Positions 1-37,375 of a stretch of DNA of 37,375 nucleotides are shown here, piece by piece (positions within the stretch are counted from its first letter, which is position 1; each line of letters begins with the position of its first letter). Both the position numbers and the translations under genes were made by a program. The notes beneath the pieces are model-generated. The model saw only the letters and a program-made list of their open reading frames with translations. It was not told the origin of the DNA and made no database searches. The DNA comes from a virus, in the IMG/VR virus record IMGVR_UViG_3300027659_000092, positions 1 to 37,375 of that record; one strand, 5' to 3'.

Positions 1-57
1 TGTTCGTTTAGACCGTTTGAACGGATTAATATAAGTAGAGGCTGTTTTACTATATGA

Positions 58-77
58 GTAACCCCCAGAGGGGTTAC
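58..77. repeat. Perfect 8-bp hairpin upstream of terL
   Basis: Arms GTAACCCC (58-65) and GGGGTTAC (70-77) pair perfectly around a CAGA tetraloop. No T-tract follows on either strand, so a simple intrinsic terminator is unlikely. It lies upstream of the candidate terL promoter. A weaker 5-bp inverted repeat (CCGTT/AACGG, 13-24) lies further left. Role unknown; it could be a packaging or regulatory structure. Confidence 0.5.
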
Positions 78-96
78 GAATACAGTTACAGATCTA

Positions 97-119
97 CTGT
101 ACAGATAGTCTATTATAAT
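97..119 (+). promoter_or_regulatory. Candidate late promoter with palindromic operator-like site
   Basis: A perfect TATAAT -10 hexamer (114-119) lies 32 bases before the TerL start. No good -35 hexamer is visible at 16-18 bp spacing. Instead an 8-bp palindrome CTGTACAG (97-104) sits where an activator or repressor could bind. No gene is visible in the first 150 bases, so this stretch is the likely control region for the rightward virion arm. Promoter identity is inferred from the -10 match and position only. Confidence 0.4.
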
Positions 120-150
120 ACGGGACAGGGCTATCTATAGTTAGGGACAA

Positions 151-2037
151 ATGACTTTCAAGGCAGGAAAAGAGCACCATGCTGTGCTTGCTGTATCTGA
201 CGCTAAAGCCAAGGTACTAGCCTATGTGGCTACTGGAACTACGGTTCAAGCGGCTATGGCAGCAGTGGGCAAGAAGCCCGATACGGTTCGCATTTGGTTA
301 ATGCGGGATCCAATCTTTGCTAGTGATCTAGCCAAGGCAAAAGAAGATGGCGCCAAGCAATCCTTTGATGCGCTAGGGCTAAAGAAAGAATCTATCTCCT
401 TTGCCGATTTTTCTAAGACCTTTCTAGACCAGACAGTCTTCCCCCATCATCAAGACTGGGTGGATCTGCTGGAGGGACGGGAGCCTAGTTGGCTCCATAA
501 GAACATGAAGTATGACCCGGGTGGGGCTTCTCGAATACTCCTAAATGTACCCCCCGAACATGCCAAGTCTACTGTCATCACGATTAACTACTCAACTTAC
601 CGCATCGCCCTCGACCCTAACGTACGCATCATTGTCGTATCTAAAACCTTGGTCAAGGCACGCGAGTTCGTGTACGCAATCAAGCAACGCCTATCACATC
701 CACGCTGGCTAAAACTACAGACCGCATACGGTCCACAGGGCGGCTGGAAAGATGATGCGGATACTTGGCGGACTGACACGGTTTACCTCGGAGGCGATGC
801 GCGTAATTCCTCGGAGAAAGACCCTACCCTCCAAGCCCTAGGTATGGGTGGTCAGATCTATGGCGCACGTGCCGATCTAATCATTCTTGATGACGTTATA
901 ACAACTGCCAACGCCCATGAGTGGGAGAAGCAGATTGACTGGCTACAAAAAGAAGTTATTACCCGTTTGGGTAAGAATGGTAAACTGTTAGTAGTAGGGA
1001 CGCGAATAGCAGCAAATGACTTCTACAGAGAACTCAGAGAACCACGGCATTGGTCCAACGGCAAGAGCCCTTTTACTTATATGGGTATGCCTGCTGTATT
1101 GGAATATGCGGAAAAGCCCGAAGACTGGGTTACGCTCTGGTCAGAGTCGGACACACCGTGGGATGGCGATACTGACACTCCTAAGGAAAACGGCTTCTAC
1201 CCCAAGTGGGACGGACCGACATTATTCAAACGTAGGTCAGAAGTCGCATCCTCAACATGGGCACTCGTCTACCAACAAGAAGACATCCAAGAAGACTCCA
1301 TCTTTCCTCCAGCACTTGTTCAAGGAAGTACGAACAGTGCTAGACGAATCGGTCTTTTAAAGGAAGGTAGGGCTGGCTGTCCTAACAAAGTTAACGGCTA
1401 TACTATTATTGGTTTTGATCCTGCTATGGGCGGTCACGCTGCTTGGGTAGTTCTTTGTTATAACCGTGCGGATGGCAAAATATATATTCTTGACTGCATA
1501 AACATGGCAGATCCAACACCACAAAAAATTAGACAGACTATAGAAGAATTAACCATTAAGTACTCTCCACAAGAGTTCCGAGTGGAAATTAACGCCCATC
1601 AGAAAGCCTACTCACTTGACAGCGAACTACGAAACTGGCTTGCTTCTTACGGCGTACGGCTTGATGCACACCATACAAACCAAAATAAATGGGATACAGC
1701 CTATGGCGTTGCGTCAATGTCTACCCTCCTTGGGACAATTAGAGGCGAGAAGCATGATGGCAATAACCTACTTGAGTTCCCATCAAGTGAATCCTCAGAA
1801 GGAATCAAAGCCTTAATAGTTCAACTATTAACTTGGAAGCCTGATACTAGAGGTAAGACTGACTGCGTTATGGCTTTGTGGTTTGCAGTATTACGGGCTA
1901 GAGAGTTTATTCAGCAACATAGCAACCTTGCTTCTTTTGCTAGTAATCGTTGGGCTACTAGAGCGCAAACAGAAAAACGATATTCAGTTAACCTTGATGA
2001 TGCGATTGCTGATCAATGGACAGATATATATGGATAG
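151..2037 (+). CDS. terL: Terminase large subunit with fused N-terminal HTH-like segment
   Basis: This is the packaging motor that pumps DNA through the portal and cuts it. A variant Walker A (VPPEHAKST, residues 133-141, A instead of G before K) is followed by a Walker B with LIILDD (243-248). The RNase-H-like nuclease shows GFD (D423) and TDCVMALWFA (D571). Length 628 aa is somewhat long for the family. Residues about 16-65 read like a helix-turn-helix of a small terminase subunit (TVQAAMAAVGKKPDTVRIWL), and no separate terS gene is visible. The start is the first ATG after the promoter region, with a modest AGGGAC ribosome site. The portal gene follows after 7 bases. Family call is firm; the fused TerS idea is inference. 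Confidence 0.93.
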   Translation: MTFKAGKEHHAVLAVSDAKAKVLAYVATGTTVQAAMAAVGKKPDTVRIWLMRDPIFASDLAKAKEDGAKQSFDALGLKKESISFADFSKTFLDQTVFPHHQDWVDLLEGREPSWLHKNMKYDPGGASRILLNVPPEHAKSTVITINYSTYRIALDPNVRIIVVSKTLVKAREFVYAIKQRLSHPRWLKLQTAYGPQGGWKDDADTWRTDTVYLGGDARNSSEKDPTLQALGMGGQIYGARADLIILDDVITTANAHEWEKQIDWLQKEVITRLGKNGKLLVVGTRIAANDFYRELREPRHWSNGKSPFTYMGMPAVLEYAEKPEDWVTLWSESDTPWDGDTDTPKENGFYPKWDGPTLFKRRSEVASSTWALVYQQEDIQEDSIFPPALVQGSTNSARRIGLLKEGRAGCPNKVNGYTIIGFDPAMGGHAAWVVLCYNRADGKIYILDCINMADPTPQKIRQTIEELTIKYSPQEFRVEINAHQKAYSLDSELRNWLASYGVRLDAHHTNQNKWDTAYGVASMSTLLGTIRGEKHDGNNLLEFPSSESSEGIKALIVQLLTWKPDTRGKTDCVMALWFAVLRAREFIQQHSNLASFASNRWATRAQTEKRYSVNLDDAIADQWTDIYG

Positions 2038-2044
2038 GAAGTAA

Positions 2045-3817
2045 ATGGCATTATCAATAGATCAAGTATCTGCACGGATCGCATCGCTGCGCCAACGTGC
2101 TCGCTTGCAAACCTCACGTCAACAAGACGTTCTTGCTGTGCGTCAAGGTCGTATTGCTGAAGTCTATCCAACATTTTTCCCTGAAGGAATAGATCAAAAC
2201 GTAGTTGCTAACTTTATTGATATTGTTGCACGGGATCTATCTGAAGTTATGGCTCCGCTTCCTGCCATTAACTGTTCTGCTGCTAATCAAGTTTCTGATC
2301 GTGCTCGTCAATTTGCAGATAAGCGTACTCGTATTGCTTCTAACTATTTTGCAAATTCAGATCTACAAGTACAAATGTACGCTGGTGCGGACATGTACAT
2401 TACATATGGTTTCCTCCCGTTCTGCATAGAATTGGATGAAGAAGCAAAAATACCACGTATTCGTATAGAAAACCCAATGGGTGCTTTCCCAGAGTTTGAT
2501 CGCTATGGACGTTGTATTGCTTTTGCTAAAGTATATAAATTAACACTAGGTGAGTTAGTGTCGCAATTCCCAGAATTTGAAATAAGCATTCTTGGAAAAG
2601 ACAGATACGAACAAAACTTGAGTGCTCAAGTTGAAATGGTTCGTTATTACGATAAAGAACAATCTCTAATCTATTTACCAGAAAGAAATAATCTTGTGCT
2701 TTCACAAGCAAAGAATCCTCTTGGTAAAATGATGGTTATTGTTGCTAAGCGTCCAACTGTTGATGGTGAGATGCGTGGACAATTTGATGATGTACTAGGT
2801 ATCCAACTGCTTCGTAATAGGTTTGCATTACTTGCAATGGAAGCAGCAGAGAAATCAGTACAAGCACCAATTGTTGTTCCGCAAGATGTTCAAGAAATGC
2901 AGTTTGGTGGGGACGGAATTATCCGTACTAACAATCCTGCTGGTGTACGCCGTGTAGAATTAAGTATTCCTCAAGGTGCATTTACCGAACAACAAATTCT
3001 TAATCAAGAATTGCGTGTAGGTACACGGTACCCTGAAGCACGAACTGGTAATACTGATGCTTCAGTTATTACTGGTCAAGGTGTTCAAGCACTTATGGGT
3101 GGCTTTGATACGCAGATTAAATCTGCTCAGGCTATCTTTGCTTCTACCTTTAAACAAATTATTTCTCTTTGTTTTGAAGTTGATGAGATGTTCTTTAATG
3201 AACAAAAAACAATTCGTGGCGTAGATGCTGGTTCTCCATTTAGTGTTGACTACTTACCAAGCAAAGATATTAAGGGCGACTACTCAGCAGATGTTCGTTA
3301 TGGCATGCTTGCTGGTCTTAATCCTGCACAAGGTCTTATTTTTATGCTGCAGGCTCTTGGTGGTAAATTAATTTCTAAAGACTTGGCTATGCGTGAACTA
3401 CCATTTGGAGTTAACGTAACACAAGAACAAGAAAAAATAGAAGTTGAAGAAATGCGTAATGGACTTGTTGGTGCATTACAAGCATATTCACAAGCAATAC
3501 CACAGATGGCTGCTTCGGGACAAGATCCAACTCAGGTTATACAAAGAATTGCTGATGTAATTAAAGCAAGGCAAAAAGGCAAAGCAATCGAAGATGTGAT
3601 CGAGGAAGTCTTTGCACCACAAGTTCCTCCTGCTGGGCTGGCACAGCCGGTTGAGCCGTCGTCCCCCGCTCCCGGTGAACCTCCAGCAGGAGGTCCAACC
3701 CCACAAGCAGGTCCACTTCAAGGTGGAGCACCACCAGATATGCAAACTTTACTATCTAGTCTTTCGTCTTCTGGTGTTGGCACAGCAAGTGCAAGAACTA
3801 ATTTAACTAGGAGATAA
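2045..3817 (+). CDS. Portal protein
   Basis: A 590-aa protein directly downstream of TerL and upstream of scaffold and capsid genes, the classic portal position. The sequence has the look of a podovirus or actinophage portal: a helical N-terminus rich in Arg and Gln, an aromatic region (MYAGADMYITYGFLPF, about residues 111-126), acidic central beta-rich stretches, and a Pro/Gly/Gln-rich, probably disordered C-terminus (about 525-575). It would form the dodecameric ring at the packaging vertex that binds TerL and the neck proteins. GGAAG lies 4 bases before the ATG. There are no catalytic residues to check, so the call rests on context, size and overall character. Confidence 0.8.
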   Translation: MALSIDQVSARIASLRQRARLQTSRQQDVLAVRQGRIAEVYPTFFPEGIDQNVVANFIDIVARDLSEVMAPLPAINCSAANQVSDRARQFADKRTRIASNYFANSDLQVQMYAGADMYITYGFLPFCIELDEEAKIPRIRIENPMGAFPEFDRYGRCIAFAKVYKLTLGELVSQFPEFEISILGKDRYEQNLSAQVEMVRYYDKEQSLIYLPERNNLVLSQAKNPLGKMMVIVAKRPTVDGEMRGQFDDVLGIQLLRNRFALLAMEAAEKSVQAPIVVPQDVQEMQFGGDGIIRTNNPAGVRRVELSIPQGAFTEQQILNQELRVGTRYPEARTGNTDASVITGQGVQALMGGFDTQIKSAQAIFASTFKQIISLCFEVDEMFFNEQKTIRGVDAGSPFSVDYLPSKDIKGDYSADVRYGMLAGLNPAQGLIFMLQALGGKLISKDLAMRELPFGVNVTQEQEKIEVEEMRNGLVGALQAYSQAIPQMAASGQDPTQVIQRIADVIKARQKGKAIEDVIEEVFAPQVPPAGLAQPVEPSSPAPGEPPAGGPTPQAGPLQGGAPPDMQTLLSSLSSSGVGTASARTNLTRR

Positions 3818-3818
3818 A

Positions 3819-4088
3819 ATGAGTGGGGACACATTTAAGCAACAACTAGATAAAGCAGTAGAACTACTTGCTAAAGAAGATCCCGATGGTGGAAACCAGA
3901 TCTGTACTAACTGGATTCTTATTACCGAATGGGCAGATTTTGAAGGTACAAGATATTTACAAACTAAAGTAAGTGATGCTATGACACCATGGCTTGCTTA
4001 CGGAATGATTAATTCTGCAGAAGAATATAATTATGATTTTGATAAACAAGAAGAAGAAGAAGAATTTGATGGAGAGGATGACGAATGA
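3819..4088 (+). CDS. Small acidic phage protein of unknown function
   Basis: An 89-aa protein starting one base after the portal stop, with AGGAG provided by the end of the portal gene. The first 65 residues look folded, with the pattern WILITEWADFEGTRYL and then TPWLAYGM, which I associate with short proteins of unknown function in actinophages. The last 17 residues are almost all Glu and Asp. Its stop overlaps the next start (ATGA), so the two are translationally coupled. Location between portal and internal-protein genes suggests a head-assembly or virion role. I do not recognise a named family with certainty. Confidence 0.7.
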   Translation: MSGDTFKQQLDKAVELLAKEDPDGGNQICTNWILITEWADFEGTRYLQTKVSDAMTPWLAYGMINSAEEYNYDFDKQEEEEEFDGEDDE

Positions 4089-4495
4089 GTATGAGTTCAA
4101 TGGGCGGATATCGTCAACCAGAAAACCCAGCACCAGCATCAGGTCCGGGTGCGCTATCACAACGTACTGATGGCGGAGCAACCGAAGGCATGAGCCAACC
4201 TGAACAAAGTTATACTGGATTTGCATATGGAAAAAACAAAGCAGTTAATGATCAGCAAGGTGGAGCACCTTTAGCAGGTTCTCCAATCCAACCACCAGTA
4301 GCATTATCTGTACCAACTGAATTTCCAAACGAACCTGACTCATATGGTGCAAATTGGGGTGAAGGTCCCGGAGTAGACACCTCTATGATTTCTATGGTTC
4401 AACCAGAAAATCCAATTAATACAATTTATCGAATGATGCAATTTGATCAGACTGGACAGTATCAGGCTATTTACAATAGAATGAATATGGAATAA
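4085..4495 (+). CDS. Pro/Gly/Gln-rich low-complexity virion-region protein
   Basis: A 136-aa protein sharing an ATGA overlap with the gene before it and a TAATG overlap with the giant gene after it. The sequence is rich in Pro, Gly, Gln, Ser and Asn (PENPAPASGPGALSQ near the start), with only the last 30 residues (TIYRMMQFDQTGQYQAIYNR) likely to form helix. It is probably mostly disordered. A second in-frame ATG six bases downstream is possible. Unknown function; position suggests a minor structural or assembly partner of the large downstream protein. Confidence 0.65.
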   Translation: MSMSSMGGYRQPENPAPASGPGALSQRTDGGATEGMSQPEQSYTGFAYGKNKAVNDQQGGAPLAGSPIQPPVALSVPTEFPNEPDSYGANWGEGPGVDTSMISMVQPENPINTIYRMMQFDQTGQYQAIYNRMNME

Positions 4496-7400
4496 TGCCA
4501 CTTAATCCACCTGATCGCACTCTTATGAATGCTAACCCAAAGATGTATGCGGCTACCCTTGCTGGCAGCCCTACTCCTGAAGAACAAAGAATTACTGATA
4601 ACCTTCAGCATCTGTTAGCAAAAGACCAATCATTTGCAAGAATGTCTGATTTAGGAAAAGCAAAAAATCAGTTTGCTAAACTTGATGTAGATATTCAAAA
4701 GGGATTAATGTTTCTTAATCCTAATGCAGAGTACCAACAAAAACCTAAAACTGTTGGTGATGTTTTTAGAGAAGCCGTTATAGAAACAGTAAAGTCACCT
4801 TTTAGAACTGTTGTTAAGGCTGCTGACCTTTACGGCAAAGCAACAAAATTACAATACAAAATGGCACGTGGTTTTTTAGATACAGGTAAAACTGACAAAC
4901 AAGCATTTACTGATATATTAAATAAACAAACATGGATAGATGGATTTGAAGGACATAACCAATGGGATCAAGTAGCCTCTAAACGGTTACAAGAAAAACA
5001 TGGTACGGCTATGTCTGTTCTTGCAAAAGGATTAATTGACGGAAAAACTCCGGGAACTATTCTTCGTGAATATGGTCCTTTAGATTCTGAAATGGCAAAT
5101 GCTATTAAAGAGTTTGCTGACCAATCTCCTAAATATAAAAATGCTTTTGCAGAATATCAGGCTTATCAAATTAACCCCGGTAATGATTTTACTAACTGGG
5201 CAAACCGTAATCATCCACCTAAAGATGGTGGCGTGTGGGGTGGCGTAATACCTTTGTTACTAGGTGCTGCTACATTTGGTGGCGGCGAAGTTACAATAAG
5301 CAAAGATAAACAAAAATGGTTAGTAGCAAATCCTAATCCACTTAGTACGGAAAGTTATGTTTCTCCTTCTGGTGGTATTAATGCTGCTTATACTATAGCC
5401 GTTGATCCAATGACATGGCTTACTGGTGGTTCATCTAAAGCAATTCTTAAAGCAGAAAAACTTGCTGAAGATTTTACAAACGCTGCTAAATCTGGTGTAT
5501 TGCCTAAACAAAGAGTTGCAGATTTATTTGCTATTCCTGAAGTTAGTGCTTACCATGAAAAATTAGCACCTGTTATTAATGAATTACGTAGAGGATTTGC
5601 TGAAAAAGATGTTGCAATTGTAGCAGCAGCCAAACAAAAAATTAAAACAAATTTTAGTCGTTATGATAATGCTCAAGTACAAGATGAATTAGTTAGAGCA
5701 AGAGTGCTTGATGATAATGAAAAACTAGTACCTGTTACTGATTTAAATACAATGCAAAAATTTTTTGAAATGGGTGAACACACTAACTACCTTATTAGTG
5801 GTCGTACAGATAATTTAATGTATTATACCGAACACCATGTTGCACTTGAAACAAGAACTCGTAAAATGACTGACGGTTTTCGTGCAGCAATGGATCAAGT
5901 AATGTTTGGTTATGAACCACGTGCGAGAGATGTTATTAAACCTATTCCACAAAAAGCACTCAAGAAGTTTGCTGACTTTGAAAAATATCTTGATGAACTA
6001 CCCGGCATTTCAATGGTTGCTAAAGATGACAAAGTTCTTAAATATCTTGGTGTAAACCAACGTAATTTTTTAAAAGCAGCAAAAGCCAGTTTTGGCATCA
6101 TGCCAAAAAATGTGCAAATCTTTACTGCAGATGAACTAGTATTAAAATCAATTGATGACTTTAGAAACTACACTCGCTTAATTGTTGGTGACAAAACACA
6201 AGCAAATCTTTTGGCTGCTCGCTATTTAATGCTTGATGCAGATGATAGATTTAATATGCTGTATAGTTTAGATAAATTATACCATGCAAAAATTGGTTTG
6301 CTTTCAGTACCAGAAGGTGTAAACAAATCTAGGGCTATCTTAGAAGCAAAGTATGCACCTGTTAAAGGCATGGGTCCTGTTACAGATATTGTTACCCCTG
6401 CGCATTTAGCAAGTCATGCAGAAATTGCCATTCCTGCTGGAATGAGCCAGATTCTTCATGCTACTAAAGGCGTTTCTATGCCTGATTTTAATGATCTTGT
6501 AAATGTGGTGCATAATACTGATGGTGTTAACAACAGACTTAGCAATTATCTTGGGTTAAATGGTTCAATCCATGAAGCAATAATGTCCGGTTGGTCATTA
6601 CTTTTGCTTTATCCTAAAATTGCAGTTAAAGGTGCAGTAGATGAAGCCACTGTTGGCTTTATGGTTCAACATCCTCGTTCTATCTATGACTTTTTTAATG
6701 GCAAAGGTCGCCAAATGTCCCGCACTGTTGCTGGATACACTGGTAGTAACAAGTCAATGGGACCAGTAAAAAGCAAAATGCTTAGTTGGGCTGGCAAAAA
6801 CCCTACTGAATACGTTTCAGCCGCAACACGCAAGCAAATGGGTGAATTAATAGAGCAAGATGTTAGTTACACATTACCTAATGGTAAATTAATATCTAGA
6901 ACTGAACTTGTTTCACCTGAAGAATACTTTGGTAAATCAGTTGAAGAACGTGTTGCAAATATTAACATTGCAAAGTATGCTGGAAAACTTACTGAAGAAG
7001 AAAAAACATATTTAGGCACACATTTAATTAATAATTCACATGCTCTTGATGGCATGGTACGTTCTACTGTAGCAGCAGCACTAGGTAATACTGTGGTTGA
7101 TGGCACTCTTGCTGCTCAAATTGTTGGTAAGAGTAAATTAACAGAAGCAGCAGAAGAGTGGGGAAGAAAAAGCCTAGGCAAGTTTATAACTGACGAGCAA
7201 AACCTTCTTCTTAATTCTAGTCGTACTCAAATACATTATGATTCTTTCTACAAATATTTTGGTAAAAATATCTGGACTGCTCCTACTGGAACAGTTGTAG
7301 ATTTTGGTGATATCTTTATTAAACATAATGCTTTACGCACAACCAAAGATGGCGAAGCCTATGTTGCTGAAGTTTTAACTAAATTAGGGTTAACTAAAAA

Positions 7401-9897
7401 TAGAGATGGTGCATGGCAAGCCTTTAGCCCCGGAGATAAAGCAACAGTTAAAAGTTTTATTGGTGAATACAGACAAGCAGTTGAGTTGCGTGACTCTGGC
7501 AAAAATGCTGGAGAAATAGCCGAAGGTATTGTCCGTAAAAGCATGGCAGAACTTTATACTATTTTTCATGGCGATCACCTTGGCTTCAATGAGAAGTTAC
7601 TTGATGGTTTAAAAAAGAGAGCACAACTTGCAGAAGAAAAAATTGCTGCAAGAAATGATTTCCGTGCATCTGATTCTTACCTTAGAGAATATGCCGGAGC
7701 ACCTGAACTTAAACAAAGTGCAAAACAATTAAAAGAACGTGCAAAGTATGAAGAAGCAGTAAGAAGTAATTCTTACCATGTGCGTAATACCCCATATGCT
7801 GATTTTGAAATACTTGCAAAAGATCATCCTATTAAGGGACAACTTAAAAGTGACTTGGACTTTCCTGAATTAGTAACAAGTGCCGAAAGTTGGTACTCTA
7901 AAATAAGAAGAGTTGCTTGGGATCAAATGGACCGGCAATTAACCGACCTCTATAGGTCTGATGCATTTATGATAAAGTTAATAGAACAACGCAAAAGAAT
8001 GGCAGCAGACGAAAAACAACACGTTGATGATTTAATGGGTCAAGGTATGAGTTATGATGCTGCTAAAGTACAGGCTGATCTTACTTTTGATAACAAAGCA
8101 ACAGAAAATGCTGCTGATGAGTTAATGAAGTATGCAGATAATCCTGATGTACGTACTCAGTTAGCATGGAACTTGCGTACTATTGGACGTTTCTATAGAG
8201 CAACAGAAGACTACACTCGCCGTCTAACTCGTTATTTAGTAGCACACCCAGATAAAGTATTCTACCGTACTTCTCAAGTTAACCAAGGTATGAATGGTTC
8301 TGGTATGGTTTATACAGATAACAATAACACTTCATATGTTTTAATTCCTAATGATGGTATTATCTGGCGATTGGCAGCACCTGTATTTGCTTCTCTTATG
8401 AATCCGGGATATGCTGTTTGGCAGGCAGGACATGGTAACTGGGATTTCTTTAAGCAACCAGCATGGAATCAAGCAACATTAAAGATTTCTTTACTAAACC
8501 CTTCTTATACCGAAGGTTCTGGTATGCCTACACTAACTGGTTCTACTATGGCAATGCCAGTACTTGCTGCAAAACAAATACTTAACTTAGCAGGCAGGGA
8601 TCTTAACAAACCTGAGTTAGTTAAACTTGGAGAGAACTTAGACAACTGGTTGCTTGGAGAACAAAGTGACAATACTTCTTGGGCAAGAGCACTCTTTCCA
8701 CCTGTATTAAATAATTTATGGAACTTGCATCAAACAGATCATAAGACTGGTATTGAAGCAACTACTCTTTATCAAGCAGCGGCTTACTTGCAGTCTAATC
8801 CAGCAACAGCATTAAAGCAAGAAGATTCTCAAAACAGAGAAAAACTTAACGATTACTATGATCGTTTACGTTTAGCAGCACACAATATAGTTGCTATAAA
8901 AATGATATTTAATACTATATCTCCTGCACCTATTGGTAGCACTGAGCCAAACATACCACCTGAATTACGCAGGGCTGGCATAGTTGGATTAAGTCAAGAG
9001 TTTAGTGACATACTTAGGGCTGTAATAGATGTTAACTCTCAGTATGGATATAACCTTGAAGACCCTATAGGCACTGCAGTCCAGATGTTTATTGGTAGCA
9101 ATCCTGACAAACTTATTTGGACAGTTGGAAAGAATACTCAGGCTGCAAAACAAGTAGTTAACTATACTAAAGAAACAAAAAACTGGGCTATAGCAAATAA
9201 CAAAATGCTTACTGACTATGCTGAAACTGGTGTTGGTTGGGTATTTGCACCTAATGTTGGCAAGTATGATCCTGCCGTAGCAAACTTTCTTGCAGCATCT
9301 GACCTTGTAACTGGTAAAGATAATCCTTTTGAAATGAATGGTGCTGGATTAAAGAGATACTTGCAAGAGATTTCTGTTGTTAAGGCTCGTCAAGATTTCT
9401 ACAATGTTGACAGAGAAGTACAGCAGTTATTAACTGATCCTAATAACCTTGAACGTAATAGAGCAGACTATCGTGCTGAACTATTAGCAAGGGCTAGGGT
9501 AGCAAAAGATGCTATTAAAATAGCAAATCCTTTATTTAAGGAAACACAGGGTACTGAAAATGTTACACCAAGAGATCAGATGTATAGAAGATATAATGAG
9601 TTTTCACAATTAGTACAGAGTAAAGAGTATGCATCTCTATTACCTGAAGGTCCAAAACGTAAGTTTATAGATCAAATACTTCCTCTTGCTAATAGAGTTA
9701 TTGATGTATTAGAAGATCCTAATATCCGTTCTCAGTTTAACGGACAGCAATTAGTAGATGATGAATTAAAGACTGGATTGAATAACCTAAAGAAATACTC
9801 TGCAGGAAATCCTATTTTAACTCAAGCCTTTGAAACAATTATTAAACCTTTGATAAACGACATTTATGTAACTCCAACTAGAGTGATGGGTAAATAA
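4495..9897 (+). CDS. Giant 1800-aa probable internal virion/ejection protein
   Basis: This is the largest gene in the window, one uninterrupted frame of 1800 codons. It is mostly soluble and helical with many Lys/Glu/Ala/Gln stretches. A few hydrophobic segments could be membrane-active: GGVIPLLLGAATFGGG (about 253-268), a SLLLLYPKIAVKGAVDEATV-type stretch (about 700-720), and WRLAAPVFASLMNPGYAVWQ (about 1290-1310). I see no lysozyme, transglycosylase, protease or kinase motif. It lies between portal and scaffold rather than among tail genes. By analogy with podovirus inner-core proteins such as T7 gp16 it could be ejected with DNA, but there is no sequence match that I recognise. It starts within a TAATG junction. 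Identity uncertain; coding status very firm. Confidence 0.72.
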   Translation: MPLNPPDRTLMNANPKMYAATLAGSPTPEEQRITDNLQHLLAKDQSFARMSDLGKAKNQFAKLDVDIQKGLMFLNPNAEYQQKPKTVGDVFREAVIETVKSPFRTVVKAADLYGKATKLQYKMARGFLDTGKTDKQAFTDILNKQTWIDGFEGHNQWDQVASKRLQEKHGTAMSVLAKGLIDGKTPGTILREYGPLDSEMANAIKEFADQSPKYKNAFAEYQAYQINPGNDFTNWANRNHPPKDGGVWGGVIPLLLGAATFGGGEVTISKDKQKWLVANPNPLSTESYVSPSGGINAAYTIAVDPMTWLTGGSSKAILKAEKLAEDFTNAAKSGVLPKQRVADLFAIPEVSAYHEKLAPVINELRRGFAEKDVAIVAAAKQKIKTNFSRYDNAQVQDELVRARVLDDNEKLVPVTDLNTMQKFFEMGEHTNYLISGRTDNLMYYTEHHVALETRTRKMTDGFRAAMDQVMFGYEPRARDVIKPIPQKALKKFADFEKYLDELPGISMVAKDDKVLKYLGVNQRNFLKAAKASFGIMPKNVQIFTADELVLKSIDDFRNYTRLIVGDKTQANLLAARYLMLDADDRFNMLYSLDKLYHAKIGLLSVPEGVNKSRAILEAKYAPVKGMGPVTDIVTPAHLASHAEIAIPAGMSQILHATKGVSMPDFNDLVNVVHNTDGVNNRLSNYLGLNGSIHEAIMSGWSLLLLYPKIAVKGAVDEATVGFMVQHPRSIYDFFNGKGRQMSRTVAGYTGSNKSMGPVKSKMLSWAGKNPTEYVSAATRKQMGELIEQDVSYTLPNGKLISRTELVSPEEYFGKSVEERVANINIAKYAGKLTEEEKTYLGTHLINNSHALDGMVRSTVAAALGNTVVDGTLAAQIVGKSKLTEAAEEWGRKSLGKFITDEQNLLLNSSRTQIHYDSFYKYFGKNIWTAPTGTVVDFGDIFIKHNALRTTKDGEAYVAEVLTKLGLTKNRDGAWQAFSPGDKATVKSFIGEYRQAVELRDSGKNAGEIAEGIVRKSMAELYTIFHGDHLGFNEKLLDGLKKRAQLAEEKIAARNDFRASDSYLREYAGAPELKQSAKQLKERAKYEEAVRSNSYHVRNTPYADFEILAKDHPIKGQLKSDLDFPELVTSAESWYSKIRRVAWDQMDRQLTDLYRSDAFMIKLIEQRKRMAADEKQHVDDLMGQGMSYDAAKVQADLTFDNKATENAADELMKYADNPDVRTQLAWNLRTIGRFYRATEDYTRRLTRYLVAHPDKVFYRTSQVNQGMNGSGMVYTDNNNTSYVLIPNDGIIWRLAAPVFASLMNPGYAVWQAGHGNWDFFKQPAWNQATLKISLLNPSYTEGSGMPTLTGSTMAMPVLAAKQILNLAGRDLNKPELVKLGENLDNWLLGEQSDNTSWARALFPPVLNNLWNLHQTDHKTGIEATTLYQAAAYLQSNPATALKQEDSQNREKLNDYYDRLRLAAHNIVAIKMIFNTISPAPIGSTEPNIPPELRRAGIVGLSQEFSDILRAVIDVNSQYGYNLEDPIGTAVQMFIGSNPDKLIWTVGKNTQAAKQVVNYTKETKNWAIANNKMLTDYAETGVGWVFAPNVGKYDPAVANFLAASDLVTGKDNPFEMNGAGLKRYLQEISVVKARQDFYNVDREVQQLLTDPNNLERNRADYRAELLARARVAKDAIKIANPLFKETQGTENVTPRDQMYRRYNEFSQLVQSKEYASLLPEGPKRKFIDQILPLANRVIDVLEDPNIRSQFNGQQLVDDELKTGLNNLKKYSAGNPILTQAFETIIKPLINDIYVTPTRVMGK

Positions 9898-9900
9898 ACT

Positions 9901-11361
9901 GTGGCACCTAAAGATCCCTATGCACCTGCCAAAGCAGCAGAGCAAAAATTAAAAGCAAATGCTATGGTAACTCCACAACCCACTCCAACACGTGATACAA
10001 AGATTGAACCTAAACCTGCTGGCAAAGTTAAATCATCTTTGAAGGAAATTCCAGTAGGTGTTTCAAGTGATTATAAAAAGTTTATTGATGGCAGTATTGT
10101 TCTTAACTCTGGTAGTTCAACTGGTGGAGTTCAGAGTGCTCCTTACGTTTCTGCAGCAACTGATGCTGGTAATCAACCTAAAGCATGGGCTATTTTAGCA
10201 TCACCAGATGGCTCGGGTTACATGACTCAAAGCCTTGATGCAGCAGTACAAGAATATATGGGAAGAATCCCACGTGATGCAGATAGTATTGCTTATTACA
10301 AGAAGCAATTGCAATCATATTATCCAACTGCTAAGGGTTTCCAAAGGTCAATGTCTGCTGGACCTATAACAGATAAAGATGTTGATTTTCAAGGTGCAAT
10401 TAAAAATGCTTTAAGCCAGATTTCTGTTGATAACTTTAATACAGGTGCAGTAAACGCTAACTCTGAAACCCCAACTGCTTTGTATAGTTTTGATAGTTGG
10501 GTAAATACACGTGTTCCTATGCCAAGCAGAACTACTGATAGTTCTAGAAGTAGTGGATTAACTACTAAGGAAGATGCAATTGCCGAGTTCCGCCGTACTG
10601 TTCAACAGTATGTTGGCGATCCTAAATTAGTAGATAAAGTAGATGCTCTTGCTGAAGCCTATTGGGATAAACTTCATAATGCAGAATTAAAACGCACAAG
10701 TTATTCTACTTCTACTAGAGATCCAATAACAGGTAATACTGTTAGTGGAGGTGTTAGTTACGCTCAATTAACAGAACAAGATCGTATTGAAATGCGCCTT
10801 GGACTTATCAATAAAGGCGACAAGGCTGCTAAGAGTGCTGGCATTACTAGGGCAACACAGGAGCAACTTCAAGATGCAGGTGGTTTAATTGGTAATGTAT
10901 ATACTACATTAAATGAACATGCTGCAGATATGGGTATTCAATTAACACATATAGATTTGCTTAAAAAAACAAATGAAGTTTTAAAGCCGGGTGGTGGAAC
11001 TCCGGGTGTTAGTGCAGAGGCATTAAATACTGGTGTTCAACAAGCAAAAAATAGTATTACACAAGCAGCAAAAATACACTTTAAAAATCTTGCACCTTAC
11101 ATTGATAACGGCTTAAAGGTTAGCGATATCAGTTCTAACTTTCAACGCATAAAAGAAAAAGAATTAGAACTAGGTAATAACACTGTAGATATTTATGATA
11201 CAGATGTACAGAATGCTATACGTGATGAGAAAGGGATTATGTCCCCTAATGATTTCACATTAAATGTACGCAAGAATCCTAACTGGAGATTTACTGCAGC
11301 AGCAAATGAAGGCGCTTCTTCTTTTATTAATACAATCCTTAAAACTTGGGGGAAGATCTAA
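9901..11361 (+). CDS. Probable internal virion or tape-measure-like structural protein
   Basis: A 486-aa protein starting at GTG three bases after the giant gene. The N-terminal 35 residues are low-complexity (Pro, Lys, Thr), then the sequence is mainly helical. The C-terminus (FTLNVRKNPNWRFTAAANEG and the following segment) resembles the end of large virion proteins in actinophages and cyanophages, where a similar 'R..P.WR.T..A' pattern is frequent; that comparison is from memory. No catalytic motif is seen. It forms a tight set with the 1800-aa protein and the 397-aa protein after it, so the three may build one internal structure. Confidence 0.62.
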   Translation: MAPKDPYAPAKAAEQKLKANAMVTPQPTPTRDTKIEPKPAGKVKSSLKEIPVGVSSDYKKFIDGSIVLNSGSSTGGVQSAPYVSAATDAGNQPKAWAILASPDGSGYMTQSLDAAVQEYMGRIPRDADSIAYYKKQLQSYYPTAKGFQRSMSAGPITDKDVDFQGAIKNALSQISVDNFNTGAVNANSETPTALYSFDSWVNTRVPMPSRTTDSSRSSGLTTKEDAIAEFRRTVQQYVGDPKLVDKVDALAEAYWDKLHNAELKRTSYSTSTRDPITGNTVSGGVSYAQLTEQDRIEMRLGLINKGDKAAKSAGITRATQEQLQDAGGLIGNVYTTLNEHAADMGIQLTHIDLLKKTNEVLKPGGGTPGVSAEALNTGVQQAKNSITQAAKIHFKNLAPYIDNGLKVSDISSNFQRIKEKELELGNNTVDIYDTDVQNAIRDEKGIMSPNDFTLNVRKNPNWRFTAAANEGASSFINTILKTWGKI

Positions 11362-12554
11362 TGGCAGTTAAACGAAAGGTAGATCCTTTAAATTATTTAG
11401 GTATTCCTAATTTTAAACCGGGTCAAACACCTAACTTTAAACCCGATCAAATGCAGTCAACACCTCGCCCATCAGATACTGCTCAAAACTGGTCAGAAAA
11501 TATGGACTCACAAACACCTAGCCAGATGATGAATCCTGTACCAACAGGTTTAGATCAGTATGGAAATACTCTGTTTGGTTCAGATACTGCAGAATCCGGC
11601 ACACCTTATAGCCCAACAACTACATCTACGGAAAAACCTAAAGCAAAAACAAAAGAAGAGTATGATGTTGAACAAGCAAAAATAGCACAAGACATAAAAG
11701 ATTTAAATACAAAGCGGGATGCTTTTGCAAGAATAACTGCAATCTTTACTGATAATAATTTTGCACCTGATGAAATTGCTGAATTAGAAAAGTTTGTAGC
11801 AAATAGTATTATGGATCCTAAGATGGGTCCAGAGCAAGCAATGCTTGCTATGCGTGAATTACCTGCTTATCAAAAAAGATTTGCTGGTAATAAACAACGT
11901 ACTACTAAAGGACTTAACGCTTTAAGCGAAGATGCTTATCTAGCACAAGAAGATGCTTTTACTCAGTACCTTGCTGCTGCAGGACAGGCTAGTATGGGAA
12001 CTAGAGAGCGATATGCAACTCTTATTGGTAATGCTGTAGCACCTGCTGAGGTAGGTAGACGTGTAAATCTTGCAATAGATAATGTTAAAAATGCAGATCC
12101 TCTAATGATGCAACAAATAAAACTTTATTATCCACAAATTACTGATGATAAATTAGTATCTTACTTTTTAGATCCTACTCAATCTCTTGCTGAATTAAAC
12201 AAGCAAGTAAAAACTACACAGTTAGGTGTTGCAGCATTAGGACTTGGTAAAGGATATGACTCAAGCCTTACACGTGCCGCTGCTTTATACGCACAAGTTG
12301 GTGATGTAGGTGCTGCTACTGCTAAAGAAACTTACCAAACAATTGGTGAAGCATTAAAACCTACTGAGAACTTAAGTAACATTTATAAAGAAACTAATAT
12401 AACATATGGGCAAACTGAAGCCGAAGCAGAGTTCTTTAATAAAAATCTTAAAGCGCAAGAAGATCGTAAGCGATTAAAATCATTACAACGTGCTTCATTT
12501 CAAGCAGATCCGGGTATGGGTAAAGGCGCTTTATCTTCACCTATATCAATATAG
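11361..12554 (+). CDS. Probable internal virion structural protein, Gln/Ala-rich helical C-terminus
   Basis: I choose ATG at 11361, inside a TAATG overlap and preceded by GGGGGAAG, rather than the TTG at 11346 in the same frame. The product is 397 aa. The first 90 residues are Pro/Thr/Gln-rich and contain a near repeat (PNFKPGQT, PNFKPDQM). The rest is helical, and its C-terminus has the pattern 'AEAEFFNKNLKAQEDRKRL..L.RASF', which I associate with C-terminal parts of phage tape-measure or internal proteins. There is no enzymatic motif. This is the last gene before a structured 115-base gap and the scaffold. Confidence 0.62.
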   Translation: MAVKRKVDPLNYLGIPNFKPGQTPNFKPDQMQSTPRPSDTAQNWSENMDSQTPSQMMNPVPTGLDQYGNTLFGSDTAESGTPYSPTTTSTEKPKAKTKEEYDVEQAKIAQDIKDLNTKRDAFARITAIFTDNNFAPDEIAELEKFVANSIMDPKMGPEQAMLAMRELPAYQKRFAGNKQRTTKGLNALSEDAYLAQEDAFTQYLAAAGQASMGTRERYATLIGNAVAPAEVGRRVNLAIDNVKNADPLMMQQIKLYYPQITDDKLVSYFLDPTQSLAELNKQVKTTQLGVAALGLGKGYDSSLTRAAALYAQVGDVGAATAKETYQTIGEALKPTENLSNIYKETNITYGQTEAEAEFFNKNLKAQEDRKRLKSLQRASFQADPGMGKGALSSPISI

Positions 12555-12669
12555 AATCCTAATGGACCGACCAGCCCCATTAGCGTATAAGACTGGTAGT
12601 AAGAGCCAGACCAATTCCCCGATTGGAACCTGTGGCTTGCGAACTAACGAATAGAAAGGGTGGGTTGCT
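12555..12669 (+). promoter_or_regulatory. Structured untranslated leader before scaffold and capsid genes
   Basis: A 115-base gap in an otherwise packed arm. It holds a 7-bp hairpin CTAATGG/CCATTAG (12559-12565 with 12577-12583), a short CTGG/CCAG pairing (12593-12596 with 12606-12609), and CCAAT/ATTGG around TCCCCG (12611-12615 with 12622-12626). It ends in a ribosome site AAAGGGTGG. No T-tract follows the hairpins, so they are not obvious terminators. It may be a processed or stabilised 5' end for the highly expressed capsid messages, or contain a late promoter. Confidence 0.4.
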
Positions 12670-13143
12670 ATGAGCAACAACTACTGGGATGATGACGAAG
12701 ACGACCAAGATACCGACAATGAGGCGCAGATGGATGGAAGTGACTTATTAAAAAAGTTACGGAAAGCCAAGCGTTCTGATGAGAAGCGTATCAAGGAACT
12801 CACTGAGCAACTTGAGAATCTATCCAAGTCGCAGCGTGAGCGTGTAGTCAAAGAGGTCCTAGAAAAGAAGGGCGTCAATCCAAAAGCACAGCGTTTAATC
12901 CTTAAAGATCTAGAAGACATTAGTGAAGAGTCAGTTAATAACTGGCTTGAAGATAATGGCGATCTATTTGGATTAACATCGTCTGAGGCTTCAGAAGAGA
13001 AACAACTTAACATTGCAGCCTTACGGCAGCAAGATGCTGTTACTCAAATAGGTTCGACCCCTGAACGTGCCGATGATTTAGAATCAAAGATTTCTAATGC
13101 ACAATCTGCAGATGAGATCCTTAATATTCTTAGGGCACAATAA
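12670..13143 (+). CDS. Probable capsid scaffolding protein
   Basis: A 157-aa, very charged protein directly upstream of the major capsid gene. The first 25 residues are Asp/Glu/Gln-rich, then a long predicted coiled coil follows (LLKKLRKAKRSDEKRIKELT, about 26-60), then more helix to the C-terminus. Small size, high charge, coiled coil and adjacency to the capsid gene are typical of phage scaffolds that template procapsid assembly. ATG is preceded by AAAGGGTGG. The family has low sequence conservation, so the call rests on character and position. Confidence 0.75.
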   Translation: MSNNYWDDDEDDQDTDNEAQMDGSDLLKKLRKAKRSDEKRIKELTEQLENLSKSQRERVVKEVLEKKGVNPKAQRLILKDLEDISEESVNNWLEDNGDLFGLTSSEASEEKQLNIAALRQQDAVTQIGSTPERADDLESKISNAQSADEILNILRAQ

Positions 13144-13187
13144 TACTTAATCCATAGTAATACCAATCACCTTGGAGGTGACGAACA

Positions 13188-14381
13188 ATGGCTAATGCAT
13201 TTACAAGCACAGGCTCCGCCACACTTGGCGGCACATCTGGCAGTGCAGGTCTTGTCCAGAAAGCGTATGATCGCTTATTGGAGTTTGCTCTCCGCTCTGA
13301 ACCCCTAATTCGTTCAGTCGCAGATAAAACACCTGCCCGTCAATCAATCCCCGGTTCAACAGTTGTTCTACAACGCTATGTTGACTTGGCTGCAAACACT
13401 ACCGCTCTCTCAGAAACAACTGATCCAGATGCAGTAGCACTATCTACACCAACTCCGATTTCTATCACTCTTGCTGAGTACGGAAACTCTGTATTGGTAA
13501 CTCGCGCATTGGAACTCTTCAGCCTTGCTGATGTTGATCCAGCAGTCGCAAACATTATCGCTTTCAACCTAGCAGATTCTATTGATGCTGTAGCAATGGA
13601 AACATTGCGTGGCGGAACCTACAAACTATTTGGTGGTTCAGCAACATCAACAGCAACAGTTGCTGCTTCTTCAACACTTGACTCAGCAGACATCCGTAAG
13701 GCTGTTGCTAAGTTACGTTCCAATAAGGCTATTGGACGCAAGGGTTCACTATACTGGGCTGGAATCCACCCAGAAGTATCACACGACCTACGTGCCGAGT
13801 CCTCTTCAGGACAAGGCTGGTTGCTACCTAACCAATACGGTTCTTCACAGGATCGCATTTGGGCAGGAGAAATCGGTAACTACGAAGGTGCATACTATGT
13901 TGAATCAGCACGTATGTACAACTCAAAGTCAGGTGCCGATCAAACAGCACTAGCAACTGCATCTGCAGTTAGCGGTGCTTCAGGTGCGTTTACAATCGTA
14001 GCAGCCAACGCTGCTTTCGGTGGACGTGCTGAAGTTGGAGATAAGATCTCTGGTACTAACGTAGGTTCTTCTGCAAAGATCACTGCTATCTCTGTTGGTG
14101 AAACTAACACTACATTCACTGTAGATGTTGCTAACTCAGGTACCGTTGGAACTAATACTCTAACTGTAACCCCAGTAACACGTGTATACAACACAATTGT
14201 ATGCGGACAGCAAGCAATGGCGCAAGCCGTAGCCGAAGAGCCACACGTAGTTATCGGACCAGTAGTTGACAAGTTGATGCGTCACCGCCCAATGGGTTGG
14301 TATGGCGTTCTTGGCTTTGCTCGCTACCGTGAAGAAGCACTGTATCGAATCGAAACCGGTTCATCAATCGGCGCTCTTTAG
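13188..14381 (+). CDS. Major capsid protein, N4-gp56-like HK97 fold
   Basis: A 397-aa protein with a strong ribosome site (GGAGGTG, 8 bases before ATG). The N-terminal 150 residues follow the layout of N4-gp56-type capsid proteins. 'QKAYDRLLEFALRSEPLIRS' comes first, then 'GSTVVLQRYVDLAANTTALSE', then 'ITLAEYGNSVLVTRALELF' and 'NLADSIDAVAMETLRGG'. Between about 260 and 330 a Ser/Thr/Ala/Gly/Val-rich, beta-type segment looks like a surface insertion. After it, the body resumes with 'AMAQAVAEEPHVVIGPVVDK'. Codon use is visibly richer in C-ending codons than in the flanking genes, fitting high expression. It would form the capsid shell with the scaffold encoded just upstream. Confidence 0.88.
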   Translation: MANAFTSTGSATLGGTSGSAGLVQKAYDRLLEFALRSEPLIRSVADKTPARQSIPGSTVVLQRYVDLAANTTALSETTDPDAVALSTPTPISITLAEYGNSVLVTRALELFSLADVDPAVANIIAFNLADSIDAVAMETLRGGTYKLFGGSATSTATVAASSTLDSADIRKAVAKLRSNKAIGRKGSLYWAGIHPEVSHDLRAESSSGQGWLLPNQYGSSQDRIWAGEIGNYEGAYYVESARMYNSKSGADQTALATASAVSGASGAFTIVAANAAFGGRAEVGDKISGTNVGSSAKITAISVGETNTTFTVDVANSGTVGTNTLTVTPVTRVYNTIVCGQQAMAQAVAEEPHVVIGPVVDKLMRHRPMGWYGVLGFARYREEALYRIETGSSIGAL

Positions 14382-14389
14382 TAGTAACG

Positions 14390-14420
14390 GGGGGTGGGGC
14401 TTAACGCCCTGCCCCCTCTT
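14390..14420 (+). terminator. Intrinsic terminator or attenuator after the capsid gene
   Basis: An 11-bp GC-rich stem (14390-14400 with 14406-14416, including two G-U pairs) with loop TTAAC is followed by TCTTT. It lies eight bases after the capsid stop and before the ribosome site of the next gene. The short T-run suggests partial termination, which would give more capsid than tail mRNA. Confidence 0.65.
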
Positions 14421-14435
14421 TAAATGGAGGACAAC

Positions 14436-14705
14436 ATGGCAACATATGTTTTTGAAACACCAATAGTTAGAGAAGGACCTTCGGGTGGACACCGTTTATT
14501 TGAATTTTATAAATTAAATGTTGGCATTAGTATTGTTAAAGATAATGGGACATACAGACAAGTTCGATATTTAACAGATGAAGATTTAAGAAGTTATCAA
14601 GAAGTTTACCTAGGTGGTAATAAACATGTAGTTGATGAGGCTACTAGAGCAGCATTGATTGCTGGCGATGTTGATGTTACTGCAGATAATTTTACAGAAC
14701 AATGA
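14436..14705 (+). CDS. Small conserved-looking virion-region protein
   Basis: An 89-aa protein. I choose ATG 14436 because GGAGG (14426-14430) lies five bases upstream; an ATG at 14424 in the same frame overlaps that ribosome site and is a poor start. The sequence begins MATYVFETPIVREGP and has alternating beta-like segments and a short helix near the C-terminus. Position immediately after the capsid gene fits a head-decoration or head-completion role, but no family is recognised. Its end overlaps the next gene (ATGA). Confidence 0.65.
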   Translation: MATYVFETPIVREGPSGGHRLFEFYKLNVGISIVKDNGTYRQVRYLTDEDLRSYQEVYLGGNKHVVDEATRAALIAGDVDVTADNFTEQ

Positions 14706-15016
14706 GTTTACATCAGAAAGATCATCCAGTATTTATAGAAGGATGTTTCGGATGCAAGATTTCTACTTTGGCAATAGGCAAGGGAGATGCTAGTAGTGAT
14801 GCCGCAATGCCAAAGCGTAAGTGGGAAGGCGAGTTACAAAGATATAGAGATGCACGCAAGCAAGGTATTCAGCCAGCAGGAACTACTATGAATAAAATAA
14901 TTGCTGCAGAAAAAGCATCAGAGAATTTGGGTAGGGCTTACAATGCTGAGAAGGACCCAAATGCAAAACATATAAATAAAAAAACCGCAACCGTCATGAA
15001 CCAACTAGGAGTATAA
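14702..15016 (+). CDS. Small protein with HPVFIEGCFGCK motif, unknown function
   Basis: A 104-aa protein coupled by ATGA overlap to its upstream neighbour. Near the N-terminus it has HPVFIEGCFGCKISTLAIG (residues 8-26), where one His and two Cys (CFGC) could bind a metal. I have the impression that this motif is frequent in structural regions of actinophages, always unannotated. The remainder is Lys/Arg/Ala-rich helix. It may act in head-tail joining or nucleoid interaction. Function not assignable. Confidence 0.65.
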   Translation: MSLHQKDHPVFIEGCFGCKISTLAIGKGDASSDAAMPKRKWEGELQRYRDARKQGIQPAGTTMNKIIAAEKASENLGRAYNAEKDPNAKHINKKTATVMNQLGV

Positions 15017-15017
15017 C

Positions 15018-15179
15018 ATGCCACAAGTAGGAAAAAAGAAGTTTCCATATACCGCTAAAGGTAAGGCTGCTGCCAAGAAGGCTGCTTACAAAGCAGGAGA
15101 AAAAATGGAATCAAAGTCAATGAAGGCTAAAGAAACCAAAATGGGTATGAGCATGAAGAAGATGGGCAAGAAGAAATAA
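15018..15179 (+). CDS. 53-aa lysine-rich protein
   Basis: A short gene reading MPQVGKKKFPYTAKGKAAAK at its start and ending in a Met/Lys run (MGMSMKKMGKKK). About a third of residues are Lys. The N-terminal pattern 'GKKKFPYT.KGKAAAK' is, from memory, recurrent in small marine and freshwater phage proteins. It starts after AGGAG with 6-base spacing and ends in a TAATG overlap with the next gene. A DNA-binding or DNA-condensing virion role is plausible by composition only. Confidence 0.65.
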   Translation: MPQVGKKKFPYTAKGKAAAKKAAYKAGEKMESKSMKAKETKMGMSMKKMGKKK

Positions 15180-15430
15180 TGTCAGATCGCAAATCAGCAA
15201 CTGATCGTTCTAAAATGAATCCTGTTTACAAACCTGTTGGCTATTTTGGCAACGTTGTAAAAGAAGGAAAAGAATTTGCCAGAGCGATAGTAAATACTCA
15301 AACTGCTGGCAACAAAGAAAAGTCACCAACAAAAGAAACAAAAATGCAGTCTAAAAGTTGGAAAGAATACGATAGTGCTTTTGGTCAACTTGGTGGAGCA
15401 ATTCTACAAGGAAGACGTTACAAAGACTAA
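15179..15430 (+). CDS. 83-aa small basic protein, unknown
   Basis: An 83-aa protein linked on both sides by TAATG overlaps. It is Lys/Ser/Thr/Gly-rich without transmembrane segments or recognisable motifs; the C-terminus 'FGQLGGAILQGRRYKD' is the most ordered-looking part. It belongs to a five-gene string of small basic proteins between capsid and neck genes. Function unknown. Confidence 0.62.
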   Translation: MSDRKSATDRSKMNPVYKPVGYFGNVVKEGKEFARAIVNTQTAGNKEKSPTKETKMQSKSWKEYDSAFGQLGGAILQGRRYKD

Positions 15431-15717
15431 TGACTCAAGCATGGACACGTAAAGAAGGTAAGAATCCTAAAGGTGGGTTAAACGCTAAGGGACGTGCATC
15501 TTATACTAAGGGCACTCTAAAGCCTCCAGTTAAATCTGGTGATAACCCACGCAGGGCTTCATTCTTAGCCCGTATGGGCGGAATGCCGGGTCCTGAGCGC
15601 AAACCTAACGGTGATCCAACACGATTGTTGTTATCACTACAAGCATGGGGTGCTAGTTCAAAAGCAGATGCTAAGAAAAAGGCTGCTGCTATATCGAAAA
15701 GGAATAAAAGTAAGTAA
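15430..15717 (+). CDS. Small basic phage protein, DUF6321-like
   Basis: A 95-aa protein with a highly characteristic core: AWTRKEGKNPKGGLNAKGRA followed by YTKGTLKPPV and 'SGDNPRRASFLARMGGMPGP' (residues about 4-55). I recognise this as a family widespread in aquatic phages and recall it as DUF6321; the name should be checked. It is very basic, with Gly and Pro, and has a Lys/Ala tail. Function in the family is unknown. TAATG overlaps couple it to both neighbours. Confidence 0.72.
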   Translation: MTQAWTRKEGKNPKGGLNAKGRASYTKGTLKPPVKSGDNPRRASFLARMGGMPGPERKPNGDPTRLLLSLQAWGASSKADAKKKAAAISKRNKSK

Positions 15718-15896
15718 TGCCAAAGCCAAAATCTAAAGTTAATGCTGCTGGTAATTATACCAAACCTACTATGCGTGCAACTTTATTTAAAAAGATCAAG
15801 GCTGGCTCTAAAGGTGGAGATCCCGGAGAGTGGTCTGCTCGTAAAGCACAACTACTTGCTGTTGAATATAAGAAAAAAGGTGGAGGTTACAAGTAA
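15717..15896 (+). CDS. 59-aa lysine/glycine-rich protein
   Basis: A small basic protein starting MPKPKSKVNAAGNYTKPTMR. It contains 'LFKKIKAGSKGGDPGEWSAR' and ends in KKKGGGYK. The 'KPTMR..LF..IKAG..GG.PG.WSARKAQLLA..YK..GGGY' arrangement is one I associate with aquatic phages, encoded next to the preceding family. It is joined by TAATG overlaps on both sides. No enzymatic motif; it could bind DNA or virion components. Function unknown. Confidence 0.7.
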   Translation: MPKPKSKVNAAGNYTKPTMRATLFKKIKAGSKGGDPGEWSARKAQLLAVEYKKKGGGYK

Positions 15897-16132
15897 TGGC
15901 ACTTGCTAAACCTCAGAAATCTTTAAAGGATTGGACTGCACAGAAGTGGAAAACTTCTGATGGCAAACCATCTAAAGGCAAGAAAAGATATTTACCAGAA
16001 GCAGCATGGGCATCTTTAACTCCTGCTGAAAAGGCTGCAACCAATAAGGCTAAAGCAGCAGGAAATGCTAAAGGCAAACAGTTTGTTAAACAACCTAAAG
16101 CAGTAGCCAAAAAAACATCTAAGTATAGATAA
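15896..16132 (+). CDS. Small basic protein resembling DUF5872-type viral proteins
   Basis: A 78-aa protein with LKDWTAQKWKTSDGKPSKGK near the N-terminus, then RYLPEAAWASLTPAEKAATN, and a Lys/Ala tail. The 'LKDW..QKW...DGKPS...RYLP..AW..L...EK.AT..AK' pattern recalls small viral proteins grouped as DUF5872; I hold this name with moderate confidence. It is the last of five consecutive small basic genes. It may be a virion DNA-associated protein, but no function is established. Confidence 0.68.
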   Translation: MALAKPQKSLKDWTAQKWKTSDGKPSKGKKRYLPEAAWASLTPAEKAATNKAKAAGNAKGKQFVKQPKAVAKKTSKYR

Positions 16133-16143
16133 GGTAACATTAA

Positions 16144-17073
16144 ATGACAGCAACTTTATTAGATATGATCAATGAAGTATCTATGAATCTATCTGGCTAT
16201 ACACTTATACAAGATCGTGCTACTTACATTACAAGTGATGTTGCCAATACTGCTTCTACTATTGCAGCACCTATCGTATTGAGTCTTGCATCTAGCGATA
16301 ACCTAGGTAAAGGTGTTGTTGAAATTAATGAAGAATTATTCTGGGTAGATAACTATGACCGACTTGGTAATACTGCAACTATCTCGCCTTATGGTAGAGG
16401 ATATCTAGGTACTACCCGTGCTGCTCATACAGCCGGTGACAAAGTAACTATATCGCCAATCTTCCCACGCTTTGCTATCAAGCGAGCAATTAATGACACT
16501 ATTAGCGCAATTGGTTCATCCATCTTTGCTGCTGACACAACTACAATTACATACAGCACAGCCGTTTCTGCTTACAGACTACCTGCTACTGGTGATAGTT
16601 TAGATATTCGTAATATTCTTTCTGTTGCTTATCAATCTATAGGTCCTAGTAAAGAATGGATTCCTATTAGAAACTGGCGTTTTGATGGTAACGCTAACTC
16701 TACTGCATTTACAAGTGAACAAACTATTTCCATCTATGATGGTATCACTTCGGGACGCACTATCCAAATTGTATATTCTACAGATCCAGTTCCGTTTAGT
16801 GCTAATACAGATGTTTTTACAACTAAAACAAAACTACCACTTTCTTGCAAAGACTTGGTTGTTCTTGGGGCTACCTATCGTTTGTTGTCTAATCTTGATC
16901 CTGCACGTGCATCAATGATTAGTCCACAAGCAGATGAAACAGATGCTAAACGTCCATACGGTTCATCACAATCAATTACTAGACAAGTTTACACCCTATT
17001 TGCTCAACGCTTAAATGAAGAAATAAAAAATCAACAAGATAGATATCCTATCCGTATCCACTACTCCGTTTGA
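16144..17073 (+). CDS. Probable neck/adaptor (head-tail connector) structural protein
   Basis: A 309-aa protein between the small head proteins and the fibre gene. It starts with a helix (TATLLDMINEVSMNLSGY), followed by a beta-rich insert (ELFWVDNYDRLGNTATISPYG region) and a helical segment with 'FPRFAIKRAINDTISAIG'. Another beta domain and a C-terminal helix ('TLFAQRLNEEIKNQQDR') complete it. This helix/beta/helix arrangement and the position fit podovirus adaptor proteins that sit under the portal. No strict motif is available, so the call is contextual. Confidence 0.6.
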   Translation: MTATLLDMINEVSMNLSGYTLIQDRATYITSDVANTASTIAAPIVLSLASSDNLGKGVVEINEELFWVDNYDRLGNTATISPYGRGYLGTTRAAHTAGDKVTISPIFPRFAIKRAINDTISAIGSSIFAADTTTITYSTAVSAYRLPATGDSLDIRNILSVAYQSIGPSKEWIPIRNWRFDGNANSTAFTSEQTISIYDGITSGRTIQIVYSTDPVPFSANTDVFTTKTKLPLSCKDLVVLGATYRLLSNLDPARASMISPQADETDAKRPYGSSQSITRQVYTLFAQRLNEEIKNQQDRYPIRIHYSV

Positions 17074-17084
17074 TAGGCAGATAA

Positions 17085-18884
17085 ATGACAGTTAGAAAAT
17101 ATTCCTCCCGCGCACAGCAGACTACATTAGCCAGCAGCATGACTTCTAGTGATAGCACTATGACTGTAGTGTCAGGTTCCAATGTAATGGGTAATAAAAC
17201 ACCTTCAGGAACAGAAACATACACAGTTGTAATTGATCCAGATACAGCCCTTGAAGAAATTGTAGATGTAATTACTTACACATCTGGCAATGTTCTTACT
17301 ATTACTAATGGTAGAGGTCGAGATGGTTCAACTGCTGTAGCCCACTCTGCCGGTGCAATTGTTCGACATATGGTTATTGGTCGTGATTTACAAGAGGCTA
17401 ATGACCACGTTAACGGTACCCTTGCTCAACACGGAGCAACAACATCTGCAGAACTTCGTGGAGTTATATCAGATGAAACAGGAACTGGCTCTTTAGTATT
17501 TGCTACTAGCCCAACCTTAGTAACACCTATTCTTGGAACTCCTACATCTGGAACATTAACTAATACAACTGGATTACCTATTTCTACTGGTCTATCTGGT
17601 TTAGGTACAGGCGTAGCCACATTCCTTGCTACTCCATCTAGTGCTAACCTTGCTGCTGCTCTTACAGATGAAACTGGTTCAGGTGCTGTCGTACTTGGTA
17701 CTAGCCCAACTATTGCATCTCCTACCATCACTGGCACTGGTGCTATTGCTGGTACATTTACTGGTAACATTACTGGTAACGTAACTGGCAATGTGACTGG
17801 TTCTTCTGGTTCTACTACTGGTAATGCTGCTACTGCAACTCTTGCTGCTGCCGCTACAGCCCTTGCTACAGGGCGTACAATAGCCCTTACAGGAGATGTG
17901 ACAGGAACCTCTGGTTCATTTGACGGTACTGGCAATGCTAGTATTACTGCTGCTATTGCAGCCAACAGTATTGTTGATGCAGATATTAATGCCAGTGCTG
18001 CTATTGACTGGACTAAGATTGCTCCATCAGCAACAGTATCAACAACTGAACTTGGATACTTAGATGGTGTTACCTCTGCTATTCAAACTCAATTAGATGC
18101 TAAGTTGGCAACTGCTACAGCAGCAACTACCTATGCTCCACTAGCAAGTCCTGCACTAACTGGTGTGCCTACAGCACCTACTGCTGCAGCCGATACTAAT
18201 ACTACTCAGATTGCTACAACTGCTTATGTGCAGGGAGAGTTAACTCAGTTAATCAACAGTGCTCCCGGTACTCTTGACACCCTTAAAGAGTTGGCAGATG
18301 CATTAGGTAATGATACTGCCTTCTCAACAACAGTAACTAACTCTATTGCAACTAAGTTACCTCTGGCTGGTGGCACTATGTCTGGTGCTATTGCTATGGG
18401 TACTAACAAAATTACTGGTCTTGGCGACCCAACATCAGCACAAGATGCAGCAACTAAAAATTACATTGATACAGCAGTAATTGCACCGGGCAACTTAACT
18501 GGTCCTATTACATCTGTAGGTGCAGCAACCTCTGTTGCAGCCCAGACTGGCACTGGTTCTACCTTTGTGATGAACACATCACCTACCTTAGTAACTCCTG
18601 TACTTGGTGTAGCAACTGCTACATCTATAAATGGAACTACAATTCCATCATCTAAAACTTTGGTTGCTACAGATTCAACTGCCTTTGTAGTACCAAGCCA
18701 GACAAGCAACTCAGGCAAGTACCTAACCACAGATGGAACTACTTCATCTTGGGGTGTGGTAGATGCTCTACCTTCACAGACTGGCAACTCAGGCAAATAT
18801 CTAACAACCAATGGTACAGCCGCTTCTTGGGCAGCCATAGTAACCGACCCGACACCATCCATCTTTATGCTAATGGGAGCGTAA
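17085..18884 (+). CDS. Long tail fibre with repeated collagen/fibre-type segments
   Basis: A 599-aa, Thr/Ala/Ser/Gly-rich protein. Residues 1-125 look like a virion anchor (ETYTVVIDPDTALEEIVDVI, then GRGRDGSTAVAHSAG and 'IGRDLQEANDHVNGT'). Repeats follow: three copies of a 'GTSPTL.(T/S)P..G' unit (about 148, 203, 495). A known fibre motif then appears (LPLAGGTMSGAIAMGTNKIT, then 'DPTSAQDAATKNYID'). Two near-identical copies of 'PSQT.NSGKYLTT.GT..SW' lie near the C-terminus. Such units occur in many phage fibres and build trimeric shafts. It probably forms the shaft to which the small tip proteins encoded downstream attach. Confidence 0.82.
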   Translation: MTVRKYSSRAQQTTLASSMTSSDSTMTVVSGSNVMGNKTPSGTETYTVVIDPDTALEEIVDVITYTSGNVLTITNGRGRDGSTAVAHSAGAIVRHMVIGRDLQEANDHVNGTLAQHGATTSAELRGVISDETGTGSLVFATSPTLVTPILGTPTSGTLTNTTGLPISTGLSGLGTGVATFLATPSSANLAAALTDETGSGAVVLGTSPTIASPTITGTGAIAGTFTGNITGNVTGNVTGSSGSTTGNAATATLAAAATALATGRTIALTGDVTGTSGSFDGTGNASITAAIAANSIVDADINASAAIDWTKIAPSATVSTTELGYLDGVTSAIQTQLDAKLATATAATTYAPLASPALTGVPTAPTAAADTNTTQIATTAYVQGELTQLINSAPGTLDTLKELADALGNDTAFSTTVTNSIATKLPLAGGTMSGAIAMGTNKITGLGDPTSAQDAATKNYIDTAVIAPGNLTGPITSVGAATSVAAQTGTGSTFVMNTSPTLVTPVLGVATATSINGTTIPSSKTLVATDSTAFVVPSQTSNSGKYLTTDGTTSSWGVVDALPSQTGNSGKYLTTNGTAASWAAIVTDPTPSIFMLMGA

Positions 18885-18887
18885 CAT

Positions 18888-19223
18888 ATGTCAAAGAAAA
18901 TCCTCGGACAATCCAATCCGTCAGCCACTACAGTAACAACTCTTTACACAGTTGCTGCTTCTAAAGAGGCAGTCATCTCAACTATCTCTGTGGCTAACAC
19001 AACAGCAACAGCAGCAACCTTTAGGTTGATTCTGCAACCATCTGCTGATGTAAGTGCAACTATCCTTACCAAGCAGTACCTAGCATACGATATTACTGTT
19101 GGTGCTTCTGATAGCACTGTCATTACCATAGGTCTTACTATGGCAACAGGAGATGTTATTAAAGTTTATGCTTCTACAGCAACCCTTGCTTTCCAAGCCT
19201 TCGGAGATGAGGCTACAGCGTAA
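18888..19223 (+). CDS. Beta-sandwich-like tail-associated protein
   Basis: A 111-aa Thr/Ala/Ser/Val-rich protein with alternating strands. Its N-terminus (MSKKILGQSNPSATTVTTLY) and 'STISVANTTATAATFRLIL' resemble small adhesin-like or tail-associated domains I recall in aquatic phages. It starts eight bases after a GGAG site and ends with TAATG overlap into the glycine-rich gene. It may be an oligomeric linker or tip protein of the fibre. There is no catalytic motif and no close named family. Confidence 0.6.
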   Translation: MSKKILGQSNPSATTVTTLYTVAASKEAVISTISVANTTATAATFRLILQPSADVSATILTKQYLAYDITVGASDSTVITIGLTMATGDVIKVYASTATLAFQAFGDEATA

Positions 19224-20131
19224 TGGCTATCTCAAGTCTTAAGACTGGAGTTATCTCACCTAACAGTTTACTTGCTGGTAATACTGCTTACATTCCACCT
19301 TTTTTAATTGATTATTTAATTGTTGCTGGTGGAGGTGGTGCAGCAAATCCTTCGGGTGGAGCCGGTGCAGGCGGTATGAAATCTGATACAGGTTTACTAG
19401 TGACGAGAGGCACAGCAATAACTGTTACTGTTGGTGTTGGTGGAGCAGGAACAACCGGCGCGGCGGCTACAAAAGGCGGCGATTCATCAATTTCCGGCGG
19501 AGTGACAACTACAACTTGCGAAGGCGGCGGCTTAGGAACTTACAATACCGGCGCGGCAGGTAGCGGTGGTTCTGGTGCCGGGCGATTTAGTAGTTATGCC
19601 GGTTATACAAAAGGATTGGGCACATCAGGACAAGGTAACGACGGCGGCGACCCGGGCGGTGGAGATGGTGCTAGTTTTACATCAGGAGCCGGTGGCGGCG
19701 GTAAAGGTGCAGTAGGCGGCGCGGCGACGGGAACCAGTGGAAAAAATGGTGGAGCCGGTGGAGCCGGTTCGAATAATGATTATCGTACGGGTTCAAATGT
19801 TACTTATGCCGGCGGCGGTGGTGGTGCTACGCAAGATACCCTAGGTAGTCCGCTTGGAGTAGGTGGCGCGGGTGGTTCAGGCGGTGGCGGCGGGGGCTCA
19901 AATCCGGGTGGAACTATTGCCTCACCCGGAACAAAAAATGGCGTGGCAAACACAGGCGGCGGCGCGGGTGGTTCAGGAACCGGAACAGGCGGCACAGGTG
20001 GTTCAGGAATTGTTGTGTTCCGTTATTTAAGTACCTCCCCTGACGCAGTTTCTATGACAGGTGGAACAAAAACTACACAGGGAAGTTATACCGTTTATTC
20101 ATTCCTAGGTGATGGGAGCATTACTTTCTAA
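19223..20131 (+). CDS. Glycine-rich tail-tip adhesin (possible polyglycine-II domain)
   Basis: A 302-aa protein in two parts. Residues 1-25 carry the tag MAISSLKTGV..NSLLAGNTAY, shared with two other genes downstream. The rest, from 'FLIDYLIVAGGGG' onward, is a glycine-rich domain with dozens of Gly-Gly and Gly-Ala-Gly runs, ending in 'GGSGIVVFRYLS'. Such domains with hydrophobic capping strands are known in phage adhesins (the T4-superfamily gp38 adhesin of phage S16 folds as polyglycine-II sheets). The gene is unusually rich in GGC and GCG codons for this genome. It is likely a receptor-binding tip. A TAATG overlap links it to the next gene. Confidence 0.75.
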   Translation: MAISSLKTGVISPNSLLAGNTAYIPPFLIDYLIVAGGGGAANPSGGAGAGGMKSDTGLLVTRGTAITVTVGVGGAGTTGAAATKGGDSSISGGVTTTTCEGGGLGTYNTGAAGSGGSGAGRFSSYAGYTKGLGTSGQGNDGGDPGGGDGASFTSGAGGGGKGAVGGAATGTSGKNGGAGGAGSNNDYRTGSNVTYAGGGGGATQDTLGSPLGVGGAGGSGGGGGGSNPGGTIASPGTKNGVANTGGGAGGSGTGTGGTGGSGIVVFRYLSTSPDAVSMTGGTKTTQGSYTVYSFLGDGSITF

Positions 20132-20493
20132 TGGCATATTTTGCGCGTATTGAAAATGGGATAGTGCAAGCGGTTCACCTAGTCGATAACGCTTGGTTAG
20201 ATTTAAATGATGAAGAAAAAAGCGGTAGTGATTATCTAAATGCACTTTACAATATAAATGCTCAATGGGTTCAAACATCTTACAATGCTGAAACTAATGG
20301 CTTTAGATTTAATTACGCAGGTATCGGATATCACTGGGACGGTACAGGATTCTATGCACCACAGCCATATTCATCTTGGACATTAGATGAGGCGTACCAA
20401 TGGCAACCTCCAGTTGCTCGTCCAGTAGATGGCAAATTATACACTTGGTCAGAAGATATTCTAAATTGGATTGAGGTGGACCTTGGCAGTTAG
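20131..20493 (+). CDS. Tail-fibre accessory protein (MAYFARIENGIV family)
   Basis: A 120-aa protein starting MAYFARIENGIVQAVHLVDN and containing RFNYAGIGYHWDGTGFYAPQ followed by 'PYSSWTLDEAYQWQPPV'. I recognise this pattern (NYAGIGY, then PQP..SW.L, then W.PP...P) from small proteins encoded among tail-fibre genes of many cyanophages and other aquatic phages. Its exact role is not established; a fibre-tip or chaperone role is likely. It directly follows the glycine-rich tip gene with a TAATG overlap, so the two may act as a pair. Confidence 0.72.
   Translation: MAYFARIENGIVQAVHLVDNAWLDLNDEEKSGSDYLNALYNINAQWVQTSYNAETNGFRFNYAGIGYHWDGTGFYAPQPYSSWTLDEAYQWQPPVARPVDGKLYTWSEDILNWIEVDLGS
20473..20485 (+). 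promoter_or_regulatory. Ribosome site and TTG start of lectin-like gene
   Basis: GAGGTGG (20473-20479) lies three to four bases before TTG (20483-20485), inside the end of the preceding gene. Using this TTG gives the N-terminus M-AVRSLKTG, which aligns with MAISSLKTG of the gene at 19223. An upstream in-frame TTG (20471) would add four residues unlike any sibling and overlaps the ribosome site itself. Confidence 0.7.
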
Positions 20494-21292
20494 AAGTTTA
20501 AAGACTGGAACATTCAGCAGGAGTATGCTGGTTGGTAACACAGCCTATAATCCAGTTACTTCTATTGCTAACCTCAAAGCATGGTATGACGCTAGCGACA
20601 CAGCGACCATTACTGCCAGCGGTTCGGCGGTTACACAATGGAACGATAAAAGCGGCAACGGTTACAATGTAACTCAGGGAACGGCAGCACAAAGACCCGT
20701 TACTGGAACCCGTACCCAAAACGGATTAAATATGATTGACTTTCAAACCAATGATGTGCTACTTGCCTCGACCGCTTCTAACTGGACTTTTATGTCTAAT
20801 GCGACCGGTTGCACAGTATTTGTCGCAGCCTTTTACGATACCGATAATGTATATCGTTGGATTCTTAGCACCGGCAACGCTACAACCGTCAGCATAGGCG
20901 CGGAAATTGCGTGTAGTGATGCAGATGGATTGCTTGGAAATGTTACTAACGGCAACACTGGTCTTTCTACATCATACGGAAATCCAGTCAAAGCCGGTTT
21001 AACCGATAACACCGCTAAATATTTTTCTTTAATTATGGATAACTCAAACGCAACCGCCGCTAATAGATTAATCGGTAGAATTAACGGTGGTGCAATAGGA
21101 AATCCAAACACGGCAACAACAGCGGCAAGTAGTTCAAATCCTGCTCACGCTCTTTATATTGGTGGATACGACACAGCACCAGCCGACGGATTTAATGGTG
21201 GAATATGTGAAGTAATTATTTATTCCGGCGTATTGTCTGACGCTAACATTTTATTGGTCAATAATTATCTAGCAGCAAAGTGGGGAATCTAA
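20483..21292 (+). CDS. LamG/concanavalin-like lectin tail-tip protein
   Basis: A 269-aa protein from a TTG start. The first 23 residues repeat the docking-like tag (AVRSLKTGT..RSMLVGNTAY). The body shows the hallmark of bacterial and phage LamG-like domains: 'LKAWYDASDTATIT' followed by VTQWNDKSGNGYNVTQGTAA, then 'INGGAIG' and a C-terminal 'GFNGGICEVIIYSGVLSDAN' with LLVNNYLAAKWGI. Such modules bind surface glycans. It is likely a receptor-binding tip alternative to the glycine-rich one. Codon use is richer in GGC, ACC and GCG than upstream structural genes. It ends in TAATG overlap with the next gene. Confidence 0.78.
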   Translation: MAVRSLKTGTFSRSMLVGNTAYNPVTSIANLKAWYDASDTATITASGSAVTQWNDKSGNGYNVTQGTAAQRPVTGTRTQNGLNMIDFQTNDVLLASTASNWTFMSNATGCTVFVAAFYDTDNVYRWILSTGNATTVSIGAEIACSDADGLLGNVTNGNTGLSTSYGNPVKAGLTDNTAKYFSLIMDNSNATAANRLIGRINGGAIGNPNTATTAASSSNPAHALYIGGYDTAPADGFNGGICEVIIYSGVLSDANILLVNNYLAAKWGI

Positions 21293-21546
21293 TGAACTAT
21301 TACGAATGGAATACACGCGCAGATTTCGACTTATGGCATAACGTATTATGCGAGTCGCTAGGTTATCCGCTAATTGGTACAAACCAAGCGACCGGCGAGC
21401 CTGACCCAACGGCTCAAATGACTGTCGCCTATACTCAGGCAATAGAGGTAGAAGGCAAATGGATTGCAAGCGTAGAAGCAGAGTATGCAAACGGATTAGT
21501 TGAAACACAGTTGCGTTTACCAAAGCCAGATTTAGTAGGTGCTTAA
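21292..21546 (+). CDS. Small fibre-associated protein, unknown
   Basis: An 84-aa protein. ATG 21292 lies in the TAATG overlap with the lectin gene; a GTG twelve bases upstream is less likely. It begins MNYYEWNTRADFDLWHNVLC and is mixed alpha/beta with 'IASVEAEYANGLVETQLRLP' near the end. The arrangement copies the previous pair: a tagged tip gene followed by a small accessory gene. It may be a fibre-assembly helper. No named family is recognised. Confidence 0.62.
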   Translation: MNYYEWNTRADFDLWHNVLCESLGYPLIGTNQATGEPDPTAQMTVAYTQAIEVEGKWIASVEAEYANGLVETQLRLPKPDLVGA

Positions 21547-22133
21547 TGGCTATAGTCAGTATAAAAAATAAAACTAAATCTGGTAGTTTGCTGGTTGGTA
21601 ATCCTTTCTTTTTTCCAACTTCTTACGAATCTATTGCAACTGTAACTATTACATCAGCCGGTTCGGTGGCTACCTTTAGCAGTATTCCGGCAACTTTCAC
21701 TCACCTACAAGTGCGAGCAATTTTTAAAGAATCTTACAACACCGGAACAGATGTTGATAATCTTAATTTCACTTGCAACGGCGATACTACTGCTTCATAT
21801 ATTAGACACGCATTATGGGGAACTGGTGCAACCGCTTATGCAGAAGGCTATACGGGCGGAACAAGTGGAGCCATTGGAATTACACCACGAAACACAGCAG
21901 GTGATACATACGGTGCAATGGTATTAGACATTTTAGATTATACAAATACAAATAAACGAAAAGTCTTTAGGTCATTAAATGGTGTTGATAAAAATGGAAG
22001 TGGTGAAATAAGATTGTCTAGTGGTTTATGGAATAAAACAGATGCCATTACTTCATTAAGTTTTACTGGTGACTCTAGCGGTTGGCAAGTAAACACAACT
22101 TTTGCACTCTATGGAATTAAGGTGGCTTCATAA
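21546..22133 (+). CDS. Tagged tail-tip protein, paralogue 1 of 3
   Basis: A 195-aa protein with a diverged version of the docking-like tag (MAIVSIKNKTKSGSLLVGN, residues 1-19). Its body begins 'YESIATVTITSAG' and 'ATFSSIPATFTHLQV' and ends 'TTFALYGIKVAS'. That beginning and ending recur in the next two genes, so the three are tandem paralogues, and this one has the tag in addition. The body is beta-rich and Thr/Ser/Asn-rich, typical of fibre tips. TAATG overlaps couple it to both neighbours. Confidence 0.7.
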   Translation: MAIVSIKNKTKSGSLLVGNPFFFPTSYESIATVTITSAGSVATFSSIPATFTHLQVRAIFKESYNTGTDVDNLNFTCNGDTTASYIRHALWGTGATAYAEGYTGGTSGAIGITPRNTAGDTYGAMVLDILDYTNTNKRKVFRSLNGVDKNGSGEIRLSSGLWNKTDAITSLSFTGDSSGWQVNTTFALYGIKVAS

Positions 22134-22630
22134 TGCCAGCGACATACGAACCAATTGCAACTACTACTTTGACTACAAATACAGCAAACATTACATTTTC
22201 AAGCATTTCTGGTGCTTATACAGATTTAATTTTAATATGCAGTAGTAAAGTAACAACCTTCAATGGTGTAAATCTTAACATCAATGTAAATTCTGATACT
22301 GGTGCAAACTATTCTTTTACCAATGTTGGTGGTAATGGTACAACTGCAAGTTCGGCGCGTGCTACAAATACAAACTATGCAGATGCAGATGTGTTAAGCC
22401 TTATGGATACCACCAGTTTTGCTCAATACAACATTTCATTTATGAACTATGCAAATACAACTTCGCATAAAACAATTTTATCAAGGGCATCAAATGCGGG
22501 TAGAGGTGCTGAAGCGGTTATTAATACTTGGCGCAATACTGCCGCCATTACTAGCATTGTTCTAGATTGTGGTGCTGCGTTGTTTGCAACTGGTTCAACT
22601 TACACTCTTTATGGAATTAAGGCGGCATAA
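22133..22630 (+). CDS. Tail-tip paralogue 2 of 3, tagless
   Basis: A 165-aa protein beginning MPATYEPIATTTLTTNTANI, then 'TFSSISGAYTDLILI', and ending 'STYTLYGIKAA'. These match the ends of its two neighbours, while the central loops differ. It lacks the SLKTG-like tag. The sequence is beta-rich with many Asn and Thr. Likely a fibre-tip or receptor-binding head domain protein that co-assembles or competes with its paralogues. It has TAATG junctions on both sides. Confidence 0.68.
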   Translation: MPATYEPIATTTLTTNTANITFSSISGAYTDLILICSSKVTTFNGVNLNINVNSDTGANYSFTNVGGNGTTASSARATNTNYADADVLSLMDTTSFAQYNISFMNYANTTSHKTILSRASNAGRGAEAVINTWRNTAAITSIVLDCGAALFATGSTYTLYGIKAA

Positions 22631-23160
22631 TGGCAAATACTTATGTAGCAATTCAAACAGTAACAGTTGGTTCAGGCGGTTCGGCAACTATTGGCTTTAC
22701 TTCTATACCTGCAACTTACACTGATTTAGTCTTGCTTTTATCGTTGCGTACTGCTGGAACAGGAAGTGCTTATGGTTCTATTGGACAAATTACTTTCAAC
22801 AGCACAACTTCAGGTTATACTGTGCAAGATATTTATGGATTTGGCAGCGGTGGTGCTGGCACTGCTGGTTTTTCATTTGCTACAACCTATATTCCAACAG
22901 GTCGAGATGACAACGCAAATCAAACTGCCAACACATTTAGTAATCAATTAGTTTATATCCCAAATTACACAAGCAGTGATAACAAATCGGCATCTGTTGA
23001 TGCAGTAAATGAAAATAACAACACTACCAATATGACTACGGCTTTACTCGCTGCAAAATCAACTGTTACTTCAGCCATTACCGCAATCACAATCACAAGT
23101 GGAGATGGCAACTATGTTCAATACAGCAGTGCCACACTCTACGGAATCAAAAACTCATAG
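22630..23160 (+). CDS. Tail-tip paralogue 3 of 3, tagless
   Basis: A 176-aa protein beginning 'MANTYVAIQTVTVGSGGSA', then 'IGFTSIPATYTDLVLLLSL', and ending 'SSATLYGIKNS'. It shares the conserved N-terminal strand pair and the C-terminal LYGIK strand with the two genes upstream. The middle is variable (Tyr, Asn, Gly, Thr-rich). It is expected to form a jelly-roll-like tip. It starts in a TAATG junction. Confidence 0.68.
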   Translation: MANTYVAIQTVTVGSGGSATIGFTSIPATYTDLVLLLSLRTAGTGSAYGSIGQITFNSTTSGYTVQDIYGFGSGGAGTAGFSFATTYIPTGRDDNANQTANTFSNQLVYIPNYTSSDNKSASVDAVNENNNTTNMTTALLAAKSTVTSAITAITITSGDGNYVQYSSATLYGIKNS

Positions 23161-23169
23161 GAGAAACAA

Positions 23170-23394
23170 ATGGACAGACCAATTAAAATAGTAATGGATT
23201 GCTCAACTGGCATTCAAGAAACTATTGAATTAACAGATGAAGAAATTGCACAGATGGAAGTTGATAGAGCCAATGCAGAAGCAGAACGCGCAGTGCGTGA
23301 AGCGGAAGCAGAAGCAAAGGCAGCAGCCAAGGCTGCAGCACAAGCAAAGTTAGCAGCATTAGGATTAACAGCAGAGGAAATTGCAGCACTGTAA
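23170..23394 (+). CDS. Small coiled-coil tail accessory protein
   Basis: A 74-aa protein with its own AGGAG ribosome site. The start, MDRPIKIVMDCSTGIQETIE, forms a strand pair. 'LTDEEIAQMEVDRANAEAER' and a long Ala/Glu/Lys helix then follow, ending 'LAALGLTAEEIAAL'. Such short strand-plus-coil proteins are common after fibre genes of aquatic phages. It could be a fibre trimerisation or assembly factor. Its stop overlaps the next small gene by TAATG. Confidence 0.65.
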   Translation: MDRPIKIVMDCSTGIQETIELTDEEIAQMEVDRANAEAERAVREAEAEAKAAAKAAAQAKLAALGLTAEEIAAL

Positions 23395-23501
23395 TGTCTT
23401 TACTGACAGGCAGTTGTACAGATGATTACCTCCCTTCTTGGGAGGATAGGTCTGACCCATTAGATGAGCAGATGAAACCAAAGGAGCAACGTGGCAGGTA
23501 G
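23394..23501 (+). CDS. 35-aa putative small protein
   Basis: A short frame from the ATG in the TAATG junction. It reads MSLLTGSCTDDYLPSWEDRS and continues to a Lys/Arg-rich end, overlapping the following GTG start by 11 bases. Without it there would be a 96-base gap in a packed arm, and the TAATG junction matches neighbouring genes. It is too short to judge by composition; it could instead be untranslated leader for the large tail gene. Confidence 0.45.
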   Translation: MSLLTGSCTDDYLPSWEDRSDPLDEQMKPKEQRGR

Positions 23502-25491
23502 AGATATAACCGAAGGCAGAGGCTCCGCCACTGCAAACATTGGTCGTTCTATTGCTGTTGACTTAGGTATTATTTCGCCTACTTCTATCTGGCAAAATAC
23601 TACAGAGTCATATGATGTAGCAGTAGGCGGACTTCCGTTCTTCTATGCCATCTCAGATGAGCGTCCTTATGTTAGACAGACTGCCCCATTTAATAAACAA
23701 CAATCTGATATCTCTGCTGAACCGGGTGAACAATCTTTAACTGGCTGGTGGTTGCGTTCTCAATCATCATTCCATAATGGTACTGGTATCAAATTCTATG
23801 ACCCATCTGCAGGTGAAACCGTAATCCACCGTTTTGCAGACTCACAGAATGTTGATGTATGGACTAAGGGACAGGTAACACTACTAAAAGAAACAGCCAA
23901 TATGACTGGCGTTACTACTGGTATCTACAAAGTGTTGTCTATTGTTGATGGGTCTACTAACAAGATACTCGGCTGGACACCAGCAAATACAACTATTAAT
24001 AACTACACGCCTACAGGTACTGCAGTTACTTACACACATCCTGTTACTGCCGGATTAGATACTGCTACTCTTGCTATTGCAACAGATGGTGCACACTTGT
24101 TTATAGCAGACAATGATGCTATTTATACAGGTGAAATTGATACTCCCACTTCAGGTTATTCAGAGTATTATTATTATTCTACTAATAATAAAGTAGTACT
24201 TGGTTGGGTTAAACAACGTCTTATTGCCTGTGTAGGTGCAAGTGTTTATGAATTAACTGGTTCTAAAGGAACAAGTAGAGCCTTGCCAACACCTGTGTAC
24301 ACGCATCCTAACTCTGATTGGAATTGGACTTCTATATCTGAAGGTGGTGCTGCAATTTATGTTGCTGGTCATCTTGGTGGCAACTCTGCTATCTATAAGT
24401 TTATATTAACTGAAGCAACTGGAAGTATGCCAACACTTACTTCTGGAATTATAGCAGCACAATTACCTACAGGTGAAATAGTAAACAAGATTGAAACTTA
24501 TTTAGGTTACATGTTAATAGGCACTAATAAAGGTGTTCGTGTTGCAACTATTGGATCTGACAGTTCACTTAATTATGGTCCATTAATTTTTGAAGAATCA
24601 AATGGCGTGTATGATTTTGCTTTTAGAGATAGATTTGTATGGGCAACTGGTTCTATTGCTGGTCAACCCGGACTTTATCGTATTGATTTAGGTGCTGAAA
24701 TTGTTACATCTCAAGAGTCTTTATATCGGCAGACTTTACGCTTTGCTTATGCTACCGATGCATTCTTGCCGGGTGTAAGTGGCTATGCCACAAGTGTAGA
24801 TTTCGTAGGTAACACTGATCAGATTGCATTTACTACTTCTGGTAGCAATGGTATTGCTATTCAATCTACTACTGCCTTGTGCGAAACTGGTTACTTAACT
24901 ACAGGTAAAATTAGATACGGCACATTAGAACCAAAGAACTTTAAACGATTACTTGCTAGAGGTACATTTACTAGTGGTGTACTTACACTATCTTCAGTTG
25001 CTACAAATGCTGGTGGTAGTGATACTGAATTTGACCATATTGGTTACAGTGTTAATGTTAACCCAGTAGAAGTAACTACTTCTAGTCCACAAACAGCACA
25101 AGAATTTCTTGCTTATAAGTTTTCTTTTGCCCGTGAAACTGATAACACAATTGCTAACTATACTACACTTGGTCCTATCTTTAGGGGCTATCAAGTAAAA
25201 TCAACTATTGCTACACCACGTCAAAGAATAATTAAGTTTCCTGTTTATTGTTTTGATATAGAAACAGATCGTTTTAATACTGTATTAGGTTATGAAGGTA
25301 GAGCCTTTGATCGTATTAAACTATTAGAAGAAGTAGAAAAAACAGGAGATGTTTTAACTTGGCAAGATTTAACTAACAATGAATCTTTGCAAGCGGTTAT
25401 AGAACAAGTTACTTTTACTCGTATGACTCCACCTGACAGAAGGTTTGATGGTTTCGGTGGCATACTAGAGATAGTTGTAAGGACAGTATAA
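23491..25491 (+). CDS. Large tail protein, propeller-like nozzle candidate
   Basis: A 666-aa protein starting at GTG after AAGGAG. It is beta-rich throughout with repeated strands of the type 'LAIATDGAHLFIADNDAIYT', 'GGAAIYVAGHLGGNSAIYKF' and 'FRDRFVWATGSIAGQPGLYR', the look of a beta-propeller. An early motif, DERPYVRQTAPFNKQQSDIS followed by 'EPGEQSLTGWWLRSQSSFH', is one I associate with actinophage minor tail proteins. In podoviruses a large propeller protein forms the tail nozzle (T7 gp12, P22 gp10), and size and position fit. It closes the fibre and tail cluster; the next gene overlaps by TAATG. Confidence 0.65.
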   Translation: MAGRDITEGRGSATANIGRSIAVDLGIISPTSIWQNTTESYDVAVGGLPFFYAISDERPYVRQTAPFNKQQSDISAEPGEQSLTGWWLRSQSSFHNGTGIKFYDPSAGETVIHRFADSQNVDVWTKGQVTLLKETANMTGVTTGIYKVLSIVDGSTNKILGWTPANTTINNYTPTGTAVTYTHPVTAGLDTATLAIATDGAHLFIADNDAIYTGEIDTPTSGYSEYYYYSTNNKVVLGWVKQRLIACVGASVYELTGSKGTSRALPTPVYTHPNSDWNWTSISEGGAAIYVAGHLGGNSAIYKFILTEATGSMPTLTSGIIAAQLPTGEIVNKIETYLGYMLIGTNKGVRVATIGSDSSLNYGPLIFEESNGVYDFAFRDRFVWATGSIAGQPGLYRIDLGAEIVTSQESLYRQTLRFAYATDAFLPGVSGYATSVDFVGNTDQIAFTTSGSNGIAIQSTTALCETGYLTTGKIRYGTLEPKNFKRLLARGTFTSGVLTLSSVATNAGGSDTEFDHIGYSVNVNPVEVTTSSPQTAQEFLAYKFSFARETDNTIANYTTLGPIFRGYQVKSTIATPRQRIIKFPVYCFDIETDRFNTVLGYEGRAFDRIKLLEEVEKTGDVLTWQDLTNNESLQAVIEQVTFTRMTPPDRRFDGFGGILEIVVRTV

Positions 25492-25703
25492 TGACTCTTG
25501 CTGACTGGGCTGCACTTGCAATTAGCATTTCTACTTTAATAGGTACCTTTGCTCTTATGGTTAAATGGTTAGTTAAACACTACCTCATTGAACTTAAAGC
25601 AAATGGTGGCAGCAGCATGCGTGACTCAGTTAATATAAATACTAAGCGGCTTGAAAGACTAGAACTACGAGTAGATGAAATCTACAGATTGTTGGTGAAA
25701 TGA
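25491..25703 (+). CDS. Small single-pass membrane protein (holin-like or lysis-associated)
   Basis: A 70-aa protein with one clear transmembrane helix (ADWAALAISISTLIGTFALM, about residues 4-29). Then comes WLVKHYLIELKANGGSSMRD and a C-terminal coiled coil (LERLELRVDEIYRLL). I recall similar proteins in many actinophages near lysis or tail genes. The coil suggests an oligomer on the inner membrane face. It might be a second holin, an antiholin, or a membrane-anchoring tail-associated factor. Its stop overlaps the next start (ATGATGA region). Confidence 0.65.
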   Translation: MTLADWAALAISISTLIGTFALMVKWLVKHYLIELKANGGSSMRDSVNINTKRLERLELRVDEIYRLLVK

Positions 25704-25795
25704 TGACAGCAATTATCCCTGATATTAATTGGGATCCACGCCCTATGACAGAAGAAGAGCGTGAAGAGTGGTTTGAAGATGACGATGAAGTCTAA
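25703..25795 (+). CDS. 30-aa acidic microprotein
   Basis: Reads MTAIIPDINWDPRPMTEEER and then EEWFEDDDEV. A second in-frame ATG (25700) directly precedes this one. The peptide is strongly acidic with Trp and Pro. It overlaps the stop of the membrane-protein gene and the start of the HNH-like gene. Such tiny acidic peptides recur at this point in actinophage genomes as far as I recall, but function is unknown. Confidence 0.5.
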   Translation: MTAIIPDINWDPRPMTEEEREEWFEDDDEV

Positions 25796-26066
25796 ATTTG
25801 GACCGTATAAAGGTAGTGAACAGAATGGTGGTCGTCCCATCTATGTATTTAAAAAGAAGGTAGCAGGTAAAACAGTTACAACTAGTAGCAACAAAGCAAG
25901 AGTAGAATACAAAGAAAAAACAGGCAAGACATTATCAAAGAAGACAGATGTAAACCACAAGAATAATAAAGGCAGAGCAGGTAGTGATGCTATGTCTAAT
26001 TTAAATACGATCTCGCATAAGAAGAACGTAGGTAAAGAAAATAAACGTCGAGCAGGAAAGCGATAA
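25785..26066 (+). CDS. HNH-like nuclease domain protein
   Basis: A 93-aa very basic protein. ATG 25785 is chosen because GAAG lies six bases upstream; ATG 25779 and GTG 25761 are in-frame alternatives. The N-terminus 'KFGPYKGSEQNGGRPIYVFK' is strand-rich. The C-terminal half has DVNHKNNKGR followed by 'DAMSNLNTISHKKNVGKEN', matching an HNH layout: Asp-x-x-His, then Asn-Leu, then a His/Asn helix. HNH nucleases aid packaging or act as homing enzymes; here it lies beside lysis genes rather than next to terL. Activity is inferred. Confidence 0.65.
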   Translation: MKSKFGPYKGSEQNGGRPIYVFKKKVAGKTVTTSSNKARVEYKEKTGKTLSKKTDVNHKNNKGRAGSDAMSNLNTISHKKNVGKENKRRAGKR

Positions 26067-26071
26067 ACTAA

Positions 26072-26521
26072 ATGATACCTCTAGCCCGTGCAGCACAACC
26101 GGCTGCAATTGCAATATTAAGACAAGCAACAGCCCTGTATCCAAAGAGATTGAAAGCATCCGATGGGCTGCTCCCATCTAAAGCACACATTAAACAGAAT
26201 CCTAACTCAGATCATAACTCTGGGTTTGCATGCGATTTAAGCCATGATCCTAAGAATGGGATTGATTGCACAGTTGCATACATTGAGTTGCAAAAAGATC
26301 CACGTGTTAAGTATCTAATCTTTAAAGGACGCATCTGGTCAGAAGCAAAAGGTGATCGTGACTTTGATGGTTACTCTCACCCAGTACACCTACATATTAG
26401 TATCAAAGAAACTGCAGGAACTAATACTTCCCCTTGGTTTCCTTGGTTAGGGGACGCTAAAAAACTTAATAAGGTAAAAGCAGCACTCAAACCTAACCCT
26501 AAAAAGAAGGAAACTAAATGA
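26072..26521 (+). CDS. Endolysin candidate, M15/LAS-type peptidase
   Basis: A 149-aa protein with the zinc-peptidase signature of the LAS group (VanY, D-Ala-D-Ala carboxypeptidase, M15). The sequence SDHNSGFACD (residues 46-55) supplies His48 and Asp55, and 'HPVHLHIS' (103-110) supplies the third zinc His near the C-terminus. This matches the family consensus SxHxxGxAxD and HxH. It would cut the peptide stem or cross-bridge of peptidoglycan at lysis. There is no signal peptide, so a holin is needed, and one follows with an ATGA overlap. No separate cell-wall-binding domain is visible apart from a short basic tail. Confidence 0.85.
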   Translation: MIPLARAAQPAAIAILRQATALYPKRLKASDGLLPSKAHIKQNPNSDHNSGFACDLSHDPKNGIDCTVAYIELQKDPRVKYLIFKGRIWSEAKGDRDFDGYSHPVHLHISIKETAGTNTSPWFPWLGDAKKLNKVKAALKPNPKKKETK

Positions 26522-26712
26522 CCCAACTTACCAAGAACAAAGTACAGGCTATGCTTATGTCCTATCTTCGGGCTGGCGTTGCATCCTGTGTTGCCCTTTA
26601 CATGGCTGGAATCACCGATCCTAAAGCCTATGCTACTGTCTTCCTATCCTCATTTGCGGGTCCTGCTATGAAAGCAGTGGATAAATCAGCCAAGGAATAC
26701 GGCAAGAAGTAG
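26518..26712 (+). CDS. Holin
   Basis: A 64-aa protein overlapping the endolysin stop by ATGA. It has two hydrophobic segments: 'LRAGVASCVALYMAGI' (about 17-32) and 'AYATVFLSSFAGPAMKAV' (about 37-54), separated by a short Asp/Pro turn. A basic C-terminus (KSAKEYGKK) follows. Two helices, small size, charged tail and pairing with an endolysin fit a class II holin that opens the membrane for the cytoplasmic endolysin. It is the last rightward gene before a strong terminator. Confidence 0.82.
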   Translation: MTQLTKNKVQAMLMSYLRAGVASCVALYMAGITDPKAYATVFLSSFAGPAMKAVDKSAKEYGKK

Positions 26713-26751
26713 CCATTTAAAGCCTTCTAAGGCACTATACAGACTATAAAG

Positions 26752-26794
26752 CCCCTGCTTAGGTATCTCACCATACCTAGCAGGGGTCTTTTTT
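26752..26794 (+). terminator. Strong intrinsic terminator between converging arms
   Basis: CCCCTGCT-T-AGGTAT (26752-26766) pairs with ATACCTAGCAGGGG (26773-26786), a 14-bp stem with one bulged T and loop CTCACC, followed by TCTTTTTTG. It ends the rightward virion and lysis transcript. The minus-strand side also has a modest T-rich flank (TTTATAG), so it may weakly end the leftward operon too, whose last stop codon lies three bases to the right. Confidence 0.85.
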
Positions 26795-26796
26795 GT

Positions 26797-26952
26797 TTAT
26801 AAGGCTTCTATTGGATCTGTAATGTTTACTATTTTGTACCCGTCAGCCTTTAAAGCCATCACTATATGGTTGGCTATTTTAGTAGGAGAGTCTGGCAAGG
26901 TTTCACCATACTCATCCCATAAGGTAGAACTGATGGTTAGGTACGAGGACAT
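26797..26952 (-). CDS. 51-aa small protein, end of leftward operon
   Basis: Reads MSSYLTISSTLWDEYGETLP and continues to ITDPIEAL. Its ATG overlaps the stop of the upstream gene (TAATG), the same coupling used throughout this genome, and its stop lies immediately beside the shared terminator. The central part 'TKIANHIVMALKADGYKIVN' looks like a helix followed by a strand. No family is recognised. Confidence 0.6.
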   Translation of the reverse strand: MSSYLTISSTLWDEYGETLPDSPTKIANHIVMALKADGYKIVNITDPIEAL

Positions 26953-27128
26953 TACTTTTTCTTGGCTACTTTCTTGACTGTCACTTTAGGTGGTACTACT
27001 TCCATATGCTCTGCCCATTTATCAAACTTACGCATAGCAACCCATTCGATTACTTCAATTCTAATAAGACTTACTAGTTCCCATACTGCAATAACTGCTA
27101 CTGCTGTCCAGAATAACTCTATGTCCAT
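26952..27128 (-). CDS. 58-aa membrane-associated small protein
   Basis: Reads MDIELFWTAVAVIAVWELVS and then a second amphipathic stretch (IRIEVIEWVAMRKFDKWAEH), ending in a Lys/Val tail (VKKVAKKK). The N-terminal 23 residues form a likely membrane helix. GGAAGG lies five bases upstream of the ATG, inside the WhiB gene end. Overlaps couple it to both neighbours. It could be a small host-membrane effector; function unknown. Confidence 0.65.
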   Translation of the reverse strand: MDIELFWTAVAVIAVWELVSLIRIEVIEWVAMRKFDKWAEHMEVVPPKVTVKKVAKKK

Positions 27129-27397
27129 TGTAGTCCTTCCATTCCTCGGTAAGATAGTATTACATCTTTAGGTTTTATATTTTTTCTTTTGCGTATTGCT
27201 TGTCGTTCTCTTGTATTTGTACCACCCCAGATACCCACAACATTCCAGCCTACAGCATACTCTAGGCAATCAGTGCGTGCATCACAGGTATTACAAATCT
27301 TTAGTACCATTGTATTTTCTTGTCTTAGTTCTGAATCAGGGAAGAAACTTTCTGGGTCTACATCTGCACAGTTTGTTTGCTTGTCTGTCTTAAACAT
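27119..27397 (-). CDS. WhiB-family Fe-S transcription regulator
   Basis: A 92-aa protein with the four-cysteine signature of WhiB: Cys10, Cys35-x2-Cys38 and Cys44. It follows the pattern C-x24-C-x2-C-x5-C, with the conserved turn 'VGIWGGT' (residues 53-59) and then a basic stretch (RERQAIRKRKN). WhiB proteins bind a 4Fe-4S cluster, contact the primary sigma factor and act at promoters; they are found in Actinobacteria and their phages. This supports an actinobacterial host. AGGAGG precedes the ATG, the best ribosome site in this arm, implying strong translation. Known phage members repress host whiB genes or redirect transcription; the target here is unknown. Confidence 0.92.
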   Translation of the reverse strand: MFKTDKQTNCADVDPESFFPDSELRQENTMVLKICNTCDARTDCLEYAVGWNVVGIWGGTNTRERQAIRKRKNIKPKDVILSYRGMEGLQWT

Positions 27398-27559
27398 CTA
27401 TCCTCCTGTTGAGTAGAACCCTGTTCCTTTAAAATGTACTGCTGGTGCTGACCATATACGAACCATAGTGTAATTGCAAAGGGTGCATACTCCGGGCAGT
27501 GGATCTTGTGTTTCTTCTACTGTTCCACAGTTGTTGCATTTGTAATCAAATAGTGGCAT
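27398..27559 (-). CDS. FmdB-like zinc-ribbon protein
   Basis: A 53-aa protein reading MPLFDYKCNNCGTVEETQDP, then 'GVCTLCNYTMVRIWSAPAV'. Two CxxC knuckles (Cys8/Cys11 and Cys25/Cys28) and the N-terminal 'P.FDY.C..CG' are the hallmark of FmdB-type regulatory zinc ribbons. It is coupled by TAATG with the Cys-rich gene upstream and ends one base before the WhiB start. Probable nucleic-acid or protein binding role; the precise job is unknown. Confidence 0.8.
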   Translation of the reverse strand: MPLFDYKCNNCGTVEETQDPLPGVCTLCNYTMVRIWSAPAVHFKGTGFYSTGG

Positions 27560-27786
27560 TAGATACAATCATTCCCATCTTCCGGTGTTGACAATGTTAA
27601 TAAGGAACCACAGTTTAAACACTCAGCATCTAGAAAGTACATAGATAATTCATTACCTTCAAAAGATACTAGTGCTTTAAATACAGTACAACCACATAGA
27701 CATGCATCACCAATGGGATTGCCACGCAAATCCATTGATAGAGAATAGTTGGTTTTGTATTCTGTAATAGGTATTGGTTCACTCAT
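27559..27786 (-). CDS. Small Cys-rich, probably zinc-binding protein
   Basis: A 75-aa protein with cysteines at 29, 31, 33, 56, 59 and 74 (GDACLCGCTVF, then 'AECLNCGSLL'). The C.C.C / CxxC pairing suggests a zinc ribbon with beta strands between. It lies between the sigma-like factor and two other Cys-rich regulators, so a role in transcription or as a regulatory ribbon is plausible. No named family. Confidence 0.65.
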   Translation of the reverse strand: MSEPIPITEYKTNYSLSMDLRGNPIGDACLCGCTVFKALVSFEGNELSMYFLDAECLNCGSLLTLSTPEDGNDCI

Positions 27787-28408
27787 CTGTTACTTTATCT
27801 GAATCATAGAACGGTCTAAAGCCACCTAAGTTTTTTGTTAAAGCAACTAGCACACGCTGCACTTTCATACGTGCACCATCTGGAGTTGTCTTCAACTCTT
27901 TGGCAACCACACTCCACTCTGATTGTTCGTCCATAAATCTGAGTCTGAGTATGTTTTGCTTTGATTCTGGTAGTTTGTAAAAGCCTGTTGCTATATCTGA
28001 CCGTAATGCTAGCCAGTTATTGCCGTCTGTTACATCACCTTTACCAAACTTAAAGTTTAGATCTTGAATCTTGGCTGGTATCTCATAACTTTCTGTTATA
28101 ATTGACGGAAGAAATGCCTCAACAACAGACAAATCGTAGTAATATAAGTCATTAGTTTTGTATCCAGCCTTCTTTGCTTTTTCTATTTCGCAATACTTTA
28201 ACGCTGCATTACGCAATGACTTGGCTATTAAGTTGTCTTTGTCTTTGCGTTCATAGGTAGACCATTCTTTGTATTTCTTAGGATGAGATACAAACCAAAC
28301 CCATAACTCTTGTGCTATGTCATCTCGTTCCAGCATTTGATACTTGCGATTGTATTCAATGGCTAGATTCTGCACCATGTCGTTGTATTCTTCTATGTAG
28401 TTGTTCAT
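27779..28408 (-). CDS. Sigma-factor-like protein (region 2 and 4 traces)
   Basis: A 209-aa protein. The N-terminal part has 'RDDIAQELWVWFV' (about 28-40), resembling sigma region 2.1. The C-terminal part 'LPESKQNILRLRFMDEQSEW' followed by 'VAKELKTTPDGARMKVQRVL' (about 144-190) is a clear sigma-4-type helix-turn-helix ('LP..q..ilrLRf.....w..vA..l......r.kv.R'). It could redirect host RNA polymerase to phage late promoters, or be an anti-sigma or adaptor that kept the fold. Region 2 is degenerate, so full sigma activity is not certain. Its ATG overlaps the phosphoesterase stop (ATGA). Confidence 0.78.
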   Translation of the reverse strand: MNNYIEEYNDMVQNLAIEYNRKYQMLERDDIAQELWVWFVSHPKKYKEWSTYERKDKDNLIAKSLRNAALKYCEIEKAKKAGYKTNDLYYYDLSVVEAFLPSIITESYEIPAKIQDLNFKFGKGDVTDGNNWLALRSDIATGFYKLPESKQNILRLRFMDEQSEWSVVAKELKTTPDGARMKVQRVLVALTKNLGGFRPFYDSDKVTDE

Positions 28409-29142
28409 GGAATGTCTATTGTTCCACCTAAGATTGGCACGGTATATGGAGATACCTTCTTGCCATCTTGAATTAAGATACCTATACCTTGCTGCCAGTT
28501 GGCAGTGCCAGATGTAAGGTAACTAGCCTGTTTAATATCCATCATGTGTCCAACTTCTAAACCAAATAAGGTTTGAGTCTTACCGTAGAAACCAACCGTA
28601 TCATGCTGTAAACCTAGTCTATGTGTGTGTCCACACACTACTGACTTGCCTATTCTTTTTGCTAGGTTCAGTGCTGTTGATCCGGGCACTCTATTAAGTG
28701 CGCCTTCATCTCCGTGTGCCATTACCCAGCCGGGTAACAACTCACGCATTCTGTGTAGATAGGTAATACCTAAAGAAGAATATCCTAGCAATTCTTCTAT
28801 CTCAAGTGACTTGAGGCTAGAAAAAGCAGGGGCATACTTACGCATGTAAGTATCTATTCTATCTGTGTGATTACTGCGTTGAATATAAAATGGTTTCTTT
28901 CCTAGTGCTGCTCTATATTGCGACATAATATCTTTTGTTAAATCTATTCCGTCTTGCAGCGTGCCAGCATATTCGCCTGCCATGCCTTTGTTCCAACGAC
29001 TAGGTTCAGGTGCATCTAACTCGTCACCCACACACCACAACTCATCAGGCTTATAATCTTTTATAAATTGAATTGAAGCCTTGACTGCTTTAGTATCGTG
29101 ATATGGTATTTGAAGATCAGATAGAACTACTATCCTCTTCAT
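28405..29142 (-). CDS. Calcineurin-like metallophosphoesterase
   Basis: A 245-aa enzyme with the motif series of the family: 'LSDLQIPYHD' (motif I with Gln in the usual His place), 'CVGDELDA' (GDxxD), 'SNHTDR' (GNH with Ser for Gly), 'MAHGDEG' and 'CGHTHRLG' (GHxH). It would hydrolyse phosphoesters or phosphomonoesters with a two-metal centre; the substrate (nucleotide, DNA end, protein) cannot be told. It starts after AAGGAG with five-base spacing and overlaps the Nmad1-like gene by 26 bases. The Gln substitution is also common in phage homologues as I recall. Confidence 0.85.
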   Translation of the reverse strand: MKRIVVLSDLQIPYHDTKAVKASIQFIKDYKPDELWCVGDELDAPEPSRWNKGMAGEYAGTLQDGIDLTKDIMSQYRAALGKKPFYIQRSNHTDRIDTYMRKYAPAFSSLKSLEIEELLGYSSLGITYLHRMRELLPGWVMAHGDEGALNRVPGSTALNLAKRIGKSVVCGHTHRLGLQHDTVGFYGKTQTLFGLEVGHMMDIKQASYLTSGTANWQQGIGILIQDGKKVSPYTVPILGGTIDIP

Positions 29143-29437
29143 AGGTACTCCTTAAAGGTATGCCTTCCCATAGTCCGCGCTGAACTAGTATGCCTATGGT
29201 TGCATAGTTCACTAGGTCTATGAGTGAATCTTCGATAGATTCGTAGTTCGGCGTGTCGTTCTTGTCACTACATAGATGGCTAATCCTTGCTAACTTGTCA
29301 TACATTCGGACTGTTAGCCCATTCATTGCACCACCGGGTGCATTGGCTATGTTAAGTGGACCATAATCATTATGTTTTTTTATAAGGATCTGTAAACATT
29401 CTTGCATTATTCTTTTAGGGTCTTCGTTATTTTTCAT
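29117..29437 (-). CDS. Nmad1/DUF1599-like nucleotide-modification-associated protein
   Basis: A 106-aa all-helical protein. It has 'LIKKHNDYGPLNI' (about 18-30), then 'MNGLTVRMYDKLARISHL' and ESIEDSLIDLVNYATIGILV. This matches the DUF1599 family, called nucleotide modification associated domain 1, a helical group resembling MazG-like NTP pyrophosphohydrolases in its 'ESIEDSL.DL..Y' helix. It may act on modified nucleotides or in nucleotide pool control. Overlaps of 11 and 26 bases couple it to its neighbours. Confidence 0.75.
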   Translation of the reverse strand: MKNNEDPKRIMQECLQILIKKHNDYGPLNIANAPGGAMNGLTVRMYDKLARISHLCSDKNDTPNYESIEDSLIDLVNYATIGILVQRGLWEGIPLRSTYEEDSSSI

Positions 29438-29732
29438 CTAGTATCTTCCTTAACCCTTGGTCTAAGTCTTTCATTGACTCTTGTACATGTATATCTTCCC
29501 AGATTTTATCGGCTTTACCTATTGATGCAGCCACAAAAATACCGGCTAGTCCTGTTAACAATTCCTTAGTTGCTTGCGGATCTTCATCTACCATTTTATA
29601 TATTTCATACAGTGCTAAAAGAATATTAAGGGCTTTAGTTTCTGATACAGGAATCCGAATAGTTTCTTTCATCTTTTTTATATCATCCCATATGCCTTCG
29701 TTAAGGGGAAACGCACTCTCCGATTCGCTCAT
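29427..29732 (-). CDS. Small helical early protein, unknown
   Basis: A 101-aa protein starting MSESESAFPLNEGIWDDIKK. ATG 29732 is preferred over the TTG at 29744, whose candidate GGGAG site touches the TTG with no spacing. The body is helical (TKALNILLALYEIYKMVDED, then 'LTGLAGIFVAASIGKADK'), with a hydrophobic helix that is probably not transmembrane. It overlaps the Toprim gene by 32 bases. No family is recognised; it lies among replication and nucleotide genes. Confidence 0.6.
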   Translation of the reverse strand: MSESESAFPLNEGIWDDIKKMKETIRIPVSETKALNILLALYEIYKMVDEDPQATKELLTGLAGIFVAASIGKADKIWEDIHVQESMKDLDQGLRKILDEK

Positions 29733-30330
29733 TAATCCAATCAACTCCCATCTTGGTTATAACGCTATTAACATCTTCGTTCTCTGGCATTGCTATTATG
29801 TTTACGTTGCTTAGTTCTCTTGCTATCTTTTTGCCAAACTCCTGACCTGCGGCATCACCGTCTGCCAATACAATAACTATGTCATAATCATCAAGGATAC
29901 GGGTATAGTGTGACTTATAATTGCTTGCTCCGGGTATACCAATGGTAGGATGTATGGTTTTATTACTCATTAGGATGCAATCAAACTCACCTTCAGTTAC
30001 ACAGATATATTTCTCTGCTACAAAGCAAGCCTGAGTATTAAACATAGTAGTCTTAGCACCAATTAATCCCATATACTTAGGGTCTTCATTATTCATACTG
30101 CGGAATCTTATATCTACCACGCCTGATGGCGTGATATAAGGTATTGCTAGTCTGCCTTTGTATGCTTCATGCCCCGGCAGAGGATCTTCTACCACTCCCA
30201 GATGAAAGATTCTGCCCTCGTCTACCGATAGACTGCGCGTTGCCAGATAGCCTTCTGCCAGTTCTAAATGGCTGCTGTACTGCTGAGTAGCCCGTAAGAG
30301 AAAGTGTTTCTGCGTACTTGATAGCCTCAT
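29701..30330 (-). CDS. Primase Toprim half (split DnaG-like primase)
   Basis: A 209-aa protein with the DnaG catalytic core. 'YLATRSLSVDEGRIFHLGVV' (about 28-47) is typical of the region joining zinc finger to catalytic core. 'VTEGEFDCI' (Glu113) and 'VLADGDAAG' (Asp157, Asp159) are the Toprim acidic residues. It would synthesise RNA primers together with the CHC2 half encoded in another frame by the overlapping gene. ATG 30330 has an internal Shine-Dalgarno CTCCTTCC on the plus strand (30340-30347, GGAAGGAG on the coding strand), nine bases upstream, which supports separate translation. A +1 frameshift fusion is the alternative. Confidence 0.85.
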   Translation of the reverse strand: MRLSSTQKHFLLRATQQYSSHLELAEGYLATRSLSVDEGRIFHLGVVEDPLPGHEAYKGRLAIPYITPSGVVDIRFRSMNNEDPKYMGLIGAKTTMFNTQACFVAEKYICVTEGEFDCILMSNKTIHPTIGIPGASNYKSHYTRILDDYDIVIVLADGDAAGQEFGKKIARELSNVNIIAMPENEDVNSVITKMGVDWINERIGECVSP

Positions 30331-30547
30331 GGTAACTCACTCCTTCCTTATGTTGTATTAATTTATAAACATCTCCTGCTACTCCACAACCATGACATTT
30401 AAATATGTTGTTATCAAAGTCTACTGCTGCTGATGCATGACTATCATCATGGAATGGACACTTCATCTTGCGATAACCTGATCCACGATTAGGTACCTGT
30501 GCACCTATATGTTCTAAGTACTCTCCGATACTATGCTTTGTCTGCAT
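30167..30547 (-). CDS. Primase CHC2 zinc-finger half
   Basis: The zinc-binding half of a DnaG-type primase: 'KCPFHDDSHASAAVDFDNNI' followed by 'FKCHGCGVAGDVYKLI' gives the CPFH...CHGC ligand set (Cys, His, Cys, Cys). ATG 30547 gives 126 aa; a TTG at 30559 would add four residues. Homology to primases seems to stop about 'HEAIKYAETLSL'. The last 40 residues (FRTGRRLSGNAQSIGRRGQN and on) are basic, low-complexity and lie opposite the other frame of the Toprim gene. It overlaps the Toprim gene by 164 bases. The basic tail could be real DNA-binding sequence or out-of-frame readthrough. Confidence 0.85.
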   Translation of the reverse strand: MQTKHSIGEYLEHIGAQVPNRGSGYRKMKCPFHDDSHASAAVDFDNNIFKCHGCGVAGDVYKLIQHKEGVSYHEAIKYAETLSLTGYSAVQQPFRTGRRLSGNAQSIGRRGQNLSSGSGRRSSAGA

Positions 30548-30701
30548 GTTTTCTGACAATCTGCATTGCCCTATTGTAGGACATTGCTGCTACTGTATGG
30601 CTGTCTTGCATGACTGGTTCGTCTTTATGGTAATCAGACATTGCCAATCTTTCATGCCATTCCATTTGTTCTTGTAATTCTTTAAGTGCATTACTTAACA
30701 T
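30531..30701 (-). CDS. 56-aa small early protein
   Basis: Reads MLSNALKELQEQMEWHERLA, then 'MSDYHKDEPVMQDSHTVAAM' and a basic end (MQIVRKHADKA). It is helical and charged. It fills the space between the resolvase gene and the primase zinc-finger gene, overlapping both by 11 to 17 bases, in the same style as its neighbours. No family is recognised; it may be a small replication accessory protein. Confidence 0.6.
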   Translation of the reverse strand: MLSNALKELQEQMEWHERLAMSDYHKDEPVMQDSHTVAAMSYNRAMQIVRKHADKA

Positions 30702-31032
30702 CTAATACCTTTCTTAGTAGTTCTACCCACACATGTACGGGCATAGTCGCATACCAATCGGCAGGGTTTCCCCGACCCTTACGCTTGTGCACAACCACGC
30801 CTGTCCATGCCTTGTCATTAGCCATTTCTGTAGCCAACTCTGTGAGCCAACCAGCCAAGTCCATCTTGGCATGATTTTTAATCTCTATTGTGACTCCGGG
30901 GATGCCGGAAACATCCCCTTTGTCTAATGTTGCACCAGCCAAGCGTCTGTCTACATAAGGGAACCATTCCTTGAGGTATTTAACTACATCTCGCTCTGCT
31001 CCTGAGCCTTTGGCTTTGGCTGCACTACTCAT
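30691..31032 (-). CDS. Holliday-junction-resolvase-like PD-(D/E)xK nuclease
   Basis: A 113-aa protein with the nuclease core: 'GSGAERDVVKYLKEWFP' (Glu13 in a helix), 'DKGDVSGIPGVTIEIKN' (GD, then ExK), then 'AGWLTELATEMANDKAWTGV' and 'VVHKRKGRGNPADWYATM'. I recognise this actinophage family, usually called Holliday junction resolvase. It would resolve branched DNA during replication, recombination and packaging. ATGA overlap couples it to the helicase gene. Confidence 0.85.
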   Translation of the reverse strand: MSSAAKAKGSGAERDVVKYLKEWFPYVDRRLAGATLDKGDVSGIPGVTIEIKNHAKMDLAGWLTELATEMANDKAWTGVVVHKRKGRGNPADWYATMPVHVWVELLRKVLDVK

Positions 31033-31847
31033 TGAGTTATCATTTCTACTTGTCGGTAATCACGGACTACATCTTCAAGATACATAGAGCCGGGTTCAAA
31101 TGATAAAGATATATATGTATTGCCAGTATGATCGGCTTTGCCGTATCTATTTTTGACTGGAGCAATACATAAGTAAACATCACTACCTTGCATCATCTGT
31201 CCTACTGTTAGTACCATAGCAGGTATCTGACTGACCATACCTTGTAATGCTGATCGCGGTTGGCAAGGAAAGCCGGGAGCACCTTCCTTTGTATGGTGTA
31301 AAACTAATACACATGCATTGGTATCACGCGCTAGATACTTTAACTCTTTCATAACTGCACGCATACCAGCAAACTCTTCATGCCCATCTATTGCTATGTC
31401 CATAAGATTATCTACTACTATAAGTGTTGGACTTCTACCCCACATAGTTTCAAATGCTGATACTTCTTCATCTAAATCTTTTAGGGTAGGTGATGGTTCA
31501 AATGACCAGTAGAGATGATTGTATTCTTTTAGTATCTCTCCTGCTTTAGTTGGATCTGTCTTTAGTATTTGTTCTGCTACTGATTGATTAATCTTGGATC
31601 GCATAGCAACTAAACGCATTGCCATTGTATGAGCATTGGTATCTGCTGAGAAGTATAGAGTTGGTTGCTTCAATCGTGCTGCTATATGCAACGCAATAGA
31701 AGACTTGCCTGCTCCGGGTGTACCTGCAATTACAGTTACCTCTGCTCGGCGTAGAATAATTCCTTCTCTTTGAAAAGCCTGAAAGGTAGGCGGCAATGGT
31801 TCTCCGCCTACCTCTGGCTTGCCAATACTACGGCGTAGTGTTTTCAT
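31029..31847 (-). CDS. DnaB/RecA-type replicative ATPase (helicase)
   Basis: A 272-aa ATPase of the RecA fold. Walker A is 'AGTPGAGKSS' (residues 41-50), Walker B is 'LIVVDNLMD' (Asp146), and a sensor-like 'VLVLHHTKEG' follows. N-terminal 'GGEPLPPTFQAFQREGIILR' is typical of the start of phage DnaB-type helicase cores. Compared with full DnaB (about 450 aa) the N-terminal primase-interaction domain is absent, as often in actinophages. It may unwind DNA at the fork with the split primase. TAATG overlap with the upstream gene. Confidence 0.8.
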   Translation of the reverse strand: MKTLRRSIGKPEVGGEPLPPTFQAFQREGIILRRAEVTVIAGTPGAGKSSIALHIAARLKQPTLYFSADTNAHTMAMRLVAMRSKINQSVAEQILKTDPTKAGEILKEYNHLYWSFEPSPTLKDLDEEVSAFETMWGRSPTLIVVDNLMDIAIDGHEEFAGMRAVMKELKYLARDTNACVLVLHHTKEGAPGFPCQPRSALQGMVSQIPAMVLTVGQMMQGSDVYLCIAPVKNRYGKADHTGNTYISLSFEPGSMYLEDVVRDYRQVEMITQ

Positions 31848-32299
31848 TACTGCTTAGTTTGATCCGCTTGGAAAGTATTCCAGTCTGGCTGACCTGCCTT
31901 GATATATTGTGTGCCACACTTACTTGGATCACCTTGTTTAGCAGGACAGAAGTGTCCTTTGTATGGTCCAAACTTGCCTGTTAGTCCATGGATACGTGTC
32001 ATTGTACCGTGAGGACACATGCGTGTACCATTTGTAGGAGTACCAGATAGCGGTACTGTTACTGTACTTGTAGCACCTAATGCTGCTGCTGCATATGCTG
32101 CATCTGGTTGTGGTGGTACTGCTGTATTTACTGGTGCGCTTCCACGCACTGCTGTTTCTACTTCTGTTACTGCTTCTACAATTTGTGAGATGTATGCAGT
32201 AAGTGCTGTAAATTCATCAGGTGTTTCACCACGCAAAGTAATTTGCGTACCGCCTGCTGTTTTTAGATTGATGCTGATAGGTGCTTCTGTGCTACTCAT
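31847..32299 (-). CDS. Early protein with C-terminal Cys/His ribbon, unknown
   Basis: ATG 32299 is chosen: AAGGAGG lies four bases upstream and the ATGA overlap with the nuclease gene is typical here; an upstream in-frame start near 32344 lacks this. The 150-aa product starts MSSTEAPISINLKTAGGTQI and has an Ala/Pro/Val-rich linker. The C-terminal ribbon is 'MCPHGTMTRIHGLTGKFGPY' then 'HFCPAKQGDPSKCGTQYI' (two Cys plus Cys/His). It sits between a RecB-like nuclease and the helicase, so a DNA-binding or recombination role is plausible. No firm family. Confidence 0.65.
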   Translation of the reverse strand: MSSTEAPISINLKTAGGTQITLRGETPDEFTALTAYISQIVEAVTEVETAVRGSAPVNTAVPPQPDAAYAAAALGATSTVTVPLSGTPTNGTRMCPHGTMTRIHGLTGKFGPYKGHFCPAKQGDPSKCGTQYIKAGQPDWNTFQADQTKQ

Positions 32300-33072
32300 A
32301 CTTCCTCCTTTAGTTTTTCTGTTAATTTCTTGGTATCTCTCCAAGATCTAACCTTCATTGCCAACTGGATACCTTTCCAGCCTTGTTTGATATCAACAAA
32401 GTGCAAGGTACATTCTCCACTGCCTGCTGGCAAGTGAACAATGATTCCTCTTTCAGTATTGATATCGCCCCAACTGCCACGGGTTGCCGTAGCAGGGTCA
32501 TACGGCAAGCCGTGTGCATACACTGCTAACTGCATGGCAATCTTATGTGGATAACTAATACTACCTGTCTTTAAGTCAGAGATAAACTTCTCTCCTTTGT
32601 ATTCAACTATGCGATCAGGTGTACCAGCAATCTTAAACTTATCTAACACACAGAATTGTTCTATGTGTATGTTAGTAAAGTTTTTAGTTGCTTCATCATA
32701 GGCTTGTATGTCTGCTCTGTAATCTTCTGGTATGACACCAAGGTCTTGTCCTCTATCTAACTTTTCAGTTAGTGTATGTATAGCAGTACCAATAGTTGCT
32801 GCTTGTGTAGCACCTGCTGCTTCCATTGCATCTTCTACTAATTTGTCCATCTCTAATTTGTTTTCTCTTGCTGCACTTGCAGCGAGTAATAGGTCTGGGC
32901 GTAGTGTCAATCCGGCTGCAGCCATACGCAGTTTCCATGCTACTAATGCAGTGCCATCATCTAATGAACCTGCAACTGTAGTAGTGCGTGTGTATGGTAT
33001 TGGCTTACCACCTTTAGGTGGCACAACCATAGGTCTACCGTATCTATCTCTTGCTATCTCTAATTCTGACAT
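32296..33072 (-). CDS. Cas4/RecB-like PD-(D/E)xK exonuclease
   Basis: A 258-aa nuclease. Key motifs are 'GTAIH' (His99), 'AGTPDRIV' (Asp153), 'FISDLKTG' (Asp166, Lys168) and QLAVYAHG (Gln181-Tyr185 region), the signature order of the RecB/Cas4 nuclease group. No iron-sulphur cysteines typical of true Cas4 are seen. It probably serves as a recombination or end-processing exonuclease, in line with its neighbours. ATG follows AAAGGGG, and the promoter/operator-like gap 33073-33151 lies just upstream. Confidence 0.83.
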   Translation of the reverse strand: MSELEIARDRYGRPMVVPPKGGKPIPYTRTTTVAGSLDDGTALVAWKLRMAAAGLTLRPDLLLAASAARENKLEMDKLVEDAMEAAGATQAATIGTAIHTLTEKLDRGQDLGVIPEDYRADIQAYDEATKNFTNIHIEQFCVLDKFKIAGTPDRIVEYKGEKFISDLKTGSISYPHKIAMQLAVYAHGLPYDPATATRGSWGDINTERGIIVHLPAGSGECTLHFVDIKQGWKGIQLAMKVRSWRDTKKLTEKLKEEV

Positions 33073-33091
33073 TGATCCCCTTTAATTAAGG

Positions 33092-33147
33092 CTGGTAGAT
33101 AAACAAGAAGGAGAGTAACTTATTCATCTACCAGCGTATGTATCATA
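33092..33147 (-). promoter_or_regulatory. Inverted repeat and -10-like site before the nuclease gene
   Basis: CTGGTAGAT (33092-33100) and ATCTACCAG (33126-33134) form a perfect 9-bp inverted repeat with a 25-base spacer, in a rare gap of this arm. On the minus strand TATGAT (33142-33147) could be a -10 hexamer just upstream; no good -35 is seen. It could be an operator, attenuator or internal promoter for the replication genes. The role is inferred. Confidence 0.4.
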
Positions 33148-33151
33148 CACC

Positions 33152-33532
33152 TTACCCTTTAGGTGTATTCACATCATTACCGCAATGCGGACAGAAAGTA
33201 TTTTTTCTGCCTTGCTTTTCGGTAATCATTTGGTTGTTTACATGTATTGGATGCATGTAAACTTTACATCTATTGCGTACTGTATTTAGACGCATGATCT
33301 TTTCTGTTTTATGTAAGACAGAAAGTATACCACTTGCATTTCCATGGTGCATACCTGTTTGTTCAGAAAGTTCTTTCCAAGTATAGCCATTAGAATTACT
33401 ATGAAGTAATCGCAATACTTTTAACTGTTCATTTTCTTCACGACCAGAGTAAACATTTTCTTCTGCTCTAGCCTTAGAAGTATCTGTTCCTGACCAGCCT
33501 GCTGTATTGTTGTATGGTAGGGATACGCTCAT
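33152..33532 (-). CDS. Winged-helix regulator with C-terminal zinc ribbon
   Basis: A 126-aa protein starting MSVSLPYNNTAGWSGTDTSK, a motif I know from a phage family. 'EQLKVLRLLHSNSNGYTWKE' then 'LSEQTGMHHGNASGILSVLH' (about 35-75) is a winged-helix domain with MarR-like recognition helix. The C-terminus 'NTFCPHCGNDVNTPKG' is a truncated zinc knuckle (one CxxC). It probably binds DNA and controls early genes; the inverted repeat immediately downstream is a possible target. ATGA overlap with the upstream gene. Confidence 0.75.
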   Translation of the reverse strand: MSVSLPYNNTAGWSGTDTSKARAEENVYSGREENEQLKVLRLLHSNSNGYTWKELSEQTGMHHGNASGILSVLHKTEKIMRLNTVRNRCKVYMHPIHVNNQMITEKQGRKNTFCPHCGNDVNTPKG

Positions 33533-33987
33533 GATCTCTCTTGTTCTAATTCATTTACATGGATATCTTCTACCCATATATCTCCATCTTCATTATGTAA
33601 AGTAAGTTCTATATTATCTTGAATTAATTCTTTTGCAGTTGCTGCATTGTTTGCTTGTAAGCCATTAATTGTAGCATAGATGATAACACTTGCTGACCAT
33701 GAAGTTGATAGTCTTTCAAGTCCAATGTCTTCAAGGAAATCATTTGCAGATTCTCTATCAAGGGTAATTGTTGTTGTATCACTATCGTCCCAGTCCATAT
33801 TACAAAACCATTCTCGTACTTTACTGAGTGAGATATCCCGTTCCGCGATACGCTCTTTAAGTTTTGAGATGAGTCTTTCGAAGTCGTCTGCAGTTGCTTT
33901 GAGTGAGTCATATTCATCTGCTTTCTTTTTATAGGCAATGATTTCACTGGCTGTATACCAGACATCTTCAATCTTAATTACGTCCAT
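33529..33987 (-). CDS. Early protein of unknown function, coiled-coil N-terminus
   Basis: A 152-aa protein with AAGGAG upstream. The N-terminal third is coiled coil (YKKKADEYDSLKATADDFER, then 'LISKLKERIAERDISLSK'). Then comes 'MDWDDSDTTTITLDRESAND' and a beta-rich C-terminus ending 'GDIWVEDIHVNELEQERS'. I do not recognise it. It is coupled to the winged-helix gene. Confidence 0.62.
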   Translation of the reverse strand: MDVIKIEDVWYTASEIIAYKKKADEYDSLKATADDFERLISKLKERIAERDISLSKVREWFCNMDWDDSDTTTITLDRESANDFLEDIGLERLSTSWSASVIIYATINGLQANNAATAKELIQDNIELTLHNEDGDIWVEDIHVNELEQERS

Positions 33988-33996
33988 GATTTCTCC

Positions 33997-34980
33997 TTAT
34001 GCTGTTAGTAGTGCTAGTGCTTTGGTTTTAACTTTGTCACTGGTGCCTGACAAGGCGTTTACTGCTCTACGATTGTCATTAGTACCTGCAAAATGGTCAG
34101 CGTATTCAATTACTGCTTGCCATAGTCCGAATGCAGTACCTCTAATGTTTTCTTGGGTAGGTGATTCTGTATAGATATCATATGCACGCTCACGTGCAGT
34201 AGTTGCTATTGTATGTTGACGCTTTTGTCCTTGGTTGAGTAAATGATAAGGACTATTGGCTACCTCTGCAGGTAGTGTCCATACTTTTTCAAAGAAATCC
34301 CGTGCTTGTTTATGTGATTTCTCTATGCCTAGTAATGCATCTGCTGTGAGTTGATACTCATTAACTGCATCATATGTTAGTTTAATAATGTTGCGGATAT
34401 CATCAACAGATAACTTAGAGTTACTTGTATGCTTCATCCTGTAGGTATATGAATTGTATCTTTTGTTTGAGATCAAGCCATTGATTTGATTAGAACAAAA
34501 CAATCGCTCAATGATTGGCTTGATTGCTACTGATGCTGAACCATCATGCGAGGTTCTGACCAGCAGAAACGCTGCATGTGGGTCATTGGCTACCTCAATA
34601 CCTTTAGGTATTTCAAGCACCATCCATACACTAGCACCACCATTATATTCACCTGCTGCTGCATATCGTGCATCTCCTGAATCAACGAGAGTATCTAGTG
34701 CACTAAATACTTCCATGTTTTGCACAACTTTATACTTGTGACCGACTACACCAATAACTTTATTCTCATCACCTAATCTGAGTACTGCTTTTCTATTTGC
34801 TATTGGATAGTAATCTGTTACTGCTTCGTAATCATTTACTTGATTAGTAACATAGGATTGTATGTCTGTTAGTTTAACAGTCCAATCTAATCCTGCTTGT
34901 TCTGCTGCGTATGCTGCTGAAGTAGCATTAACTGCTACTCCAGCCTTAACCCATGCTGATTTGTTTATAGTTGTTGTCAT
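33997..34980 (-). CDS. DUF932 phage/plasmid-like protein
   Basis: A 327-aa protein matching the DUF932 family. Recognisable parts are 'VTDYYPIANRKAVLRLGDEN', 'VIGVVGHKYKVVQNMEVFSA', 'GGASVWMVLEIPKGIEV', 'RTSHDGSASVAIKPIIERLF' and 'CSNQINGLIS'. The family is widespread on phages and plasmids; its function is unknown, with roles in replication or recombination suggested. AAGGAG precedes ATG. Length is normal for the family. Confidence 0.86.
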   Translation of the reverse strand: MTTTINKSAWVKAGVAVNATSAAYAAEQAGLDWTVKLTDIQSYVTNQVNDYEAVTDYYPIANRKAVLRLGDENKVIGVVGHKYKVVQNMEVFSALDTLVDSGDARYAAAGEYNGGASVWMVLEIPKGIEVANDPHAAFLLVRTSHDGSASVAIKPIIERLFCSNQINGLISNKRYNSYTYRMKHTSNSKLSVDDIRNIIKLTYDAVNEYQLTADALLGIEKSHKQARDFFEKVWTLPAEVANSPYHLLNQGQKRQHTIATTARERAYDIYTESPTQENIRGTAFGLWQAVIEYADHFAGTNDNRRAVNALSGTSDKVKTKALALLTA

Positions 34981-34992
34981 TATTTCTCCTTG

Positions 34993-35409
34993 TTAGAGAT
35001 ACTTTGCTATTTGATTCATGGTTGAAGTATTAACTGTTGGTTCATCTGTCATGCGTAGAATTGATAAAGCATTTCTGATCTCTTCTTTCATTTCATCATA
35101 ACTATGCTGACGGATAACCTCAAAATCTTTTTGAGGTTCAGCAAGGAAACTTCCCTCTTTTGCAATGATGTCAAAATCAATATTGAGAGTGTTGTTCCAG
35201 TTGCGATAGTTTATGCGTATGTTTTCAGCCTTTGAGAAGTTAGCAACAGCCCATTTACTAATTTCCTTGCGCCACGCTTCTATTGCTTTCTGATACTTTG
35301 CTTCTAGTGCTTCTTGTGAAGTGTAATCTTTTTCTAGTTTTACTAGACGAGCCTCTAATGCTTTGATTACTTTTGGTGTTGCTACTTTTACTGTAATTGC
35401 TTTACTCAT
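34993..35409 (-). CDS. Early helical protein, unknown function
   Basis: ATG 35409 is chosen: GGAG lies six bases upstream; other in-frame starts (ATG 35415, TTG 35421) are too close to that site. The 138-aa product starts MSKAITVKVATPKVIKALEA and has a long charged helix (ARLVKLEKDYTSQEALEAKY). The middle is beta-rich ('IRINYRNWNNTLNIDFDI') and the end helical. I have the impression that similar proteins sit near DUF932 genes in actinophages. Function unknown. Overlaps the DUF4192-like gene by 8 bases. Confidence 0.62.
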   Translation of the reverse strand: MSKAITVKVATPKVIKALEARLVKLEKDYTSQEALEAKYQKAIEAWRKEISKWAVANFSKAENIRINYRNWNNTLNIDFDIIAKEGSFLAEPQKDFEVIRQHSYDEMKEEIRNALSILRMTDEPTVNTSTMNQIAKYL

Positions 35410-35845
35410 TGTCATCTCCAAAGATTTCTGCTTCTACTTTAGGGTGTAGTTCTGCTCTCATTTTAGGTAACATTTCACTTATGTTCCAGTCAGATTGTCT
35501 AACTCTATTAAGCAACAATGCTAAACTATAATCTCCTACCATTTCTAACAGTGCATCACCTTCATCTAACTTGCCCATTTCAAAGCATACAGTTGCAAGG
35601 ATAGTAGCAGGTGCTAACTTATCTTCACCTTCTGCACGATTAGTAACCCATGCCCATGCTTTGTAGTAATGCTCAAGATTGTTAGCATTAGTAAGTCCCA
35701 GTGCATAGTCACGTACAGTTACATTGTCTTTCATTACTGTTAATACATTTTCAATCAGAGGTTCATTAGCACACTCACTTGGGAATGAACGAATAAATAT
35801 TTCTGCTTGAACTGCTGCTGCTTTATCATTTGTTAGTGTTAACAT
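35402..35845 (-). CDS. DUF4192-like protein
   Basis: A 147-aa protein ('MLTLTNDKAAAVQAEIFIRS' start). The C-terminal part 'APATILATVCFEMGKLDEGD' followed by 'ALLEMVGDYSLALLLNRV' matches the end of the actinobacterial DUF4192 family ('la..a...G....A...le.al..dp.y.la.ll'). Full-length DUF4192 proteins are larger, so this would be a short version. The family is mostly actinobacterial and phage-borne, supporting the host inference. The function is unknown. Confidence 0.65.
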   Translation of the reverse strand: MLTLTNDKAAAVQAEIFIRSFPSECANEPLIENVLTVMKDNVTVRDYALGLTNANNLEHYYKAWAWVTNRAEGEDKLAPATILATVCFEMGKLDEGDALLEMVGDYSLALLLNRVRQSDWNISEMLPKMRAELHPKVEAEIFGDDNE

Positions 35846-36011
35846 GTTCTTCTCCTTTTGTTATTGTTAGTAGTTGTGTACCTTCCCATGACCAGTCATA
35901 ACTTGTGTCATGTTTTAGCGTTTTTGTTACTTTGCGCAATGCAGCATCATCATCATCTGCACGAACAAAGAACTCTATGTTTACTACATACATATTTTGT
36001 TTTAATACCAT
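35826..36011 (-). CDS. Small ferredoxin-like-fold early protein, unknown
   Basis: ATG 36011 is chosen (GGAG nine bases upstream); upstream in-frame starts fall inside the transglycosylase gene. The 61-aa protein reads MVLKQNMYVVNIEFFVRADD then 'DDAALRKVTKTLKHDTSYDW' and 'EGTQLLTITKGEEHVNTNK'. Its beta-alpha-beta pattern resembles a small ferredoxin-like fold. No function can be assigned. Overlaps its neighbours by 10 and 20 bases. Confidence 0.58.
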   Translation of the reverse strand: MVLKQNMYVVNIEFFVRADDDDAALRKVTKTLKHDTSYDWSWEGTQLLTITKGEEHVNTNK

Positions 36012-36436
36012 TTGTGTTTTCTCCAATGCGACCAAGCGATTGAGGGTTTGGTATATCTATGTTCGATATACGACAGCCCTCGCTCGATCTGTGCGGGGGC
36101 TGGAGTTCCCTTTTTTGTCTTTAACATTTGTGCAATTCCATATGCTGACGAGTTAGGGTTGTCAGAAGTATGATCCCAATTAGATTCTTTAGTCCAGAGT
36201 TTTACTAGTGCTTTGTACTCTGACTTACCCCAGTCTGGATACATGGTGGACATTATTGTCCACGCATATATTTTAGATAACTGGCGTGTCCATTTGATAC
36301 TTGGATCTTTGAGTGATTGACACTTGATTTGATCTGCTACTGCTACAGCATATGCTTCTGTAGGACTGACAAAGATGTTACCTATAAATAGATATAGTGA
36401 TGTTAATACTGACCATACTTTTTTATGTGTACTCAT
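36002..36436 (-). CDS. Exported lysozyme/transglycosylase-like protein
   Basis: A 144-aa protein with an N-terminal signal peptide: basic start (MSTHKKVW), hydrophobic core (SVLTSLYLFIGNIFV) and a likely cleavage site after 'TEAYA' (residue 30). The mature part has 'ALVKLWTKESNWDHTSDNPN' (Glu84 as the probable acid) followed by 'SSAYGIAQML', the ESnW...NP.SSAYGIAQ signature of SLT/lysozyme-like transglycosylases. It would cut peptidoglycan outside the membrane. It lies in the early arm, ten kilobases from the endolysin, so it is not a simple lysis gene. Confidence 0.82.
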   Translation of the reverse strand: MSTHKKVWSVLTSLYLFIGNIFVSPTEAYAVAVADQIKCQSLKDPSIKWTRQLSKIYAWTIMSTMYPDWGKSEYKALVKLWTKESNWDHTSDNPNSSAYGIAQMLKTKKGTPAPAQIERGLSYIEHRYTKPSIAWSHWRKHKWY

Positions 36437-36444
36437 TGTTGCTC

Positions 36445-36696
36445 CTATTCTGGAATAGATTCTTCCAGTTGTCGTTTATATTCTGCATCTGGGTCATATT
36501 CTATTTCTACTTCATGTAGATCTAGATATTCTGTTTGCCCATTCTTCCACTTACCTTTCATGTTTGGCAAGTCTTCTAATTGTATGTTGCCATTTTGTAA
36601 GTCTTCAAAGTATTCAGTTGCTGAACTAATATGTGCAGCGTCAAATGAAACATGTGAAGTACTCTCGTCATACCATAAGAAACTGTAGCGTGGCAT
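36445..36696 (-). CDS. Small early protein, unknown
   Basis: An 83-aa protein with AAGGAG upstream. It reads MPRYSFLWYDESTSHVSFDA, then 'AHISSATEYFEDLQNGNIQL' and an acidic end (EIEYDPDAEYKRQLEESIPE). Mixed strand and helix with an acidic tail. No motif. It ends just before the ribosome site of the exported transglycosylase gene. Confidence 0.58.
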   Translation of the reverse strand: MPRYSFLWYDESTSHVSFDAAHISSATEYFEDLQNGNIQLEDLPNMKGKWKNGQTEYLDLHEVEIEYDPDAEYKRQLEESIPE

Positions 36697-36698
36697 TT

Positions 36699-36887
36699 TT
36701 ATTCTCCTTTTTGATTAAATTGTAACTTGTTTTTTACTTGTTGTCTATCAACAAAATACTCCCAAGTATGCTCACCTCTAATAATTTGTATTACTTGATA
36801 AGCATAAACAAGGGCATTGTGTCCTGCGTAATGCATAGAGTTGATCCCAAGTTGATGTACAGAATCTATTATTTTTTCATTATCCAT
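36699..36887 (-). CDS. Small early protein, unknown
   Basis: A 62-aa protein reading MDNEKIIDSVHQLGINSMHY, then 'AGHNALVYAYQVIQIIRGEH' and a Gln/Lys-rich end. Helical with a hydrophobic middle, but probably not a membrane helix. It lies between two short genes with spacings of one or two bases. No family is recognised. Confidence 0.52.
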   Translation of the reverse strand: MDNEKIIDSVHQLGINSMHYAGHNALVYAYQVIQIIRGEHTWEYFVDRQQVKNKLQFNQKGE

Positions 36888-36888
36888 T

Positions 36889-37068
36889 TTAGAATGGTTT
36901 CCTTACATGATGTAGTACGCACTCTTGACGCATACGAGTGTTAGTTATGTGCAATAAGTTATATTTATTTAGCAACCTTCTGTGTGCTGTGTATGACATG
37001 ATAATTACAAACAGAGATCCTGCTAGTGCAATTATTAGTGCTATTAGCGTTCCGGTATCTAAATACAT
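36889..37068 (-). CDS. Small single-pass membrane protein
   Basis: A 59-aa protein, first gene of the leftward operon in this window, with AGGAG five bases before the ATG. A transmembrane helix (TLIALIIALAGSLFVIIMSY, residues 7-26) is followed by a basic cytoplasmic tail (AHRRLLNKYNLLHITNTRMR and on). Possibly a host-membrane effector or superinfection-exclusion protein. That is inference from topology and early position; no family is recognised. Confidence 0.62.
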   Translation of the reverse strand: MYLDTGTLIALIIALAGSLFVIIMSYTAHRRLLNKYNLLHITNTRMRQECVLHHVRKPF

Positions 37069-37248
37069 GGCTTCTCCTTTGTAGGTTAGTTAGTAATTGG
37101 GGACTTGTTAGTAGCATTCGATTACCTTCCTCAGGCGGAAAGTTTGTGTTGGGCGAGTACTACTGAGGGTGGTGGTTATCGTTGGCGATTTTGCCTAACG
37201 ATAATAATAGATAGAAAGCAGGCTATTGCCTGCTTACCAAGCCTTATC
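37069..37248. other. Non-coding, hairpin-rich intergenic stretch
   Basis: A gap of about 230 bases (to 37301) without a credible gene. It contains CCTCAG/CTGAGG with a long loop, TATCGTT-GGC pairing with GCC-T-AACGATA (one bulge), and a perfect 8-bp hairpin AAGCAGGC/GCCTGCTT (37216-37223 with 37228-37235, loop TATT). The promoter of the leftward operon should lie here, but I see no convincing -35/-10 pair. It could also hold a small RNA. Confidence 0.45.
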
Positions 37249-37289
37249 AAAAAAAAATACAGGAGTAGGCTGTGTGCCTACTCCTGTAT
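37249..37289 (-). terminator. Strong intrinsic terminator for a minus-strand gene at the right edge
   Basis: A perfect 14-bp stem, ATACAGGAGTAGGC (37257-37270) with GCCTACTCCTGTAT (37276-37289) and loop TGTGT, is followed on the minus strand by nine T's (A-run 37249-37257). It terminates the gene ending at 37302, so the leftward operon that follows must have its own promoter. Confidence 0.9.
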
Positions 37290-37301
37290 AGTTTGTGTTG
37301 G

Positions 37302-37375
37302 TTACGCTACTGATACGGATTCAACAACTAGTTGCTGTTGAGATACTACCCCGCCTTTTGCTTTAGCCTCTGGTC
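37302..37375 (-). CDS. 3' end of a minus-strand gene cut by the window edge
   Basis: The last 23 codons of a frame entering from the right: 'PEAKAKGGVVSQQQLVVESV' then SVA and stop (TAA, plus-strand TTA at 37302-37304). It is followed after 12 bases by a perfect terminator, which supports a real gene end. Too little is present to name it. Confidence 0.6.
   Translation of the reverse strand, partial: PEAKAKGGVVSQQQLVVESVSVA

Follow-up and report, generated by a model that had tools for sequence, protein, structure and literature searches.

Three neighbouring genes in a viral sequence of 37,375 nucleotides (the whole stretch analysed, hereafter the window; IMG/VR record IMGVR_UViG_3300027659_000092) encode proteins that begin alike and continue with different bodies. 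This raises the question of what a common N-terminal peptide does on such proteins and what it might attach them to.

The tag and its gene cassette

The genes at 19223, 20483 and 21546 start, in translation, with MAISSLKTGVISPNSLLAGNTAYIPP, [M]AVRSLKTGTFSRSMLVGNTAYNP and MAIVSIKNKTKSGSLLVGNPFFFP, respectively. The second uses a TTG start, and its reading register is supported by ATG starts in the same position in dozens of relatives. The N-termini share the motif M[AS][IV]xS[LIV]K[TN][GK]xxSxS[LM]L[VA]GN, of about 19 residues, with pairwise BLOSUM62 local scores of 70, 41 and 53. The highest minimum-pair score in 20,000 residue shuffles was 25, versus 41 for the window tags; a score of 41 was reached by 1.8% of random draws of other N-terminus pairs, a figure that is inflated by homologous loci. 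The resemblance is far above chance, in agreement with the common tag proposed in an earlier note on this DNA. That note had put the tag at about 25 residues; the conserved unit comprises only 19–20 residues, ends in ..LLVGN and passes into a loose aromatic/proline stretch, with no clean boundary at 25.

The cassette lies on the + strand, directly behind a tail fibre of 599 aa (17085..18884; PHROG tail fibre families) and a 111-aa jelly-roll protein (18888..19223), the candidate adaptor. The N-terminal part of the fibre is kept across relatives, and its C-terminus ends in ...TDPTPSIFMLMGA (18843..18884 with the stop codon), a candidate adaptor-binding end. The slot-1 tag (variant T8, MAISSLKTGVISPNSLLAGN, 19223..19282) precedes the glycine-rich body of a 302-aa protein (19283..20131), a putative adhesin assigned by Pfam PF21722 Gly_rich_2, AF2 and Foldseek. 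It is followed by a small protein of 120 aa (20131..20493; phrog_7759) that has homologues in 87 loci and is typical of adhesin cassettes; a sequence search of the PDB returned no relative, and a role as assembly factor is suspected but unproven. The slot-2 tag (variant T10, [TTG]AVRSLKTGTFSRSMLVGN, 20483..20539) is joined to the LamG-like body of a 269-aa protein (20540..21292; weak Laminin_G_3 match, and phrog_10356, virion structural), which has untagged relatives among cyanophage proteins. The small 88-aa gene between slots 2 and 3 (21280..21546) gave no family match in PHROG or Pfam, and within the collected set just 2 loci contain homologues. The slot-3 tag (variant T3, MAIVSIKNKTKSGSLLVGN, 21546..21602) carries the beta-rich body of a 195-aa protein, which ends in ..LYGIKVAS (21603..22133) and aligns with two untagged paralogues of 165 aa (22133..22630) and 176 aa (22630..23160). 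PDB sequence searches with the adaptor, the LamG protein and the beta body yielded nothing useful.

The alignment of the slot-3 body with its paralogues begins just past the tag, and the tag is a removable extension because two untagged paralogues of this body adjoin it. The earlier description of the bodies as unrelated stands for the three among themselves, but does not extend to the third, which has these untagged relatives. Translational coupling as the origin of the tag was discarded, since the untagged genes at 22133 and 22630 also begin on TAATG junctions.

Distribution of the tag and exchange of bodies

Scans of IMG/VR returned 165 distinct tagged proteins from 98 loci, a set assembled by the presence of the tag itself, with a clear gap to noise. 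The tag is N-terminal in every one of these proteins, and the first viral scan found a genuine N-terminal tag in 64 of 64 loci. No tags were found outside the cassette in near-complete genomes (HMM on the retrieved stretches). The 257 Gb of cellular genomes scanned gave 3 matches, all chance, as they lay in the wrong frame or inside ORFs; a tblastn match in Latilactobacillus phage TMW 1.46 P1 was also rejected as chance, being antisense to an annotated early gene. The bodies behind the tag belong to at least six unrelated types (glycine-rich, propeller-like, beta-rich, BNR-like, SBBP-like and LamG). The earlier note had named the presence of the tag on unrelated tips in other phages as a check, and this is what the scans revealed: putative receptor-binding proteins that are otherwise unrelated begin with a short conserved peptide. 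The tail gene order and the tags match those of cultured Nanopelagicales actinophages (E7/F5 group), and the 666-aa tail protein is ~51% identical to its E7/F5 counterpart; the hosts of these phages are likely Ca. Nanopelagicales.

Tag variants are slot-specific and occur in a fixed order, and bodies cross between slots. The order T8-T10-T3 was found in 18 loci and T2-T6-T3 in 7; T10 sits on glycine-rich, LamG, SBBP-like, propeller and beta bodies, and T3 on glycine-rich, beta and BNR-like ones. In one exchanged body the DNA is 98.3% identical over ~750 bp (748 bp) under tags with 53% amino acid identity, and in a second it is 97.6% identical over ~750 bp under tags with 68%. Divergence in such pairs stops close to where the tag ends in LxGN. 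The idea of one common plug for swappable tips thus keeps its shared tag and unrelated bodies, but the plug is a family of slot-specific variants in fixed order. The earlier alternatives of several adhesins at once or a swap system both hold, with several tagged proteins per genome and unrelated bodies.

Complete cassettes contain three (n=14), two (n=5), four (n=1) or one (n=7) tagged genes, and three is the number in most multi-slot cassettes. The counts of 1, 2 and 4 also form a counterpoint to the explanation that we favour below.

Structural models and the candidate docking partner

The AF2 model of the 302-aa protein has a confident body (pLDDT 90.6) and a tag that appears flexible in the monomer, with pLDDT values of only 61–67 and two short bridges within it. 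The tag might just as well act in trimerisation or contact a different part of the tail. For the glycine-rich body, the predicted resemblance is to a tail-tip protein of mycobacteriophage Bxb1 (Foldseek, 9d93 Qa/Qb, E 6.6e-4), and together with Gly_rich_2 this match indicates structural similarity to solved phage-tip proteins. The match to the Pam3 fibre is weaker (7ypx, E 0.19, prob 0.44), TM-scores are low, at about 0.3–0.4, and S16 gp38 is absent among the Foldseek matches listed. A weak profile match (E 0.007) was found to the segment of Pam3 that precedes its glycine-rich domain.

The 111-aa protein is modelled with eight strands (AF2, pLDDT 93.7) and has weak jelly-roll matches in the PDB. 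In tagged loci its gene comes immediately before the first tag, and a homologue is annotated as a virion structural protein in phiPsal1/HTVC010P. The fibre C-terminal motif (LMGA) foretells the neighbouring adaptor gene (53/60 versus 13/3364 ORFs), and adaptor type II is linked to tag variant T1, although both the fibre-adaptor and the adaptor-tag co-occurrence partly reflect common descent. From these sequence associations, the best candidate partner of the tag is the 111-aa jelly-roll protein, the fibre tip, or both. The 666-aa protein, which the earlier note had considered as a possible partner, was dropped, as it does not adjoin the tags and is also present in relatives that lack them. The Pfam domain of T4 gp9/10 had no match in fibre or adaptor, and the 50 top-ranked PDB matches listed for the adaptor model include no gp10; the fibre may still have a diverged domain of this kind.

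A probable slot-addressed docking peptide and its alternatives

We consider it probable that slot-addressed docking peptides of ~19 residues mount exchangeable adhesins on a short actinophage tail, at the tip of its fibre; that the proteins are in the virion, dock there, have this partner and bind receptors through their bodies is inferred. The three tagged genes would be the receptor-binding (adhesin) genes of this tail, with up to three different adhesins mounted per virion. The tag would act as an address, with the variant belonging to the slot and the body exchangeable. The peptide would most likely sit against the fibre-tip complex, that is, the 111-aa jelly-roll adaptor or the fibre C-terminus (..FMLMGA), which itself appears matched to the adaptor. 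Bodies would be swapped, and the plug kept, by recombination within conserved stretches (tag, ribosome-binding region and gene ends), and host range could therefore change with assembly undisturbed. More tentatively, the three peptides may be non-equivalent, each with its own socket or together in one heteromeric tip, and connected through matched linkers (LMGA, jelly-roll adaptor, tag), with sister lineages differing in their linker sets.

Most multi-slot cassettes have three different variants in a set order, which would also fit if the tags were oligomerisation elements that form one hetero-oligomer (e.g., a heterotrimer with one copy per slot) rather than plugs, and the consecutive gp35-gp36-gp37 of mycobacteriophage Mysterious do form a baseplate heterotrimer (PMC13252515). 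We regard this as unlikely, given that some cassettes have one, two or four such genes, and given the T1 lineage, in which a single tagged gene stands behind its own adaptor type.

In lineage A, tag DNA hardly varies, identity falls at the tag-body junction, and the DNA of the ribosome-binding region and gene ends is likewise conserved, which would fit a short homology block that is maintained by exchange between phages and serves mainly as a recombination anchor, with little peptide function. Across lineages, however, synonymous sites of the tag have diverged (mean pS 0.45–0.72), pN/pS within variants is 0.17–0.38, and slot variants stay distinct though bodies cross slots. The tag evolves under protein-level constraint; a mere anchor is very unlikely, and recombination as its sole cause is already disfavoured. 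It is even harder to credit that the tag belongs to the fold of each body, as its first strand or cap, or is a common targeting or processing signal. The two short bridges in the AF2 model and the profile match to Pam3 would fit a cap, but the tag is common to six unrelated folds, is missing from the slot-3 paralogues and has low pLDDT beside a confident body. A signal peptide was dropped, since inspection of the tag revealed no hydrophobic stretch.

The principle of such docking is already known (conserved peptides of K1-5, SP6 and KP32; Ackermannviridae). In the K1-5/K1E/SP6 adaptor system and in the branched receptor-binding proteins of Klebsiella phages (KP32, KP34, Menlow and PhiK64-1 groups), unrelated receptor-binding proteins have a very short conserved peptide at the N-terminus (7–11 residues in K1-5), which presumably anchors them on an adaptor or on the first receptor-binding protein; these phages carry several such proteins per virion, and the peptide varies by phage group (PMC6872550). 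The likeness lies in a very short conserved peptide on unrelated putative receptor-binding proteins, but the tag described here has 19–20 residues, another sequence and slot-specific variants on usually three genes, and its candidate socket is the 111-aa jelly-roll protein instead of a T4 gp10-like domain. In the branched tailspike complex of Ackermannviridae (CBA120/S117 TSP1-4), conserved, protein-specific N-terminal parts set the position of each tailspike, and phages trade the C-terminal receptor domains among themselves (PMC11414711), an analogous division that relies on tailspikes with large XD/TD domains rather than a short peptide on glycine-rich, LamG and propeller bodies. T-even gp38 (T2/PP01/S16) and Pam3 gp24 also place a glycine-rich receptor-binding domain at the fibre end. 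Their N-terminal parts attach the adhesin (gp38) or dock to the baseplate (gp24) through helical or larger domains, with a single adhesin type and no tag common to unrelated bodies; that attachment domain is absent here, and a tag of ~20 residues, flexible in the model, takes its place. The closest isolates are Ca. Planktophila phages E7/F5, of the same phage group. Their description presents the same 5-kb region, with a fibre part, two collagen-like proteins and three 'DUF2541' proteins, as a hypervariable island that may act in host recognition, and its main text does not mention a common N-terminal tag, slots or an adaptor (PMC10202952). What looks new is this tag sequence, together with slot addressing and an actinophage setting.

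The likely hosts, Ca. Nanopelagicales, rank with the most abundant bacteria of fresh water. In their phages, the tag offers a sequence handle for candidate receptor-binding genes of any fold, including folds that databases miss, and predicts an adaptor-peptide interface that is open to test. As a module for attaching proteins to a phage tail, a docking peptide of 19 residues would be compact. Body swapping behind a constant plug illustrates a way in which host range could be reshuffled, and a slot-addressed array, if true, would mean that a phage of 37–40 kb displays three unrelated, independently exchangeable adhesins.

The tagged cassette and its phage

The window, a viral record of 37,375 bases from IMG/VR, encodes terminase, portal and head genes followed by a tail module, in which a cassette runs from a 599-aa fibre (17085..18884, +) through a 111-aa protein (18888..19223, +), a tagged 302-aa glycine-rich protein (gene at 19223), a 120-aa protein, a tagged 269-aa LamG-like protein (20483), an 88-aa protein and a tagged 195-aa beta-rich protein (21546) to untagged proteins of 165 and 176 aa, and is followed by a 666-aa tail protein. 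The latter shares ~35–38% identity with Streptomyces Beephvirinae phages and ~51% with its counterpart in the cultured phages LanE43-AprE7 and F5. Since both cultured phages have Ca. Planktophila LanE-43 as their host (PMC10202952), the window phage probably infects a freshwater actinobacterium. The three-slot layout is also present in E7 and F5, where the same 5-kb stretch was reported as a hypervariable island with a possible role in host recognition, in a main text that does not mention the tag (PMC10202952). The slot-1 and slot-2 adhesin genes of E7 and F5, which share an isolation host strain, are 98.4% and 99.8% identical in DNA. The 1800-aa product of 4495–9897, whose gene is flanked by those for the portal and the major head protein, matched no PHROG family and is possibly an ejected virion protein.

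Distribution of the tag and its bodies

The N-terminal tag that the earlier note had read from the three genes, there with about 25 residues and here with ~19, is real: pairwise alignment scores were 70, 41 and 53, versus a highest minimum-pair score of 25 in 20,000 residue shuffles. Degenerate DNA scans of IMG/VR combined with an HMM found the tag on 165 distinct proteins from 98 loci, and the E-values of these stood sharply apart from noise; the scans recover only pattern-matching tags, and the family is therefore larger than counted. The tag was genuine and N-terminal in 64 of 64 loci of the first scan, and the same pattern gave three matches in 257 Gb of cellular genomes, none at a protein N-terminus. 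The tag thus occurs on unrelated bodies in other phages, contrary to the outcome that the earlier note had named as a refutation.

These bodies, whose fold names beyond Pfam matches are descriptive and read from repeats, cluster as glycine-rich (about 100), propeller-like RGLFAGG (28), beta-rich LYGIKG (26) and BNR-like (2), to which come a 421-aa protein of SBBP-like type and LamG, the last seen among tagged proteins in the window only. The 302-aa protein body matches Pfam Gly_rich_2, and the AF2 model of the protein (pLDDT 90.6; tag residues 61–67) has, for its body, the Bxb1 tail-tip chain Q as best solved Foldseek match (E 6.6e-4), followed weakly by the Pam3 fibre. Cyanophage LamG relatives of the 269-aa protein are tagless and match from ~residue 19, and the alignment of the 195-aa protein with its two untagged neighbours starts just past the tag. 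Since both align only past it, the tag is a detachable extension. These two neighbours (22133–23160), paralogues of the slot-3 (195-aa) body, come after the cassette here and in some relatives.

Candidate adaptor and proposed attachment

In tagged loci that include the gene of the 111-aa protein, the first tagged gene lies directly 3' of that gene. Its AF2 model is a jelly roll of eight strands (pLDDT 93.7) with weak jelly-roll matches in the PDB, among them ExsF (E about 0.007), a spore protein whose solved structure includes an N-terminal anchor peptide; the parallel is no more than suggestive. A homologue of the 111-aa protein in the Pontimonas phage phiPsal1 is annotated by a match to an HTVC010P virion structural protein. 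This candidate adaptor is encoded next after 53 of 60 ORFs with an [LIM]MGA end, versus 13 of 3,364 other ORFs, so that fibre tip and adaptor look matched; the motif ends the window fibre (18843–18884) and a 98-aa mini-fibre that also has the adaptor (L016:7082). A second adaptor type accompanies tag variant T1. Because the co-occurrence of fibre, adaptor and tag is partly explained by shared descent, and the tag itself was the basis for collecting the tagged loci, it is a lead, not proof.

Among untagged relatives, 14 of 17 genes after a type-II adaptor start with MxxxVFPAxS or a near-match on varied bodies (L011:6579, L030:6769, L035:6273, L038, L056:6306 and others), which probably makes a second family of address peptides. 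Further fibre-like cassette genes have a third N-terminus that recurs, MTKARDLANAS.. (L011:7537, L030:7457, L076:7919).

Attachment via a conserved N-terminal part is a known principle. In K1-5, conserved peptides of 7 and 11 residues fix two unrelated enzymes to an adaptor, and Klebsiella phages have similar peptides that differ by phage group (PMC6872550); in Ackermannviridae, the N-terminal domains are position-specific (PMC11414711). By analogy, the window system may work like the K1-5 and Klebsiella systems. Those systems, however, have a gp10-like socket, which was found here neither by Pfam in fibre and adaptor nor among the 50 best PDB matches listed for the adaptor model, so membership is not established. 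In the proposed chain, the fibre tip would hold the adaptor, the adaptor the tag as address peptide, and the tag the adhesin. Alternatively, the tagged proteins would join in one hetero-oligomer, which has actinophage precedent in Mysterious gp35-36-37 (PMC13252515) and which we regard as improbable.

Slots and exchange of bodies

Tag variants track cassette position, not body. The window order T8-T10-T3 occurs in 18 loci, T2-T6-T3 in 7 and T7-T10-T3 in 3; the propeller lineage has T5-led sets and another lineage T1 alone. Complete cassettes carry three tags (14), two (5), four (1) or one (7), and the two-tag cassettes L014 and L103 have an extra diverged tag-like start, seen by eye. Ten near-complete genomes held no tag beyond the cassette; two of these are of T1 type with one tag, and one of three-slot type has only two. 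At L086:4317-6035, two tagged units that are separate genes in the near-identical L115 and L124 share a 576-aa open frame, either a natural fusion or a sequencing error.

The propeller bodies of loci L123 and L093 are 98.3% identical over 748 bp under tags of 53% identity, and another propeller body, in L129 and L116, is 97.6% identical under tags of 68% identity, with divergence in both pairs concentrated at the tag and its edge. Because near-identical bodies sit under differing tags, these comparisons show that bodies cross slots and the tag remains with the slot. In lineage A, the DNA of the tag hardly varies and similarity drops steeply at the tag–body junction, as expected for recombination via short conserved islands. 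Between lineages, the tag has diverged at synonymous sites (pS 0.45–0.72) with a pN/pS of 0.17–0.38, so that it is the tag as a peptide that is constrained. In the proposed address-peptide scheme, recombination would swap the adhesin behind this peptide.
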